64,000 bases of DNA from Dokdonella sp. (lineage in GTDB: Bacteria; Pseudomonadota; Gammaproteobacteria; Xanthomonadales; Rhodanobacteraceae). A program made the position numbers and the translations under genes. Numbering within the stretch: the stretch's first letter is position 1; each line of letters starts with the position of its first letter. Positions 1 through 64,000 of the stretch are shown piece by piece. The stretch spans positions 2,043,387-2,107,386 of the forward strand of contig JANQAE010000001.1 of the NCBI GenBank assembly GCA_024707225.1, given 5' to 3'. Under the pieces are notes generated by a model, which did no database searches, had not been told where the DNA came from, and saw nothing but the letters and a program-made list of their open reading frames with translations.

Positions 1-7
1 CCGCATC

Positions 8-565
8 ATGCTCAACGACATCAAGAACGACGCGCAGACGCGCATGAACAAGAGCGTGGACTCGCTCCGCCACGACCTGACCCGGCTGCGCACCGGCCGG
101 GCCAGCGCCTCCCTGCTCGAGCCGCTGAAGGTCTCCTACTACGGCAGCGACATGCCGCTGAGCCAGGTCGCCAGCGTCGCCGTCTCCGACGCGCGCTCGC
201 TGACCGTCACGCCGTGGGAGAAGCAGATGGTCGCACCGATCGAGAAGGCGATCCTGGCCTCCGATCTCGGCCTGACGCCGACCACGGTCGGCAACGTGAT
301 CCGCATCAACCTGCCGGCACTGACCGAGCAGCGCCGCAAGGAGCTGTCCAAGCACGTCGCGCACGAGGGCGAGAACGCCAAGGTGGCGATCCGCAACGTG
401 CGCCGCGACGCGATCCAGCAGGTCAAGGAGCTGCTCAAGGACAAGCAGATCTCCGAGGACGACGAGCGCCGCGCCGAAGAGGACATCCAGAAGCTGACCG
501 ACCGCTTCGTCAAGGAGGTCGACGCCGTCGTCAAGGCCAAGGAAGACGAGTTGATGGCCGTCTGA
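8..565 (+). CDS. frr: Ribosome recycling factor
   Basis: Cytoplasmic protein that, with EF-G, splits the post-termination ribosome so that it can be reused. The 185-residue product has exactly the usual family length, begins [16 protein letters not shown] and carries the conserved LRTGRAS segment near residue 30 and the NVRRDA segment near residue 130. It is complete although it begins only 8 bases from the window edge; tsf and pyrH, which normally precede it, would lie outside. It is followed 20 nt later by uppS on the same strand, the standard gammaproteobacterial order. Confidence 0.98.
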
Positions 566-585
566 GCGGCAGCGCCGACCGCCCG

Positions 586-1326
586 ATGACCGCCCCGCCG
601 ACGGCTTCGAAGCCGACCCACATCGCCATCGTCATGGACGGCAACGGACGCTGGGCCGGCCGTCGCCACCGGCCGCGCAGCTTCGGGCATCGCGCCGGCC
701 AGAAGGCCGTGCGCGCCGCGATCGAGTTCTGCCTGCGCCAGGGCATCGGCGCACTGACGCTGTTCGCGTTCTCGAGCGAGAACTGGAAGCGTCCCGAGGA
801 AGAGGTCGGCGCGCTGATGCAGCTGTTCCTGCGCGCGCTCGAGAAGGAAGTCGACGAGCTGCACGAGCATGGCGTGCGCATCGATTTCATCGGCGATCTG
901 GCCGCGTTCGCGCCGGAACTGCGCACGCGCATGGCCGAATCGGCCGCCAAGACCGCCGCCAATGCGGCACTGCGGCTCAACATCGCGGTCAACTACGGCG
1001 GTCGCTGGGACATCGTCCAGGCGGCACGCCGCGCGGCGGTCGAAGCGGCCGCCGGCCGGCTCGATCCGGAGCGGCTCGACGAGGCCGCGCTGGCGCCGTT
1101 CTTCTGCCTGGCCGACCTGCCGCCGGTGGACCTGTTCATCCGTACCGGCGGCGAGCAGCGGATCAGCAACTTCCTGCTGTGGCAGACCGCCTACAGCGAG
1201 CTGTATTTCACCGACGTGCTGTGGCCGGACGTCGACGCCGGCGTGCTCGAACAGGCGCTCGACGCGTTCGCGCGGCGCGACCGCCGCTTCGGCCAGACCC
1301 CGTCCCAGGCGCGCCGGGCCGGATGA
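586..1326 (+). CDS. uppS: Undecaprenyl diphosphate synthase (cis-prenyltransferase)
   Basis: Condenses eight isopentenyl diphosphates onto farnesyl diphosphate to make the C55 carrier for peptidoglycan and O-antigen. The 246-residue protein has the MDGNGRWA motif with catalytic Asp18 and the C-terminal signature [15 protein letters not shown]. The frame stays open well upstream of the chosen ATG, but that stretch overlaps frr. The ATG at 586 sits just ahead of the first conserved block and gives normal family length. Its stop overlaps the cdsA start (ATGA), implying translational coupling. Confidence 0.97.
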
Positions 1327-2159
1327 GCGCGCTCCGTCAGCGCGTCATGACGGCGCTCGTGCTGGCGCCGCTCGCGGTCGCCGCGATCGTGCTGCTGCCG
1401 ACCGGCGCGATCGCCGTGATCGCGGCCGCCGCGTTCGGCATGGCGCTGTGGGAATGGACGCGCATGATCGGCATGGCCTCGCAGGTCACGCGCGGCGCGG
1501 CGCTGGTCGCGTTCGCTGCGCTGCTGGGGCTGCTGTGGTGGCAGCGCGATACCGCGGTCGGCTGGGGCGTCGTTGTCGCCGGCGCGGCGTGGTGGCTGCT
1601 CGCGCTGGTCTGGCTGCGCCATTTCTCGTTCGCGGCGTCACCGACGCCCGAGAACGTCGCGATCAAGCTGGCCGCCGGCGCGGTCGCGATCGCACCGGCC
1701 TGGGCCGCGCTGCTGCACATCCACGGCGGCGAGCCGCGCGGCCATCTGTGGACGCTGTTCGCGCTGCTGCTGGTCTGGGCGGCCGACACCTTCGCGTACT
1801 TCGCCGGCCGGCAATGGGGACGCGCCAAGCTCGCGCCGCGCATCAGCCCCGGCAAGACGATCGCCGGCGCCTGGGGCGCCCTGGGCGGCACCGTGCTGGT
1901 CGCCGTGGTCGGCGGCTGGCTGCTCGGCGAGCGCGGCGTCGCGCTGGCGCTGCTGATCGTGCTCGCGCTGATCACCACGGCGTTCTCGATCGTCGGCGAC
2001 CTGTTCGAAAGCCTGATCAAGCGCCAGGGCAATACCAAGGACTCGGGCAGTCTGTTCCCGGGCCACGGCGGCCTGTTCGACCGGCTCGACAGCGTCTTCG
2101 CGGCCCTGCCGGTGTTCGCCGTCGGCAAGGCCGCGCTCGACCTGATGACCGGACCGTGA
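1323..2159 (+). CDS. cdsA: Phosphatidate cytidylyltransferase (CDP-diacylglycerol synthase)
   Basis: Integral inner-membrane enzyme making CDP-diacylglycerol from phosphatidic acid and CTP, the precursor of all phospholipids. The 278-residue protein has about seven or eight hydrophobic segments. Near the C-terminus it carries the family signature: [13 protein letters not shown] followed by [14 protein letters not shown]. The start at 1323 overlaps the uppS stop, and the stop overlaps the dxr GTG start. An upstream in-frame start would run far into uppS and was rejected. Confidence 0.96.
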
Positions 2160-3334
2160 AACGGGTCGCCGTCCTCGGCGCGACCGGTTCGATCGGCACC
2201 AGCACGCTGGATGTCGTCGCGCGCCATCCGGAGCGTTTCCAGGCCAGCGTGCTGGCCGCGCACCGCAACGTCGAGGCGCTGGCCGAACTGTGCGTACGGT
2301 TCCGCCCGGAACTGGCGGTCGTCGCGGACCCGGCCTGCGAGCCGGAGCTGCGCGCGCGGCTGGTCGCCGCCGGCGTCCGGACCCGCGTGCTGGCCGGACC
2401 GGATGCGCTGATCGAGGCGGCCGCCGGCGATGCGGCCGACGTCGTCGTCGCGGCGATCGTCGGCGCCGCCGGCCTGCCCTCGACGCTGGCCGCCGCACGC
2501 GCCGGCAAGCGCCTGCTGCTGGCCAACAAGGAGGCGATCGTCATGGCCGGCCCGCTGCTGCTGGCCGCGCTCGCGGCCGGCGGCGGCGATCTGCTGCCGA
2601 TCGATTCGGAGCACAACGCGATCTACCAGTGCCTGCCGCAGCGCCGGACCGGCGAGGGCGCAGCCGGCGTACGCCGCCTGCTGCTGACCGCTTCGGGCGG
2701 CCCGTTCCGCGGCTGGAACGCCGAGCGCCTGCGCACGGTCACGCCCGAACTGGCCTGCGCGCATCCGAACTGGCGCATGGGCCGCAAGATCTCGGTCGAC
2801 TCGGCGACCCTGATGAACAAGGGCCTGGAGGTCATCGAGGCGCACTTCCTGTTCGGCGCCGCGGCCGACGCGATCGACGTGGTCGTCCATCGCCAGAGCA
2901 TCGTGCATTCGCTGGTCGAGTACCTGGACGGCTCGGTGCTGGCCCAGCTCGGACAGCCGGACATGCGCACCGCGATCGCCTACGGGCTGGCCTGGCCGGA
3001 GCGCATCGAGGCCGGCGTGCGTCCGCTCGATCTGGTCGCGCTGGCGCGGCTCGATTTCGAGGCGGCCGACGGCGAGACGTTCCGCTGTCTGCCGCTGGCC
3101 TATGCGGCCCTGCGCGCCGGCGGCAATGCGCCGGCCGTGCTGAACGCCGCCAACGAGGAGGCGGTGGCCGCGTTTCTCGAAGGACGGCTCGATTTCCCCG
3201 GCATTGCCGCGATCATCGAGGAAACCTTGCAGAACGTCCCGCATCGTGGCGTGGACCGGCTCGAGGCCTTGTTTGACGACGATTTAACTGCGCGTCGGCA
3301 AGCGCAACGTATCATTGCCGCCCGGTTCAGCTGA
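2156..3334 (+). CDS. dxr: 1-deoxy-D-xylulose 5-phosphate reductoisomerase
   Basis: Second enzyme of the MEP isoprenoid pathway; rearranges and reduces DXP to 2-C-methylerythritol 4-phosphate with NADPH. The 392-residue protein starts with GTG overlapping the cdsA stop. It has the nucleotide-binding GATGSIG motif at residues 7-13, the metal/substrate segments DSEHNAIYQ and SGGPFRGW, and the [19 protein letters not shown] block. It supplies isoprenoid precursor for UppS encoded two genes upstream. Confidence 0.97.
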
Positions 3335-3342
3335 TTGTGCTT

Positions 3343-4689
3343 ATGCAAACCTTCTTCGGCTCGGTCTGGTGGCTGATCGTGACCCTCGGGTTGCTGATCA
3401 CGTTCCACGAATACGGCCACTACGTCGTCGCGCGCTATTTCGGCGTCAAGGTGACGCGTTTCTCGATCGGTTTCGGCAAGCCGCTGTGGTCGCGCCACAA
3501 TCGCGAAGGCACCGAATTCACGATCTCGGCGATCCCGCTCGGCGGCTACGTCAAGATGCTCGACGAGCGCGAAGGCGATGTCGCACCGCAGGACCTGGCC
3601 GGCGCGCACAACCGCAAGCCGGTGCTGCAGCGCATGGCGATCGCCGCGGCCGGACCGGCCTTCAACCTGATCTTCGCGATCGCCGCGCTGTGGCTGATGT
3701 TCATGGTCGGCCGCCCCGACTACCAGCCGGTCATCGCCGAGCCGGCCGGCCTCGCGGCCGAGTCCGGCTTCGCGGCCGGCGACCATTTCCTGGCGCTGGA
3801 CGGCGAGCCGGTCGAGGCCTGGAGCGAGGCGATCATGTCGATCGCGCACTCGGCGCTGGCCCGGCGCGACGTGCAGGTCGAGGTCCGTGACGCCGCCGGC
3901 GACCGGCGCGACCGCACGCTGCGGCTGAGCCGCCTGCCCGAGGGCGTCGAGGGGACCCAGGCGCTCGACGCGGTCGGCCTGCAGCTGCGGGCGCCCCAGA
4001 TCGCGGCGACCGTCGGCGGCCTGGCCGGCGACGGCGCGGCCGCCGCGGCAGGGCTCAGGGTCGGCGACCGGATCGTCTCGATCAACGAGCAGCCGGTCCG
4101 CCAGTATGCCGACATCAGCCCGCTGATCCAGCAGCAGGCCGCCGCCAACCCGACCCTGGCCGTGCGCGTGGAGCGCGACGGCGCGAGCCTGAGCGTACCG
4201 GTCACGGTGCGCCCGCACGCGTTCGCCGACGGCAGCCAGCGCTGGGTCATGGGCATCGAGGCGCCCGACGCCCACGACGCGATACTGCGCCACGGACCGC
4301 TGGCGGCGATCCCGGCGGCCCTGGCCGACGCCTGGAAATCGACCAAGAACACCGTTTCGGTGATCACCCGGATGGTCACCGGCGAGGTGTCGGCCAAGAA
4401 CCTGTCCGGCGTCATCACGATCGCCCAGGTCGCCAATTCCTCGGCCCAGATGGGCATCGCCTGGTTCCTCTCGTTCCTGGCGGTGATCTCGCTGAACCTG
4501 GCGATCCTCAACCTGCTGCCGGTGCCCGTGTTGGATGGCGGACATCTGCTGTATTACCTTATCGAGCTGATAAAGGGCAGCCCGGTCAGCGAACGGACCC
4601 AGATCGCCGGCCAGTACGTGGGCCTGATCGTACTGGTCGCGATGATGGGGCTGGCGTTCTACAACGACATTCTGCGGCTCGCGTCCTAA
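3343..4689 (+). CDS. rseP: RIP metalloprotease RseP (site-2 protease)
   Basis: Inner-membrane zinc protease that cuts anti-sigma-E and cleared signal-peptide remnants inside the membrane. It has an N-terminal transmembrane helix bearing the HEYGH zinc motif near residue 22 and two PDZ domains in the periplasmic middle part. The C-terminal helices carry NLLPVPVLDGGH, which supplies the third ligand. The protein is about 448 residues. I chose the ATG at 3343; a GTG two codons upstream (3337) is equally possible because neither has a clear ribosome binding site. It lies directly ahead of bamA. Confidence 0.95.
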   Translation: MQTFFGSVWWLIVTLGLLITFHEYGHYVVARYFGVKVTRFSIGFGKPLWSRHNREGTEFTISAIPLGGYVKMLDEREGDVAPQDLAGAHNRKPVLQRMAIAAAGPAFNLIFAIAALWLMFMVGRPDYQPVIAEPAGLAAESGFAAGDHFLALDGEPVEAWSEAIMSIAHSALARRDVQVEVRDAAGDRRDRTLRLSRLPEGVEGTQALDAVGLQLRAPQIAATVGGLAGDGAAAAAGLRVGDRIVSINEQPVRQYADISPLIQQQAAANPTLAVRVERDGASLSVPVTVRPHAFADGSQRWVMGIEAPDAHDAILRHGPLAAIPAALADAWKSTKNTVSVITRMVTGEVSAKNLSGVITIAQVANSSAQMGIAWFLSFLAVISLNLAILNLLPVPVLDGGHLLYYLIELIKGSPVSERTQIAGQYVGLIVLVAMMGLAFYNDILRLAS

Positions 4690-4769
4690 GAACCGCGGAC
4701 TGCCCGATAACAACGAACCCGTGGCGCGCGCGCCTGCCACGGACCGAGCGTGCCTCTACGGAAGTGACG

Positions 4770-7163
4770 ATGAAGCGTATAGCTGCCCTGATCCTGTTTG
4801 CCTGGCTGTCCAGCCAGGATGCACTGGCCTTCGACGCGTTCACGGTGTCCGACATCCGTATCGACGGCCTCTCGCGCATCGCGGCCGGCACGGTCTTCAC
4901 GTACCTGCCGGTCGAGAAGGGCGACACGATGAACGCCGAGCGCGCCGAGCAGGCGATCCGCGCGCTCTACAAGACCGGCTTCTTCAACGACGTCCAGCTC
5001 TCGCGCCAGGGCGACATCCTCGTCGTCGCGGTCCGCGAGCGGCCGCAGATCTCCAAGATCTCGATCCGCGGCAACAAGGACCTCAAGGAAGATGACCTGC
5101 GCACCGGCCTGAAGGGCATCGGCCTGGTCGAGGGCGAGACCTTCGACCGCCTCAAGCTCGACGAGGTGCAGGCGGAACTGACGCGCCAGTACTACAACCG
5201 CGGCAAGTACAACGTCTCGATCAAGACCGCGACGGTCAATCTCGACCGCAACCGCATCGAGGTCGCGATCAACGTCGCCGAGGGCAAGCCGGCGAAGATC
5301 AAGCACATCAACATCGTCGGCAACACGACCTTCCCGGACCGCACGATCAAGGACCAGTTCGAGTCGGGCACGACCAACTGGACCTCGTGGTACTCGCGCA
5401 ACGACCAGTACTCGCGCGAGAAGATGTCCGGCGACCTCGAGAAGCTGGCGTCGTATTATCTCGACCGCGGCTACGTCGACTTCAACGTCGACTCGACCCA
5501 GGTCTCGATCAGCCCCGACAAGCGCCGCATGTTCGTCACCGCGAACATTCGCGAGGGCGAGATCTACACCGTCAACGACATCAAGATCACCGGCAACCTG
5601 GTCCTCAACGAGGAGGACCTGCGCAAGCTGCTGACGATCAGCGTCGGCGAGACGTTCTCGCGGCGCAAGGTCGAGCAGTCCTCCGACGCGATGACCGCGG
5701 TGCTCGCGAACATCGGCTACGCGTTCGCCGAGGTCGTGCCGCTGCCCGACGTGCACAAGGACAGCCGCGAGGTCGGCCTGACCTTCCTGGTCAATCCCGG
5801 CAAGCGCGTCTACGTGCGGCGCATCACCTTCAAGGGCAACACGACCACCGAGGACCAGGTGCTGCGGCGCGAGATGCGCCAGCTCGAAGGTTCCTGGTAC
5901 TCGCAGGCGGCGATCGACCGCTCGAAGATCCGCCTGCAGCGTCTGGGCTTCTTCAAGAACGTGACGATCGAGACGCCGGGCGTGCCCGGCAGCGACGACC
6001 AGATCGACGTGCAGGTCGCGGTGGAGGAGCAGTCGTCCGGCTCGCTGAACTTCGGCCTCGGCTACTCGCAGCTGCAGGGCATCATCGGCAGCGTGTCGGT
6101 CACGCAGAACAACCTGTTCGGCACCGGCAACCGGGTCAGCGTGACCGCGCAGCAGAGCTCTTACTACACGCGCTACGACCTGTCGTACTTCGAGCCGTAT
6201 CTGAACGACGACGGCCTCGGCCTCGGCTACAACATCTCGCACAGCGAGATGGACCAGGGCGAGGCCAATCTCGCCTCGTACCTGACCAACCGCGATGCGT
6301 TCAGCACCTACCTCGGCATTCCGATCAGCGAGTCGGACACGATCAACGCGCAGATCGGCCTCAGCAAGACCAGCATCACGGCCTACAGCGGTGTCACGCC
6401 GGACCGCATCATCAATTACCTGCACAACCTCGGCAACCGCACGCTGCACAGCTGGGATACGCAGCTGTCGTGGGTGCACGACACGCGCAACCGCTACTGG
6501 AACCCGACGCGCGGCTCGATCCACCAGATCTCGCTCAACGTGGTCCTGCCCGGTTCGACGGTCGAGTACTACAAGCTGTTCTACAAGTACGGCCAGTATT
6601 TCCCGATCACCGAGAAGCTGACGTTCTTCGGCAATCTCAGCCTCGGCTACGGCGACAGCTACCGCGACCCGAAGAGCGTCCTGCCGCGCAGCGATCCGCG
6701 CTACATGCAGATCAACGGCCTGCCGTTCTACGAGAACTTCTATGCCGGCGGCGTCGCCGACGTGCGCGGCTTCCGCGACAACACGCTCGGTCCGTGGGAG
6801 CTCTATCCGGGCTGTACCGGCAACCAGATCGGCCCGATCGGCAACACGACGCGACCGAGCCGCTACTGCCGCCAGCCGATCGGCGGTGCGTTCAAGACGG
6901 TCGGCTCGGTCGAGGTGATCTTCCCGACGCCGTTCATGAAGGAGAACAGCGAGACCACGCGCCTGTCGTGGTTCCTCGACGTCGGCAACGTGTTCCAGAA
7001 CTACGACGCGTTCTCGGCCAGCGAGCTGCGCGCGTCCACCGGCCTGTCGTTCCGCTGGCAGGCGCCGGTCGGCCCGATCGTGATCAATCTGGCGCGCCCC
7101 CTGCGCAAGAAGGACGGCGATCAAACCGAGACCATCCAGTTCACGTTCGGTACCATGTTCTAA
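4770..7163 (+). CDS. bamA: Outer membrane protein assembly factor BamA
   Basis: Essential outer-membrane Omp85 protein that folds and inserts beta-barrel proteins. The 797-residue product has a signal peptide ending near residue 20 (SSQDALA), five POTRA repeats over roughly residues 22-420 and a C-terminal 16-strand barrel. The barrel has the conserved VRGF loop-6 motif and ends in TIQFTFGTMF, whose terminal aromatic is typical of barrels. The ATG at 4770 is preferred over a GTG two codons upstream because it puts Lys-Arg at the start of the signal peptide. The gene pairs with skp downstream and rseP upstream. Confidence 0.97.
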   Translation: MKRIAALILFAWLSSQDALAFDAFTVSDIRIDGLSRIAAGTVFTYLPVEKGDTMNAERAEQAIRALYKTGFFNDVQLSRQGDILVVAVRERPQISKISIRGNKDLKEDDLRTGLKGIGLVEGETFDRLKLDEVQAELTRQYYNRGKYNVSIKTATVNLDRNRIEVAINVAEGKPAKIKHINIVGNTTFPDRTIKDQFESGTTNWTSWYSRNDQYSREKMSGDLEKLASYYLDRGYVDFNVDSTQVSISPDKRRMFVTANIREGEIYTVNDIKITGNLVLNEEDLRKLLTISVGETFSRRKVEQSSDAMTAVLANIGYAFAEVVPLPDVHKDSREVGLTFLVNPGKRVYVRRITFKGNTTTEDQVLRREMRQLEGSWYSQAAIDRSKIRLQRLGFFKNVTIETPGVPGSDDQIDVQVAVEEQSSGSLNFGLGYSQLQGIIGSVSVTQNNLFGTGNRVSVTAQQSSYYTRYDLSYFEPYLNDDGLGLGYNISHSEMDQGEANLASYLTNRDAFSTYLGIPISESDTINAQIGLSKTSITAYSGVTPDRIINYLHNLGNRTLHSWDTQLSWVHDTRNRYWNPTRGSIHQISLNVVLPGSTVEYYKLFYKYGQYFPITEKLTFFGNLSLGYGDSYRDPKSVLPRSDPRYMQINGLPFYENFYAGGVADVRGFRDNTLGPWELYPGCTGNQIGPIGNTTRPSRYCRQPIGGAFKTVGSVEVIFPTPFMKENSETTRLSWFLDVGNVFQNYDAFSASELRASTGLSFRWQAPVGPIVINLARPLRKKDGDQTETIQFTFGTMF

Positions 7164-7219
7164 AGTTCACGGGGCGCGGGAGTGCCCGTCCGCAATGACT
7201 TGACCCGGGGGGACGGCAG

Positions 7220-7783
7220 GTGAGGCAGCGCGCAAATCGGTTTCTTCCGGCGCACGCGCTGCTGGCCGCACTGGCGATGGGCGCCGTCGCGGCCCAGGCC
7301 CAGACTCCCGCGCCGGCCCCCGCCGCCGCGCGAATCGGCTATCTGGACACCAAGCGGCTGATCGACAACATGCCCCAGACCGTCGCCGCGCGCGAGAAGC
7401 TCGAGCGGGAGTTCGCCCAGCGCGACGCGGCGCTGCGCGCCGACGAGACGCGCCTGGAAGAGCTGCGCTCGCGCCAGAACCGCGATGCACCGATCCTGAC
7501 CCTCGACGCCGCCGACGCGCTGCAGCGCGAGATCGACGCGCTCGAGCGGCTGATCCGGCGCAGCCGCGACAATCTGCGCAACGAGCTCAAGACGCGGACC
7601 GACCAGGAGACCGACCGCAACTGGCGCGAGATCGAGAACACGATCGTCGAGTTCGCGCGCAGCGAAGGCTACGACCTGATCGTCAGCAGCCCGGTCGTCT
7701 ACGCCAGTCCGCGCATCGACGTCACCGACCGCGTGCTCGAGCGGCTGCGCCGCCAGTACCAGACCCGCGAGGGCGGCCGATGA
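7220..7783 (+). CDS. skp: Periplasmic chaperone Skp/OmpH
   Basis: Trimeric periplasmic holdase that escorts unfolded outer-membrane proteins to the BAM complex. The 187-residue protein has a cleavable signal peptide ending near AAQAQT and then a conserved first strand (RIGYLDTKRLI). A long charged coiled-coil region follows at about residues 50-150 and the typical YDLIVSSPVVYASPRIDVT tail closes it. GTG start at 7220, with a G-rich Shine-Dalgarno-like run at about 7207-7213. The stop overlaps the lpxD start (ATGA). Confidence 0.92.
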   Translation: MRQRANRFLPAHALLAALAMGAVAAQAQTPAPAPAAARIGYLDTKRLIDNMPQTVAAREKLEREFAQRDAALRADETRLEELRSRQNRDAPILTLDAADALQREIDALERLIRRSRDNLRNELKTRTDQETDRNWREIENTIVEFARSEGYDLIVSSPVVYASPRIDVTDRVLERLRRQYQTREGGR

Positions 7784-8805
7784 GGCCTCGCCATGCGCTG
7801 GCCGAGCTGGCCGAGCGCTTCGACCTGGCGCTGCACGGCGACGGGCGGGGCTCCATCGAGGGCGTCGGCACGCTCGGCGCCGCCGGGCCCGAGCAGCTGA
7901 GCTTCCTCGCCTCGGCGCAGTACCGCGGCCAGCTCGCGTCGACGCGCGCCGGCGCGGTGATCGTGCGCGAGGCCGACGCGGCGGCGTGCCCGGTACCGGC
8001 GCTGATCGCCGCCGATCCGTACGTCGCCTATGCGCGGATCGCCGCGCTGTTCGATCACGTGCCGGCGGCGCCGCCGGGCATCCATCCCAGCGCCGTGGTC
8101 GCGGCCGAGGCGAGAATCGCCGACGGCGCTTCGATCGGCCCGTTCTGCGTCGTCGAGGCCGGTGCCGAGGTCGAGGACGGCGCGATCGTCGGCCCGCACT
8201 GCACGATCGGCCCCGATTGCCGCATCGGTGCCGGCAGCCGCCTGGTCGCGCGCGTGACGCTGGTGCTGCGCGTGGCGCTCGGGCGCCGCGTGCTGGTCCA
8301 TCCCGGTGCGGTGATCGGCGCGGACGGGTTCGGCCTCGCGTTCGAGCGCGACCACTGGATCAAGGTGCCGCAGCTCGGCGGCGTGCGCATCGGCGACGAC
8401 TGCGAGATCGGCGCCAACACGACGATCGACCGCGGCGCGATCGAGGACACGGTCCTGGAGGCGGACGTGCGGCTCGACAACCAGATCCAGATCGCCCACA
8501 ACGTCCACATCGGCGCGCATACCGCGCTGGCCGGCTGCGCGGCGGTCGCCGGCAGCGCGCGCATCGGCCGCTACTGCCTGATCGGCGGCGGCGCTGGCAT
8601 ACTCGGCCACCTCGAAATCGCCGACAAGGTCACGGTGACGGCCCGCAGCCTGGTGACCCATTCGATCCGCGAGCCGGGCGAGTACTCCTCCGGCACGCCG
8701 ATCCAGGAGAATCGCCTCTGGCGGCGCAATGCGGCGCGCTTCAAACACCTGGACGAGCTCGCCCGGCGCGTCGCCCAGCTCGCAAACAAGGACTCTCCTC
8801 GATGA
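7780..8805 (+). CDS. lpxD: UDP-3-O-(3-hydroxyacyl)glucosamine N-acyltransferase
   Basis: Third step of lipid A synthesis: transfers a 3-hydroxyacyl chain from ACP to the 2-amine of UDP-3-O-acylglucosamine. The 341-residue protein has an N-terminal uridine-binding domain and a left-handed parallel beta-helix of hexapeptide repeats. The catalytic His lies in DNQIQIAHNVHIG near residue 240. It overlaps skp upstream and fabZ downstream by 4 nt each. Confidence 0.97.
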   Translation: MRPRHALAELAERFDLALHGDGRGSIEGVGTLGAAGPEQLSFLASAQYRGQLASTRAGAVIVREADAAACPVPALIAADPYVAYARIAALFDHVPAAPPGIHPSAVVAAEARIADGASIGPFCVVEAGAEVEDGAIVGPHCTIGPDCRIGAGSRLVARVTLVLRVALGRRVLVHPGAVIGADGFGLAFERDHWIKVPQLGGVRIGDDCEIGANTTIDRGAIEDTVLEADVRLDNQIQIAHNVHIGAHTALAGCAAVAGSARIGRYCLIGGGAGILGHLEIADKVTVTARSLVTHSIREPGEYSSGTPIQENRLWRRNAARFKHLDELARRVAQLANKDSPR

Positions 8806-9284
8806 ATGATGTTGTAGATGCGGCCGTGGCCCCCGAGGCCCTGCCGATCGGCGTCGAACGGATCGCCGAAATCCTGCCGCACCGCTACCCGTTCCTGCTG
8901 GTGGACCGGGTGCTGGCCTACGAGCCCGGCAAGAAGATCACGGCGATGAAGAACGTCACGATCAACGAGCCGTTCTTCCAGGGCCACTTCCCCGGCCATC
9001 CGGTCATGCCGGGCGTGCTGATGATCGAGGCGATGGCGCAGACCTCCGGCCTGCTCGTGCACCTGTCGATCAAGCACGATCCGACCCAGCCCAAGCTGTT
9101 CTATCTGGTACGCGTCGACCAGGCCCGCTTCAGCCGCATCGTCGGTCCCGGCGACCAGCTGATCTTCCAGGTCGAGCAGAAGCGCCTGATGCGTGGCATG
9201 GGCAAGTACTGGTGCGAGGCGCTGGTCGACGGCAAGCTGGTCGCCGAGGCCGAGCTGCTGTGCGCGGAGCGGAACGGCCGATGA
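8802..9284 (+). CDS. fabZ: 3-hydroxyacyl-[ACP] dehydratase FabZ
   Basis: Dehydrates 3-hydroxyacyl-ACP in fatty-acid elongation and competes with LpxA and LpxD for the same substrate, which explains its place in this operon. The 160-residue hot-dog protein carries [13 protein letters not shown] and the catalytic [20 protein letters not shown] segment with active His and Glu. The ATG overlapping the lpxD stop was chosen; the open frame upstream of it only shadows lpxD. It overlaps lpxA by 4 nt. Confidence 0.97.
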
Positions 9285-10051
9285 TCCACCCGACCGCGCA
9301 GATCGATCCGTCGGCCGAACTCGGCGAGGGCGTGTCGGTCGGCGCCTACAGCATCGTCGGCGGCGGCGTCGTGATCGGCGCCGGCACCTGGATCGGGCCG
9401 CACGTGGTGATCGACGCCGGCACGCGCATCGGCCGCGACAACCGCCTGTATCAGTTCGCGTCGATCGGCTCCGATCCGCAGGACAAGAAGTTCCACGGCG
9501 AGGACACCCGGCTCGAGATCGGCGACCGCAACCACATCCGCGAGTTCGTCACGATCAACCGCGGCACCGGCGCCGGCGGCGGCGTCACGCGTCTGGGCAG
9601 CGACAACTGGATTCTGGCCTATTCGCACATCGCGCACGACTGCCAGGTCGGCAGCCACGTCGTGTTCTCGAACAATGCCACGCTGGCCGGGCACGTGACG
9701 ATCGGCGACCACGTCATCCTCTCCGGCTTCGCCGGCATCCACCAGTTCTGCCGGATCGGCGCCCACGCGTTCATCGGCATGGGCTGCCTCGTCAACGGCG
9801 ATGTGCCGCCGTTCGTGATGATGGCCGACGACTACGGCCGCCCGCGCGGCATCAATGCCGAGGGCCTCAAGCGCCGCGGCTTCACGGCCGAACGGATCGG
9901 CCGGATCAAGCGCGCCTATCGCACCCTGTACGTCGCCGGCACGCCGCTGGCCGAAGCGCGCCAGCAGCTGGCCGAGCAGGCCCGCGACAGCGAGGACGTC
10001 GCCGCCCTGCTCGCCTTCATCGACGCCGGCGAGCGCGGACTGGCGCGGTGA
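9281..10051 (+). CDS. lpxA: UDP-N-acetylglucosamine acyltransferase
   Basis: First step of lipid A synthesis: transfers a 3-hydroxyacyl chain from ACP to the 3-OH of UDP-GlcNAc. The 256-residue protein is a hexapeptide-repeat beta-helix with catalytic His in [10 protein letters not shown] near residue 119 and a C-terminal helical domain with [11 protein letters not shown]. Counting from HQFC (His154), the acyl-ruler position equivalent to E. coli Gly173 is Met167 (segment AFIGMGC), as in the C10-selective Pseudomonas enzyme. It starts at the ATG overlapping the fabZ stop. Confidence 0.97.
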
Positions 10052-10076
10052 AAGCGGCGTCGCCGCGGCCGCCGCG

Positions 10077-11243
10077 ATGAAGACGCCGCCGGCCGCTCCC
10101 TGTTTCGTCCTGGTCGCCGGCGAAGCCTCCGGCGACCTGCTCGGCGCCGACCTGATCGCCGGCCTGCGCGCGCGTTTCCCGGATGCCCGCTTCGCCGGCG
10201 TCGGCGGTCCGCGCATGGTCGCCGCCGGCCTCGACGCCTGGTATCCGGCCGAGGCGCTGGCCGTGATGGGCCTGTTCGAGGTGCTGCGCCATCTGCCGCG
10301 GCTGCTCGCGATCCGTCGCGGCGTGCGCCGCCGCACGCTGGCGCTGCGCCCGGAGGTCTTCGTCGGCATCGATGCGCCGGACTTCAATCTCGGCCTGGAA
10401 CGCAGTCTCAAGGACGCCGGCATCCGTACCGCGCACTACGTCAGCCCGTCGATCTGGGCCTGGCGCGAACGGCGCGCCGAAAAGATCGGCCGCAGTGCCG
10501 ATCGCGTGCTGTGCCTGTTCCCGATGGAGCCGGCGATCTATGCGCGGCACGGCGTGGATGCACGCTTCGTCGGCCATCCGCTGGCCGATGCGTTCGCGAT
10601 GGTGCCGGATCGGGCCGCCGCGCGTGCGGCGCTCGGGCTGACTGACGAAGGCCCGGTGCTGGCGCTGCTGCCGGGCAGCCGGCTCGGCGAGATCCGCCGG
10701 CTCGGCGCCGACTTCCTCGCTGCGGCCGCCCTGCTCGCGCGCGAGATGCCCGGCCTGCAGGTGCTCGCGCCGATGGCCGATGCGGCCTGCCGGGCCGCGT
10801 TCGAGGCCCTCGTCGCGGCGCGCGGCGAGGTTGCGGCGCACCTGCGCATTCTCGACGGACAGGCCCATGCGGCGATGATCGCCGCCGACGCCGTGCTGCT
10901 GGCGTCGGGCACCGCGGCGCTCGAAGCGCTGCTGGCCAAGCGGCCGATGACGGTCGCCTACCGGCTGGCGCCGTGGACCTACCGGCTCGTCAAGGGGCTG
11001 GGCCTGCTCAAGGTCGAGCGCTACTCGCTGCCGAACCATCTGGCCGGCCGCGATCTGGTGCCCGAGCTGATGCAGGATGCCTGCACGCCCGAGGCGCTGG
11101 CCGCGTCGCTGCGGCCGTGGCTGCTCGTGCCGGGCCTGACGCCGGACCTGGCCGAGGCCTATGCGCGCATCCACCGCGCGCTGATCGGCGATCCGGGCCG
11201 CGACGCCGCCGCCGCGATCGCCGAGCTGGCCGCAGCCCGATAA
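10077..11243 (+). CDS. lpxB: Lipid-A-disaccharide synthase
   Basis: Peripheral inner-membrane GT19 glycosyltransferase joining UDP-2,3-diacylglucosamine and lipid X to give the lipid A disaccharide. The 388-residue protein has GEASGDLLGADLI near the N-terminus, YVSPSIWAWR near residue 120 and the nucleotide-sugar-binding LLPGSRLGEIRRL in the second half. The ATG at 10077 lies 25 nt after lpxA and just ahead of the first conserved block; the open frame upstream of it shadows lpxA. Confidence 0.96.
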   Translation: MKTPPAAPCFVLVAGEASGDLLGADLIAGLRARFPDARFAGVGGPRMVAAGLDAWYPAEALAVMGLFEVLRHLPRLLAIRRGVRRRTLALRPEVFVGIDAPDFNLGLERSLKDAGIRTAHYVSPSIWAWRERRAEKIGRSADRVLCLFPMEPAIYARHGVDARFVGHPLADAFAMVPDRAAARAALGLTDEGPVLALLPGSRLGEIRRLGADFLAAAALLAREMPGLQVLAPMADAACRAAFEALVAARGEVAAHLRILDGQAHAAMIAADAVLLASGTAALEALLAKRPMTVAYRLAPWTYRLVKGLGLLKVERYSLPNHLAGRDLVPELMQDACTPEALAASLRPWLLVPGLTPDLAEAYARIHRALIGDPGRDAAAAIAELAAAR

Positions 11244-11415
11244 GCCATCGCGCGGGGCCAGGACCGCCGACGCACGCTGCGGCCGTCCGGTCGCACGCGC
11301 GCGGATCGCCGGGCCGGGCCGAAGCGCGTTCCTACGATCGGCGCAGCGGCGCGGACCGCAACGCCGCTGCGCTCTGCCGCAATGCGCATTGACGAGCTGC
11401 TGCGTCCGCTTCAGG

Positions 11416-13200
11416 ATGCGCGCCCGCCATTGTGACCCTTTGAAGACAGTCACGTTGAAGACAGGCCAGCCGCCGATCGTTCCGGGCCGACCCCGCTCGT
11501 GGATCTGGCGCTGCTTCGCCGCGGCGGTATTCGTCGTCGCGCTGATCCTCGGTCCGCTGACCGAGAACGGCCCGGCCGACAAGCTGTTCGCGGCCTGCCT
11601 GCAGCTGACCTGCGCCGCCGCGCTGCTGCTGCTGTCCGGACGCGTCGCGTTCTCGCTGCTGACGGCCGGCCTGGTATTCGGCGCGATCAGCCTGGCCGGC
11701 ACGCTGAAGTTCGCGTATCTGACGACGCCGCTGCTGGCGCCGGACCTCAAGTACTTCGTCAACCGCGAGACGATCGAGGTACTCGCGCGCTATCCGCCGC
11801 TGCTGGCCGCCTCGCTCCTCGCCGTGATCGCGTTGCCGCTGCTGCCGACGCTGGCGCTGCTGGCCGAGCGCGACGGCCTGATGCCGGGCCGCCCGCGCGG
11901 CGAGCGGCTCGGCGCGAGGCTGGTCGGCACGCTGGCCGCGCTGATGCTGCTGGCCGCCTGCACGATGCCGGACGGGCCGTTCCGCTCGGTCTTCAACAAG
12001 CCGATGTGGGTGACGATCAACGACCGCAGCTTCGTCACGAACTTCTTCACCTCGTTCAACGACACGCAGGTCGCCGAGCCGGCGATCCCGGCCGGCGTCG
12101 ACCGCAGCATCGACTGGCGGCTGGACCGGCCGCTGCGCGCGCCGGCGCAGAAGCCGGACGTCGTCGCGGTGCTCCAGGAGAGCACGTTCGATCCGCGCAT
12201 CCTGCGCCTGTGCACGGTGCCGGCCTGCCGCTACCGGATGTTCGAGCGCGACCGCCGCACGCGCGCCGGCGGCCTGCTCAACGTGCACACCTTCGGCGGC
12301 GGCACCTGGACCAGCGAGTTCGCGTTCCTGACCGGCCTGGCCGACAAGCTGTTCGGCAATGCCGGGCTGTACGCGCCGTACAACCTCGCGCCGCGGGTGT
12401 CCTACACGCTGCCGCGCGCATTCGCGGCGGCCGGCTACCGGACCGTGGCGATCTATCCGGTCACCGGCGACTTCCTCAACGCGCGCAACGCCTACGCGCT
12501 GTACGGCTTCGACGCGTTCCACGACGGCAGCGACTACGGCCTGGGCTGGGAAAGCACCGACCAGGACCTGCTGGCGGTGTTCCGCCAGGTCTACGCGAAG
12601 GAGAAGGCCGAGCACCCGGACCGCCCGCTGTTCGTCTTCATGCTGACGCTGCACCAGCACGGCCCGCACATGACGCCGCTGGCGCTGCTGCCGGCCCCGT
12701 TCGACCGGCCGCTGTTCCCGGGCGCGTTCACGCCGCGCAAGCTCGACGACTGGCTGAACCTCAACATCGGCAACTACCTCGAGCGCCTGCGCCAGTCCGA
12801 CGCGGTGCTCGCCGAGCTCGAGCGCTTCGCACTGGACCGCAAGCAGCCGACCGTGCTGCTGCACTTCGGCGACCATCAGCCCTCGTTCGACGGCGCGATC
12901 CAGGTGATCCCGAAGAAGCTGCCGCGCGGCGCCGGTCCCAACAGCAGCCTGGTCACGTACTTCATGCTCAAGACCAACTACCCGATCCCGCTGCGCGCCG
13001 ACGATACGGTGACCGACATCGTCTACCTGGGCTCGCTGCTGCTCGAGAGCGCCGGCGTGCCGCGCAATGCGTTCTACCAGGCCAATTCGCTGCTGCGCGA
13101 ACGCTGCAAGGGGCGCTACCTGGATTGCGCCGACACGCGGATTCTGGCCTCCTATCACGACTACCTGTTCAACCGCCTCGACGTGCTGCGCGACGAATGA
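11416..13200 (+). CDS. LTA-synthase-like phosphoglycerol transferase/sulfatase-superfamily membrane protein
   Basis: Predicted inner-membrane protein of the alkaline-phosphatase superfamily. The first 200 residues contain several hydrophobic helices, and the rest is a periplasmic catalytic domain. Visible family marks are [26 protein letters not shown] with the expected nucleophilic Thr, LTLHQHGPH and the metal-binding [10 protein letters not shown]. Relatives transfer phosphoglycerol or phosphoethanolamine to lipids or glycans, but the substrate here is unknown. The start is uncertain: ATG at 11416 was taken, while a TTG at 11389 or later TTG codons are possible. The stop overlaps rnhB (ATGA). 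Its position between lpxB and rnhB is not the usual arrangement. Confidence 0.8.
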
Positions 13201-13789
13201 CGCCCGAAGGACTGCTGCTGATCGCCGGTGTCGACGAAGCCGGCCGCGGCCGCTGGCCGGTCCGGTCGTGACCGCCGCGGTGATCCTGGACCCGGCCCGG
13301 CCGATCGACGGACTCGACGACTCCAAGGTGCTGCCCGAGCCGGTCCGCGAGTCGCTGGCCGTGCTGATCCGCGCGCGCGCGCTGGCCTTCGCGGTCTGCG
13401 TCGTCGATCCGCTCGAGATCGACCGCATCAACATCCTGCGCGCCACGTTGGCCGGCATGACGCGCGCGCTGGCGATGCTGACGCCGGCGCCGCTGCTGGC
13501 CCTGGTCGACGGCAACCACCTGCCGAAGGATCTGCCGTGTCCGGGCCGCGCGGTGATCGGCGGCGACGCGTCGGAGCCGGCGATCAGCGCCGCCTCGATC
13601 CTCGCCAAGACCGAACGCGACCGGCTGATGCGCGACTGGGACGCGGTCCATCCGGGCTACGGCTTCGCGCGCCACAAGGGCTATCCCACGCCCGAGCACC
13701 TCGACGCGCTGGAACGGCTGGGCCCCTGCCCGATCCACCGCACCAGCTTCGCGCCGGTGCGCCGCCTGATCGCGCCCGCACTGCTGTAA
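13197..13789 (+). CDS. rnhB: Ribonuclease HII, interrupted by a one-base frameshift
   Basis: Removes ribonucleotides from DNA and degrades RNA in RNA/DNA hybrids. The start (ATG overlapping the preceding stop) and GVDEAGRG are read in one frame, whereas [14 protein letters not shown] through the stop is read in another. A single missing C near 13250 would restore the canonical [13 protein letters not shown]. Beyond it the catalytic parts are intact: [23 protein letters not shown] and the HKGYPTPEH segment. The repaired protein would be about 197 residues, normal length. The gene lies in a conserved operon ahead of dnaE, so I read this as a sequence error more than a true loss. Confidence 0.9.
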
Positions 13790-13964
13790 GCCGGCGGAGC
13801 ACCCCGGCCGCGGCCGACCGGTGCCGCGGCGGCGGCCTTCACGACACCGGCGCCGGCCGGACGGGTACCGGGTCACGTAACCGCACGCCGCCGCGCGCCG
13901 AATTGCAAGCTTGTTGGTCCGGGGTCCGGCCGCTACCCTGACGGACCGGATCCCGGCCCGCCGC

Positions 13965-16900
13965 ATGTCCTCCCGATTCGTCCACCTGCACGTCCACAGC
14001 GAGTACTCGCTGGTCGACTCGACCGTCCGCATCGGCGATCTGGTCCAGGCCTGCGCGAGGCTCGGCATGCCGGCGGTCGCGGTGACCGACCAGGTCAACC
14101 TGTTCGCGCTGGTCAAGTTCCAGCAGGCCGCCGAACGCGCCGGCATCAAGCCGGTCGCCGGCAGCGACCTGTGGCTGGCCGACCCGGCCGACCGCGCGCG
14201 GCCGAGCCGGCTGACCATGCTGTGCCGCGACCGCAACGGCTATCTCAATCTCTCGCGCCTGGTCTCGCGTGCCTGGGCCGAAGGCCGCCACGGCGACTGG
14301 GCCCTGGTCGAGGCCGACTGGCTCGAGCAGGCCAACCAGGGCCTGATCGCGCTGGCCGGCCGCGACAGCGCGGTCGGCCGCCACCTGCTGGCCGGCAACG
14401 ACGCCGCGGCGGCGGCCTGCCTGGCCGACCTGCGCCGCACGTTTCCGGGCCGCCTGTATCTGGAAGCGACGCGCACGCAGCGCCACGGCGAGGACGATTT
14501 CATCGCCGGCGCGCTCGAACTGGCCGCACGCCTCGATGTGCCGGTGGTCGCCAGCAACGATGTGCGCTTCCTCGAACGCGAGGACTTCGAAGCGCACGAG
14601 GCTCGCGTGTGCATCCACGGCGGGCGCGTGCTGGCCGACCCGAAGCGCCCGCGCGAATACTCGGCCGAGCAGTACCTCAAGTCGCCCGACGAGATGGCCG
14701 CGCTGTTCGCCGACCTGCCCGGCGCGCTCGAGAACACCGTGGAACTGGCGCGGCGCTGCAATCTGCAGCTCTCGTTCGGCACCTACTACCTGCCGGCGTT
14801 CCCGGTGCCGGCCGAGGAGACGCTCGATTCGTGGATCCGCTCGCAGGCGCGGCGCGGTCTGGCCGCGCGCCTGGCCAAGCAGCCGCCGGCGCCGGGCTTC
14901 GAGGAGGCCGACTACGCCGCGCGCCTGGAGCGCGAGGTCGACGTCATCGTCCAGATGGGCTTCCCCGGCTACTTCCTGATCGTCGCGGACTTCATCAACT
15001 GGGCCAAGGACCACGACATCCCGGTCGGTCCGGGCCGCGGCTCGGGCGCCGGTTCGCTGGTCGCCTATGCGCTGGGCATCACCGATCTGGACCCGCTGCG
15101 CTACGGCCTGCTGTTCGAGCGCTTCCTCAATCCCGAACGCGTGTCGATGCCGGACTTCGACGTCGACTTCTGCATGGACCGCCGCGACGAGGTCATCGAC
15201 TACGTCGCGCGCAAGTACGGCCGCGACCGCGTCAGCCAGATCATCACCTACGGCACGATGGCGGCCAAGGCGGTGCTGCGCGACACCGGCCGCGTGCTCG
15301 GCATGCCGTACGGCCAGGTCGACCGCATCGCGAAACTCATTCCGCCGCGTCCGCTGGATCTCTCGCTCGAGGACGCACTCGGCCGCACCGAGAAGTCGCG
15401 TGCCGAGCCCGAGCGCGTCGTCGCCGACTTCTGCGCGCAGTACGCCGAGGACGAGGAGGTCCGCGAGCTGGTCGACCTCGCGCTCAAGCTCGAGGACCTG
15501 ACCCGCAACGCCGGCAAGCACGCCGGCGGCGTCGTGATCGCGCCCGGACCGCTGACCGACTTCGCACCGCTGTACTGCGAGGACGGCGGCGCCGGCGTGG
15601 TCACGCAGTTCGACAAGGACGACGTCGAGGCGATCGGCCTGGTCAAGTTCGACTTCCTCGGCCTGCGCACGCTGACGATCATCGACTGGGCGGTCAAGGC
15701 GATCAACCAGCGCCGCGCGGCCGCCGGCGAGGCGCCGCTCGACATCACGGCGCTGCCGCTCGACGACGCGGCCAGCTACGCGCTGTTCGCGCGCGGCGAC
15801 ACGGTCGCGGTGTTCCAGTTCGAGTCGCGCGGCATGCAGAGCCTGCTCAAGGACGCCAAGCCCGACCGCTTCGAGGACCTGATCGCGCTGGTGTCGCTGT
15901 ACCGCCCGGGCCCGATGGAGCTGATTCCGAGCTTCTGCAACCGCAAGCACGGACGCGAGAACATCGACTATCCCGACGCGCGCGTCGAGCCGATCCTGCG
16001 CGAGACCTACGGCATCATGGTCTACCAGGAGCAGGTCATGCAGATGGCCCAGATCGTGGGCCACTACTCGCTCGGCGGCGCCGACCTGCTGCGTCGCGCG
16101 ATGGGCAAGAAGAAGGCCGAGGAGATGGCCAAGCACCGCGCGATCTTCCGCGAAGGTGCCGCCCGGGACGGCATCGGCGAGGCCAAGGCCGACGCGATCT
16201 TCGACCTGATGGAGAAGTTCGCCGGCTACGGCTTCAACAAGTCGCACGCGGCCGCCTACGCGCTGGTCTCGTATCAGACCGCGTGGCTCAAGACGCATTA
16301 CCCGGCCGAGTTCATGGCGGCGGTGCTGTCCTCGGACATGGACAATACCGACAAGGTCGTGACCTTCCTGGACGAGGCGCGCGCGCTCGGCCTGACCGTG
16401 CAGCCGCCCGACGTCAATGCCTCGCGCTACATGTTCGAGGCGGCCGACGACACGACCATCCGCTACGGTCTGGGCGCGGTCAAGGGCGTCGGTCGCGGCG
16501 CGATCGAGAACATCGTCGAGTCGCGCGACCGCGGCGGCGCGTTCTCGGATCTGGCCGAGTTCTGCCGGCGCGTCGATCCGCAGAAGATCAACAAGCGCGT
16601 GTTCGAGGCGCTGATCCTGTCCGGCTCGATGGACGCGCTGGCGACCAACCGCGCCAGCCTGATGGCGCAGCTGCCCGAGGCGATCCGCGCCGCCGAGCAG
16701 CACGCACGCGACATCGAGCACGGCCAGGGCGACATCTTCGGCTCGGCCGGTCCGGCGGTGGCGGCACCGGTCGAGCGCGTCGAGGTCGACGACTGGCCGC
16801 TCGAACAGAAGCTCGCCGGCGAGCGCGAGACGCTCGGCCACTACCTGTCCGGCCATCCGACCGACGCCTGGCGCGACCTGCTCGCCAAGATCACGACCTG

Positions 16901-17462
16901 CCCGATCGGCGACATCGACAAGCACTACAAGCCGCCGGCGCCGGGCGAACGGCGCGGGCGCTTCAATGACCAGCCGTTCGTGCTGGCCGGATCCGTGGTC
17001 GGCATCCGCAAGGCCGGCGACAGCCGCGCCTTCGTCGAGGTCGAGGATCACTCGGGCCGGTTCACGGCCAGCCTGTGGAGCGAGGTGCTGGTCCAGTACG
17101 GCGCCCTGCTGACGCGCGACGCGATCCTGGTGTTCGAGGGCGGCCTGTCGGTCGACGATTTCAGCGGCGGCTACCAGATCCGCGTGCAGCGCGTCTCGAC
17201 GATCGCCTCGGCCTGCGAGGCGCAGGTGCGCCTGGTTCAGGTCCGCCTGAACGGCATCGGCCGCGATTTCGTGCCACGCCTGCGCGCCGCGCTCGACCCG
17301 TACCGCGGCGGCACCACGCCGGTGCGGCTGACCGTCAGCACCGCGCTCGGCCAGGGCGACGTCGAGCTCGGCGCGCCGTGGCGCGTGCGCGCGGGTCCGG
17401 AGCTGCAGCGCGCGCTGCAGGCGATCGACGGCGTGCTCGCCACCCAGCTCGTGCTCGGCTGA
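13965..17462 (+). CDS. dnaE: DNA polymerase III alpha subunit
   Basis: Catalytic subunit of the replicative polymerase. The 1165-residue protein, of the usual length for DnaE1, starts with a PHP domain ([15 protein letters not shown]). It has the C-family polymerase core with [24 protein letters not shown] and the catalytic aspartates in [10 protein letters not shown] near residue 400. A helix-hairpin region and an OB fold ([11 protein letters not shown]) follow in the last 200 residues. The ATG at 13965 begins directly at the PHP domain; an in-frame ATG or GTG further up would add residues absent from the family. A 175-nt gap separates it from rnhB. Confidence 0.97.
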
Positions 17463-17513
17463 GGCCGGCGACCGGCCTGACCGACGGCCGGCGACCGCCC
17501 GACCCGAACGGGC

Positions 17514-17519
17514 TATACT
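17514..17519 (+). promoter_or_regulatory. Candidate -10 element upstream of accA
   Basis: TATACT lies 28 nt before the accA start, inside the 85-nt gap after dnaE, and differs from the sigma-70 consensus at one base. No convincing -35 hexamer is seen 16-18 nt upstream, so this is only a candidate for a separate accA transcript. Confidence 0.35.
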
Positions 17520-17547
17520 GCGAATCTTTTCGCTCGAACAGCGTCGA

Positions 17548-18507
17548 ATGAACCCGAATTTCCTCGATTTCGAACAACCCATTGCCGAGCTGGACGCGAA
17601 GATCCACGAGCTTCGCCACGCCAGCCAGGGACAGGCGTTCAACATCGACGAGGAAATCAGGCGCCTGCAGGACAAGCTCAAGCTCAAGACCCACGAGATC
17701 TTCAAGGGCCTGAGCTCCTGGCAGATCGCCCAGCTGGCGCGCCATCCGGCGCGTCCGTACACGCTCGACTACATCGGCGTGATCTGCGAGGAATTCCACG
17801 AGCTGGCCGGCGACCGCGCCTACGCCGACGATGCCGCGATCGTCGGCGGCCTCGGCCGCATCGACGGCCGCAGCGTCGTCCTGATCGGCCACCAGAAGGG
17901 CCGCGACACCAAGACCAAGGTGCGCCGCAACTTCGGCATGCCGCGGCCGGAGGGCTACCGCAAGGCCCTGCGGCTGATGAAGCTGGCCGAGCGCTTTCAG
18001 CTGCCGATCCTGACCTTCATCGACACACCGGGCGCGTATCCGGGCGTCGGCGCCGAGGAGCGCGGCCAGAGCGAGGCGATCGCGCGCAACCTGCTCGAGA
18101 TGGCCGGGCTGCGCGTGCCGATCGTGTGCACGGTGATCGGCGAAGGCGGTTCCGGCGGCGCGCTGGCGATCGGCGTCGGCGACCGCACGCTGATGCTGCA
18201 GTACTCGACCTACTCGGTGATCTCGCCCGAGGGTTGCGCCTCGATCCTCTGGAAGAGCGCCGAGAAGGCCCGCGACGCCGCCGAGGCACTCGGCCTGACC
18301 GCGCCGCGCCTGCTCGAGCTCGGCCTGATCGACAAGGTCGTGCGCGAACCGCTCGGCGGTGCGCACCGCAGCCCGCGCGCGATGGCGGTGCGGCTCAAGG
18401 CCGTGCTGCTGAACGAGCTCGACGCGCTCGGCACGATCGACACCGACACCCTGCTCGAGAACCGCTACCAGCGCCTGCGCCGCTACGGCGCCTATACCGA
18501 GCAATAG
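17548..18507 (+). CDS. accA: Acetyl-CoA carboxylase carboxyltransferase subunit alpha
   Basis: With AccD it forms the carboxyltransferase that moves CO2 from biotin to acetyl-CoA, making malonyl-CoA for fatty-acid synthesis. The 319-residue protein has the usual length. It begins [19 protein letters not shown] and carries [20 protein letters not shown] and the [15 protein letters not shown] segment that forms the oxyanion hole. It follows dnaE as in other Gammaproteobacteria and closes the housekeeping block. Confidence 0.97.
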
Positions 18508-18579
18508 ACGCCGGAGCCCGCACCGGGATCTGTGCGTTCAGCGGACCGGCGGTGCCGGCCCTGCGATGATGCGCCCCAC

Positions 18580-19983
18580 ATGCCGATGCTTCGCCGCCCG
18601 TTCCCGTTCGCCGTTGCGTGCCGTACCGCGGTCCTGGCCTGCCTGACGGCGGCGGCCGCCGTCGCGCACGCCGGCCCGTCGCCGCGCCACGACGAGGAGC
18701 CGGTGCTCGAGGCGGCCACGCTGGTACCGCCCGAAAGGCTGAGCGGCCCCGGCTTCACGGTCGACCCGCACGTGGAGATCCGCGGCTATATGGCGCATTT
18801 CACGCTCGACACGCCGGCCGGCCCGCTGCAGGCGCAGAGCGTCGAAATCCTCGCCGAGCGCGAGGATGAGCTGCCGGTGCTGCTCGCGCTCGAACGGCTG
18901 ACGCGGTCGGAGGCGTTCACGCGATCGGCCGGCGGCACGCTCGGCGGCACCGCGCGCGCGGTCGGCAACGTCGTGCTGCATCCGATCCAGACGCTGCGCG
19001 GCCTGCCGGCCGGCGTCGCGCGCTTCTTCGCCGCGCCGTTCGTCAAGCTCGGCCGGCAGGCGCAGTCGCTGTCGGACCGGGTCGCGCGCGAATGGGGCAC
19101 CGCGGGCGAGAAATACCCGGCCGACGACGGGCCGATGACCGATGCGCGCACGGCGCGCGGCGCGCGGCCCGACCGCGCCTGGTACGGCGGCATCGGCGTC
19201 GAGGCCGGGCGCGAACTCAAGCGCCAGGTCGAGTACGGCCAGGCCAAGCGCGAGCTCGCGCGCCAGCTCGGCGTCGATCCGTACACGTCCAACCCGTATC
19301 TGCACGACCAGCTCGACCGACTGGCCTGGGCCGGCGTCGGCGGCCGTCTGTCGGCCGGCGCGCTGCTCGGCGGCATCGGCGGCACCGCGGCGATGGCGAC
19401 GACGCTGCAGATCGATGCGTCGGTCTGGGCGCTCGACGGCGATGCGCTGCGGGCGCGCAACGAGGAACGCTTCGGCGCCTGGTGCGCCGACGATCTGCTG
19501 GTGCGCCAGTTCCTGCGCCGCGGCGCGTTCACGCCGACCTTCCACGGCCGCATGCTCGACTCGCTGGCCGCGCTGCGGCCGGCCGCCGGCGGCGACGCGC
19601 TGCTCGAGCTCGCGATGACCGCGCGCTCGGAGCTCGAGGCACGCTTCCTCGTCAACGCATTGCGCCTGCTGGCCGCCGATCCGAGCGTCGATGCCGGCAG
19701 CGGGCGTCTGCGCACGATCGGCGCGGCGCTGGCCTGGCAACGCGCCGACGGCAGCCTGCTGCTGCCGCTGCCGGTCGACTATCTGAGCTGGACGCCGGAG
19801 GTCGAGAGCTTCTTCGACCGACCGGACTTCCGGCTGCGCGACAAGACGGTCCTGATCGCCGGCCAGGCGACGCCGCGCGCGCGCCGCGGCCTGACCGAGC
19901 GCGGCTGGGGTCTGGAGCTGTTCGTGCGCTGGCCCGGCGCGCCGCAGCGCGCCGGCGACAGCGAACCCGCGCCGCTGGACTGA
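18580..19983 (+). CDS. Exported protein of unknown function
   Basis: I do not recognise the family. The 467-residue product begins with basic residues and a hydrophobic stretch ending AAAAVAHAG, a good signal peptide, so it should be periplasmic or outer-membrane associated. The mature part has a glycine-rich, weakly hydrophobic stretch at about residues 240-285 (AGVGGRLSAGALLGG) and alternating charged helices. It has no recognisable catalytic motif and only one cysteine beyond the signal peptide. The ATG at 18580 gives the best signal peptide; a Met two codons later is possible. It sits 72 nt after accA, with codon use like its neighbours. Confidence 0.75.
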   Translation: MPMLRRPFPFAVACRTAVLACLTAAAAVAHAGPSPRHDEEPVLEAATLVPPERLSGPGFTVDPHVEIRGYMAHFTLDTPAGPLQAQSVEILAEREDELPVLLALERLTRSEAFTRSAGGTLGGTARAVGNVVLHPIQTLRGLPAGVARFFAAPFVKLGRQAQSLSDRVAREWGTAGEKYPADDGPMTDARTARGARPDRAWYGGIGVEAGRELKRQVEYGQAKRELARQLGVDPYTSNPYLHDQLDRLAWAGVGGRLSAGALLGGIGGTAAMATTLQIDASVWALDGDALRARNEERFGAWCADDLLVRQFLRRGAFTPTFHGRMLDSLAALRPAAGGDALLELAMTARSELEARFLVNALRLLAADPSVDAGSGRLRTIGAALAWQRADGSLLLPLPVDYLSWTPEVESFFDRPDFRLRDKTVLIAGQATPRARRGLTERGWGLELFVRWPGAPQRAGDSEPAPLD

Positions 19984-20208
19984 ATCGCGCCGCCGAGGCG
20001 CCGGCCGATCACGGTCTGGGCGACGTTGCAGGTCGTCGCGGCGCCCGGCCCGGCGCCGCGGGCCTTCATCCGCATGTCGCGCGGCATGTCGATGACCCTG
20101 CGCAGATGCGAACGGAGGGCCCGGCCGGCCCGCCATCGCGAACACCGCGCTGTGTCCGCGCGAACGGGCGCGCGCCGTCGCGGCCGGGCGCGGCGCACCG
20201 CGCCCCGG

Positions 20209-21387
20209 TCAGTCGTAGTCGTTGCGGAACACCAGGTCCGGCACGTGCATGACGATGCAGTGGATCGCGCCGGCCAGGCCGATGATCCCGGTGCAGTCGA
20301 TCGGTACGATCTCGTGTTCGGGCAGCGCCGACTCGAACGTCGCGATCGCGGCCGCGTTCTCGGTCGGGTAGCCGTTGAACTGGCAGACCAGCGCCAGCTG
20401 ATTGAGGATCATCGAGTTGGTGTAGGTGTAATGCGTGCCGCCGCTGTTCCAGCCGGTCGTGCGATAGACGGTATAGCCGCGCGACTGCATCAGGGCCGCC
20501 GTGGCGTCGGTGACGGTCTTGGGCACGCCGCCGCCCTCGTTCGGCCCGTACTGGCCGATCAGCACCTTCTCGTCGGCCAGCGGCAGCATCCACATGTCGA
20601 TGTGCTGGGTCCCGTCGTACCACGACGGGAACGGATCGGTCAGCGTGACGTCCAGCCCCTGGTGCAGCGCGTAGGAGTCCTTGATCTGCTGCTCACCGAC
20701 GCCGGGATTGTCGTCGACGATCAGCCGCGTCATGAACGCCTCGCGGTTGCGGAACAGATGGAAGTTGCCGCCGCCGTGGTAGAGCGGCAGATCGTAGATC
20801 GCCTCGTGCCACTGCGCGGCGACCGCCTGCGGCACACGATCGTCGTTGGGCCGGCCGGCCGCGTAGTTGTAGACGTGGTCGGAGATCGAGCGGCGGCCGG
20901 CGTCGTCGATGAAGCGCGGGCCGTAGTCGCGGATCCAGGCGCTGTCGGACTCGGCGGTGATGAAGTGCAGCCGCGCCGGATCGGCGCCGGCGCCGGTCAG
21001 CACCGTGCGCGCCGAAGCTTCCTGGGCCGCGCCCGACACGACGATCCACACGTCCGCCGGCGGATCGGCCGTCGTGATCGGCACGACCATCGCGGTGTGC
21101 ACGCTGTTCATCGCGCCCCAGCGGATCATCAGGCCCTGGCTGGCCTCGTACTCGGTCTGCGCGCGTACCGGCCCCGGCGGCGCGCCCGTCGGCGCACCGG
21201 ACCAGGCCAGCGGTGGCCGCGTGACGGCACGCCGCTCGTGCGCGGCGCGCGTACGCGGCAGCGGGTCGGCCTCCTCGTCGACGATGCTCGCCAGATAGGC
21301 CGGGTCGGCGCGGCGTGCCGGCGCGGCGTGCGCGGTCGCCGCGATGGCGATGCCGACCAGCAGACACGACAGGACACGGTTCTTCAT
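20209..21387 (-). CDS. Secreted agmatine/peptidylarginine deiminase family protein, copy 2
   Basis: A member of the PAD_porph (guanidino-group modifying) superfamily, which hydrolyses guanidino groups to ureido groups with release of ammonia. The 392-residue protein has a signal peptide (MKNRVLSCLLVGIAIAATAHA). Catalytic landmarks are WIRDYGP, YHGGGNFHLF, HIDMWMLPLAD and the nucleophile Cys in GAIHCIVMHVP near the C-terminus. Cytosolic agmatine deiminases have GGGNIHC at that last site and lack a signal peptide, so this is a variant and the substrate is not known. It is a close paralogue of the gene upstream. The ATG at 21387 was chosen for the signal peptide. Confidence 0.82.
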   Translation of the reverse strand: MKNRVLSCLLVGIAIAATAHAAPARRADPAYLASIVDEEADPLPRTRAAHERRAVTRPPLAWSGAPTGAPPGPVRAQTEYEASQGLMIRWGAMNSVHTAMVVPITTADPPADVWIVVSGAAQEASARTVLTGAGADPARLHFITAESDSAWIRDYGPRFIDDAGRRSISDHVYNYAAGRPNDDRVPQAVAAQWHEAIYDLPLYHGGGNFHLFRNREAFMTRLIVDDNPGVGEQQIKDSYALHQGLDVTLTDPFPSWYDGTQHIDMWMLPLADEKVLIGQYGPNEGGGVPKTVTDATAALMQSRGYTVYRTTGWNSGGTHYTYTNSMILNQLALVCQFNGYPTENAAAIATFESALPEHEIVPIDCTGIIGLAGAIHCIVMHVPDLVFRNDYD

Positions 21388-21568
21388 CGTCGAATACTCC
21401 CCGAATCTGGCGATGCAACGGACAGGCGCCGGCGACACCCTACCCGGCGATCGCGGCTCCCGCGATCACGCTAGGCGGCACCGCCGCGACTGGATGCACG
21501 CTCGCCGAAAACCGGCCGCGGGCCGCCGCGCGCATCGCCGGGCCGCCGGCGTGCGCCACGCCCCGCGT

Positions 21569-22735
21569 TCAATCGTGATCGGCGCGGAACAGCAGATCCG
21601 GCACGTGCATGACGATGCAGTGGATCGCGCCGGACAGGCCGATGATCGAGCTGCAGTCGACCGGCACGATCTCGTGCTCGGGCAGCGCGGACTGGAACGT
21701 CGCCACGGCCTGGGCATTCTGCGTCGCGTAGCCGTTGAACTGACAGACCAGCACCAGGCGATTCATGATCACCGAGTTGGTATAGGTGTAGTGCGCGCCG
21801 CCGGCGCGCCAGCCCGGCGTGCGATAGACCGTGTAGCCGCGATCCTGCATCGCAGACGCGGTCGCGTCGGTCACGGTCTTGGGCACGCCGCCGCCCTCGC
21901 CGGCCGCGTACTCGCCGATCAGCACCTTGCCGTCGGCCAGCGGCAGCATCCACATGTCGATGTGCTGCGTGCTGTCGTAGCTCGACGGGAACGGATCGGT
22001 CAGCGTCAGGTTCAGGCCCTGATAGGCCGCGTAATCGTCCTTGATCTGCTGCTCGCCGACGCCGGGGTTCTCGTTGACGATCAGCCGCGTCATGAAGGCG
22101 TCGCGGTTGCGGAACAGATGGAAGTTGCCACCGCCGTGCGTCAGCGGCAGGTCGTACAGCGTCTCGTTCCACTGCGCCGCGATCGCCTGCGGCACGCGGT
22201 CGTCGTTCGGACGCGGCCGGTTGTAGGTGTGGTCGGAGATCGCGCGGCGGCCGGCATCGTCGATGAAGCGCGGGCCGTAGTCGCGGATCCAGACGCTGTC
22301 CGACGGCGCGGTGACGAAGTGGACGTGGTCCATGTCGGCGCCGCCGCCGGCGAGCACGTCGCGCGCCGAGGTTTCCTGGCTCGTGCCGGAGACCACGACC
22401 CAGACGTCCGACGGCGGGTCGGCCGTCGTGATCGGCACGACCATCGAGGTATGCAGCGCGTTGTAGGCGCCCCAGCGGATCATCAGGCCGTGATTGGCCT
22501 CGTACTCGGCCTGCGCACGCACGGGGCCGGCCGGCGGTGCCAGCGGCGCCGACGGCCACTGCGGCGGCTGCCAGATCGCCCGCTCGCGCGCGCTGAGGCC
22601 GCGCGGCAGCGGGTCGGCCTCGTCGTCGACGATGCTCGCCAGATAGGCCGGATCGGCGCGGCGCGCCGGCGCGGCATCTGCCACGGCCGCGGCGGCCAGA
22701 CAGGTCAGCAACACACAGAGGGATCGGAGCATCAT
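21569..22735 (-). CDS. Secreted agmatine/peptidylarginine deiminase family protein, copy 1
   Basis: Tandem paralogue of the gene at 20209-21387, separated from it by 181 nt and nearly identical along long blocks. The mature N-terminus APARRADPAYLASIVD is shared, as are WIRDYGPRFIDDAGRR, GGGNFHLFRNR, HIDMWMLPLAD and the catalytic GAIHCIVMHVPDL segment. The signal peptide is MMLRSLCVLLTCLAAAAVADA. The 388-residue product is predicted to act in the periplasm or outside the cell. Divergence is concentrated in the linker after residue 45 and in one surface loop. ATG at 22735 or 22732. Confidence 0.82.
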   Translation of the reverse strand: MMLRSLCVLLTCLAAAAVADAAPARRADPAYLASIVDDEADPLPRGLSARERAIWQPPQWPSAPLAPPAGPVRAQAEYEANHGLMIRWGAYNALHTSMVVPITTADPPSDVWVVVSGTSQETSARDVLAGGGADMDHVHFVTAPSDSVWIRDYGPRFIDDAGRRAISDHTYNRPRPNDDRVPQAIAAQWNETLYDLPLTHGGGNFHLFRNRDAFMTRLIVNENPGVGEQQIKDDYAAYQGLNLTLTDPFPSSYDSTQHIDMWMLPLADGKVLIGEYAAGEGGGVPKTVTDATASAMQDRGYTVYRTPGWRAGGAHYTYTNSVIMNRLVLVCQFNGYATQNAQAVATFQSALPEHEIVPVDCSSIIGLSGAIHCIVMHVPDLLFRADHD

Positions 22736-22870
22736 CGCGGGCCCTGACAGGCGGTCGGGAAAGCGCCATCGTGCCATGTTCGGGCCGGTCGCGCCGGGCG
22801 GCATCGCAGGCCGCCGCCCGGCACCGGATGCCTTGCCCGGCAGCGGCCCCGCCTCGGGCGGCATGCGGCG

Positions 22871-24496
22871 CTAATCCTCGTCGGCCGGCGACGCTTCGGC
22901 GGTGCCGCTGGCGCCGTTCTCGAGCGCGAAACCGTCGGCGCTCAGGTCGGCCACGCGCCAGATCGCCGCGCTGCCGCCGCGGAACGCGATGCGGCGGGCC
23001 GGCTCGGCGCGGAAGTCGAAGCGCTGTTCGAGCGCGATCACGCAGCCGTCCGGATGCGCCGACGCCCAGGCGCGCAGCGCATCGAGGTCGAGCACGAACG
23101 GCACCGGCGCGCCGAGCCGGCCGGCGAAACCGTAGACGCCGTGATGCCAGCCGATCTGCATCAGCGGCACGCCGCGGTCCTGCAGCGCGCGCACCTCGGC
23201 CGCGATCGCGCGCGGATCGTAGTGGCTGCCGGTGCCCTGCACGATCGCCAGCTTGAACACCAGCACCAGTCCGAGCATCGCCAGCGCCGGGACGGCCGTC
23301 TCGCGCAGACGCGCGCGCGCGAGCCACAGGCCCGCACCGGCGATCGCGACCGCGATGCCCCAGCCGGGCCAGATCGCGCGCAGCCAGAGCAGATGCGCAC
23401 GCGTGCCGCCCCAGGACGGCAGCGCCGCGAACAGCAGGCCGGCGACGACGATGCCTATCGCGAGCAGGCCGATGCGCACGCGCAGCCAGCCGTGCGCGAG
23501 CGCGACACCGAGCGCGATTGCGAACCCCGGCAGCACCGGCAGCAGGTAGTGGCCCTGCTTGCCGCTGACCCACGAGAACGCCAGCACCGTCGCGGTCGAC
23601 CAGATCAGTCCGAGCCGGACCGCCGGCCGCGCCAGCGCCTGCCGGCACCCGGCCCAGCGCCCGCGCAGCACCAGCGGCCACGGCAGCAGCATCGGCGGCA
23701 GGATCAGCGCGTACCACCAGCCCGGCCGCCGATGCGCGAAGCTCTCGGTCACGCGTCCGAAGGTCTGCTTCAGGAAGATCGCATCGGCATAGGCCGCGCC
23801 GCCGCGCAGCGCGGCCGGAATCGCCCAGGCCAGCGCGATCGCCGCGCCGAGGCCGATCGCGAGCGCGAACGCGCCGTAGTAGCGGCCCGGCCGGCTGCGC
23901 GCGGTCGCGCTCCACAGCGGTGCGCTGGCGGCGGCGAACACGACGTCGAGCAGCGCGACCGGGCCCTTCGCGAGCACGCCCAGGCCGATGCCGAGCCCGG
24001 CGACCAGCACGCCGCGCGCGATCCGGCCGTCGGCCAGATCGATCACGCCGAGCAGCGCGACCAGCACGCAGGCGGCGAGCAGCACGTCGAACATGATCGC
24101 GGTCGAGAACACCGCGAACCAGGCGATGCCGGCCATGACCCACATCGCGTGGCGTGCGGCCGTCTCCGATTCGCCGAGGCGCAGCACGATGCGCCGGATC
24201 AGCACCAGGCCGAGCAGCGAATAGGCCAGCGCCAGCGCGCGTCCGGTCCAGCCTTCGACGCCGGTCAACGACCACCCGGCATTGATCAGCCAGAACAGCA
24301 GCGGCGGTTTCTGCGCGTACAGCTCGCCGTTCAGATGCGGCACCAGGAAGGCGCCGCCCTGGCGCATCTCCCAGGCCACGGTCAGATAGCGCGTCTCGTC
24401 GATCGGCAGCGGCGGCAGCGCGAACACGACCGGCAGCAGCAACAGCGCCACCGGCAGCCACGGCCGCTCGAGCAGCGCGCGCAGCAACGGACTCAT
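22871..24496 (-). CDS. ArnT-like (GT39/PMT-type) membrane glycosyltransferase
   Basis: Polytopic inner-membrane protein of about 541 residues with some eleven or twelve hydrophobic segments and a C-terminal periplasmic domain. The first periplasmic loop carries PIDETRYLTVAWEM, the acidic catalytic loop of the family, and GELYAQKPPLLFWL follows, as in lipid A aminoarabinose transferases and related polyprenyl-phosphate-sugar transferases. Donor and acceptor cannot be told; lipid A or a cell-surface glycan is likely. The start ATG overlaps the stop of the phosphatase gene (ATGA), so pgk, phosphatase and transferase form one operon. Confidence 0.82.
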   Translation of the reverse strand: MSPLLRALLERPWLPVALLLLPVVFALPPLPIDETRYLTVAWEMRQGGAFLVPHLNGELYAQKPPLLFWLINAGWSLTGVEGWTGRALALAYSLLGLVLIRRIVLRLGESETAARHAMWVMAGIAWFAVFSTAIMFDVLLAACVLVALLGVIDLADGRIARGVLVAGLGIGLGVLAKGPVALLDVVFAAASAPLWSATARSRPGRYYGAFALAIGLGAAIALAWAIPAALRGGAAYADAIFLKQTFGRVTESFAHRRPGWWYALILPPMLLPWPLVLRGRWAGCRQALARPAVRLGLIWSTATVLAFSWVSGKQGHYLLPVLPGFAIALGVALAHGWLRVRIGLLAIGIVVAGLLFAALPSWGGTRAHLLWLRAIWPGWGIAVAIAGAGLWLARARLRETAVPALAMLGLVLVFKLAIVQGTGSHYDPRAIAAEVRALQDRGVPLMQIGWHHGVYGFAGRLGAPVPFVLDLDALRAWASAHPDGCVIALEQRFDFRAEPARRIAFRGGSAAIWRVADLSADGFALENGASGTAEASPADED

Positions 24497-25192
24497 GCGG
24501 CGCGCGGCTGCGCCAGCAGCGGCAGCAGCTGGTCCGGCCGCGCCACGATCGCGTCGGCGCCGGCTTCGCGCAGCTCCTCCACGCTGCCGAATCCCCAGGC
24601 CGCGCCGATCGCATGGACCGCGTTGGCGCGGGCGCCGAGCACGTCGAAGCGGCGGTCGCCGACCATCGCGCAGGCGCTGGCGGCGACGCCGAAGTCCTCG
24701 AGCGCGCGCGCGATGCGTGCCGACTTGTCGCCGCTCACCGCGCCGGGCGGTGCGCCGTAGACGGCCTCGAATGCCGCACCGAACGGCAGATGCGCGACGA
24801 TGCGGCGCGCCTGGTCCTCGATCTTGGTCGTGACCACGGCCAGGCGGCTGCCGCCCGTGTGCAGGGCGGCGATCGCCGCTGGCGATGCCAGGATAGACGC
24901 TGAGCTCGCGCCAGCCCGAGGCGATGTAGCGTTCGCGGTAGGCCGCGACGGCGGCCTCGACGCGCGGATCGCCGGCGCCGAACACGGCCGCGAAACTCTC
25001 GCGCAGCGGCGGCCCGATCCACATGCGCAGTGCCTCGCGCGGCGGCGCCGGCAGTCCGAACCGTGCAAGCGCATGGGCGACCGAAGCGGCGATGCCGGGC
25101 TCCGAATCGACCAGGGTGCCGTCGAGATCGAACAGCACCAGCGCCGGCAGCGCGCCGGCCAGGCCGCCGCCGCGCGGAACGGGATCAGCCAC
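24493..25192 (-). CDS. gph: HAD-family phosphoglycolate phosphatase-like hydrolase, one-base frameshift
   Basis: Haloacid-dehalogenase phosphatase, probably removing phosphoglycolate or a similar small phosphate ester. [16 protein letters not shown] (nucleophile Asp) and the cap domain are read in one frame up to [26 protein letters not shown] (motif II), [10 protein letters not shown] (motif III Lys) and [15 protein letters not shown] (motif IV) are read in the next. One extra base near 24881-24886 explains the shift. It overlaps pgk by 8 nt upstream and the transferase by 4 nt downstream. The symbol is by family similarity only; other small-substrate HAD enzymes look alike. Confidence 0.78.
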
Positions 25193-26360
25193 CGCGCTCG
25201 AGCAGCGCGGCGACGGCCGGCAGCGTCTTGCCTTCGAGGAACTCGAGAAACGCGCCGCCGCCGGTCGAGATGTAGGACACGCGGTCGGCGATGCCGTACT
25301 TGTCGACCGCGGCCAGCGTGTCGCCGCCGCCGGCGATCGAGAACGCCGCCGAATCGGCGATCGCCCGCGCCAGCGTGCGCGTACCCTCGCCGAACGCGTC
25401 GAACTCGAACACGCCGACCGGACCGTTCCAGACCACGGTGCCGGCCGCGGCGATCAGCGCCGCGTAGCGCGCGGCGGTCTGCGGACCGATGTCGAGCACC
25501 ATGTCGTCCGCGGCGATCGCCTCGATCGGCTTGACGGTCGCCGGCGCATCGGCCGCGAAGCGCGGCGCGACGACGACGTCGACCGGCAGCGGAATCGCGG
25601 TACCGCGCGCCGCGGCGGCCGCGACGATGCGCTGCGCGGTCTCGATCAGGTCCGGCTCGTACAGCGACTTGCCGACCGTATGGCCGGCCGCCGCCAGGAA
25701 CGTATTGGCGATGCCGCCGCCGACGATCAGCTGGTCGACCTTGCCGAGCAGGTTCTCGAGCAGGGTCAGCTTGGTCGAGACCTTGGAGCCGGCGACGATC
25801 GCCAGCAGCGGCCGCGCCGGCTGCTCGAGCGCCTTGGCCAGCGCGTCGAGCTCGGCCATCAGCAGCGGGCCGCCGGCCGCGATCTTGGCGTAGCGGATCA
25901 CGCCGTGGGTGGAGGCCTGCGCGCGGTGCGCGGTGCCGAACGCGTCCATCACGAACACGTCGCACAGCGCCGCGTAGCGCCGTGCCAGCGATTCCTCGTC
26001 CTTGGCCTCGCCGACGTTCATGCGGCAGTTCTCGAGCAGCACGATGTCGCCCGGCGCGACCTCGACGCCGTCGACCCAATCGCGGACCAGCGGCACCTCG
26101 CGGCCGAGCAGCTCGCCGAGCCGCGCGGCGACCGGCGCCAGCGAGTCCTCGGCGCTCCACTGGCCTTCCTTCGGCCGCCCCAGGTGCGACATCACCAGCA
26201 CCGCCGCGCCGCGCTCCAGCGCCAGGCGCAGGGTCGGCAGCGAAGCGGTGATGCGCTGCTCGGAGGTGATGCGGCCGTCCTCGACCGGCACGTTGAGATC
26301 CTGGCGGATCAGCACGCGCTTGCCGGACAGGTCGAGATCGCTCATGCGGACGATGGACAT
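25185..26360 (-). CDS. pgk: Phosphoglycerate kinase
   Basis: Glycolytic and gluconeogenic enzyme interconverting 1,3-bisphosphoglycerate plus ADP with 3-phosphoglycerate plus ATP. The 391-residue protein has the signature [19 protein letters not shown] near the N-terminus, [11 protein letters not shown], and the nucleotide-binding GGGDTLAAV and [14 protein letters not shown] segments in the C-terminal lobe. A good ribosome binding site (AGGAGTG) precedes the ATG. It is first in an operon with the HAD phosphatase and membrane transferase, instead of the common gap-pgk-pyk arrangement. Confidence 0.97.
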
Positions 26361-26618
26361 GCAACACTCCTGCGGGAAATTCCGGAAAAAAGACGGCGCG
26401 ACGCGACCGCGGGGCCGGTCCGGGGCGCGTCATTACAGCGACTGGCCGGCGCCTTTGCAAACCGCCGGCAGGTCCTCCGGTCACGGCGCGGCGACGCCGC
26501 GGCAGGTCCGCCACGAGTGCCGGTACCGGCCGGCCGGGCGGCGCTCGAGACCGGACGCAGGCATCCGGACACGGCGCGGATGCACCGCGGACGCGCGATC
26601 CGGACGACCGGCGCGCGC

Positions 26619-28134
26619 TCAGACCTCGAACGTCAGCGCCAGCAGCAGCCCCTCGCCGACGTCGCGTGCGAACGAGGGCTCGACCGCGACGTACGGCTGC
26701 GCCGCCGCGGCCTGCGCGAGGATCCAGTCCGACAGCCAGGCGATCGGCGCGGCCGAGCGGAACAGCAGCATCGACTCGTAGTTCAGCAGCAGGCTGCGCG
26801 TATCGAGATTGACCGAGCCGGCCAGCGCGAGCTCGCCGTCGAAGACGATCGCCTTGGCATGCACCATGCCGGCCGTCAGGTGGATGCGCGCGCCGGCCGC
26901 GGCCAGACTGCGCAGCGCGCGGCTGCGCGCGAGATCGGCGATGCGGTGGTTGGACCGCGCCGGCACGACCAGATCGAGCGACACGCCGCGCAGGCAGGCC
27001 AGCCGCAAGGCCTGCAGCAGACCCGGATCCGGCACGAAGTACGGCGTCACCGCGACGATCCGCTCGCGTGCGCGCGCGCACGCCGCGTCGAGCAGAGCCA
27101 GTACGGTGTCCTCGGCCTGGTCGGGACCGCTCGGCACGAACAGCAGACCGGCCGTGCCGGTGTCCGCTTCGATCGCCGCGGACCGGACCTCGTCGGACCC
27201 GATCCGGCCGGCATCGGCGGCATCGGCTGCGACCGGCGCGACCGGCGCGGCCACGCCTGCGCCCGTGGCGGCGCCGATCGCGCCGGAAGCGGCCGCATCG
27301 CCCGCGGCCGGCGCATGCGCTGCCGCGTCGACCGTGCGACCGGACGGATGCGTCCGGCTGCAGTCGCCGCGCATCCAGTCGCGCTCGAACTGGCGCGCGA
27401 CGACCGCGCCGATCGCGCCGTCCAGCTCGAACGTCAGATCGGTCCACGGCGCACCGCCGCGGTCGCTCGGAGAAGTACTCCGCAGCCAGATTGCGGCCGC
27501 CCATCCAGACCCGCACGCCGTCGGCGATGGTCCATTTGCGGTGATTGCGCAGGTTGCGCGCCTGGCCCAGGCGCAGCACCCACGGCGGCTGGAACACACG
27601 CACGTCGACGCCGGCCCGGCGCAGCCGCGCGACGATGCCGCGCCGCGCCAGCAGCAGGCCGGCACCGTCGATCAGCACGCGGACGCGCACGCCGGCACGC
27701 TGCCGCTCGATCAGGGCCGCAGCGACGCGCCCGCCGTCGGCATCGGCCGCGAACACGAACGTCGCCAGGTCCAGCGTGAAGCGCGCGCTGCCGATCAAGG
27801 CGATCAGCGCCTGCATCGAGGCCGCGCCGTCGGCATGGAAGCGCATCGCGCCGGCCACAGGACCGGCCAGGCCGAAGCCGCGCGCATAGGCCGCGGTCCA
27901 GTGCTGGTCGGCCGCCGCGGACCGCGCCGGCCGCGCCGGGCCGGGGCGATGCTTGCGGCCGCCGAAGACCAGATACAGCGGCAAGGCGAGATACGGTGCG
28001 AGCAGCAGCGCGAGCACCCAGGCGATCGCGGCGACCGGAGGACGCCGGTCGCGGCGCAGACGCGTCACCATGACATAGACCAGCAACGCCCCGATCACGA
28101 CCAGCGCGTGCCAGGACACCCACGGTGTCGCCAT
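26619..28134 (-). CDS. Cardiolipin-synthase-like phospholipase D family protein, one-base frameshift
   Basis: Predicted membrane phospholipid transphosphatidylase. The N-terminus has two hydrophobic helices (PLDc_N type) and the first HKD motif NHRKWTIADG near residue 200, followed by GGRNLAAEYF in one frame. The frame then shifts by one base near 27463-27470 and continues as GGAPWTDLTFELDG to the second HKD motif VHAKAIVFDGELALAGSVN and a normal end. Both catalytic motifs are intact. The stretch between the two halves has an extra Ala/Gly/Asp-rich insert of about 50 residues, longer than usual for cardiolipin synthases. Confidence 0.8.
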
Positions 28135-28338
28135 CGCGTCCCGCCTCCCTCGCACCGGCGGCCGCCGGCGCATGCAGCGTCCCAGCCGCCGGCCGGACGG
28201 TCAACCGGCCTGCCTCGCCGCGGGACGAAACCCGCGCTGAAGCGCGGCGCACCGGCGCGGAATTTCCGCGCGGGCGCCGCGTCTATGCTGGCGCCGCATC
28301 TGCGCGGCGCCCGACGTCCGCTCCCGGACAGGCCCACG

Positions 28339-28623
28339 ATGTCGACCCATTCCTTCCGTTTGCTCGCCTGCGCGGCGGCCCTGGCCGCCTGCGCCTCGGC
28401 CCATGCCGCCGCCCCGCCGCCCCCGCCCGATCCGCCGCTGCCGGCCTACGACACGCTCGACGCCGACCATGACGGCATCGTCACGCTGCCGGAGATCACG
28501 GTCCATGCGCCGCATCTGGCGCGGCGTCTGGCCGCCTGCGATCGCGACGGCGACCACAAGCTGACGCGCGAGGAATACGCGCGCTGCGGACCGGCACCGG
28601 CCGCGCACGCGCCGGCGCATTGA
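28339..28623 (+). CDS. Small exported EF-hand protein
   Basis: A 94-residue protein with a signal peptide (LLACAAALAACASAHAA), a proline-rich spacer PPPPPDPPLP and two EF-hand calcium loops, DADHDGIVTLPE and DRDGDHKLTREE. It is likely a periplasmic or lipid-linked calcium-binding protein; a lipobox is not clear, although Cys residues lie in the hydrophobic stretch. It stands alone between divergent or opposed genes. The ATG at 28339 is chosen because it starts the signal peptide. The longer open frame upstream of it is only the complement of the PLD gene. Confidence 0.75.
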   Translation: MSTHSFRLLACAAALAACASAHAAAPPPPPDPPLPAYDTLDADHDGIVTLPEITVHAPHLARRLAACDRDGDHKLTREEYARCGPAPAAHAPAH

Positions 28624-28773
28624 CCGCGCCGGATACCGGCTCGCCGCGTGTCGCGGCGGCTGCCGGCGCGATCGATCCGGTCGCTTCGGACCTGCCGTGT
28701 GCGGTGGCGTCGTCCGACGGTGCCAGCCCGCCGGAGCGACGCATGGTGCGCGTGAGCGCGGCGTGCGATCGCG

Positions 28774-29676
28774 CTACAGCCGGATGATCAGCACGACCAG
28801 CGCCAGCAGCAGCGCCCATTTCAGCGCGTAGTACAGCGTCTTGTTGCGCTTGCGCAGCTCCTTGGCACGCAGGCGCAGCGCATAGAACGAGCCGAACGCG
28901 CGGTTCAGCGCACCGGTGCGGTCGCCGGTTTCGTTGGGCGAGGCCGCGGCCGCGACGAAATGGCGGCCGACCCAGCGGTTGAGCGCCTGTGCCCAGCGAT
29001 AGCGCATCGGCCGCTCGACGTCGCAGAACAGGATCACGCGCTGCTCGCGCGTCTCGTTCTTCGCCGAATGGATATACGTCTCGTCGAACATCACGCTCTG
29101 GCCGTCGCGCCAGCTGTAGCGCGTGCCGTCGACCTCGATCCAGCAGCCGTCGTCGTTCGGCGTCTGCAGCCCGATATGCAGCCGCAGCGAGCCGGCGAAC
29201 GGATCGCGGTGCGGGTGCAGGTGGCCGTCCGGCGGCAGCTCGGCGAACATCGCGGCCTTGACGCTCGGAATCTCGCGCAGCAGCGCCGTCGTGACCGGGC
29301 ACAGCGCGCTCGCCGACGGATGCGTCTCGTCGTACCACTTCAGATAGAAGCGCTTCCAGCCGCGCCGGAAGAACGAGTTGAAGCCGACGTCGTTGTAACC
29401 GTCGGCGGCCTTGATCTTCTGCAGCTCGCGCAGGTGCAGCGCCTCGTCGCGGATCTCGCGCCAGCGCGCGCGCAGCGGCGCGAGCTCCGGAAACAGGTCC
29501 GGATCGACGAACGGCGTGGTCGGCACGCGCGAGAACGCGTACATCACGACGTTGATCGGCGCCATGAAGGTCGAATGGTCGGTGATCTGCCGCGACAGGC
29601 GATGGCGCACGCGGCCACGCAGATGCACGTAGAGCGCCGCGGCGAGAAACGCGGCGATGAGGGTCCACTTGATCAC
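28774..29676 (-). CDS. lpxO: Lipid A 2-hydroxylase LpxO (aspartyl/asparaginyl beta-hydroxylase family)
   Basis: Fe(II)/2-oxoglutarate dioxygenase that adds a 2-hydroxyl to a secondary acyl chain of lipid A at the inner membrane. The 300-residue protein closely follows enterobacterial LpxO: an N-terminal membrane helix ending LYVHLRGRVRHRL, then GFNSFFRRGWKRFYLKWYD, HPHRDPFAGSLR with iron ligands, MFDETYIHSAKNET and VILFCDVERPMR. A C-terminal hydrophobic segment follows. The start is taken as GTG at 29676, matching the family N-terminus; the upstream open frame is arginine-rich and unlike any protein. It is consistent with the lipid A genes at the window start. Confidence 0.9.
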   Translation of the reverse strand: MIKWTLIAAFLAAALYVHLRGRVRHRLSRQITDHSTFMAPINVVMYAFSRVPTTPFVDPDLFPELAPLRARWREIRDEALHLRELQKIKAADGYNDVGFNSFFRRGWKRFYLKWYDETHPSASALCPVTTALLREIPSVKAAMFAELPPDGHLHPHRDPFAGSLRLHIGLQTPNDDGCWIEVDGTRYSWRDGQSVMFDETYIHSAKNETREQRVILFCDVERPMRYRWAQALNRWVGRHFVAAAASPNETGDRTGALNRAFGSFYALRLRAKELRKRNKTLYYALKWALLLALVVLIIRL

Positions 29677-29836
29677 GTACGCTCCATCGGGGACGGCCCG
29701 CGGAGGGGATGGCGCGGGCTCGATACACGATAGCGCATCCGCGGCCGCCCGCCGATGACGGCCGTCATGCGCATCCGCCGCGGTGCCGCTCCGCCCGTCG
29801 CGCGACACGGGCGGCCGCCCGCGGCCGCGCCGGTCC

Positions 29837-31051
29837 TCAGAGCGCCGCGACGACGCGGGCGGCGGTCGCCGCGCCGTCGTAGCCGGCCAGCAGCTGCGCG
29901 AAGCGCACGGCGCGCTCCCGGTAGCCTGCATCGTCGATCACGGCCGACACCGCCTCGGCGAACGCCGCATAGCCGTCATGGCGCGTCGACAGCCGGCGAC
30001 CGAGGCCGAGCCGCTCGATCGCCGCGAGGTTCCATTCCTGCTCGCCCTGGTTCGGCAGTCCGATCAGCGGCACGCCGTGGCCGAGCGCCGAGTAGATCGA
30101 GCCGCGGCCGCCGTGCGTGACCATCGCCGCGCAGCCGTCGGCGAGCACGGCGCTGGCCGGCACATAGTCGGTCACGACGACGTTATCGGGCAGCGGCGCG
30201 CCGGCATAGCCGTAGAGGCCGCCGGTCGCGGCGATGACCCGGTAGCCGTCGCGGCCGCCGAACAGGCGCGCCAGATAACCGACGACGCGCGTGAACTGCT
30301 CGCCGTAGGAGCCGAGGTAGACGAACAGCGTACGCCGGCCGGCCGTGCCGCCGATCGCCGCCGGCAGCGCGGCCGCCGACTCGTGCAGCAGCGGCCCGAC
30401 CGCGTGCACGTGGCCGGGCAGGCCGTCCATCGGCATCAGCTCGCGCGCGTCCATCAGGATCGTCGCGTCGCCTTCGAACAGGTCCTGCAGCGAGTCGATC
30501 GGCGCCTGACCGCGCGTGCGCAGGAACGCGTTGTACGGCCGCGCCCAGGCGCGGAACAGCTGGCGCTCGGCCCAATGGCTGAGCGGCCGCAGCCAGCGCT
30601 GCGGCAGCGGTCGGACCCAGGCCGCCAGCGGGTGCGACTCGGGCAGCAGGCGCTCGCCGCGGTAGTAGCGCGTCAGCACGGTATTGCAGAGCACCGCCCG
30701 CGGCGTGCGCATCAGGCGTGCGGACAGGCCGAGCGTCGGCCGGTGCAGGTCGACCACCGCATCGGGCGCGATGCGTCCGATCAGCGCGCACTCGGCGTCG
30801 ACGAACGCGGCGACGCTATCGGGCGTGTGGTAGTCCAGATTGGATCGGTTGAAATGCGCGACCGCGCGGCACGAATCGAGCTCGATCAGATCCTCGGCAT
30901 CGAAGCCGTCGGCCTCGACGAAGCGCATGCACTGGCCGCGCCCGGCGAATACGACGCGATGGCCGGCCGCGCGCAGCGCCTCGCCGATCGCGATCAGCGG
31001 CTGCGTGCCGCCGAGGTGATGGGCGTACGGAAACATCAGGATCGTCTTCAT
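29837..31051 (-). CDS. GT1-family glycosyltransferase
   Basis: A 404-residue GT-B fold glycosyltransferase of the UDP-glucuronosyl/macrolide type. The N-terminus MKTILMFPYAHHLGG is the usual acceptor-domain start. The C-terminal donor-binding block reads VTHGGRGSIYSALGHGVPLIGLPNQGEQEWN, the hallmark HGG and (N/D)Q positions of GT1 enzymes. Acceptor unknown; lipids, sterols or secondary metabolites are typical. There is no adjacent biosynthetic cluster except LpxO on the same strand 160 nt downstream. ATG at 31051 was chosen; the upstream extension is arginine-rich and implausible. Confidence 0.8.
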   Translation of the reverse strand: MKTILMFPYAHHLGGTQPLIAIGEALRAAGHRVVFAGRGQCMRFVEADGFDAEDLIELDSCRAVAHFNRSNLDYHTPDSVAAFVDAECALIGRIAPDAVVDLHRPTLGLSARLMRTPRAVLCNTVLTRYYRGERLLPESHPLAAWVRPLPQRWLRPLSHWAERQLFRAWARPYNAFLRTRGQAPIDSLQDLFEGDATILMDARELMPMDGLPGHVHAVGPLLHESAAALPAAIGGTAGRRTLFVYLGSYGEQFTRVVGYLARLFGGRDGYRVIAATGGLYGYAGAPLPDNVVVTDYVPASAVLADGCAAMVTHGGRGSIYSALGHGVPLIGLPNQGEQEWNLAAIERLGLGRRLSTRHDGYAAFAEAVSAVIDDAGYRERAVRFAQLLAGYDGAATAARVVAAL

Positions 31052-31224
31052 CGGCGGCCGCTCCTTGCCCGGCCTCGTGACGGCCGTCCCCCGACGGCGC
31101 GGCGCACTGTACCGGAACGGCGCCACGACTCGCGCTGCGCTGCGGCACCGTTCCGGCGCGCGGCGGACCGCTCTCCGCCGGCGGGGGCATGGCCGCCTCG
31201 GCACCGCCAGAGACCGGCGGCGCC

Positions 31225-31280
31225 TGCGACAGGTGTCGCAGGCGACCCTCGACACCTGTCGCCGCTGTCGCTGCTGTCGC
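31225..31280. promoter_or_regulatory. Candidate enhancer (UAS) array for a sigma-54 activator
   Basis: Contains a perfect inverted repeat TGCGACAGGTGTCGCA (31225-31240), a second one CGACACCTGTCG (31250-31261), and two direct copies of GCTGTCGC (31264-31271 and 31273-31280). The common half-site is TGTCGC. The array begins about 160 nt upstream of the -24/-12 promoter, the usual distance for enhancer-binding proteins that loop to sigma-54 polymerase. The AcoR-like activator at 37499-39486 is the natural candidate binder (inference). Confidence 0.65.
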
Positions 31281-31384
31281 AGCGCGCCGGCTCTGCGGCA
31301 TTGCACCACGTTGCGAAACGAACCGGACACGCATCAGACGCTTGCCATTCGCCGCTTCGCACCACGCTCGGACCTGGCACGGCG

Positions 31385-31400
31385 TGGAACGGACCTTGCA
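31385..31400 (+). promoter_or_regulatory. Sigma-54 (-24/-12) promoter
   Basis: TGGAACGGACCTTGCA matches the sigma-54 consensus TGGCACG-N4-TTGC(A/T) at every defined base except the fourth, with correct 12-nt spacing between GG and GC. Transcription should start near 31411 and run into the gene at 31525. It explains the nearby enhancer-like repeats and the AcoR-type activator gene downstream of the operon. Confidence 0.75.
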
Positions 31401-31524
31401 CTTCATCAGCGCGTCAGCCGAACGGTGCTCTCGAGGGCCGCTCGCCGACCAAGACAAGCCGACGCTCGGATCGCGCCCTCGGGGACGTCGAGAGCGCCGG
31501 CACACAAAAACCGGGAGGACAATC

Positions 31525-32397
31525 ATGAATTCGATCCAAGGGGCGCCGCGCGCGCCCCGCCGCCATCTGGCCCTTCGCATCGCCTGCGTGCTGGCGCTGG
31601 TCCACACCGGCCATGCCGCCGCGCAGATCACGTTCGACGTGATCGGACCGCACGAGTACGACTTGCCGGTCGACTTCGATCCGTTCAACGTGTTCGTGCA
31701 GTACGGCATGGTCCAGGAGGACGACCGCTTCTTCAATCGCCACGGCGACCGCGTCGACGGCTCGGGCGCCCAGCGCATCGTCGGCATGTCCAAGTACGTG
31801 CGCTTCTGGTCGCCCGAATCCAACCGCAACATCGGCGTGGCCTGGGAAGTGATCGTGCCGGAAGTGGCGATCCGCAACCGCAGCCTGGCCGACGGCGATC
31901 GCCACGTCAGCGGCATCGGCGATCCGCTGACCGGCTTTGCGATCTGGTACAAGCCCAGCGCCAACGCGACGCTCGGCTTCCAGTCGTTCCTGCAGATCCC
32001 GGTCGGCACCGACCGCGTCAGCGACACCAACTGGAAGAACCTCTCGAGCTTCTTCTGGGATTGGCGCATCGGCGAGAAGTTCGGCTGGACCGGCGACGCC
32101 GGCATCGTCTACCAGACGCGGCGCGACGACGGCGCGCGGCCGGGCATGGTCTGGCACACCAACAACCGCCTCGGCTGGCGTGCGACCAAGCGTCTGGAGC
32201 CGTTCCTCGCGATCGACGCGGAGTACCTCGAATCGCGCGACGGCGCGCCGAGCGCGCACGTGGTCGATGCCGGTCCGGGCCTGATGTTCCACACCTTCGA
32301 CAACCAGTCGATCACGCTGCGCTACTCCACGTCGGTCGACGGCCGCAACCACAGCGTCAACGACAGCTTCAACATCAAGTACGCCTACGTCTGGTAA
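31525..32397 (+). CDS. Outer-membrane beta-barrel protein, transporter (Phenol_MetA_deg-like)
   Basis: A 290-residue exported protein: signal peptide ending HTGHAAAQ, then alternating hydrophobic beta-strands and a final strand SFNIKYAYVW ending in an aromatic residue, typical of outer-membrane barrels. It resembles the MetA/SphA-like putative channel proteins often found beside catabolic genes, and probably lets the operon's substrate cross the outer membrane (inference). It is the first gene behind the sigma-54 promoter, with a strong Shine-Dalgarno GGGAGGAC 6 nt before the ATG. The DUF1097-like gene follows after 81 nt. Confidence 0.65.
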   Translation: MNSIQGAPRAPRRHLALRIACVLALVHTGHAAAQITFDVIGPHEYDLPVDFDPFNVFVQYGMVQEDDRFFNRHGDRVDGSGAQRIVGMSKYVRFWSPESNRNIGVAWEVIVPEVAIRNRSLADGDRHVSGIGDPLTGFAIWYKPSANATLGFQSFLQIPVGTDRVSDTNWKNLSSFFWDWRIGEKFGWTGDAGIVYQTRRDDGARPGMVWHTNNRLGWRATKRLEPFLAIDAEYLESRDGAPSAHVVDAGPGLMFHTFDNQSITLRYSTSVDGRNHSVNDSFNIKYAYVW

Positions 32398-32478
32398 CCG
32401 GCAGGCCGGCAAGGGCCTGCGCAGCCGCACGCTGCGCAGGCTTGCACGGCTCCTGATCCCTCAACGAGAGAGGCTGAC

Positions 32479-32958
32479 ATGAAACCTTTGATTGCTCTGG
32501 CCGTATCGATCGCCGTGCTGGTTGCGGTGTGGGTGTATCTGAGCATCGGCCTGCCGGCGCTCAAGCTGATTCCGTGGATCGGCTTCGTCGCCTGGGCGAC
32601 CTTCTTCGCCGCGGGTGGCGGCAAGGCGGCGATCGTGCGCACGCTGCCGCCGGCGATCGCCGCCGTACTGCTGACCGCGCTGACGATGTTCGCGGTGGGT
32701 CACGCCGGTGGCGGACTGCCCGCATTGATCGTGCTGATCGCGGTGCTGGCCTTCTTGCTGGTCTTCATGGCCGGCCATCACGTGCTGGCCTATACGCCGG
32801 CCGCCTTCCTGGGCGCGGCGACCTACTTCGGCACCGGCGGCAAGATCGACGACAGCATCGGCTTCGTCATCGTGTCGTGGATCGTCGGCGTGGCCTTCGG
32901 CTACGTATCGGAGCGGTTCGGAGCCCGGCTCAGCAAGCCGGCCGCCGCGAACGGATAA
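32479..32958 (+). CDS. DUF1097-like inner-membrane protein
   Basis: A 159-residue, very hydrophobic protein with about five or six transmembrane segments, a GGGK turn near residue 48 and a short basic cytoplasmic tail. It resembles DUF1097 family proteins, whose function is not known. It lies 29 nt upstream of aldA and inside the sigma-54 operon, so a role in substrate uptake or sensing is plausible but unproven. Ribosome binding site GAGAGAGG precedes the ATG. Confidence 0.7.
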   Translation: MKPLIALAVSIAVLVAVWVYLSIGLPALKLIPWIGFVAWATFFAAGGGKAAIVRTLPPAIAAVLLTALTMFAVGHAGGGLPALIVLIAVLAFLLVFMAGHHVLAYTPAAFLGAATYFGTGGKIDDSIGFVIVSWIVGVAFGYVSERFGARLSKPAAANG

Positions 32959-32987
32959 CTGCAAGATCGTCTTCTCGAGGAAACGCA

Positions 32988-34424
32988 ATGACCACCGAGT
33001 ACACCAACTACATCGACGGCGCCTTCACCGCCCGCTCCGCGGCGACGCTGGAGGTGACCAATCCGGCGACCGGCGCGCTGCTGGCGCGGATCCCCGACAG
33101 CGACGCGGCCGCGGTCGACGCGGCGGTCGCCGCCGCCAAGCGCGCGCAGCCGGCCTGGGAGAAGCTGCCGGCGATCCAGCGTGCCGGCCATCTGCGCAAG
33201 ATCGCGGCCAAGCTGCGCGAGCACCGCACCGAACTGGCGCGCATCATCGTGCGCGAGCAGGGCAAGGTGCAGGGCCTGGCCCAGGTCGAGGTCGACTTCA
33301 CCGCCGACTACATGGACTACATGGCCGAGTGGGCACGCCGCCTCGAGGGCGAGGTGCTGACCAGCGACCGTCCCAACGAGACCATCTTCCTGCTGCGCAA
33401 GCCGGTCGGCGTGGTCGCCGGCATCCTGCCGTGGAACTTCCCGTTCTTCCTGATCGCACGCAAGCTGGCGCCGGCGCTGGTGACCGGCAACACGATCGTC
33501 ATCAAGCCGAGCGAAGAAACGCCGATCAACGCCTACGAGTTCGCCAGGCTGGTCGCCGAGACCGACCTGCCGGCCGGCGTGTTCAACCTGGTCGGCGGCC
33601 GCGGCGCGACCGCCGGCGACGCGCTGGTCTCGCATCCGGACGTCAATCTGATCACGTTCACCGGCTCGGTCGCGACCGGCAGCCGCATCATGCAGACCGC
33701 CGGCAAGAACCTTACGCGCGTCAATCTCGAACTCGGCGGCAAGGCGCCGGCGATCGTGCTGGCCGACGCCGACCTCGATCTGGCGGCCAAGGCCATTTAC
33801 GATTCGCGTGTGATCAACACCGGACAGGTCTGCAACTGCGCCGAGCGCGTCTACGTCGAACGCAGCGTGCACGACGCCTTCGTCGAGCGCCTGACCGCGC
33901 TGTTCAAGGCCACGCGCTATGGCGATCCCTCGGTCGACGCCGACCTGCACATGGGCCCGCTGGTCAACCAGATCGGCCTGGAGAAGGTCGAGGCGCTGGT
34001 CGAGCAGGCCAAGCGCGACGGCGCCAACGTGGTCACCGGCGGCAAGCGCGCCGACCTCGGCCAGGGCTTCCATTACGAGCCGACCCTGATCACCGGCGCG
34101 CGCGCCGAGATGGACATCATGCGCAAGGAGATCTTCGGACCGGTGCTGCCGATCCAGGCCGTCGACAGCCTCGACGAGGCGATCGCGCTGGCCAACGATT
34201 CGGACTTCGGCCTGACCTCCTCGATCTTCACGCGCAACATCAATTCGGCGATGCAGGCCGTGCGCGAGTTGCGCTTCGGCGAGACCTACGTCAACCGCGA
34301 GCACTTCGAGGCCATGCAGGGCTTCCACGCCGGCCGCAAGAAATCCGGCATCGGCGGCGCGGACGGCAAGCACGGCCTGTACGAGTTCACCGAAACCCAC
34401 GTGGTCTATCTGCAGACGCCCTGA
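32988..34424 (+). CDS. aldA: Lactaldehyde/glycolaldehyde dehydrogenase AldA
   Basis: NAD-dependent cytoplasmic aldehyde dehydrogenase, very close to E. coli AldA, which oxidises L-lactaldehyde and glycolaldehyde to lactate and glycolate. The 478-residue protein has PWNFPFFLIARK, the Glu motif LELGGKAPAIV, the catalytic Cys in NTGQVCNCAERVYV near residue 283 and the AldA-type end EAMQGFHAGRKKSGIGGADG. The start is the ATG after AGGAAACGCA. It probably removes the aldehyde made by the PQQ dehydrogenase two genes downstream. Confidence 0.9.
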   Translation: MTTEYTNYIDGAFTARSAATLEVTNPATGALLARIPDSDAAAVDAAVAAAKRAQPAWEKLPAIQRAGHLRKIAAKLREHRTELARIIVREQGKVQGLAQVEVDFTADYMDYMAEWARRLEGEVLTSDRPNETIFLLRKPVGVVAGILPWNFPFFLIARKLAPALVTGNTIVIKPSEETPINAYEFARLVAETDLPAGVFNLVGGRGATAGDALVSHPDVNLITFTGSVATGSRIMQTAGKNLTRVNLELGGKAPAIVLADADLDLAAKAIYDSRVINTGQVCNCAERVYVERSVHDAFVERLTALFKATRYGDPSVDADLHMGPLVNQIGLEKVEALVEQAKRDGANVVTGGKRADLGQGFHYEPTLITGARAEMDIMRKEIFGPVLPIQAVDSLDEAIALANDSDFGLTSSIFTRNINSAMQAVRELRFGETYVNREHFEAMQGFHAGRKKSGIGGADGKHGLYEFTETHVVYLQTP

Positions 34425-34514
34425 CCACGCCCCGCCACCCCAGCCCCAACGAACCACCGGCCCCACGCGCGCCGTCCGCCCAGCGGACGGCCGCCAGGCA
34501 CCGCGAGAAACCGC

Positions 34515-35108
34515 ATGACCGACAAGACCCCACCGTGCGCCTGTGCGTGCGCGACCCACGACCCGGCCCGCCGCAGCGTGCTGACCGGTGCCCTCGCCCT
34601 GGCCCTGGCCCCGCTCGGCGCGCCCGCGCTCGCGCAGGCCACGGGCCGCAGCCAGAAGCCCGAACCGGGCGACCGCCTGGCCTACATGATGGGCGACAAG
34701 AAGGATCAGGAGATCAAGCCCGGCGACCTCGTCGCCGGCGAGGCGCCGACACTGGCCTATCCGCTCGATCCGGCCTCCGGCAAGGTGCTGGTCTCGCGCG
34801 TCAACCTGCTGACCGTGGTCAAGCTCAAGGCCGAGGACATCAAGCCGGCCAGCCAGAAGAACGCCGCCGACGGCATCGTCGCGTTCTCGGCGATCTGCAC
34901 GCACTACGGCTGTCCGATCACGACGCTGCACCCGAGCCAGAGCCAGATCGTCTGCAACTGCCACGGGTCGGTGTTCAACGCGGCCGATCGCGGCGTGGTC
35001 ACCAACGGGCCGGCGGTGCGCCGGCTCGCGATGCTGCCGCTGGCGATCCAGGACGGAGCGCTGGTCGTGGCAGGCAAGTTCGACGGCCCGCTCGGGCCAC
35101 CGACGTGA
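34515..35108 (+). CDS. Tat-exported Rieske [2Fe-2S] protein
   Basis: A 197-residue periplasmic electron-transfer protein. Residues 20-40 form a twin-arginine signal (ARRSVLTGALALA). The cluster ligands are CTHYGCP and CNCHGS near residues 130-160. The N-terminus before the Tat motif carries three alternating cysteines (Cys8, Cys10, Cys12), unusual for a cytoplasmic signal region. It is not part of a cytochrome bc1 operon. Its place directly upstream of a quinoprotein dehydrogenase, with no cytochrome c gene nearby, suggests it accepts electrons from that enzyme (inference). Confidence 0.82.
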   Translation: MTDKTPPCACACATHDPARRSVLTGALALALAPLGAPALAQATGRSQKPEPGDRLAYMMGDKKDQEIKPGDLVAGEAPTLAYPLDPASGKVLVSRVNLLTVVKLKAEDIKPASQKNAADGIVAFSAICTHYGCPITTLHPSQSQIVCNCHGSVFNAADRGVVTNGPAVRRLAMLPLAIQDGALVVAGKFDGPLGPPT

Positions 35109-35176
35109 CCGGCGCGGCATCCGCCGTGCCGGTCCATAACCACAAGAAACCTACGAGACACCGGGAGGAGACATCC

Positions 35177-36904
35177 ATGAAGCTGCAAACGATCGTCGTC
35201 GCACTGACCGCGGCACTCGCCTCGGGCATCGGCGCCGCCGCCGAGTACAAGCCGGTCACCGCCGAGCGCCTGGCCAATCCGGAACCGGAGAACTGGCTGC
35301 TGACCAAGGGCAACTACGCCGGCTGGAGCTACAGCACGCTCAACCAGATCAACACGTCCAACGTCACCAAGCTGCGTCCGGTCTGGTCGGCCGCGACCGG
35401 CGTCAATTCCGGCCACGAGGCGCCGGCCATCGTCAACGGCGAGTACATGTTCGTCGCCACGCCGCACAACCACGTCTTCGCGTACAACGCCAAGACCGGT
35501 CAGCCGCTGTGGCACTTCCAGCGCGAGGTGCCCGAAGGTATCGGCGCCCTCCACCGCACCAACCGCGGCGTCGCGCTGTGGAACGACAAGGTCTACGTCG
35601 GCAGCGTCGACTGCATGCTGAGCGCGCTGGATGCCAAGACCGGCAAGCTGATCTGGGAAGCGCAGGTCTGCGACTGGGAGACCGAGAGCGCCTACATCAC
35701 CTCGGCGCCGCTGGTCGTCAAGGGCAAGGTCCTGATCGGCCCGTCCGGCGGCGAGTTCGGCGTGCGCGGCTTCCTCAAGGCGTTCGACGCCGAGACCGGC
35801 AAGCTGGCCTGGACGCGCTACAGCGTACCGGCGCCGGGCGAGCCGGGTTCGGAGACCTGGCCGCAGACCGGCGAGTGGAAGGACGCGTGGAAGAACGGCG
35901 GCGGCACGATGTGGATGCCCGGCAACTACGACGCCAAGAACGACGTGATCTACTGGGGCGTCGGCAACGGCGCGCCGTGGCTCGGCGACCAGCGCCCCGG
36001 CGACAACCTGTACCTGGCCTCGGTGCTCTCGCTCAATCCGGCCACCGGCAACATCGTCGGCCACTTCCAGTACCACTGGAACGACTCGTGGGACTGGGCC
36101 GGCATGAACGCGCCGACGCTGGTCGAGTTCGACCGCGGCGGCAAGAAGGTCAGCGGCCTGATCAGCGCGCAGCGCAACGGCCGCCTGTACTGGCTGGACC
36201 GTGACGCCAAGGGCAAGATCACCTACAACAAGTCCGAGCCGTACGTCACCAACACGGTCTTCACGAGCATCGACCCGAAGACCGGCCGCCCGAGCTACAA
36301 CGAGAACGCCAAGCCGGCCACCGGCAAGACGCGCACCTACTGCCCGAGCCTGTGGGGCGGCAAGGACTGGCCGTACGAGGCCTACAACCCGCAGACCGGG
36401 ATGCTCTACATCCCGTACAACGACAACCACTGCCTGACCCTGACCGGCATGGTCCAGCCGCGCATCCCGGGCCAGTGGTCGGCCGGCGTGGACATCAACC
36501 GCCTCGATCTCTCGGTCAAGGAAGGCTTCGATCACATCGGCGGCATCCAGGCCTGGGACATCAACACCGGCAAGGAAGTGTGGCGCGAGAAGTATCCGCA
36601 CTCGTGGAACTGGGGCTCGATCATGACCACGGCCGGCGGCGTGCTGTTCGCCGGCGGCACCAATGACCGCATGTTCCGCGCCTACGACGCCAAGAGCGGC
36701 AAGCTGCTGTGGGAGTTCCCGACCCCGTCGGGCATCATCTCGCCGCCGTCCACGTTCTCGATCGACGGCAAGCAGTACGTCGCGATCGTGTCCGGCTACG
36801 GCGTCGACGCCCAGTGGATCCAGGGCAAGATGCACACGCTGGCCGGCTGGGACGAGAAGGTGCCCGAAGGCGGTTCGGTCTGGGTGTTCGCACTCGGCGA
36901 CTGA
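35177..36904 (+). CDS. PQQ-dependent periplasmic alcohol dehydrogenase (quinoprotein)
   Basis: A 575-residue eight-bladed propeller enzyme of the methanol/ethanol dehydrogenase family, with signal peptide ending SGIGAAA and no heme c domain. Repeated W-motifs such as DAKTGKLIWE and the segment WDWAGMNAP mark the family; Asp306 should be the catalytic base. Two residues later is Ala308, as in calcium enzymes; lanthanide enzymes have Asp there. The vicinal Cys-Cys found just before the NRG motif in methanol dehydrogenases is absent (ALHRTNRG instead). A GGGAGGAG ribosome binding site precedes the ATG. Substrate unknown; AldA nearby suggests a short alcohol or diol. Confidence 0.88.
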   Translation: MKLQTIVVALTAALASGIGAAAEYKPVTAERLANPEPENWLLTKGNYAGWSYSTLNQINTSNVTKLRPVWSAATGVNSGHEAPAIVNGEYMFVATPHNHVFAYNAKTGQPLWHFQREVPEGIGALHRTNRGVALWNDKVYVGSVDCMLSALDAKTGKLIWEAQVCDWETESAYITSAPLVVKGKVLIGPSGGEFGVRGFLKAFDAETGKLAWTRYSVPAPGEPGSETWPQTGEWKDAWKNGGGTMWMPGNYDAKNDVIYWGVGNGAPWLGDQRPGDNLYLASVLSLNPATGNIVGHFQYHWNDSWDWAGMNAPTLVEFDRGGKKVSGLISAQRNGRLYWLDRDAKGKITYNKSEPYVTNTVFTSIDPKTGRPSYNENAKPATGKTRTYCPSLWGGKDWPYEAYNPQTGMLYIPYNDNHCLTLTGMVQPRIPGQWSAGVDINRLDLSVKEGFDHIGGIQAWDINTGKEVWREKYPHSWNWGSIMTTAGGVLFAGGTNDRMFRAYDAKSGKLLWEFPTPSGIISPPSTFSIDGKQYVAIVSGYGVDAQWIQGKMHTLAGWDEKVPEGGSVWVFALGD

Positions 36905-36954
36905 GCCATCGCTTCAAGACGGCGGCTGTACCGGCCGCCGTCGTCTCGAACTTC

Positions 36955-36994
36955 GATCCGCGCCGTCGGCATGAGGCGCGGATCTTTTTTTTTT
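36955..36994 (+). terminator. Strong rho-independent terminator of the PQQ operon
   Basis: A perfect 10-bp stem, GATCCGCGCC pairing with GGCGCGGATC, encloses a 10-nt loop and is followed by ten consecutive T. It lies 50 nt after the dehydrogenase stop and should end the sigma-54 transcript. It is by far the clearest terminator in the window. Confidence 0.92.
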
Positions 36995-37005
36995 GTCGCC
37001 GCTGA

Positions 37006-37290
37006 TCGCTCGGTGAGTTCGGACTTCAGTCGAACATGAGCCGGCGCGGCAACCGCTGGATGCGCGCGCCCCTTGCTGGGCACAATGCAATGGCCGAGTC
37101 GTTCTTCAGCAGCTTGGTGAAGGAGCGCAGCCGCAAGCGCGTCTACAAGACCCGAGAGTGGGCGCGCGCCGACGTCTTCGACGACGTCCTGGCCTTCTGC
37201 AATCGAACCCGCCGTTACAGCCCTCTGAGCGGCGTCAGCCCCGAGGCTTTCGAACAGGCCCGGGCGCGAGGCTGGAAAGCGTCTCGAGAC
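37006..37290 (+). mobile_element. Relic of an IS3-family transposase (OrfB 3' end)
   Basis: The frame reads EFGLQSNMSRRGN, then AMAESFFSSLVKERSRKR, YKTREWARADVFDDVLAFCNRTRRYSPLSGVSPEAFEQA. That is the C-terminal part of the IS3 OrfB integrase, holding the last catalytic Glu. The conserved CWDNA segment is replaced by an aberrant stretch, and the upstream integrase domain, OrfA and any terminal inverted repeats are missing. It is a non-functional fragment directly after the operon terminator. The open frame that continues to about 37593 only shadows the regulator gene on the other strand. Confidence 0.8.
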
Positions 37291-37498
37291 TCGGGGCAGC
37301 CCAGGACATTTCGTACCGAGAAGAAGGGACTCGCGACCCCATGCGCGGCGCACTCGGAAGCGCCATGGCGGGCGGACATGGAGCGAGCCGGCCGGAACTG
37401 CCGCATCGGCCAAAGCCGCCGGACGATCCGACGAAACCGTACAGGCCGCCGCTCCTGTCCTTGGATCGCGGCGCGGACGAACGCCGCGCCGACCCGGC
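37291..37498. other. Intergenic remainder downstream of the IS3 relic
   Basis: No gene or clear terminator is seen. With the relic and terminator it completes the 594-nt gap between the PQQ dehydrogenase and the convergent sigma-54 activator. It may hold scar sequence from the lost insertion element. Confidence 0.5.
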
Positions 37499-39486
37499 TC
37501 AGGCCATGTCGAGCGGCGAGACGATGCCGTAGCGCTTCATGCGCCGATAGATCGTCGCGCGGCACAGGCCGAGGTCGCGGGCCGCGTCGCTGACGTTCCA
37601 GCGGCGGCGGCGCAATGCCTCGAGCAGGACGCCGGCGTCGCCGCGGCACTGCCGATCGGCACGACCGTCGAGCTCGACGCCTCGATCGCCGGCACGGCGA
37701 GGCCGAACGGTTGCTCACCGCCGGCGATCTCCGGCGGCAGATGGCCCACGTCGACGCATTCGCCGTCGGCGATCGACAGCGCGAAGCGGACCACGTTGCG
37801 CAGCTGACGCACGTTGCCGGGCCAGTCGTGGCCGAGCAGCAGCGCCCGCGCCGCATCGCTGATCGCCGGCGTGGTGTCCTGCGCAGCGGCTTCCTCGCGC
37901 AGGATCAGGTCGATCAGATAGGTCTGGTCCTGACGCTCGCGCAGCGGCGGCAGCAACAGCGTCGCGCCGCAGAGGCGGTAATACAGATCCTCGCGGAACG
38001 TGCCGGCGACGATCTGCTTGCGCAGGTCACGGTGCGAGGCGGCGATCACGTTCAGATCGACGCGGATCGGCCGGTCGGCGCCGAGCGGCAGGATCTCGCG
38101 CTCGGACAATACACGCAGCAGGCGCGTCTGCAGCGCCAGCGGCATGTCGCCGATCTCATCGAGGAACAGCGTGCCGCCGTCGGAGCGCTGGATCAGGCCC
38201 TTCATGCCCTTGCTGCGCGCGCCGGTGAACGTGCCGGGCGTGTAGCCGAACAGCTCGCTCTCGATCAGCGATTCGGGGATCGATGCACAGTTGACCGCGA
38301 CGAAGGCGTTGGCGGCGCGGCGGCTCGACTCGTGCAGCGCACGCGCCAGCACTTCCTTGCCGGTGCCGGTCTCGCCCTGGATCAGGATGCTGACCGGCTT
38401 GTCGACGAGGCGGGCGGCACGATCGAGCAGCTGGCTCATGCGCGGATCGCTGCCGGCCAGCCGCGCGAGCACCTCGCCACGCGCCGGGGCGGGCTCGGCC
38501 TCGGCGGCGATGCGCGTGGCCGGTGCGATCCGCGGCGCGAGCACCGAGGCGTGATAGCCGTGGCCGTCCCAGGTGGTCACGATCGCCGGATCGTCACGGC
38601 CGCCGCCGCGCGTCAGACGCCAGATGTCGTCGATGCGGGTACCGAACACGCCGCTCAGATGGCTGCCGACCAGCTGCGCGCGCTGCGCCTCGTCGAGCCG
38701 CGCGCAGTCGAGCAGGCGCAGATGGCGGCGCGCGCCGGCGTTGGCGCCGACGATGACGCCGTCGCGGTCGAACGCGAGCATCAGCTCGCCGCTGACGTCG
38801 ACCAGCGGACCGACCGTGCCGAGCCGCAGGATCCAGCGGTCGCGGAACTGCTGCATGAAGTTCGCGTCCTCGATCATGCGGCCGTAGAGCATGGTGAGAT
38901 GGCGCACCAGGTGCTGGCTCTCGCGCTCGGCCGGCGAGGACAGCGCCGAGACGTCCAGCGCGCCGAGCAGGTTGCCGTGCGGATCGTAGAGCGGCGTGGT
39001 CGTGCAGCTCAGGCCGACGTTGCCGATGTAGAAGTGATCGTCGCGATGGCAGGTCAACGTGGTGCGCTCGGCCAGGCAGGTGCCGATGCCGTTGGTGCCG
39101 GCGTAGAGTTCGCTCCAGTTCGCGCCGAGCGTCAGGCCGGCGCGACGCAGCGCGATGTCCCAGGTGTCGTTGCCGATGTAGTCCACGCCGATGCCTTCGG
39201 CGTCGGTCAGCAGCAGCACGTAGCCCAGATCCGACACGTGCTTGTAGAGCTGCTCCATGCCGGCGCGTGCGACGCGCAGGTATTCCTCGTTCTGCTGGAT
39301 GCACTCGCGGACCCGGCTCGGGTTCTCGATGCGGATGTCCGGCCGGCGCGCGGGATCCAGGCCGTAGCGCTCGACGCAGCGCAGCCACGAGCGCTGGATC
39401 AGGGACGTGCCTTCGCCGCCGGCGGCCGGCAGCGTGCCGGCGACGACGCCCAGAACGGTGTCGACATGGTGCTGCGACAGGGTCAT
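37499..39486 (-). CDS. AcoR-like sigma-54-dependent transcriptional activator, one-base frameshift near the C-terminus
   Basis: Enhancer-binding protein. The N-terminal 300 residues form a GAF/PAS-type sensor resembling AcoR (acetoin regulator). The AAA+ domain has Walker A GETGTGKE, the sigma-54 contact loop GTFTGA (a variant of GAFTGA), Walker B GGTLFLDEIGD and the DWPGNVRQLRN segment. The Fis-type helix-turn-helix (WNVSDAARDLGLCRATIYRR) is read in another frame, reached if one base is restored near 37635-37645; with it the gene ends at 37499. The ATG at 39486 has a textbook AGGAGG site. It is likely to act on the promoter at 31385 (inference). Confidence 0.85.
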
Positions 39487-39666
39487 CGGGTTACCTCCTG
39501 CGTATCCGCCCGCCTTCAGCATGCGGCGGCATTCGTTGTAGGGGGCCGGCATCACCGGTCCGGCGGCGCACGCGCCGCGTACATACTGCCGCCGGCCCTC
39601 CGGCGACACTCCGATCATCCCTGTCAGCGCCGCATTTCCGTTGCCGGCCGCCGTCGCTGCTCGCGG

Positions 39667-41120
39667 TCAGCGCGATGTCCGCCCGTTACGCCGCTGCGCC
39701 AGCTGCTCGCGCAGCGAACGGCGCGCCGGCCGCAGCGGCGCGCGCGACCGGGTCCATCCTGCCTGGTTGCGGGGGCCAGACCGCGCAGACGGGGCGCGAT
39801 CCATGCAAAAAGACGATACAGCGCGGGGTGCGCGTAGAGCAGCCGCCAGCCTTTCCAGGCCAGCGTCTCGCCGATCGTACGCGCTGCGCCCTGCCCCTTC
39901 AACGCGGGTGTGCCGGCCGCGGATGGCGCCTCGTGCCGCGCCGCCTCGCGCAGGCGCATCAGCATGTCCGGGATCGGGATCCGCACCGGGCAGACCTCGC
40001 CGCAGGCGCCGCACAGGCTGGAGGCGGTCGGCAGGTCGCGCGTGGAGGCCAGGCCGAGCAGGTGCGGCTCGATGATCGCACCGATCGGGCCGGGATAGGT
40101 CGTGCCGTAGGACAGGCCGCCGACGCGCGCATAGACCGGGCAGTGGTTCATGCAGGCGCCGCAGCGGATGCACTGCAGCGTCGCGCGGAAGCGCTCGTCG
40201 CGATAGGCCTGGGTGCGGCCATTGTCGAGCAGGATCAGATGGACCTCGCGCGGGCCGTCCTTCTCATCCGGCCGGCGCGGGCCGGAGATCACGTTGAGAT
40301 AGGTCGTCACCGCCTGGCCGGTCGCCGAACGCGTCAGCAGCGCGAACAGCGGCACGACGTGCTCGAGCTTCTCGACGACCTTCTCCAGGCCGGTGATCGC
40401 GATGTGCACGTCCGGCACGGTCGTGCTCATGCGGCCGTTGCCCTCGTTCTCGACCAGCACCAACGAACCGGTCTCGGCGACCAGGAAATTGACGCCGGAG
40501 ACGCCGATCGGGGTGTCGCGGAACAGATTGCGCAGCGCCTGGCGGCCGATCGCGATCAGTTCGTTGACGTCCTCGGTGTAGGGCGCGTCCGGAATCCGGT
40601 CGGCGAAGATCCGCGCCACGTCCTCCTTGGTCTTGTGGATCGCCGGCATGATGATGTGGCTGGGGCGGTCATCGTCGAGCTGCAGGATGTACTCGCCCAT
40701 GTCGGTCTCGACGCACTCGACGCCGGCCTCGGCCATGCGGTGGTTGAGCTCGATCTCCTCGCTGACCATCGACTTGCCCTTGACCATGCGCGTGGCACCG
40801 TGGCTGCGCGCGATCGACAGGAAGATCCGGTTGGCGTCCTCGGCGTTCTCGGCCCAGTGCACGCGGATACCGTTGGCGGTCAGATTGGCCTCCAGCCGTT
40901 CGAGCAGGTCCGGCAGCTGCGCCAGCGCGTGCTGACGCACGCGCTCGCCGAGGCCGCGCAGCCGCTCGAACGCCTCGGCGTCCGGGAATTGCGCGCTGCG
41001 CTTGTCCATCAGGAAGTCCATCGCGCCGCGGAAGCTGCGGCGCAGGACCGGGTCGGCCAGCACGAGGCGCGCGTTGTCCTTGAAGGCGGTCGGATCGGCG
41101 ACCGGGCGCGTCGCGCTCAT
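39667..41120 (-). CDS. lutB: L-lactate utilisation iron-sulfur protein LutB, one-base frameshift near the C-terminus
   Basis: Component of the cytoplasmic LutABC complex oxidising L-lactate to pyruvate. Two ferredoxin-type clusters are visible: CIRCGACMNHCPVY and CGACGEVCPVRIPIP. The frame stays open to 39624, but the expected ending (QAGWTRSRAPLRPARRSLREQL) is in the neighbouring frame and stops at 39667. Adding one base to the five-base G/C run at 39771-39775 joins them and gives a normal 484 residues. The start overlaps the lutC stop. Confidence 0.88.
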
Positions 41121-41810
41121 GGGCTCACCTCGTCGCGGATCAGCACGATCACCAGCTCCTTGGGTCCGTGCGCGCCATAGACCAGCAGGCGCTGGATGTC
41201 GGCGGTCTTGGAAGGACCGGTCACCAGCAGCGCATTGGTCGGCAGGCTGCCGGACCAGCCCTGCGCGTCGATCGCCGCGAACAGATCCGCAAACAGCGTG
41301 CTCGCGCGCAGCACCGCGATGTGCACCGGCGGCACCAGCGACAGCGTGCGCGGCTCGCGGCGGTCGGGCCAGACGATCAGCGTGCCGGTCTCGACGATGC
41401 CGCCGCGCGTCGTGGTGATGCCCGCGTCGATGCCGTCGAACAGCATTTCGCGGCAGGTCTCGATCGGCGCGTCGTACCAGGCCAGCCGCGCCGCATCGAT
41501 GTGCGCGGCGAGTCCGGCCGAGTGCGGTGTCGCGCCCGGCCAGCACGCGGCGCAGGCCCTTGGCGCGGACCACCCCGGCGATCGCTTCGGCCCAGTCGTC
41601 GGGACCGGTCTCGACGACCTCGGCGCGCCAGCCGCGTGCGCGTTCGGCGAACGTCGCGACGTGCGCGGCCGGATCGGTGCTCCACGCGCGGGCGCGGAAA
41701 TGGGCGGCCACGTCCGGCACCGGCGGCGGCGTCGCCGAACCGGCCGCGCGCAGCCGGCCGAAGATCGCGGCACGCGCGCGCCGGCTGGCCTCGTCGATCG
41801 GCGCGTTCAT
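41117..41810 (-). CDS. lutC: Lactate utilisation protein LutC, one-base frameshift
   Basis: Third LutABC component (LUD domain). The N-terminal half (MNAPIDEASRRARAAIF to LRRVLAGRDTAL) and the C-terminal half, with ITTTRGGIVETGTLIV and ALLVTGPSKTADIQRLLVYGAHGPKEL, are in different frames. A single extra base near 41518-41526 accounts for it. The joined product would be about 230 residues, normal for LutC. It overlaps lutA and lutB by 4 nt on each side, so the operon order is A-C-B. Confidence 0.87.
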
Positions 41811-42607
41811 CGTGCCGGCTCCGCGCCGGCCGCGAGCCGGCGCAGCAGAAAGCTCGCAATGTGTTCGCCGCGCAGCGATGCGCCGCGCTGCTCGAGCGTC
41901 AGGTTGAGATTCATCAGGCAGCCACAGTCGGCGCTGACGAATCGGTCGCAGCCGGTCGCGAGGATCGCCTCGACCTTGTCGGCGGCCATCGCCGCCGAGA
42001 TGTCCGGCTGCTTGACCGAGAACGTGCCGCCGAAGCCGCAGCATTCCGGTTCGTGGTCGTGGACCGCCAGCGTCACGCCGGGCAGGCGCGCCAGCAGGTC
42101 GCGCCCGACCGTGTGCGTGCCCATCTCGCGGCGCGCGCTGCACGAGGTGTGCAGGCACAGCGTCTCTTCGGCTCCGGCGGACGCGATCTCTTCGCCGAGC
42201 AGACCGGCGACGAACTCGGTGAACTCGACCGTGCGCGCGGCGATCGCCGCGGCCTTCGCCGAGCGCAGCGGATCGTCGGCGAACAGGCGCGGCCAGTGGT
42301 GACGGATCATGCCGCCGCACGATCCGGACGGCACGACGATCGGCCAGGGCTCCGGAAACAGGTCGAGCTGGGCTGCCGCGACTGCGCGCGCGTCATCCGG
42401 AAAGCCGCTGGTATAGGCCGGCTGTCCGCAGCAGGTCTGGCCGGCCGGAAAGCTCACGCGCACACCGAGCTGCTCGATGACTTCGACCGCGTCGAGTCCG
42501 GCCTGCGGCGCGAACAGGTCGAGCAGGCAGGTCGCGAACAGGTAGACGTCCGCCGGGGGCGCCGGGTCGGGCTGCGTCGCTGGGGCCGGGATCGTTGCCA
42601 TGTGCAT
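41807..42607 (-). CDS. lutA: L-lactate utilisation protein LutA
   Basis: A CCG-domain iron-sulfur protein of the LutABC lactate oxidase complex, like the GlpC/heterodisulfide-reductase family. The 266-residue product has two cysteine motifs, AGQTCCGQPAY and EPECCGFGGTFSV, plus SGSCGGMIRHHWP. It is intact, unlike the two genes downstream. Starts at ATG 42607; an in-frame ATG two codons later is possible. It is divergent from the GntR regulator, with an operator between them. No lactate permease gene is adjacent. Confidence 0.92.
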   Translation of the reverse strand: MHMATIPAPATQPDPAPPADVYLFATCLLDLFAPQAGLDAVEVIEQLGVRVSFPAGQTCCGQPAYTSGFPDDARAVAAAQLDLFPEPWPIVVPSGSCGGMIRHHWPRLFADDPLRSAKAAAIAARTVEFTEFVAGLLGEEIASAGAEETLCLHTSCSARREMGTHTVGRDLLARLPGVTLAVHDHEPECCGFGGTFSVKQPDISAAMAADKVEAILATGCDRFVSADCGCLMNLNLTLEQRGASLRGEHIASFLLRRLAAGAEPAR

Positions 42608-42660
42608 CCGGTGACCTTGAGTGCGCGCCGGAGTGTGCGCGCGGTCACGCCGGCCGGTAT

Positions 42661-42675
42661 ATTGGTCAGACCAAT
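42661..42675. promoter_or_regulatory. GntR/FadR-family operator between lutA and its regulator
   Basis: ATTGGTCAGACCAAT is a perfect palindrome matching the TnGTnnnACnA core bound by PdhR/LldR-type regulators. It lies 16 nt before the regulator start and 54 nt before lutA. It overlaps a TATATT sequence (42658-42663) that could be the -10 of the regulator, which fits autorepression and control of lut by lactate. Confidence 0.8.
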
Positions 42676-42690
42676 TTTGCGGATCAGGCC

Positions 42691-43398
42691 ATGTCGCGCC
42701 GCGTCGAAACGGTGGTCGACCATCTGGAGTCGGCGATCGTCCAGGGTGTCTACGCGCCGGGCACGCGCCTGCCGGGCGAGCGTGCGCTCGGCGCCGCGCT
42801 CGGCGTCTCGCGCGCGACCGTCCGCGACGCGCTGGCCGCCCTGGTCAGCCGCGGCCTGCTGCAGCGCCGCCACGGTGACGGCACCTACGTCAACGACCAG
42901 GCCGAGCGGCAGATGGCCGAAGTCTGGGTCGACATGGCCGAGCGACATCCGGCGCTGCAGGGCGACCTGATCGAATTTCGCGAGATGCTCGAGAGCCGCG
43001 CCGCCGAGCTGGCCGCGACGCGCCACGATGCGGCCGACCGCGAGCGATTGCTGGCGGCGCTCGCCGCGGTCGACGCGGCCTACAGCGGCGAGGATCGCGG
43101 CGCGCAGATCCGCAGCGACGTGGCGTTCCATCGCGCGATCGCCGAGGCGACGCACAATCCGCTGTTCGCATACCTGATGAATTCGCTGCTGCGCCTGCTG
43201 CACGAGCACGTGCAGCTCAGCCTGGCCGGCGTCGCCCCGCATTCGGACACGGCGCGCCAGCTGCGCATGCAGCACCGCGCGCTGGCCGAGGCGATCCTCG
43301 CGCGCGACGCCGAGCGCGCCCGTCGCCAGGCCGGCGGCCACATCGATTTCGTCGGCGTGCGGCTCAACGCGATGCGCCGGCCGCCGGCGCGGCGCTGA
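42691..43398 (+). CDS. GntR-family (FadR/LldR subgroup) transcriptional regulator
   Basis: A 235-residue regulator with an N-terminal winged helix (GERALGAALGVSRATVRDALAAL, residues 30-55) and a C-terminal all-helical FCD ligand domain with metal-site Asp and His residues (DVAFHRAIAEATHNPLF). It is divergent from lutACB with a matching operator between, so it most likely represses lactate oxidation until lactate binds (inference from LldR and LutR). The ATG at 42691 was chosen because upstream in-frame codons cross the operator. Confidence 0.9.
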   Translation: MSRRVETVVDHLESAIVQGVYAPGTRLPGERALGAALGVSRATVRDALAALVSRGLLQRRHGDGTYVNDQAERQMAEVWVDMAERHPALQGDLIEFREMLESRAAELAATRHDAADRERLLAALAAVDAAYSGEDRGAQIRSDVAFHRAIAEATHNPLFAYLMNSLLRLLHEHVQLSLAGVAPHSDTARQLRMQHRALAEAILARDAERARRQAGGHIDFVGVRLNAMRRPPARR

Positions 43399-43462
43399 TG
43401 GCGGCTCGCGGCGGCCGGCGCGTGCGGCAAGGCGCGCGATGGAACGGCGTGTACGCCGCCGA

Positions 43463-45187
43463 TCAGGCCGGCAGCGCAGCCGCAGCGTCGGGCCGCAGAT
43501 AGCGCGCGCGCTTGCGCGGCGTCAGGCGGTCCAGGTCGAGCACGATCAGGCCGTCGACGCTGTTGCGGAACGCCGGATCGACGCCGAACGCGAGAAAGCG
43601 CGCGCCGCCCGGCTCGCACAGCTCGGTGTACTGCCGGTACAGGATCGGCAGCCGCGCGCCGGCCGCATCGAGCCGCGCGCGCAGCAGCGCCATCGCCTGC
43701 CCGGCATCGCAGTCGCCGAACGACGGCGCGTCGCCGGCGTAGCGGAACGGATGATGCGCGCGCACCAGACCGCCGGCGTCGCCGAAATAGCGCGTGTAGT
43801 ACGCGACGATCTGCTCGCGCGCCGCCGGCGGCAGCTCGGCGCTGATCGAGACCGGGCCGTGCAGGTGGCGCACGTGCGGATGCGTGCGCAGCCAGGCGCC
43901 GATGCCCTGCCACAGCCAGTCGAGGCTGCGCGTGTTGCGGTAGCGCGGCTGCACGAAGCTGCGGCCGAGCTCGGCGCTGCATTCGAGCAACGGTCGCAGC
44001 CGCCCGTCGAGGTCGAACAGGCTGTGCACATAGAGGCCCGCGCGGCCGCGCTCGGCCAGCACGCGCGCGCAGTCGGCGATCCGGTAGGCGCCGGCGACCT
44101 CGCCGGCCGCGCCGTCCCAGACCACGATGTGGTCGTACCAGCTGTCGTAGACGTCGGTGTCGAGCCGGCGGCCGGTGCCTTCGCCGACGCTGCGGAACGT
44201 CAGCTCGCGCAGGCGCGCGATCTCGCGCAGCAGCGGCGAATCGCTGAGCAGGCGGCCGGCGTGGATGCGCAGGCCCTCGCCGTTCTCGGCGATCAGCGCC
44301 AGCCGCTCCAGGTCCTTGCGGATCGCCGCCGGAGCCGGCCGATGCGCGAGCGGCGCCTGCGCTGCCGACCAGCGATCGCCGCGGCGGCCGATCGCGTAGA
44401 CGGCGCGGCGCACCTCGCGCGAGACGCGGCGCCGGTCGGCGACGCCTTGCATGACCTCGCCGATCGGCCGCGGCGCGCCGACGCGGATCACCAGCCGGCT
44501 CTGCTGCCGGGCGAACATCTCGCGCGGCAGCAGGCCGGTGCCGAGCGGCCGGAACAGCGCCGACACGCCGTAGAACAGCGCCGAGTTGCGCCCTTCGATG
44601 CGCACCGGCACGACCGGCGCGGCGGCCTGCTCGGCGAAGCGCAGAAAGCCGTGCCGCCAGGCCGCGTCGCGCACGCCGATCGGCGTCAGCCGCGACACCT
44701 CGCCGGCCGGAAACACGATCACCGCCTGCTCGGCGCCGAGCGCCTGGTCGACCTGGCGCAGGCTGTCGGCGCCGGCGCGGCCGCCGAACACGCGCAGCGG
44801 AATAAGCAGGTCCGACAGCCCCTCGAACGCGGCCAGGAAATCGTTGGCGAGGATGCGCACGTCGCGACGCACGCTGCCGACGAAGGCCAGCAGTGCCAGC
44901 GCATCGAGCGCGCCCATCGGATGATTGGCGACGATCACGACGCGGCCGGTCTCGGGGATGCGCTCGCGCTCGACCTGATCGACCAGGAAGCGGCAATCGA
45001 GCCGCTCCAGCGCGGCCTCGACGAACGCGAACCCGCGCAGATGCGCATGGTCGCGCACGAAGGCGTCGATGTCGTCGATGCGCGCGATCCGGGCGAGCGA
45101 TCGGATCAGCTGGCGCGAGAACGACGCACGGCGACCGCTGAACCATTGCGGGAAGCGCGCCTCGATCCTGCCTTCCAGATCGAGCAT
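43463..45187 (-). CDS. olsF: Bifunctional ornithine-lipid synthase, OlsF-like (acyltransferase + GNAT)
   Basis: A 574-residue two-domain protein. The N-terminal half is a PlsC/OlsA-type O-acyltransferase with NHPMGALDALALLAF near residue 88 and FPAGEVSRLTP. The C-terminal half is an OlsB-like N-acyltransferase with LRELTFRSVGEGTGRR, YDSWYDHIVVWD and a GGLVRAHHPFRY segment. In Serratia OlsF the C-terminal domain N-acylates ornithine and the N-terminal domain adds the second acyl chain, giving a phosphorus-free membrane lipid. It is divergent from btaA-btaB-plcP. A haemolysin-like acyltransferase of other specificity is the alternative. Confidence 0.82.
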   Translation of the reverse strand: MLDLEGRIEARFPQWFSGRRASFSRQLIRSLARIARIDDIDAFVRDHAHLRGFAFVEAALERLDCRFLVDQVERERIPETGRVVIVANHPMGALDALALLAFVGSVRRDVRILANDFLAAFEGLSDLLIPLRVFGGRAGADSLRQVDQALGAEQAVIVFPAGEVSRLTPIGVRDAAWRHGFLRFAEQAAAPVVPVRIEGRNSALFYGVSALFRPLGTGLLPREMFARQQSRLVIRVGAPRPIGEVMQGVADRRRVSREVRRAVYAIGRRGDRWSAAQAPLAHRPAPAAIRKDLERLALIAENGEGLRIHAGRLLSDSPLLREIARLRELTFRSVGEGTGRRLDTDVYDSWYDHIVVWDGAAGEVAGAYRIADCARVLAERGRAGLYVHSLFDLDGRLRPLLECSAELGRSFVQPRYRNTRSLDWLWQGIGAWLRTHPHVRHLHGPVSISAELPPAAREQIVAYYTRYFGDAGGLVRAHHPFRYAGDAPSFGDCDAGQAMALLRARLDAAGARLPILYRQYTELCEPGGARFLAFGVDPAFRNSVDGLIVLDLDRLTPRKRARYLRPDAAAALPA

Positions 45188-45322
45188 GGATACGGTCTCC
45201 TCGTCGCCCTGAGTGCGCGCACGCTAGGTCCGCCTCGTTGCAGCCACGTGACGGCGGTCATCACGCGCGTGTCATCTGCGCCGGCCACGATGGCGGCGAA
45301 CGATCGGACCGGACTCACCGGA

Positions 45323-46543
45323 ATGCCCGCCATCCAGCCCGCCCACCGCACCGCGACGCGGCCGAGCCTGCGCGATCGCGTCGACCAGCGGATCTTTCAC
45401 GCGATCTGGTCGCGCAGCCTGGTCTACAACACCTGCTGGGAAGACCCCGCCGTCGACCGCGTCGCGCTCGGCATCGGCGACGACGACCATGTCCTGGTCA
45501 TCACCAGCGCCGGCTGCAATGCGCTGGACTATGCGCTGGCCGGTCCGCGCCGCATCGACTGCGTCGATGCCAATCCGCGCCAGAACGCCCTGCTCGAACT
45601 GAAGCTGGTCGGCATCGCCGCGCTCGACTTCGAGGACTTCTATGCGATCTTCGGAGAAGGCCACCATCCGGACTTCGCGCGGCTGTACCGGACCCGGCTG
45701 CGCGAGCGGCTGACGCCGTTCGCGCGCGAGTGGTGGGACCGCCACACGCAGTGGTTCTCCAGTGCGCGCGGCAGCTTCTATTTCCACGGCCTGTCCGGTC
45801 TGGTCGCGCGCGGCGTGCGCGCCTGGTTCCGCGCGCAGCCGCGGCTGCGCGTGGCGATGTTCGACCTGCTCGCGGCCGGCGACCTCGACAGCCAGCGCCG
45901 CATCTACGACAGACAGGTCGCGCCGCTGCTGTGGAACCGCGCGGTCAACTGGACGATCTCGCGGCAGCTGGTCATGAACCTGCTCGGCGTGCCGCATCCG
46001 CAGAGGCGCCTGGTGCAGGCCGAGCATGCCGACGGCGTCTCGGGCTTCATCCGCGCCGCGCTCGAGTACGTATTCCGCGAACTGCCGCTGGCCGACAACT
46101 ATTTCTATCGCGTCTACCTCACCGGCCGCTATGCGCCGGACTGCTGCCCGGAATATCTCAAGCGCGAGAATTTCCTGCGCCTCAAGGACGGTCTCGCCGA
46201 GTCGATCCGCCTGCACACGACGACGGTCACCGCATTCCTGCACGGCGGCGACGCACCGATCTCGCGCTTCGTGCTGCTCGACCACATGGACTGGATGGGC
46301 TCCTACCACCCGGCCGCGCTCGACGAGGAATGGCAGGCCATCCTGACGCGCGCCGCGCCGCATGCGCGCATCCTGCTGCGCAGCGCGCAGACGCAGCCGG
46401 TCTGGCTCGACCAGGTGCGCCTCGCCGACGGCGCGACGCTGCGCCAGCGTCTGCGTTTCGATTCCGCCCTGGCCGCCGCGCTGCAGCCGCGCGATCGCGT
46501 GCACACCTATCCCGGCCTGGTGATCGCCGATGCGCCGGCTTGA
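45323..46543 (+). CDS. btaA: S-adenosylmethionine:diacylglycerol 3-amino-3-carboxypropyltransferase (BtaA)
   Basis: First step of betaine-lipid (DGTS) synthesis: transfers the aminocarboxypropyl group of SAM to diacylglycerol. The 406-residue DUF3419 protein has VYNTCWEDPAVDR near residue 35, the SAM-binding region VLVITSAGCNALDYAL and CVDANPRQNALLELK, and near the end LLDHMDWMG with a typical GARILLRSA-like segment. ATG at 45323 is preferred; an ATG at 45290 in the same frame is possible. It overlaps btaB by 14 nt. Confidence 0.87.
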   Translation: MPAIQPAHRTATRPSLRDRVDQRIFHAIWSRSLVYNTCWEDPAVDRVALGIGDDDHVLVITSAGCNALDYALAGPRRIDCVDANPRQNALLELKLVGIAALDFEDFYAIFGEGHHPDFARLYRTRLRERLTPFAREWWDRHTQWFSSARGSFYFHGLSGLVARGVRAWFRAQPRLRVAMFDLLAAGDLDSQRRIYDRQVAPLLWNRAVNWTISRQLVMNLLGVPHPQRRLVQAEHADGVSGFIRAALEYVFRELPLADNYFYRVYLTGRYAPDCCPEYLKRENFLRLKDGLAESIRLHTTTVTAFLHGGDAPISRFVLLDHMDWMGSYHPAALDEEWQAILTRAAPHARILLRSAQTQPVWLDQVRLADGATLRQRLRFDSALAAALQPRDRVHTYPGLVIADAPA

Positions 46544-47261
46544 GGCGCTGCGCGCCGACTTCACCGTTCTGCGCGCGATGACGCGCGGCATGCCGGCCGG
46601 CGCCAGCGCGGCGGCGCGGCTGTCGGCGTTCTATGCGCCGCAGGCCGAGCATTACGACCGCTTCCGCGAGCGCCTGCTGCACGGACGACAGCAACTGATC
46701 GACGCGATCGCGCTGCCGCGCGACGCGCACGTCGTCGACCTCGGCGGCGGCACCGGCCGCAACCTCGAACACTTCGGCGCGCGCGCCGCCGGCATCGCCC
46801 GCTACGAGGTCGTCGATCTGTGCGCGCCGCTGCTCGAGCGCGCGCGGGCACGCGCGGCGCGCCACCCGCAACTGCGCGCGGTCGAGGCCGACGCGACGCA
46901 ATGGCGCCCGGACCGTCCGGTCGACGTCGTGATCCTGTCCTATGCGCTGACGATGATGCCCGACTGGCGTGCCGCGATCGGCTCGGCGATCGCGATGCTC
47001 GCCTCCGGCGGCACGCTGGCCGTGGTCGACTTCTACGTATCGGCCGGCCGCCCGCTCGCCGGCTGCGTGCGCCACGGCTGGACGACACGGCGCTTCTGGC
47101 CGGCCTGGTTCGGCCACGACGGCGTACGCCTGGACCCTGAGCATCTGCCGACGCTGTGCAGCGCACTGCCCGACCACGTACGCGTCGAATCACGCGGCGC
47201 GGTGCCGTATCTGCCGCTGCTGCGCGTGCCGTACTACCGTTTCCTGGGGACCAAGCCGTGA
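46530..47261 (+). CDS. btaB: Diacylglycerylhomoserine N-methyltransferase (BtaB-like)
   Basis: Class I SAM methyltransferase expected to trimethylate the homoserine nitrogen to finish DGTS. The 243-residue protein has the SAM motif VVDLGGGTGRNLEHF near residue 70, the VDLCAPLLERAR acidic loop and SYALTMMPDW (motif IV region). Role rests on its 14-nt overlap with btaA and family resemblance; other small-molecule methyltransferases share these motifs. Its stop overlaps the plcP GTG start. Confidence 0.85.
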   Translation: MRRLEALRADFTVLRAMTRGMPAGASAAARLSAFYAPQAEHYDRFRERLLHGRQQLIDAIALPRDAHVVDLGGGTGRNLEHFGARAAGIARYEVVDLCAPLLERARARAARHPQLRAVEADATQWRPDRPVDVVILSYALTMMPDWRAAIGSAIAMLASGGTLAVVDFYVSAGRPLAGCVRHGWTTRRFWPAWFGHDGVRLDPEHLPTLCSALPDHVRVESRGAVPYLPLLRVPYYRFLGTKP

Positions 47262-48082
47262 ACATCCATCGGGTCCGCTCGGTCTTCATCTCGGACGTGC
47301 ACCTGGGCACGCGCGCCTGCCAGGCCGAGCGTCTGCTCACGTTCCTGCGCGCGTATCCGGCCGAGTATCTGTACCTGGTCGGCGACATCGTCGACTTCTG
47401 GGCGATGCGCCGAGACGTGCGCTGGACGCCGGCGCAGAACACCGTCGTGCAGAAGATCCTGCGTCGCGCGCGCCACGGCGAGCAGGTGGTGTTCATCCCC
47501 GGCAACCACGACGAGGCATTGCGCGAATACACCGGCATCCGCTTCGGCGACATCCGGCTCGAGCGCGAATGGGTCCACACCACCGCCGAGGGCAAGCGCT
47601 ATCTGGTGCTGCACGGCGACGAGTTCGACCAGGTCACGCGCTACCACCGCTGGCTCGCCGTGCTCGGCGACGTCGGCTACACCTGGCTCGTGCGCGCCAA
47701 CGGCTGGCTGTCGTGGCTGCGCCGCAAGCTCGGCATCGCCGGCTACTGGTCGCTGGCCGGCTACGCCAAGCGCAAGGTCAAGGTCGCGGTCAGCTTCGTC
47801 GGCGACTTCGAAGGCTCGGTCGCGCGCGCGGTGCGCGAGCGCGGTCTGGACGGCGTGATCTGCGGACACATCCACGTCGCGGCGATGCACGACATCGAGG
47901 GCATCCGCTACGTCAACTGCGGCGACTGGGTCGACAGCTGCACGGCGATCGTCGAACACCACGACGGGCAGCTCGAGCTGATCCACTGGAGCGCGGAGGA
48001 GGCCGACACGCACACGGCCGAAGCGTTCGCCGAGGACATGCTGCTGCGCCCGCGCGCGCAGACGCGCAGGATCGCGGCCTGA
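47258..48082 (+). CDS. plcP: Metallophosphoesterase, PlcP-like phospholipase C
   Basis: Calcineurin-like phosphoesterase resembling Sinorhizobium PlcP, which cleaves phospholipids to diacylglycerol during phosphate starvation. Metal-site motifs: SVFISDVHLGTRACQ, YLVGDIVDFW, IPGNHDEAL, VLHGDEFD and ICGHIHVAAMHDIEGI, with the PlcP-type ending YVNCGDWVDSCTAIVEH. It is distinct from the true LpxH at 61161. It overlaps btaB, so a diacylglycerol-making enzyme is coupled to diacylglycerol-consuming ones. A UDP-diacylglucosamine hydrolase role is the alternative. GC-rich hairpin at 48109-48136 after the stop, without a T-run. Confidence 0.82.
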   Translation: MNIHRVRSVFISDVHLGTRACQAERLLTFLRAYPAEYLYLVGDIVDFWAMRRDVRWTPAQNTVVQKILRRARHGEQVVFIPGNHDEALREYTGIRFGDIRLEREWVHTTAEGKRYLVLHGDEFDQVTRYHRWLAVLGDVGYTWLVRANGWLSWLRRKLGIAGYWSLAGYAKRKVKVAVSFVGDFEGSVARAVRERGLDGVICGHIHVAAMHDIEGIRYVNCGDWVDSCTAIVEHHDGQLELIHWSAEEADTHTAEAFAEDMLLRPRAQTRRIAA

Positions 48083-48166
48083 GCGCGCGGCGGCGAACCG
48101 CCTACCGCGCCGGACGCGGCATCCCGCCGCGCCGGCCCCTACCGCGGCCTCGCGCTTTCGCAGCGC

Positions 48167-48835
48167 TCAGGCCGTGCCCGGTACGTCGGGCTGGTTCTCC
48201 GGGCGTGCCGCGTCGAACGCCGGCAGTGCCAGGCAGGCCTGTTCGATCCGCGCGATCGTCGGATACGGCGTCAGATCGACGCGGAAGCGGTGCGCATTGT
48301 AGACCTGAGGGATCAGGCAGGCGTCGGCCAGACCCGGCTGGTCGCCTTCGCAGTAGCGGCCGGTCGACGGGTGCTCGGCGAGCATTTCCTCGAATGCGCG
48401 CAGGCCTTCGCGTATCCAGTGCTGCGTCCAGCGCTGGCGCTGCTCGGCATCGACCGCGAGTTCGCGCTCCAGATACTGCATGACGCGCAGATTGTTCAGC
48501 GGATGCACGTCGCAGCCGATCAGCTGCGCCAGCGCGCGCACACGCGCGCGGTCGCGGATCATCGCCGGCAGCAGCTTGATCGCCCCGTCGTAGGCCTCGT
48601 CGAGATATTCGATGATCGCCATCGACTGACGCACGACGCGGCGGCCGTCGATCAGGACCGGCACCAGCTCCTGCGGATTGAGCTCGTGATAGCCCGGGTC
48701 GTGCTGTTCGCCGCCGTTGTTGACCAGATGCACCGGCACCTGGTCGTACGGCAGCATCTTGAGATTCAGCGCGATGCGCACGCGATAGGCCGCGCTCGAT
48801 CGCCAGTAGCTGTAGAGGGTCAAACGCTCGCTCAT
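48167..48835 (-). CDS. maiA: Maleylacetoacetate isomerase (zeta-class GST)
   Basis: Isomerises maleylacetoacetate to fumarylacetoacetate in tyrosine breakdown, using glutathione. The 222-residue protein has the zeta signature SSAAYRVRIALNLK near residue 13, then ELNPQELVPVLIDG and QSMAIIEYLDE of the thioredoxin fold, and an all-helical C-terminal domain. It is last in the hpd-hmgA-fahA-maiA run, 179 nt after fahA. Confidence 0.93.
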   Translation of the reverse strand: MSERLTLYSYWRSSAAYRVRIALNLKMLPYDQVPVHLVNNGGEQHDPGYHELNPQELVPVLIDGRRVVRQSMAIIEYLDEAYDGAIKLLPAMIRDRARVRALAQLIGCDVHPLNNLRVMQYLERELAVDAEQRQRWTQHWIREGLRAFEEMLAEHPSTGRYCEGDQPGLADACLIPQVYNAHRFRVDLTPYPTIARIEQACLALPAFDAARPENQPDVPGTA

Positions 48836-49014
48836 GCCGGTGCCTCCCCGCGCCGTTCCTGAACGGTCGGCGCCGATTATCTCAGCGAATCGCCGGGATG
48901 TTGAGCGGGGGCGCCGCCCGCGCGCCGCGCAGCCTCGTGGCCGCCATTGCGCGGCCCTGACCCCGCCGCAATGGATCCGCGCGGCGCCTGCCGCGCTCCG
49001 CGTACCCTGCGGGA

Positions 49015-50010
49015 TCAGTCCTGTTGTGGCCGGTAGCGCTCGATGCGCTGCTCGATCGCACCGAAGAGGCTGGCGCCCTGTGCATCGGTCATCTCGATGC
49101 GGACCGTATCGCCGAACGCCAGGAACGGCGTCGCCGGCTTGCCGTCGCGCAGCGTCTCGACCGTGCGCTGCTCGGCCAGGCAGGACGCGCCCTTGGCGGT
49201 GTCCTCGTTGGCGATCGTGCCCGAACCGACCAGGGTACCGGCGGTCAGCGGGCGCGTCTTGGCCGCGTGTGCGATCAGCTCGGCAAAGCTGAACTGCATG
49301 TCGACACCGGCTTCGGCCTCGCCGAACCAGCGGCCGTTGATCCAGGTGCGCATCGGCAGGTGCAGCTTGCTGCCCTGCCAGGCGTCGCCGAGCTCGTCGG
49401 GCGTGACCAGCACCGGCGACAGTGCCGAGCGCGGCTTGCTCTGCAGGAAGCCGAAGCCCTTGGCCAGCTCCGGCGGGATCAGCCCGCGCAGCGAGACGTC
49501 GTTGACGAGGCCGACCAGCTGGATGTGGCGTGCCGCCTCGGCCGGCGTGACGCCCATCGGCACGTCGTCGGTCACGACCAGGACCTCGGCTTCCAGATCG
49601 ATGCCGTAGTCCTCGCTGGCGACCAGGACCGGATCGCGCGGTCCGAGGAAGCCGGCGCTGGTCGCCTGGTACATCAACGGATCGGTATAGAAGCTGGCCG
49701 GCACCTCGGCGCCACGCGCGCGCCGGACGCGCTCGACGTGCGGCAGGTAGGCGCTGCCGTCGACGAACTCGTAGGCACGCGGCAGCGGCGCGGCGAGCGC
49801 GTCGAGGTCGAGGTCGAACGCATCGGCGGCGCGGCCGTCCGAGAGCGCCTCGTACAGCGCGTTGAGCCGCGGCGCGACAGCTTCCCAGCCGTCGAGCGCG
49901 GCCTGCAGCGTAGCGGCGATGCCGGTCGCGCGCACGGCGCGGCTCAGAGCGCGGTCGACGACGATCAGCGTGCCGTCGCGGCCGCCTTCCTTGAGACTTG
50001 CAAGCTTCAT
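49015..50010 (-). CDS. fahA: Fumarylacetoacetate hydrolase family protein
   Basis: Splits fumarylacetoacetate into fumarate and acetoacetate, the last step of tyrosine degradation. The 331-residue protein is of the shorter bacterial type. It has AYEFVDGSAYLPH, the metal-site region ASEDYGIDLEAEVLVV, LVGLVNDVSLRGLIP and the C-terminal GTLVGSGTIANED loop. ATG at 50010 follows hmgA after 35 nt; the longer open frame upstream shadows hmgA. Position between hmgA and maiA supports the assignment. Confidence 0.93.
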   Translation of the reverse strand: MKLASLKEGGRDGTLIVVDRALSRAVRATGIAATLQAALDGWEAVAPRLNALYEALSDGRAADAFDLDLDALAAPLPRAYEFVDGSAYLPHVERVRRARGAEVPASFYTDPLMYQATSAGFLGPRDPVLVASEDYGIDLEAEVLVVTDDVPMGVTPAEAARHIQLVGLVNDVSLRGLIPPELAKGFGFLQSKPRSALSPVLVTPDELGDAWQGSKLHLPMRTWINGRWFGEAEAGVDMQFSFAELIAHAAKTRPLTAGTLVGSGTIANEDTAKGASCLAEQRTVETLRDGKPATPFLAFGDTVRIEMTDAQGASLFGAIEQRIERYRPQQD

Positions 50011-50045
50011 CTGGATCGCTTCCCCGTTGAGTGGTCGGCCGGCGC

Positions 50046-51353
50046 TCAGCGCCGGCTCGGGTCGAAATGCTTGGCCAGGCCCTGCCAGCACGCGTAGTAG
50101 TCGCGCTGCAGCTGCGGCGATTCGAGCGCCTGCCGGGTCGGGTGGATCACCGCACGGGTCTCGAACATGAAGGCCATGGTATCGACGATGTGGTCGGGCC
50201 TGCTCGTGTCGGCGGCAGAGGCCTTCTCGAAGCTGGTCGCATCGGGTCCGTGGCCGCTCATGCAGTTGTGCAGGCTGCTGCCACCGGGCACGAAACCGCC
50301 GGCCTTGGCGTCGTAGGCGCCGTGCACAAGGCCCATGAATTCGCTGGCGACGTTGCGATGGAACCACGGCGGACGGAACGTGTCCTCGGCGCACAGCCAG
50401 CGTGGCGGAAAGATCACGAAATCCAGATTCGCGGTGCCCGCCGTGTCGCTCGGCGAGGTCAGCACCGTGAATATCGAGGGGTCGGGATGGTCGTAGCTGA
50501 TCGACCCGATCGTGTTGAAGCGGCGCAGGTCGTAGCGGTACGGCGCGTGATTGCCGTGCCAGGCGACCACGTCGAGCGGCGAATGGCCGATCGCGGCGCG
50601 CCACAAATTGCCCTGGAACTTGGCGATCAGCTCGAAGTCGCCCTCCACGTCCTCGTAGGCCGCATGCGGCGTCTCGAAGTCGCGCGGATTGGCCAGGCCG
50701 TTGGAGCCGATCGGCCCCAGATCGGGCAGGCGCAGCGCCGCGCCGAAATTCTCGGCGACGTAGCCGCGCGCCTCGCCGTCCGGCAGGTCGACGCGGAAGC
50801 GGATGCCGCGCGGAATCACCGCGATCTGCTGCGGCTCGACCTCGACGACGCCGAGTTCGGTCGCGATGCGGAGCCGTCCGCGCTCGGGCACGATCAGCAG
50901 CTCGCCGTCGGCGCTGTAGAAATAGCGGCCCTGCATCGGGCGGTTGGCCGCATAGAGATAGATGCCGATGCCGGTCTGCGAGGCGGCGCCGCCGTTGCCG
51001 GCGACCGTGACCAGCCCGTCGACGAAGTCGGTCGGTGCGGTCGGCAGCGGCAGCGGATCCCAGCGCAGCTGGTTCGGCGTCGCCGGTGCCTCGTCGAAGC
51101 GGTTGTGGAAACGCGGATGCGCCAGCGCCTCGAACGGGCGGTGCATCGACGCGGGCCGGATCCGGTACAGCCAGCTGCGCCGGTTGGCGTGGCGCGGCGC
51201 GGTGAACGCGGTACCGGAGATCTGTTCGGCATACAGCCCGTAGGCGGCGCGCTGCGGAGAATTGCGCCCCTCGGGCAATGCACCCGGCAGGGCTTCGCTC
51301 GCGAACTCGTTGCCGAAGCCGGTCTGGTAGCCGCTGGATCGAGAAGAAGACAT
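50046..51353 (-). CDS. hmgA: Homogentisate 1,2-dioxygenase
   Basis: Iron(II) dioxygenase opening the homogentisate ring to maleylacetoacetate. The 435-residue protein begins [20 protein letters not shown], a hallmark start. It contains the iron ligands in [15 protein letters not shown] (His and Glu) and the His of [15 protein letters not shown]. It lies 99 nt after hpd on the same strand. ATG at 51353 was chosen because the extra N-terminal residues upstream are not conserved. Confidence 0.96.
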
Positions 51354-51452
51354 GCCGACACCTCGGAGCGCCGCGACCGCGGCGCACTGCCGTTGAACGG
51401 CGGGCCGCACGTCAGCGCCGGCCCGCCTCCTGGATCGTCCGCCGTGGAGCGG

Positions 51453-52556
51453 TCAGAGCACGCCGCGGCGCATCTGGTCGCGCTCGATGCTCTCGAACAG
51501 CGCCTGGAAGTTGCCGTTGCCGAAACCTTCGTTGCCCTTGCGCTGGATGATCTCGAAGAAGATCGGACCGATGCAGTTCTGCGTGAAGATCTGCAGCAGC
51601 AGCTTCTTCTTGGTCTCCGGGTCGGCGTCGATCAGCAGCTTGTTGCGCTGCATGCGCGTCAGATCCTCGCCGTGGCCGGGGATGCGCTGATCGACGACCT
51701 CGTAGTAGGTCTCCGGCGTGTCGAGGAAGGCCACGCCGCGCGCGCGCATCGCCTCGACCGTGCCGTAGATGTCGTCGGTGAAGCAGGCGATGTGCTGGAT
51801 GCCCTCGCCCTTGTACTCGTCCAGATACTCGTTGATCTGCGACTTGGCGTCGGAGGACTCGTTGAGCGGGATGCGGACCATGCCGTCCGGCGCGGTCATC
51901 GCCTTGGACACCAGGCCGGTCTTGGCGCCCTTGATGTCGAAGTAGCGGATCTCGCGGAAGTTGAACAGCCGCTCGTAGTAGTCCGCCCAGCGCTCCATGT
52001 TGCCGAAGTAGAGGTTGTGGGTCAGATGGTCGATGAAGGTCAGACCGAAACCCTTCGGATGGCGGTCCACGCCCGGCAGCCATTCGAAGTCGGCGTCGTA
52101 GACCGAGCCGCCGGCGCCGTAGCGGTCGACCAGATACAGCATGCAGTCGCCGATGCCCTTGATGACCGGCACGTCGACGGCGCCGGTATCGGCCTTGTGC
52201 GTGAGCTTTTCGGCACCGTTGGCGAGCGTGGCGGCGAGCACCTCGTCGGCCGGCTTGCGGAAGCGGATCGCGAAGCCGCAGGCGCTCGGACCGTGCTGGG
52301 CCGCGAAGTCGGCCGCGAACGAATCGGGCTCCTCGTTGACGAGGAAGTTGCAGTCGCCCTGGCGGTACAGCGTCACCTTGCGGCTACGGTGACGGGCGAC
52401 CGCGGTGAAGCCGAGATTGCCGAACAGCTCGTGCAGCAGCTTCGGATCGGGCGCGGCGAATTCGACGAACTCGAAGCCGTCCACGCCCATCGGGTTCTCG
52501 AACGTGGTGACCTCGATGCCGGTATTGGGTACGGTCGGATGGGGCTGGGCGTTCAT
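51453..52556 (-). CDS. hpd: 4-hydroxyphenylpyruvate dioxygenase
   Basis: Converts 4-hydroxyphenylpyruvate to homogentisate. The 367-residue protein has two vicinal-oxygen-chelate halves, with the iron ligands visible in the second: His in FIDHLTHN, His in GIQHIACF and Glu in GPIFFEIIQRKG. The first gene of the tyrosine operon, preceded by a near-consensus promoter with a palindrome in its spacer and divergent from a MarR regulator. Confidence 0.96.
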   Translation of the reverse strand: MNAQPHPTVPNTGIEVTTFENPMGVDGFEFVEFAAPDPKLLHELFGNLGFTAVARHRSRKVTLYRQGDCNFLVNEEPDSFAADFAAQHGPSACGFAIRFRKPADEVLAATLANGAEKLTHKADTGAVDVPVIKGIGDCMLYLVDRYGAGGSVYDADFEWLPGVDRHPKGFGLTFIDHLTHNLYFGNMERWADYYERLFNFREIRYFDIKGAKTGLVSKAMTAPDGMVRIPLNESSDAKSQINEYLDEYKGEGIQHIACFTDDIYGTVEAMRARGVAFLDTPETYYEVVDQRIPGHGEDLTRMQRNKLLIDADPETKKKLLLQIFTQNCIGPIFFEIIQRKGNEGFGNGNFQALFESIERDQMRRGVL

Positions 52557-52604
52557 GGCGGCTCCGTGGGGAACGACGCGCCGTGCGGGCGGCGCAATCC
52601 GCGT

Positions 52605-52633
52605 GTTATAGTTTCATATGAAACCAATTGCAA
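52605..52633 (-). promoter_or_regulatory. Sigma-70-type promoter of the hpd operon
   Basis: Read on the minus strand: TTGCAA (52633-52628), a 17-nt spacer, then TATAAC (52610-52605), about 50 nt upstream of hpd. The 14-bp palindrome lies inside the spacer, so a bound regulator would block polymerase. Confidence 0.6.
52611..52624. promoter_or_regulatory. Palindromic operator, probable MarR-family site
   Basis: GTTTCATATGAAAC is a perfect 14-bp palindrome in the hpd-marR divergent region. It lies between the -35 and -10 of hpd and overlaps a TATAGT (52607-52612) that could be the -10 of the marR gene, so one dimer could repress both directions. Confidence 0.75.
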
Positions 52634-52646
52634 GAGGCAGTGCAGC

Positions 52647-53102
52647 ATGCCCGGACGCGTCCTGTTGGAGCTGGAGGCCTTCCTCCCGTACCGGCTTTCG
52701 GTGCTGTCGAACACCGTCAGCCAGGCGATCGCCCGCATCTACGAGACGCGCTTCGACCTGTCGGTGACGGAATGGCGCGCGATGGCCGTGCTCGGCCGCT
52801 ACAGCGGCATTTCGGCGCGCGAGGTCGCGCTGCGCACGGCGATGGACAAGGTCGCAGTCAGCCGCGCGGTCGCGCGCCTGCTCGCCAAGGGCCTGATCGA
52901 ACGCGATACCGCCGAGCACGACCGCCGCCAGTCGGTGCTGCAGCTGTCGGAGGCCGGCTGGACGATCTACGACCAGGTCGCGCCGCTCGCGCTCGAACAC
53001 GAGCGGCGCCTGCTCGATCACCTCGATGCCGAGGAGAAGCAGTGGCTGGCGCGCATCCTCGAGAAACTCTGGCAGGTCGAGCGCAGCGCGCTGGAATCCT
53101 GA
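52647..53102 (+). CDS. MarR-family transcriptional regulator
   Basis: A 151-residue winged-helix regulator with the MarR core: ISAREVALRTAMDKVAVSRAV recognition region near residues 55-75 and the wing KGLIERDTAEHDRRQ. It is divergent from hpd-hmgA-fahA-maiA with a palindromic operator between, so it likely controls tyrosine catabolism in response to homogentisate or a related acid (inference). ATG at 52647; a purine-rich AAGAGGC precedes it. Confidence 0.88.
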   Translation: MPGRVLLELEAFLPYRLSVLSNTVSQAIARIYETRFDLSVTEWRAMAVLGRYSGISAREVALRTAMDKVAVSRAVARLLAKGLIERDTAEHDRRQSVLQLSEAGWTIYDQVAPLALEHERRLLDHLDAEEKQWLARILEKLWQVERSALES

Positions 53103-53150
53103 CGCCGACATCGCCGCGGGCGCGACGCCGGTCCGGATCGGGCATGGCAT

Positions 53151-53179
53151 CGTCCGCGCCGGCATCGCCGGCGCGGACG
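53151..53179. terminator. Perfect GC hairpin between convergent marR and peptide transporter
   Basis: CGTCCGCGCCGGC pairs perfectly with GCCGGCGCGGACG over 13 bp around a 3-nt loop. It has no T-run on either side, so it may be a bidirectional stop or mRNA 3'-end protecting stem for both convergent genes. Confidence 0.5.
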
Positions 53180-53188
53180 AGCGGAGAC

Positions 53189-54694
53189 TTACTTGACGCC
53201 GTGCATCAGGCGCTGGATCAGCGGTGCGATCAGGAACAGCAGCACACCGGGGATCACCAGGGCCCAGAAGCCGAACGTGTAGCCGCTGAGCGCCGACTCG
53301 ACGTTCATGCCGCCCTCGCCGCTGACGTGGCTGGCGAAGATGCCCGACAGGTTGTTGCCGATCGCGGTCGACAGGAACCAGCCGCCCATGCCGAAGCCGA
53401 CCAGACGCACCGGCGCCAGCTTGGTCACCATCGACAGGCCGATCGGCGACAGGCACAGCTCGCCGACCGACTGGATCACGTAGACCATGAACAGCGTCCA
53501 GAACGGGATCTTCAGCGACTGCGGATCGACCAGACTCGACAGCGCGAATATCAGCAGCAGGAATGCCAGCGCGTTGAAGATCAGGCCGAGGCCGAACTTG
53601 CGCGGAATCGACGGGTTGTGGCGGCCCATCTTGACCCACAGCCACGCCAGCACCGGCGCCAGCGTGATGATCGCCAGCGAGTTGACCGACTGGAACCAGC
53701 CGACCGGGAAGATCCAGCCGCCGAAGTCGCGATTGACGATGTTCTGCGCGAGGAAGTTGAACGAGCTGCCGGCCTGCTCGAAGAAGCACCAGAACAGCAC
53801 GTTGAAGACGAAGATGATCAGCATCGCGACGGCCATGTCGCGCCGGATCGCGCCGTCCTTGAAGCCCTCCTTGAGGATCAGCACGCACAGTCCGACGAAC
53901 AAGGCGGTCAGGATCCACTGCAGCGCGCCGGCGCCGATCGACAGCAGGAAGTAGAACACCGGGATCGCGACCAGCGCGCAGATCGCCGTCGCCAGCACGC
54001 GGCCGCTGCCCTCGGCGCCTTCCGGCGGCCGGCCGATGCCGAGCAGCTGCCGGCGGCCGAACCAGAACCAGACCAGGCTGATCAGCATGCCGATGCCCGA
54101 GACCAGGAACACGACCTTGTAGGCCGGCATCTGCGGCGTGCCGCCCATGATGCGCTCGGCGAGGATGCCGGTCAGCCACGGCGCGAGCATCGCGCCGAGG
54201 TTGATGCCCATGTAGAACAGCGTGAAGCCCGAGTCGCGACGCTCGTCACCGGTCGCGTAGAGCTTGCCGACCATCGTGGAGATGTTCGGCTTGAACAGGC
54301 CGTTGCCGACGATCACGGTCGCCAGACCGAGTTTGAACAGGGCCTCGTTCGGCATCATGATCAGGAACAGGCCGGCCGCCATGATGACCGCGCCGAGCAG
54401 GATCGAACGCTGATAGCCGATCACGCGATCGGCGACGTAGCCGCCGAACAGCGCCGCCGCATAGACCAGTGCCAGGTAGGCGCCGTAGAGCCGGCTGGCC
54501 GGCGCCTCGCCGGCCGCATCGCCCGCATAGAACTGCGCGACGATGTACAGGGCCAGCGCCCAGCGCATGCCGTAGAACGCGAAGCGTTCCCAGAACTCGG
54601 TCATGAACAGCATCCACAACGGACGCGGATGACCCATCGTCTGCGGGAACTGGGGAAGCGCGTCGCCCGCGGGCGACGTGGCGGTACCGCTCAT
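53189..54694 (-). CDS. POT-family proton-dependent di/tripeptide transporter
   Basis: A 501-residue inner-membrane symporter with about 12-14 helices. The ExxER-type signature ERFAFYGMR lies in helix 1, FYMGINLGAMLAPWL (PTR2 signature) near residue 160 and FFEQAGSSFNF in the second half. It imports short peptides, supplying the amino acids degraded by neighbouring genes. Good AGGAG site 8 nt before the ATG. Same strand as kynA, 137 nt downstream of it. Confidence 0.93.
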   Translation of the reverse strand: MSGTATSPAGDALPQFPQTMGHPRPLWMLFMTEFWERFAFYGMRWALALYIVAQFYAGDAAGEAPASRLYGAYLALVYAAALFGGYVADRVIGYQRSILLGAVIMAAGLFLIMMPNEALFKLGLATVIVGNGLFKPNISTMVGKLYATGDERRDSGFTLFYMGINLGAMLAPWLTGILAERIMGGTPQMPAYKVVFLVSGIGMLISLVWFWFGRRQLLGIGRPPEGAEGSGRVLATAICALVAIPVFYFLLSIGAGALQWILTALFVGLCVLILKEGFKDGAIRRDMAVAMLIIFVFNVLFWCFFEQAGSSFNFLAQNIVNRDFGGWIFPVGWFQSVNSLAIITLAPVLAWLWVKMGRHNPSIPRKFGLGLIFNALAFLLLIFALSSLVDPQSLKIPFWTLFMVYVIQSVGELCLSPIGLSMVTKLAPVRLVGFGMGGWFLSTAIGNNLSGIFASHVSGEGGMNVESALSGYTFGFWALVIPGVLLFLIAPLIQRLMHGVK

Positions 54695-54771
54695 AGGCGG
54701 ATTCTCCTGCTGGAAAGGATGGATGAAAGCGAAGCGCGCGGGCGGACGACCAGCCCCTGCCGCGGCCGACA

Positions 54772-54800
54772 GGTTTAACCGCAGATGAATGCGACGTCAA
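54772..54800 (-). promoter_or_regulatory. Candidate promoter of the peptide transporter
   Basis: Minus strand TTGACG (54800-54795), 17-nt spacer, TAAACC (54777-54772), about 75 nt upstream of the ATG. The -35 matches five of six bases, the -10 only three. Confidence 0.4.
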
Positions 54801-54831
54801 ATCGCGCCGCGTCAATCGGCGTACCGCACAC

Positions 54832-55688
54832 TCAGCGCGTGCCGATCACGGTGCGCACCTCGAACAGCTCGGGAAAGAACGTGAGGTCCAGCGCCTTGCG
54901 CAGGAAACCGACGCCGGACGAACCGCCGGTGCGCGGCGGAAGCCGATGATCCGCTCGACGGTCTTCATGTGGCGGAAACGCCACAATTGGAAGCTCTCCT
55001 CGACGTCGACCAGCTTCTCGCAGAGGTTGTAGGCACGCCAGTGCGCATCGGCGTTCTCGTAGATGCGCCGGAACACCTCGACCAGCGCCGGGTGGCGCTG
55101 GTACGGCTGCGACCAGTCGCGCTCGACGCAGGCATGCGGCACCTCGTGGCCATGACGGGCCAGGTGACGCAGGAACTCGTCGTACAGGCTCGGCGCCTCG
55201 AGCACCTGGCGCAGCGCCTGCTGGCGCTCGGGGTCGTAGTCGAACACCGCCAGCATCTGCGCGTTCTTGTTGCCGAGCAGGAACTCGATCGTGCGGTACT
55301 GATGCGACTGGAAGCCCGACGCCGGACCGAGCACGTCGCGAAACTGCAGGTACTCCGACGGCGTCAGCGTCTCGAGCACGGCCCACTGCTCGAACAGCTG
55401 GCGCTGGATCTGCTTGACCCGGGCGAGGATTTTCAGGCACGAATCGATTTCGTCGCGGGAAAGATTGGCGACCGCGGCGCGCAGCTCGTGGATGACCAGT
55501 TTCATCCACAGCTCCGAGACGTGATGCTGCACGATGAACAGCATCTCGTCGTGATGCGGCGGATCGGACAGCGGCTGCTGCGCCGACAGCAGCGTGTCGA
55601 GCTGCAGATAGCCGCCGTAGGTCAGACGATCGGCCAGGTCGAGTTCGATGCCGGCTTCGAGGTCACGCTTGTTGTCGCTGGATGTCAT
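54832..55688 (-). CDS. kynA: Tryptophan 2,3-dioxygenase, one-base frameshift near the C-terminus
   Basis: Heme enzyme opening the indole ring of tryptophan to N-formylkynurenine. The protein starts [17 protein letters not shown] and has [14 protein letters not shown] (substrate-side His), [17 protein letters not shown] (Arg) and [14 protein letters not shown] with the heme-ligand His. The next residues should be [17 protein letters not shown]; these are present but in another frame, so one base is missing near 54931-54935. With it restored the gene ends at 54832 and gives about 285 residues, the normal length. No kynB or kynU is adjacent. Confidence 0.88.
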
Positions 55689-56130
55689 TGCCGATCCAAG
55701 GAAAAAAACGGCCCGCCCGGCAAGTGTCCCGAGCGCGGCGGGACGCGCAGTGTACTGGGCGCGCGACCGCGCTTTCGAGCAAAACCTGCGCGGGGCAACG
55801 GACACCGCCGCGATGCCGTCGGTGCCGGTGCGCAGCGGCAGCGCCGCGCCCGGCCACCGCCGTGATTGGACGGCCAAATCGCGGTGGCCCTGCGCCGGCG
55901 CGGCCGCGCCGCCTCGGCGGTGCGTGCTGCGCCGGTCCTTGCACCTGCGCCACAGGCTTGCTATCTAGCCGCCAACGCCGTCGACCCGGGCTCACTCCCG
56001 ACCGCAGCGTTGCGCACGCCGGCACTGGATCCGAGCTTCCGCGCAGCGTTTCGCGGCAGCCCGCGAGCTTTCCAGCCAGCCTCGAGATCGACGGGCCTCC
56101 ATCCGTTCGCCGAACCGACCTAGGGCCACC
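55689..56130. other. 442-nt divergent intergenic region between kynA and the 2-oxo-acid dehydrogenase operon
   Basis: No gene is supported; the open frames here are arginine-rich shadows. It must hold both promoters. A sequence TTGCAC followed 17 nt later by TATCTA (around 55938-55966) points toward the E1alpha gene but matches the consensus poorly. No clear operator palindrome was seen. Confidence 0.5.
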
Positions 56131-57207
56131 GTGAGCGTCGTCGCCACTTTCGAAATCGAATATCTCCAGTACCTCGACACCGAGGGCCGTCTGATCCGCG
56201 AGGATCTCCCCGCGTTCGCGCGCGACATCCGGCAACTGGTCGACATCTACAAGCTGATGACCTATCTGCGCGTGTTCGACGGCAAGGCCGTCGCGCTGCA
56301 GCGCACCGGCAAGCTCGGCACCTACGCCTCCTGCCTCGGCCACGAAGCGGCGCACGTCGCGATCGGCAGCGCGATGCAGGAGGACGACAGCCTCGCCGTC
56401 AGCTACCGCGAGTACGGCGCGCAGTTCTTCCGCGGCGTGCGCGCCCGCGACGTGCTGATGTACTGGGGCGGCGACGAGCGCGGCAGCGACTTCGCCGGTC
56501 CCGCACACGATTTCCCGTGGTGCGTGCCGATCGCGACGCAGTGCCTGCATGCGGCCGGCTCGGCGCTGGCGTTCAAGCTGCGCAAGGAGCCGCGCGTGGC
56601 GGTCTGCACGGTCGGCGACGGCGGCTCCTCCAAGGCCGACTTCAACAGCGCGATCAACGTCGCCGGCGCGATGCAGCTGCCGCTGGTGGCCGTGATCGTC
56701 AACAACCAGTGGGCGATCTCGGTGCCGCGCAGTGCACAGACCGGTGCCAAGACGCTGGCGCAGAAGGGCATCGCGGCCGGCCTGGACTGCATCCAGGTCG
56801 ACGGCAACGATCTGATCGCGATGCGCGCCGCGCTCGATCATGCGATCAAACGTGCCCGCCACGGTCACGGCGGCACGGTGATCGAGGCGGTCACCTACCG
56901 CCTGTCGGACCACACCACGGCCGACGATGCACGCCGCTACCGGCCCGATGCCGAGGTCAAGGAAGCCTGGGAGCGCGAACCGCTCAAGCGGATACGCGCA
57001 TACCTGTCCTCGCTGAACGCCTGGAGCGACGAGGAAGAAGCGGCGTGGAAGGCGCAGTGCGGCGACCTGGTCGACGCCGAGGTCAATGCCTATCTGGAGA
57101 CCAAGTCGCAGCCGGTCGAGGCGATGTTCGACTACACCTACGCCGAGCTGCCGCCCGACCTGGCCGCCCAGCGCGCCGAAGCGATCGCACGCGAGCACGG
57201 CGGCTGA
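56131..57207 (+). CDS. pdhA: 2-oxo-acid (pyruvate/branched-chain) dehydrogenase E1 component, alpha subunit
   Basis: Thiamine-diphosphate subunit that decarboxylates a 2-oxo acid and passes the acyl group to E2. The 358-residue protein starts with GTG. It has TGKLGTYASCLGHEAAHV, YREYGAQFFRGV and the ThDP motif GDGGSSKADFNSAIN ending in NNQWAISVPRS. The phosphorylation-loop-like YRLSDHTTADDARRYR is typical of the heterotetrameric E1 type, unlike the AceE type. Whether the substrate is pyruvate or branched-chain oxo acids cannot be decided; its amino-acid-catabolic neighbours favour the latter. Confidence 0.87.
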   Translation: MSVVATFEIEYLQYLDTEGRLIREDLPAFARDIRQLVDIYKLMTYLRVFDGKAVALQRTGKLGTYASCLGHEAAHVAIGSAMQEDDSLAVSYREYGAQFFRGVRARDVLMYWGGDERGSDFAGPAHDFPWCVPIATQCLHAAGSALAFKLRKEPRVAVCTVGDGGSSKADFNSAINVAGAMQLPLVAVIVNNQWAISVPRSAQTGAKTLAQKGIAAGLDCIQVDGNDLIAMRAALDHAIKRARHGHGGTVIEAVTYRLSDHTTADDARRYRPDAEVKEAWEREPLKRIRAYLSSLNAWSDEEEAAWKAQCGDLVDAEVNAYLETKSQPVEAMFDYTYAELPPDLAAQRAEAIAREHGG

Positions 57208-57247
57208 GGCCGCGGCTCGCCCGTCCACGCAATCCGACGACTTTCCA

Positions 57248-58228
57248 ATGGCACAAATCACCTTGATCGAAGCCGTCACCCAGGCACTGGCCTGGGAGAT
57301 GAAGCATGACAGCAGCGTCCTCGTCCTCGGCGAGGACGTCGGCGTCAACGGCGGCGTGTTCCGCGCCACGCAGGGCCTGCTGCAGCAGTTCGGCGAAGGG
57401 CGCGTCCTCGACACGCCGCTGGACGAGACCACGATCGCCGGCCTGACCGTAGGCCTGGCCGCGCAGGGCATGAAGCCGGTCGCCGAGGCCCAGTTCGAGG
57501 GCTTCATCTACGCGATGCTCGAGCAGATCATCTGCCACGCCGCGCGCCTGCGTAACCGCACGCGCGGGCGCATGAGCGTGCCGGCCGTGTTCCGCGCGCC
57601 CTGGGGCGGCGGCATCCGCGCGCCCGAGCACCATTCCGAAGCCAACGAGGCGCTGTTCACGAACGTGCCGGGCCTGCGCGTGGTGCTGCCGTCCTCGCCG
57701 GCGCGCGCCTACGGCCTGCTGCTGGCGGCGATCCGCGATCCGGATCCGGTGATCTTCTTCGAGCCCAAGCGCATCTATCGCCAGTACAAGGAAGAAGTGC
57801 CCGACGACGGCGAGGCGCTGCCGCTGGACGTGTGCTTCGTGCTGCGCGACGGAACCGACGTCACGCTGGTGACCTGGGGCGCGCAGGTCAAGGAGACGCT
57901 CGAGGCTGCCGAGGCGCTCGCCGCCGACGGCATCAGTGCCGAGGTCATCGACGTCGCGACGCTCAAGCCGCTCGACTTCGACACGATCGCCGAATCGGTC
58001 GCCAAGACCGGCCGCTGCGTCATCGTGCACGAGGCGCCGCGCACGGCCGGCTTCGGTGCCGAGATCGCGGCCCGTCTGGCCGAGCATTCGATGTACGACC
58101 TGCTCGCGCCGGTCGAGCGCGTCACCGGCTACGACACCCACATCCCGCTGTTCCGGCTCGAGATGAAGTACCTGCCCGGCGTCGACAAGATCGTCGCCGC
58201 GGCCAAGCGCACGCTCGCGGCCGGCTGA
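57248..58228 (+). CDS. pdhB: 2-oxo-acid dehydrogenase E1 component, beta subunit
   Basis: Partner of the alpha subunit in the alpha2beta2 E1. The 326-residue protein begins MAQITLIEAVTQALAWEM, has LGEDVGVNGGVFRAT, the active-site region EAQFEGFIYAMLEQI and PWGGGIRAPEHHSE, and ends GYDTHIPLFRLEMKYLPG, as in the family. ATG at 57248, 40 nt after the alpha gene; the upstream frame shadows it. Confidence 0.92.
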   Translation: MAQITLIEAVTQALAWEMKHDSSVLVLGEDVGVNGGVFRATQGLLQQFGEGRVLDTPLDETTIAGLTVGLAAQGMKPVAEAQFEGFIYAMLEQIICHAARLRNRTRGRMSVPAVFRAPWGGGIRAPEHHSEANEALFTNVPGLRVVLPSSPARAYGLLLAAIRDPDPVIFFEPKRIYRQYKEEVPDDGEALPLDVCFVLRDGTDVTLVTWGAQVKETLEAAEALAADGISAEVIDVATLKPLDFDTIAESVAKTGRCVIVHEAPRTAGFGAEIAARLAEHSMYDLLAPVERVTGYDTHIPLFRLEMKYLPGVDKIVAAAKRTLAAG

Positions 58229-58250
58229 TCGACGACGGAATCCCAAGCCC

Positions 58251-59660
58251 ATGAGCGAAACCAAGACCTTTCATCTTCCGGACCTCGGCGAAGGCCTGCC
58301 CGACGCGACGATCGTCGAGTGGTTCGTCAAGCAGGGCGACACGATCCGGCTCGACGCGCCGTTGGTTTCGATGGAGACCGCCAAGGCGGTCGTCGAGGTG
58401 CCTTCGCCGTACTCCGGCACGGTGGCCCGGCTCTACGGCGGCAACGGCGACGTCATCGTGACCGGTGCCGCACTGGTCGACATCGCGATCGATCCGTCCG
58501 CGCCGCAGCGCGCCGATGCCGAGGCGACCGGACATCATCACGGACCGCCGCCGGCGAAGCCGTCGACCGGCGCGCCGGCACCGGCCGCGCCCGGCAAGGT
58601 CGTAGCCTCCGACGAAGGCGGCGAGATCCGCGAGGGCGGCACGGCTCCACGCGCCGACTCGGGCACCGTCGTCGGTGCGATGGAGGCCGGTGACCGCGTC
58701 CACAGCGAGGCGCTGACCCAGGTCGGCGGCGTCAAGGCCGTGCCGGCGGTGCGCGCACTGGCGCGCAAGCTCGGCGTCGATCTGGCACGGGTGTCGCCGA
58801 GCGGCGCCGACGGCGTGGTCACCGCGCAGGACGTCAAGCAGGCCGCCGCCGGGACAGCACGCGTCGGCGCCGGCGCCGCAGCAGCGCCGGCTCGCACCGC
58901 CGCGCCGCAGGCGCAGGCCGCTGCCGCCGCCGCACCCGCTCAGCCCGCTGCAGCGGCGCAGCGCACCACGCTGTCGGCAGCCGGCAAGCCGATCCGCACC
59001 ACGCCGCCGTCGGTCGCCGCGACCGGCCAGCCCGAGCAGCTCAAGGGCGTGCGCCGCAACATGGCGCGCGTCATGGCCGACGCACACGCCAAGGTCGTCC
59101 CGACCACGCTGGCCGACGACGCCGACATCCACGCCTGGCTGCCCGGCAACGACATCACGGTGCGCCTGATCCGCGCCCTGGTGCGTGCCTGCAAGACCGT
59201 GCCGGCGCTCAACGCCTGGTTCGACGGAGAGAACCTGACGCGCACGCTGCATCCGCACGTCGACATCGGCATCGCGGTCGACACCGACGACGGCCTGTTC
59301 GTGCCGGCGCTGCGCAACGCCGACGCGCTCGACGCCGCCGGCCTGCGCACCGCGATCAACCGGTTGCGCACCCAGGTCGAGGACCGCAGCATTCCGCCGT
59401 CGGAATTGTCCGGCTACACGATCAGCCTTTCGAACTTCGGCGTGTTCGCCGGGCGCTACGCGACGCCGGTCGTGGTCCCGCCGTGCGTCGCGATCGTCGC
59501 GGCCGGCAAGGGCCGCCACCAGATGACGCCGGTCATGGGCGGCTTCGAATCGCATCGGGTGATCCCGCTGTCGCTGACGTTCGATCACCGCGCCGCGACC
59601 GGCGGTGAAGCGGCCCGCTTCCTGAAGGCGATGCTGGACGATCTGGCCCTGGCCAGCTGA
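58251..59660 (+). CDS. 2-oxo-acid dehydrogenase E2 component (dihydrolipoyl acyltransferase)
   Basis: Core of the complex, taking the acyl group on lipoate and passing it to CoA. The 469-residue protein has one N-terminal lipoyl domain with the modified Lys in SMETAKAVVEV near residue 46, and an Ala/Pro-rich linker. The E1/E3-binding domain is VPAVRALARKLGVDL, near residue 165. After a second Ala-rich linker comes the catalytic domain ending LTFDHRAATGG. The usual Asp of the HRxxDG motif is Thr here. No E3 gene follows, so a shared lipoamide dehydrogenase elsewhere must serve. Confidence 0.93.
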   Translation: MSETKTFHLPDLGEGLPDATIVEWFVKQGDTIRLDAPLVSMETAKAVVEVPSPYSGTVARLYGGNGDVIVTGAALVDIAIDPSAPQRADAEATGHHHGPPPAKPSTGAPAPAAPGKVVASDEGGEIREGGTAPRADSGTVVGAMEAGDRVHSEALTQVGGVKAVPAVRALARKLGVDLARVSPSGADGVVTAQDVKQAAAGTARVGAGAAAAPARTAAPQAQAAAAAAPAQPAAAAQRTTLSAAGKPIRTTPPSVAATGQPEQLKGVRRNMARVMADAHAKVVPTTLADDADIHAWLPGNDITVRLIRALVRACKTVPALNAWFDGENLTRTLHPHVDIGIAVDTDDGLFVPALRNADALDAAGLRTAINRLRTQVEDRSIPPSELSGYTISLSNFGVFAGRYATPVVVPPCVAIVAAGKGRHQMTPVMGGFESHRVIPLSLTFDHRAATGGEAARFLKAMLDDLALAS

Positions 59661-59743
59661 CGGGGCACCTGCGCCCGCGCGCCGATCCGGCGGCGGGCGT
59701 AAGATGGACCGCAGATTCCGGCCTGGAACTTCGGGGGTATCCC

Positions 59744-60273
59744 ATGTCCGCTGCGCTGCGCGCCGCTCTCGTTGCGGGACTGTTCGCGATCATCGCCTTT
59801 GCACCGACCTGTGAAGCGGCCAGCTTTCAGGTCACGCGATTCGACGACCCGGTTCCCGACGGTTGCGCCGTCGATGATTGTGCTCGTTGCGCGAGGCTGT
59901 ACTTGCCGCCAACGCCCTGCCCGGCGCCGATACGGTCCGCCTCTGGAGCGGACGTTAGTCCGGAGTCGCCATCCAGACCAGCGGCGCCAATTTCGAGGGG
60001 CCGGGCGACACCTGCTTTCCGCACACCGGCTTCAACTTCGCCAACCTGACGGCCGAGCAGCTGGACCTCGGTCCGCTGGCCGACAACGGCGGCCCCACGC
60101 CGACGCGCCTGCCGTCATCGGAGAGCGTGCTGCTCGACCACACCTCCGGCACCGCGGCGCTGTGCGAGACGATCGATCAACGTGGTTTCATCCGCCCGCG
60201 TCCCTGCACGGCGGGCGCCGCCGACCCGCTCGCGGTCGACGATGCGGTATTCATCGACGGACTGGACCTGTGA
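59744..60273 (+). pseudogene. Decayed CSLREA-domain secreted protein
   Basis: A signal peptide and FQVTRFDDPVPDGCAVDDC open in one frame. The hallmark CSLREAVLAANALPGADTV follows in another frame after about two extra bases near 59880. The characteristic C-terminal piece [16 protein letters not shown], then [11 protein letters not shown] and an ending FIDGLDL at 60273, is in a third. The long beta-helix that normally separates these parts is absent. So the gene appears to have lost its middle and its frame. Intact relatives are large cell-surface proteins. No full-length product is possible as read. Confidence 0.65.
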
Positions 60274-60343
60274 GACGGCGGGCGGCATCGACACCACTTC
60301 CACCGGCGCTATCATTGCCGCTTCTCCCCATCGAGGACTAGCC

Positions 60344-60976
60344 GTGTTCAGATCGTTCCTGTTGACCGCCTCGCTGCTGCTGCCGACGCTCGGCTTCGCG
60401 CAGTCGGATACCACCAGCTCCAAGCAGGCCGCCGACGCCAAGACGGCCGCCGCAGCACAGAAGCCGGCCGCGCCCCAGGTCCTGTTCAAGACCACGCTCG
60501 GCGACATCACGGTGGAACTGTACCCGGACAAGGCGCCGAAGACCGTCGAGAACATGCTCGATTACGTGCGCAGCGGCTTCTACGACGGCACGATCTTCCA
60601 CCGCGTGATCGGCAACTTCATGATCCAGGGCGGCGGCTTCACGGCGGATCTGCGCCAGAAGCAGACCAAGGCGCCGGTCGCCAACGAGGCCAACAACGGC
60701 CTCAGCAACACGCGCGGCACGATTGCGATGGCGCGCACCGGCGATCCGCACTCGGCGACCGCGCAGTTCTTCATCAACGTCGTCGACAATCGCAATCTCG
60801 ACTACGTCAGCGATCAGAGCCCGATGACCTGGGGCTATGCCGTGTTCGGCAAGGTCATCGCCGGCATGGACGTCGTCGACAAGATCAAGGCCGTGCAGAC
60901 CGGAGCGCAGGGGCCTTTCCGCAGCGACGTGCCGACGACGGCAGTCGTGATCGAGAAAGCCGAAGTCGTCCAGTAA
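60344..60976 (+). CDS. Periplasmic cyclophilin-type peptidyl-prolyl cis-trans isomerase
   Basis: A 210-residue foldase with a signal peptide ([16 protein letters not shown]), a short Ala/Lys-rich spacer and a cyclophilin domain from about residue 45. The domain has [31 protein letters not shown] (catalytic Arg), [17 protein letters not shown] and the WGYAVFGKV segment. GTG start at 60344 behind a GAGGA site, chosen for the signal peptide; the open frame upstream overlaps the pseudogene. It lies 184 nt before lpxH; a ppi-lpxH pair is common in Gammaproteobacteria. Confidence 0.92.
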
Positions 60977-61160
60977 CAGCAGCGCCACGATTGGTTCGGC
61001 GAGCGGTCCGGTTTCGACCGCTCGCCGGATACCGCATTCTTCCGTACGATCGACGCGTGAGCAGACGTGCAAGGCGACGCGGCGTTGCGCTTGCATCTCG
61101 CCAACCCGGCGCGCCGCGATGGCGCGTGCCGACCAACGGAGCGAGGCTCGAGAGGTCACA

Positions 61161-61889
61161 ATGGCCACCGTGTTCATTTCCGATCTGCACCTGGACGCGG
61201 CGCGCCCCGGCATCATCGACCTGTTCGCCGACTTCATCGAGAGCCAGGCAAAAGCCGCTCGTGCGCTCTACATCCTCGGCGATCTCTTCGAGGCCTGGAT
61301 CGGCGACGACGATGACGACGAAACCGGGGCTCGGGTCGCGACGGTCCTCGGTGGATTGAGGCAGTCCGGCGTTCCTTGCTTCTTCATCGCCGGCAATCGC
61401 GACTTCCTGCTCGGCGACGTCTGGGCCCGGCGCGCCGGCGTGACGCTGCTGGACGACCCGTCGCTGATCGACGTCGAAGGCGTACCGACATTGCTGATGC
61501 ACGGCGACACGCTCTGCACCGACGATGCGCGCTACCAGGCGATCAGAACGATGCTGCGCGCGCCGGGCTGGCAGCGCAGCTTTCTCGACAGGCCGCTCGC
61601 CGAACGTCGTGCGTTCGCCGCGGAGGCGCGCGCGGAAAGCCGGCGATACACGACCGATCCCGCGAACAACGCGATCATGGACGTCAATCAAGAACAGGTC
61701 CGAGCGACCATGCGACGCTTCGGAGCGCGCAGGCTCATACACGGGCATACGCATCGCCCGGGCATTCATGACGTCGACCTGGCCGGAGAACCGGCGCAGA
61801 GAATCGTGCTCGGCGACTGGTACGAGCAAGGCAGCGTTCTCAGGATCGACGCCGGCGCGTTTGCGCTCGAAGCGCTTCGGACGCCCTGA
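61161..61889 (+). CDS. lpxH: UDP-2,3-diacylglucosamine diphosphatase
   Basis: Peripheral membrane metallophosphoesterase that cuts UDP-2,3-diacylglucosamine to lipid X in lipid A synthesis, supplying a substrate for LpxB. The 242-residue protein has VFISDLHLDAARPG, ILGDLFEAWIGDDD, IAGNRDFLLG, LMHGDTLCTDD and HGHTHRPGIHDV, the full LpxH metal set including the Arg after Asn in GNRD. ATG at 61161. It faces a hairpin and the convergent secreted-protein genes. Confidence 0.95.
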   Translation: MATVFISDLHLDAARPGIIDLFADFIESQAKAARALYILGDLFEAWIGDDDDDETGARVATVLGGLRQSGVPCFFIAGNRDFLLGDVWARRAGVTLLDDPSLIDVEGVPTLLMHGDTLCTDDARYQAIRTMLRAPGWQRSFLDRPLAERRAFAAEARAESRRYTTDPANNAIMDVNQEQVRATMRRFGARRLIHGHTHRPGIHDVDLAGEPAQRIVLGDWYEQGSVLRIDAGAFALEALRTP

Positions 61890-62094
61890 CGGCACGCTGC
61901 CCGTGAGCGGGAGGCCTCCGTTGACTGACTGAGGCTCGAGGCGAGATCGGCCGAGGGCCGGGTTCCCCGAGTCGTCCAGTTCCTCAGGCTGTCGCGTTCA
62001 ACTGCAGACGCGCACTTGCGCGTACTCGCTCGCCGTTGCCGGCAGTCACCGGGCCGCTCTCAAGCTGACGATCCTCGTGATACACAAGACCAAG

Positions 62095-62131
62095 GGCGAG
62101 CCTCCGGGCGGGATCCCGTCCGGGGCTCGCC
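62095..62131. terminator. Large imperfect hairpin downstream of convergent lpxH and Fn3-like gene
   Basis: GGCGAGCC at the left pairs with GGCTCGCC at the right. Inner arms continue nearly perfectly to a central GGATCC, giving a 37-nt stem with one or two mismatches. No T-run follows on the plus strand; on the minus strand a T-containing stretch follows. It may stop both convergent transcripts. Confidence 0.5.
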
Positions 62132-62143
62132 GAGCTCCGCGGG

Positions 62144-62503
62144 CTACTTCGCGACGACGCGCTGCGGTCCCGTCAGGCTGTCCTTGGTCCCGTCCTTGTT
62201 GATCAGGCCGATCGAGTACCAGTAGGTCTGGCCGACCACGGCCGAGGTGTCGCGCCACTGGTAGGCGTTCGCATATCCCTCCTCGAACGTGCCTGCCGGT
62301 ATCGTGTCCTTGCTGACTCGCTCGAACGGGCCGGACTCGCTGTCACCACGCAGGATGACGTAGCCGTACACCGCCTCCTCGTTGGCGACCGACCATTTCA
62401 GCAGAGGACCGCGACCGGCCGGCGGCGGCCCCTGGATTTCCCGCACCTTCGCTTTGAGCACCTCGCGGATATCGTTCGCCCCGCGCGCGCTCGGATCGCC
62501 CAT
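62144..62503 (-). CDS. Fibronectin type III-like small protein
   Basis: A 119-residue product reading like a single beta-sandwich: LLKWSVANEEAVYGYVILRG, then ESGPFERVSKD, then VGQTYWYSIGLINKDG, the usual Fn3 B-C and F-G strand pattern. It has no signal peptide. Its ATG overlaps the stop of the DUF1573-like gene by one base in ATGA fashion. So it is translationally coupled, or the two are one gene split by a recent stop. The function is unknown. Confidence 0.65.
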   Translation of the reverse strand: MGDPSARGANDIREVLKAKVREIQGPPPAGRGPLLKWSVANEEAVYGYVILRGDSESGPFERVSKDTIPAGTFEEGYANAYQWRDTSAVVGQTYWYSIGLINKDGTKDSLTGPQRVVAK

Positions 62504-63540
62504 CAGGCGCTTCTGTTCGCGGTCGGCGCCTGATCGGCGGGCCCTTCGGTCGGCTCTTCCGCGGGCTCGACGCCGGGCGGCAAGGCCGTAGCGGTCAACC
62601 GGATCGGCAACACCTGGTCGTAATCGGGCAGATCGACGCGCAGTATGCCCTCCAAGGGGCCGAACCCGATGCCCTTACCGCCTCTGATACGAATGCGCTT
62701 GCAGCCGTCAGCGGCGGGCGAACAATCGACCACGTCCGTCTTCGCGCCTTTCCAAGCCTCGAGCTCGACCTTGCCGACGCGAAACGGCTTGCCGCTGCGG
62801 CTTCGCAACGGCACGAAGTATTCCCGGTCTGCATCGGTCCGCACGACGCCCAGCGAAACCGCCTGACGCTCGGGCGCGACATCGCCTACGATGTGCGCGC
62901 TCAACGCGATCGCGACCTTCTTCTGCTGCGGCGTATCGAGCGATACGACGATGCGATCGTCCGAACGCTGCCCCCAGGGTGCCGAGGCCTTGTACGCGAC
63001 CCGCACCGTACGCCCGTCATTCTCGAGCCTGGCATCGACGAAGGCGGGCGACTCGACGATACCGGTCGCGCGCAGGCTGCCGTGATCACGACTCGTCAGC
63101 TCGATCTGGCGCGACGGCAGAACGCCGCCGATGATGACTTCGCCCAGATCGACCGTGGGGCGCGGATCGTCGAGCACGCTGCCGATGAAACCCTGTGCAT
63201 AGGCATAGGTCGGGACCGACTTCGAATCACCGGTATCGAGCAGGAACATGCGATTGGTGAGACCGACCGCGACGTCCGGTCTTATCACCGCCTTCAGCTT
63301 GGCCGTCTCGCCTGGCGCCAACGTCAGGCTGGACGGCTCGATCGTATCGGTGGGCTGGCTCGCGAGAATTCTTCCGATGCGCACCTTCTGCTGACCGAGG
63401 TTCTTGACCTCGATCTCACACTGCGCCGTCGAGAAAACGAATACCTCTCCGAACTGGCAACTCTGGACGGACAGCTGGGGAGCAGGCGCGGCGGCCGAGG
63501 CGACCGCCAGTACGGCGGGAACGAGCGAAGTGAGCAGCAT
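62503..63540 (-). CDS. Exported DUF1573-like (choice-of-anchor) beta-sandwich protein
   Basis: A 345-residue protein with a signal peptide (MLLTSLVPAVLAVASAAA) followed by repeated Ig-like segments. The first resembles DUF1573: FSTAQCEIEVKNLGQQKV, then SSLTLAPGETAKLKAVI. Later segments (VDLGEVIIGGVLPSR, IVVSLDTPQQKKVAIAL) repeat the pattern of anchored surface proteins. It has conserved Cys pairs and no enzyme motif. The ATG at 63540 is chosen for the signal peptide. It ends in EEPTEGPADQAP, a low-complexity tail. Probably a cell-surface or periplasmic structural protein. Confidence 0.7.
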   Translation of the reverse strand: MLLTSLVPAVLAVASAAAPAPQLSVQSCQFGEVFVFSTAQCEIEVKNLGQQKVRIGRILASQPTDTIEPSSLTLAPGETAKLKAVIRPDVAVGLTNRMFLLDTGDSKSVPTYAYAQGFIGSVLDDPRPTVDLGEVIIGGVLPSRQIELTSRDHGSLRATGIVESPAFVDARLENDGRTVRVAYKASAPWGQRSDDRIVVSLDTPQQKKVAIALSAHIVGDVAPERQAVSLGVVRTDADREYFVPLRSRSGKPFRVGKVELEAWKGAKTDVVDCSPAADGCKRIRIRGGKGIGFGPLEGILRVDLPDYDQVLPIRLTATALPPGVEPAEEPTEGPADQAPTANRSA

Positions 63541-63632
63541 GATCTCGTAGGTCTGAAAGGAACCGCGAAATGCTATCGGGAACGCACGACCGCGCCAACT
63601 GCTGGCGAACGCACGACACGAACGACGGGAAT

Positions 63633-63660
63633 AAAAAAGCCCACCCGTTGCCGGGTGGGC
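63633..63660 (-). terminator. Rho-independent terminator for the minus-strand gene at 63698
   Basis: GCCCACCCG pairs with CGGGTGGGC over 9 bp around a TTGC loop. Read on the minus strand it is followed by six T (63638-63633). It lies 38 nt after the stop of the partial gene and separates it from the DUF1573-like gene. Confidence 0.88.
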
Positions 63661-63697
63661 TTCTGACTTTTCCCTCTGCCGAAGCAGAGATCGATTC

Positions 63698-64000
63698 TTA
63701 CTCGACCGAGAAGCTCTGCAATGCCACCGGCAGTGCCGTGTAGCCCCACGAGAACTCGCCACAGCGCGGCGGCGTGGTCGTCGGCAGACCGGAGTCCGAC
63801 GTGACGATCAACAGGTAGTTCTGGCCATTGGTGATGCCCGGAACGCCCTGCAGGTTCAGCGTGCCGCCCGGTGCAACGCCGGTCAGCGGCGCGCTGGTGC
63901 AGTTGGCCGCGATGATGATCTCACGCTCCGAACCGGTCAGCGTGATACCACCCGCTTCGTTGTTGTTGTAGGTGAACTGGTAGACGACGCTGGGATGAGC
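63698..64000 (-). CDS. C-terminal part of a secreted beta-sandwich protein (partial, runs off the window)
   Basis: The minus-strand frame is open from the window edge to a TAA at 63698 and encodes about 100 residues with no internal start. The visible part reads SVVYQFTYNNNEAGGITLTG, IIIAANCTSAPLTG and GQNYLLIVTSDSGLP, like a prepeptidase-C-terminal or similar calcium-dependent sandwich, and ends ALPVALQSFSVE. Two Cys residues may bond. Base composition is lower in GC than the main window. The following terminator confirms the direction. The start and full function lie outside. Confidence 0.7.
   Translation of the reverse strand, partial: AHPSVVYQFTYNNNEAGGITLTGSEREIIIAANCTSAPLTGVAPGGTLNLQGVPGITNGQNYLLIVTSDSGLPTTTPPRCGEFSWGYTALPVALQSFSVE

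Follow-up and report, generated by a model that had tools for sequence, protein, structure and literature searches.

Does a group of lipid genes lying back to back in a Dokdonella-like bacterium form a single phosphorus-saving system, and was it acquired as one piece? In the 64-kb stretch of DNA that we analysed (hereafter the window), a four-gene cluster composed of olsF, btaA, btaB and plcP was found at 43463–48082, and we consider it very likely that this locus is a phosphate-starvation membrane-remodelling cluster. Its features are:

43463–45187, − strand: olsF, predicted bifunctional ornithine lipid synthase (NF052615 over cut-off; PF19576 and PF13444)
45188–45322, between the two strands' genes: putative divergent control region olsF/btaA (135 nt long if btaA starts at the ATG 45323, 102 nt if it starts at the alternative ATG 45290)
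45237–45254, − strand: PhoB-box-like site (7-4-7 repeat) directed to olsF, with a −10-like CTAGCGT after a 9-nt spacer
45258–45275, + strand: weaker PhoB-box-like site directed to btaA, with CCACGAT after a 9-nt spacer
45323–46543, + strand: btaA, predicted SAM:diacylglycerol 3-amino-3-carboxypropyltransferase (PF11899; predicted Rossmann-type SAM fold)
46530–47261, + strand: btaB, predicted SAM-dependent N-methyltransferase (methyltransferase families; position 3′ of btaA)
47258–48082, + strand: plcP, predicted metallophosphoesterase of phospholipase C type (PF00149; not LpxH; S. meliloti similarity)

The original prediction had placed these four genes here, and family models, reading frames and recurrence in relatives bear it out; since the same block recurs in relatives (protein identity 66–92%), a chance arrangement is excluded. 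The term cassette, used at that time, holds for the gene set but not for a single unit, since olsF lies on the opposite strand to btaA-btaB-plcP, with which it stands back to back, and the cassette therefore consists of two divergent units. The btaA and btaB frames overlap by 14 nt (46530–46543) and the btaB and plcP frames by 4 nt (GTGA, 47258–47261), the plcP start being the GTG at 47258 and not, as first proposed, position 47156. The overlaps themselves, and the logic of making and using diacylglycerol side by side, had been recognized from the start and are supported; they suggest coupled translation, by which diacylglycerol release and use would rise together. The btaA start is probably the ATG at 45323 and not the upstream alternative at 45290, since the latter overlaps the inferred −10 element (judged by eye). 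There is no tRNA gene in the 64-kb window, and G+C content per kilobase is 69–74% over 43000–47999, peaking in olsF, against 66–73% in the surroundings; because of this missing tRNA gene and small contrast, we see no clear sign either way of a recent island.

The assignments to OlsF, BtaA, BtaB and PlcP are well supported by family models and similarity. OlsF scores 662.1 bits against the NCBIfam equivalog NF052615 (cut-off 620; residues 1–564 of 574), which is a modest margin, and carries both acyltransferase domains in one chain (PF19576, residues 25–266, and the GNAT-type N-acyltransferase PF13444, residues 326–427); by analogy with characterised relatives, it would make ornithine lipid. 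BtaA matches PF11899/DUF3419 with 379.7 bits (cut-off 28.2; profile 6–383 of 385) and its predicted structure has a Rossmann-type SAM fold (mean pLDDT 90); at E ≤ 0.001, neither a sequence search of the PDB nor a Foldseek search for fold matches returned relatives. BtaB falls in class I SAM methyltransferase families, with no NCBIfam model above cut-off, and its function is suggested by its position and by a weak similarity: of the 80 named BtaA loci, 79 have btaB within ~150 nt 3′ of btaA (the remaining one, L065, is cut off by a contig end shortly past btaA), and, when BtaB was checked for grouping with unrelated methyltransferases, it matched instead the S. meliloti methyltransferase that follows btaA (36% identity over 184 residues).

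The enzymes are of known kinds, and in our survey their arrangement was limited to a few related genomes. To call the gene set notable in a gammaproteobacterium, as was done initially, was an overstatement: OlsF is above cut-off in 167 of the 233 genomes of our family sample, btaAB is widespread among beta- and gammaproteobacteria in our survey of BtaA loci, and plcP beside btaAB has been published (PMC4796936). The unusual element of the cluster is olsF beside btaAB-plcP. Within our genus sample (10 genomes), OlsF (over cut-off), BtaA and PlcP are present together in the same seven genomes and absent from the same three, and olsF adjoins btaAB-plcP in all seven. The same adjacency occurs in the isolate PS02065 and, with the genes rearranged, in Chiayiivirga flava. 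The four genes are contiguous and in the same divergent order in six of the seven; the seventh (G008) has olsF-btaA and btaB-plcP at two contig ends, in a consistent order. No olsF-btaA linkage was observed among the remaining 18 family genomes in which OlsF and BtaA are both over cut-off: 17 have the two genes on separate contigs, and one has them ~420 kb from each other. The block is flanked by lut/maiA in the window and in G005, and by POT/recQ in G001, G004, G006 and G007, while in G008 it adjoins recQ in reversed orientation. POT transporters are present near both sites, and a single travelling gene was ruled out, as they are 32–34% identical. A literature search on the named taxa gave, among the matches listed, no report of betaine lipids in these genera.

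The idea that the cassette had been acquired together did not withstand the phylogenies. BtaAB, PlcP and OlsF each have different closest relatives in the trees, the btaAB of the window being akin to that of Dokdonella fugitiva and its plcP and olsF tracing to lineages that differ from those of its relatives (bins titled ‘Bordetella parapertussis’ and ‘Klebsiella pneumoniae’ were retained as sequences, their names being judged implausible). With groups chosen after earlier trees had been seen, a single PlcP clade uniting Chiayiivirga with the groups of the window and of D. fugitiva was rejected (lnL 141.7 lower, AU p = 1.7e-55), as was placing the Chiayiivirga BtaA and BtaB together with those of the window's group (lnL lower by 52.5, p = 1.6e-6), and both tests reject a whole cassette acquired in one transfer as a simple story. 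All nine linked OlsF copies seen fall in one clade (support 100/99). In Chiayiivirga, this same OlsF type is paired with another btaAB backbone and another type of plcP; olsF has therefore met btaAB in two settings. The cluster seems to be a mosaic of genes that differ in ancestry, in which known functions stand in a new arrangement that was seemingly assembled repeatedly.

We lean, with moderate confidence, towards starvation lipid islands having been assembled more than once from parts of mixed ancestry, the genus block being one bidirectional PhoB-controlled region with two phosphorus-free routes, kept together while relocating. Under such repeated assembly, btaAB would be the retained core to which plcP of two lineages was added (in the window's group it follows btaB, and in the D. 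fugitiva group it is oriented divergently to btaA), and a single olsF lineage would have joined two btaAB backbones. It is possible, if somewhat doubtful, that the adjacency of olsF and btaAB-plcP is instead neutral, two phosphate-controlled units having met by chance once, in one lineage: the single clade of linked OlsF copies and the unlinked genes of the 18 other genomes point in that direction, whereas the retention of the block while flanks and orientation vary within the genus, and the Chiayiivirga combination, speak against it.

The region between olsF and btaA is predicted to act as one phosphate switch that probably drives both arms. The matrices were trained on boxes anchored visually at CTGCAAC and CGTAA, once the intergenic motif had already been seen. 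Among the 127,966 positions of the window, the olsF-directed site ranks 1 whether the matrix is built from pstS+phoB or only from pstS, and 22 with the phoB-only matrix; in the relatives' loci it ranks 1 in six of seven and 3 in the seventh. The btaA-directed site ranks 407 of 127,966 in the window, and sites at the same place in the relatives' loci rank 2–12 in six of seven, the best site in the closest relative, G005 (L024), being a different one. Across 78 named loci, the sequence preceding btaA contains the best site of the locus in 29 cases and one of the five best in 57; 60 column-permuted control matrices gave means of 2.6 and 11.8 (maxima 9 and 24). Since olsF genes distant from btaA likewise bear box-like sites, many of them 45–70 nt before the start, the idea that olsF gained phosphate control through its linkage to btaA is not supported; the site upstream of the Chiayiivirga olsF ranks only 7. 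Pho control was absent from the original prediction, and adds to its logic of diacylglycerol production and use.

We regard it as unlikely that these are the right genes with no phosphate switch, the lipids being constitutive or made under acid, salt or temperature stress and the box-like sites incidental. The weakness of the btaA-directed site in the window would fit, as would one of two Vibrio OlsF enzymes, described as responding to salinity and not to phosphate (PMC12186959); nevertheless, the top rank that the box facing olsF takes both in the window and in six of seven relatives' loci, the enrichment upstream of btaA over the matrix controls and the sites at btaA-distant olsF genes argue for a switch.

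PlcP is a calcineurin-like phosphoesterase (PF00149) that, from its characterised relatives, would free diacylglycerol from phospholipid. An identity as LpxH was ruled out, since PlcP scores 58.6 and 57.7 bits against two LpxH models (cut-offs 134 and 190.35), far under both, and a full-score LpxH (303.5 and 296.4 bits), 28% identical to PlcP, is encoded in the same window at 61119–61889. PlcP does not group with LpxH-like enzymes: it is 49% identical, over 96% of the query, to the PlcP-type protein of Sinorhizobium meliloti in CP090106.1, which we take to be the characterised PlcP (SMc00171). In the genus, PlcP is confined to members with btaA, and plcP is present in 19 of 80 BtaA loci (downstream of btaB in 13, divergent from btaA in six). 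That PlcP does not feed BtaA, being a co-transcribed phosphoesterase that acts on something else (LpxH-like or not), is highly improbable, since the weak LpxH matches (58 bits) and the annotation of its plasmid relatives, mostly as UDP-2,3-diacylglucosamine diphosphatase, are countered by the separate LpxH, the co-occurrence with btaA and the S. meliloti similarity.

What the sequences themselves show are the genes with their frames, the family matches, the conservation of the linkage and the box-like sites; from characterised relatives, we infer the reactions, the PhoB control and the lipids made. At low phosphate, phosphorylated PhoB would bind the short olsF-btaA region and switch on both arms. 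PlcP would split phospholipids into diacylglycerol and a phospho-head group, BtaA would transfer the 3-amino-3-carboxypropyl group of SAM to the released diacylglycerol, and BtaB would methylate the product three times to yield DGTS; OlsF would separately make ornithine lipid from ornithine and acyl-ACP, without diacylglycerol. The result would be a compact system in which seemingly one control region governs two phosphorus-saving routes, one that depends on diacylglycerol (DGTS) and one that does not (ornithine lipid). Such a system allows asking whether the two routes are redundant, act one after the other or serve different membranes, and its mosaic ancestry makes the evolution of gene order under joint regulation testable.

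Four known systems come closest to this arrangement. Vibrio cholerae OlsF (VC0489) is required for ornithine lipid under phosphate limitation, in a PhoB-dependent manner, and, unlike in the window, the passages of PMC12186959 on this enzyme mention no betaine-lipid genes beside olsF. The gammaproteobacterial PlcP-Agt operon of Pseudomonas aeruginosa (PA3219-PA3218), with a predicted Pho box, likewise turns PlcP-derived diacylglycerol into a phosphorus-free lipid, but by Agt glycolipid synthesis instead of DGTS; ornithine lipids are reported there too, with no shared locus mentioned in those passages (PMC8528852). In S. meliloti (CP090106.1), as in the window, a btaA-type frame is directly followed by a class I methyltransferase (BtaA 30% and BtaB 36% identity, the latter over 184 residues), but the PlcP-type gene lies ~390 kb from btaAB. 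The plcP-btaA-btaB cluster (‘type 1’) of the alphaproteobacterium Phaeobacter sp. MED193 likewise unites plcP with both DGTS genes; Pho boxes were predicted in plcP clusters, and the MED193 lipid results are stated to agree (PMC4796936). There, btaAB lies downstream of plcP and the genomic-context section names no olsF, whereas in the window plcP comes last, overlapping, and olsF stands divergent at the front. If the prediction holds, this Rhodanobacteraceae group would join the organisms with PlcP-DGTS remodelling, known in Phaeobacter (PMC4796936).

The original prediction had named four genes in this region, olsF, btaA, btaB and plcP; all four are present, with three details corrected, namely the direction of olsF and the starts of plcP and btaA:

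43463-45187, minus strand: olsF, pointing away from btaA-btaB-plcP (plus strand)
45254-45237, minus strand: PhoB-box-like site directed at olsF, the best of 127,966 window positions (pstS+phoB matrix)
GTG start at 47258, plus strand: plcP, whose GTGA overlaps the btaB stop

The btaA and btaB genes overlap by 14 nt, and ATG 45323 is a likelier btaA start than ATG 45290, since the latter is overlapped by the -10 element of btaA, inferred by eye. A genuine LpxH is encoded at 61119-61889 (plus strand; 303.5 and 296.4 bits) and constitutes a useful internal control for PlcP. PlcP-like proteins were also observed in plasmid records H10-H34, from many genera and including three Pseudomonas aeruginosa plasmids, mostly annotated as UDP-2,3-diacylglucosamine diphosphatase, a label that is perhaps a general misannotation. 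In the Mitsuaria sp. 7 plasmid (L216), such a gene lies immediately before the polyphosphate kinase gene ppk1, past which a Ppx/GppA-type gene is found on the opposite strand.

By analogy with characterised relatives, PlcP would release diacylglycerol, BtaA and BtaB would convert it to DGTS, OlsF would form ornithine lipid from acyl-ACP, and both arms would be switched by PhoB. The PlcP pathway (PMC4796936, PMC8528852), the control of OlsF by PhoB (PMC12186959) and the functions of BtaA/BtaB (as cited within PMC4796936) are described in these papers.

The 7-4-7 box matrix derives from twenty genus promoters, 10 of pstS and 10 of phoB, in which the boxes were positioned by eye. In the window the olsF-directed site is followed, after 9 nt, by a -10-like CTAGCGT, a spacing that also occurs in pstS promoters; it ranks first in six of seven relatives' loci and third in the other, and 22nd in the window with a phoB-only matrix. 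The btaA-directed site is weaker (rank 407 in the window, ranks 2-12 in six relatives), and in genome G005 the top-scoring site is a different one. The named BtaA loci number 80, the best of at least 570 confirmed, and 78 of them were scored (L041 and L045 had too little upstream sequence). In 29 of the 78, the top site of the whole locus falls in the btaA-upstream stretch, which also includes sites directed at divergent plcP or olsF, and in 57 at least one of the five top sites does so. For 60 column-permuted matrices on the same loci, these counts averaged 2.6 and 11.8 and never exceeded 9 and 24, respectively; the complemented and the reversed matrix each gave 2 and 19. Box-like sites are also found at olsF genes distant from btaA, many of them 45-70 nt upstream, and therefore Pho control of olsF, as judged from these sequences, probably predates the olsF-btaA linkage; the site upstream of Chiayiivirga olsF reaches only rank 7. 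The second-best site of the window (28070, plus strand) lies within long overlapping frames and is possibly due to chance.

OlsF (over cut-off), BtaA and PlcP are all present in the same seven of the ten genus genomes and absent from the same three. The four genes are contiguous, in identical divergent order, in six of these carriers; in the seventh (G008) they are split over two contig ends (C185 and C13; L025 and L212), in a consistent order. The block is flanked by lactate-utilisation genes and maiA in the window and G005, whereas in G001, G004, G006 and G007 its neighbours are recQ and a POT transporter gene; in G008 it adjoins recQ but is inverted relative to the other members of the genus. 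The isolate PS02065 (L037) has the block, and neither pair of flanks was matched there. Within the genus, the cluster parts now move as one unit. In the window, the genes adjoining olsF (39624-43398) encode a CCG-domain LutA, LUD-domain proteins and LutB, together with a GntR/FCD regulator whose best NCBIfam match, below cut-off, is LldR; those adjoining plcP (48167-52556, minus strand) belong to tyrosine/homogentisate catabolism (maleylacetoacetate isomerase, HgmA, HPPD), including a frame that we take to be fumarylacetoacetase-like.

Joint acquisition of the cassette, originally raised as a question for phylogeny, was not borne out by the trees, in which the closest relatives of OlsF, BtaAB and PlcP differ. 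A single OlsF clade (9 rows, 100/99) unites the window's group with PS02065 and Chiayiivirga; the OlsF sequences from the family's other genera (15 rows selected out of 30 fetched, 100/98) stand separately. In the BtaA and BtaB trees, the window's group stands with the D. fugitiva group, as it does in the concatenated tree (12 rows, 96/93), and Chiayiivirga with Aquimonas. PlcP identity to the window's protein is 76-92% in the window's group, 60-67% at other loci where plcP follows btaB, 49% for S. meliloti, 45-48% for the D. fugitiva group and 41% for Chiayiivirga; the rooted tree places the D. fugitiva and Chiayiivirga proteins in a clade of their own (7 rows, 100/100) and singles out no other PlcP as nearest to the window's group. 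AU tests, with groups picked after earlier trees, rejected topologies that unite PlcP of the window's group with that of both the D. fugitiva group and Chiayiivirga (p 1.7e-55), as well as topologies in which Chiayiivirga BtaAB joins that of the window's group (p 1.6e-6). Given the differing trees and these rejections, the sequences indicate that the cluster was not acquired whole in a single event.

Among 233 family genomes, OlsF exceeds the cut-off in 167 and BtaA in 28 (two of them, G600 and G601, fragments), from 4 of 26 genera. The two genes are neighbours in 7 of these 28, all of the window's genus. OlsF is over cut-off in 18 of the remaining 21, ~420 kb from BtaA in one (G614) and on different contigs in 17, which in fragmented assemblies is no proof of distance; G600 has a lower-scoring match, and no good OlsF was found in G451 and G613. 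A class-wide draw of 369 genomes gave PF11899 over cut-off in 29, OlsF in 21 and both in 8 (counting OlsF matches of at least 392 bits; in two of the 8 PF11899 scores just 202-221 bits); of these eight, the genome that contains the window is the only one with the two genes on one contig. In the set of 80 BtaA loci, some too short to show neighbours, plcP adjoins in 19 and full-length OlsF is nearby in four: L034, L035, L037 and Chiayiivirga flava L098, the last a rearranged olsF-btaAB linkage; partial OlsF-like matches (34-42%) in L088, L107 and L112 were left out. Since L034 and L035 are the same genomes as G007 and G006, they are not new cases of linkage.

Among the titles and abstract openings listed from the open-licence literature searched, no olsF-btaAB-plcP locus was found described, nor is one in the available part of PMC6298996, the sole paper to name PlcP, OlsF and btaA together among nine found to name at least two of them. 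The available part of PMC4796936 already reports plcP beside btaAB, as the 'type 1' cluster; from this and the survey counts, none of btaAB, plcP and olsF is remarkable here by itself, and it is the combination of all three that stands out.
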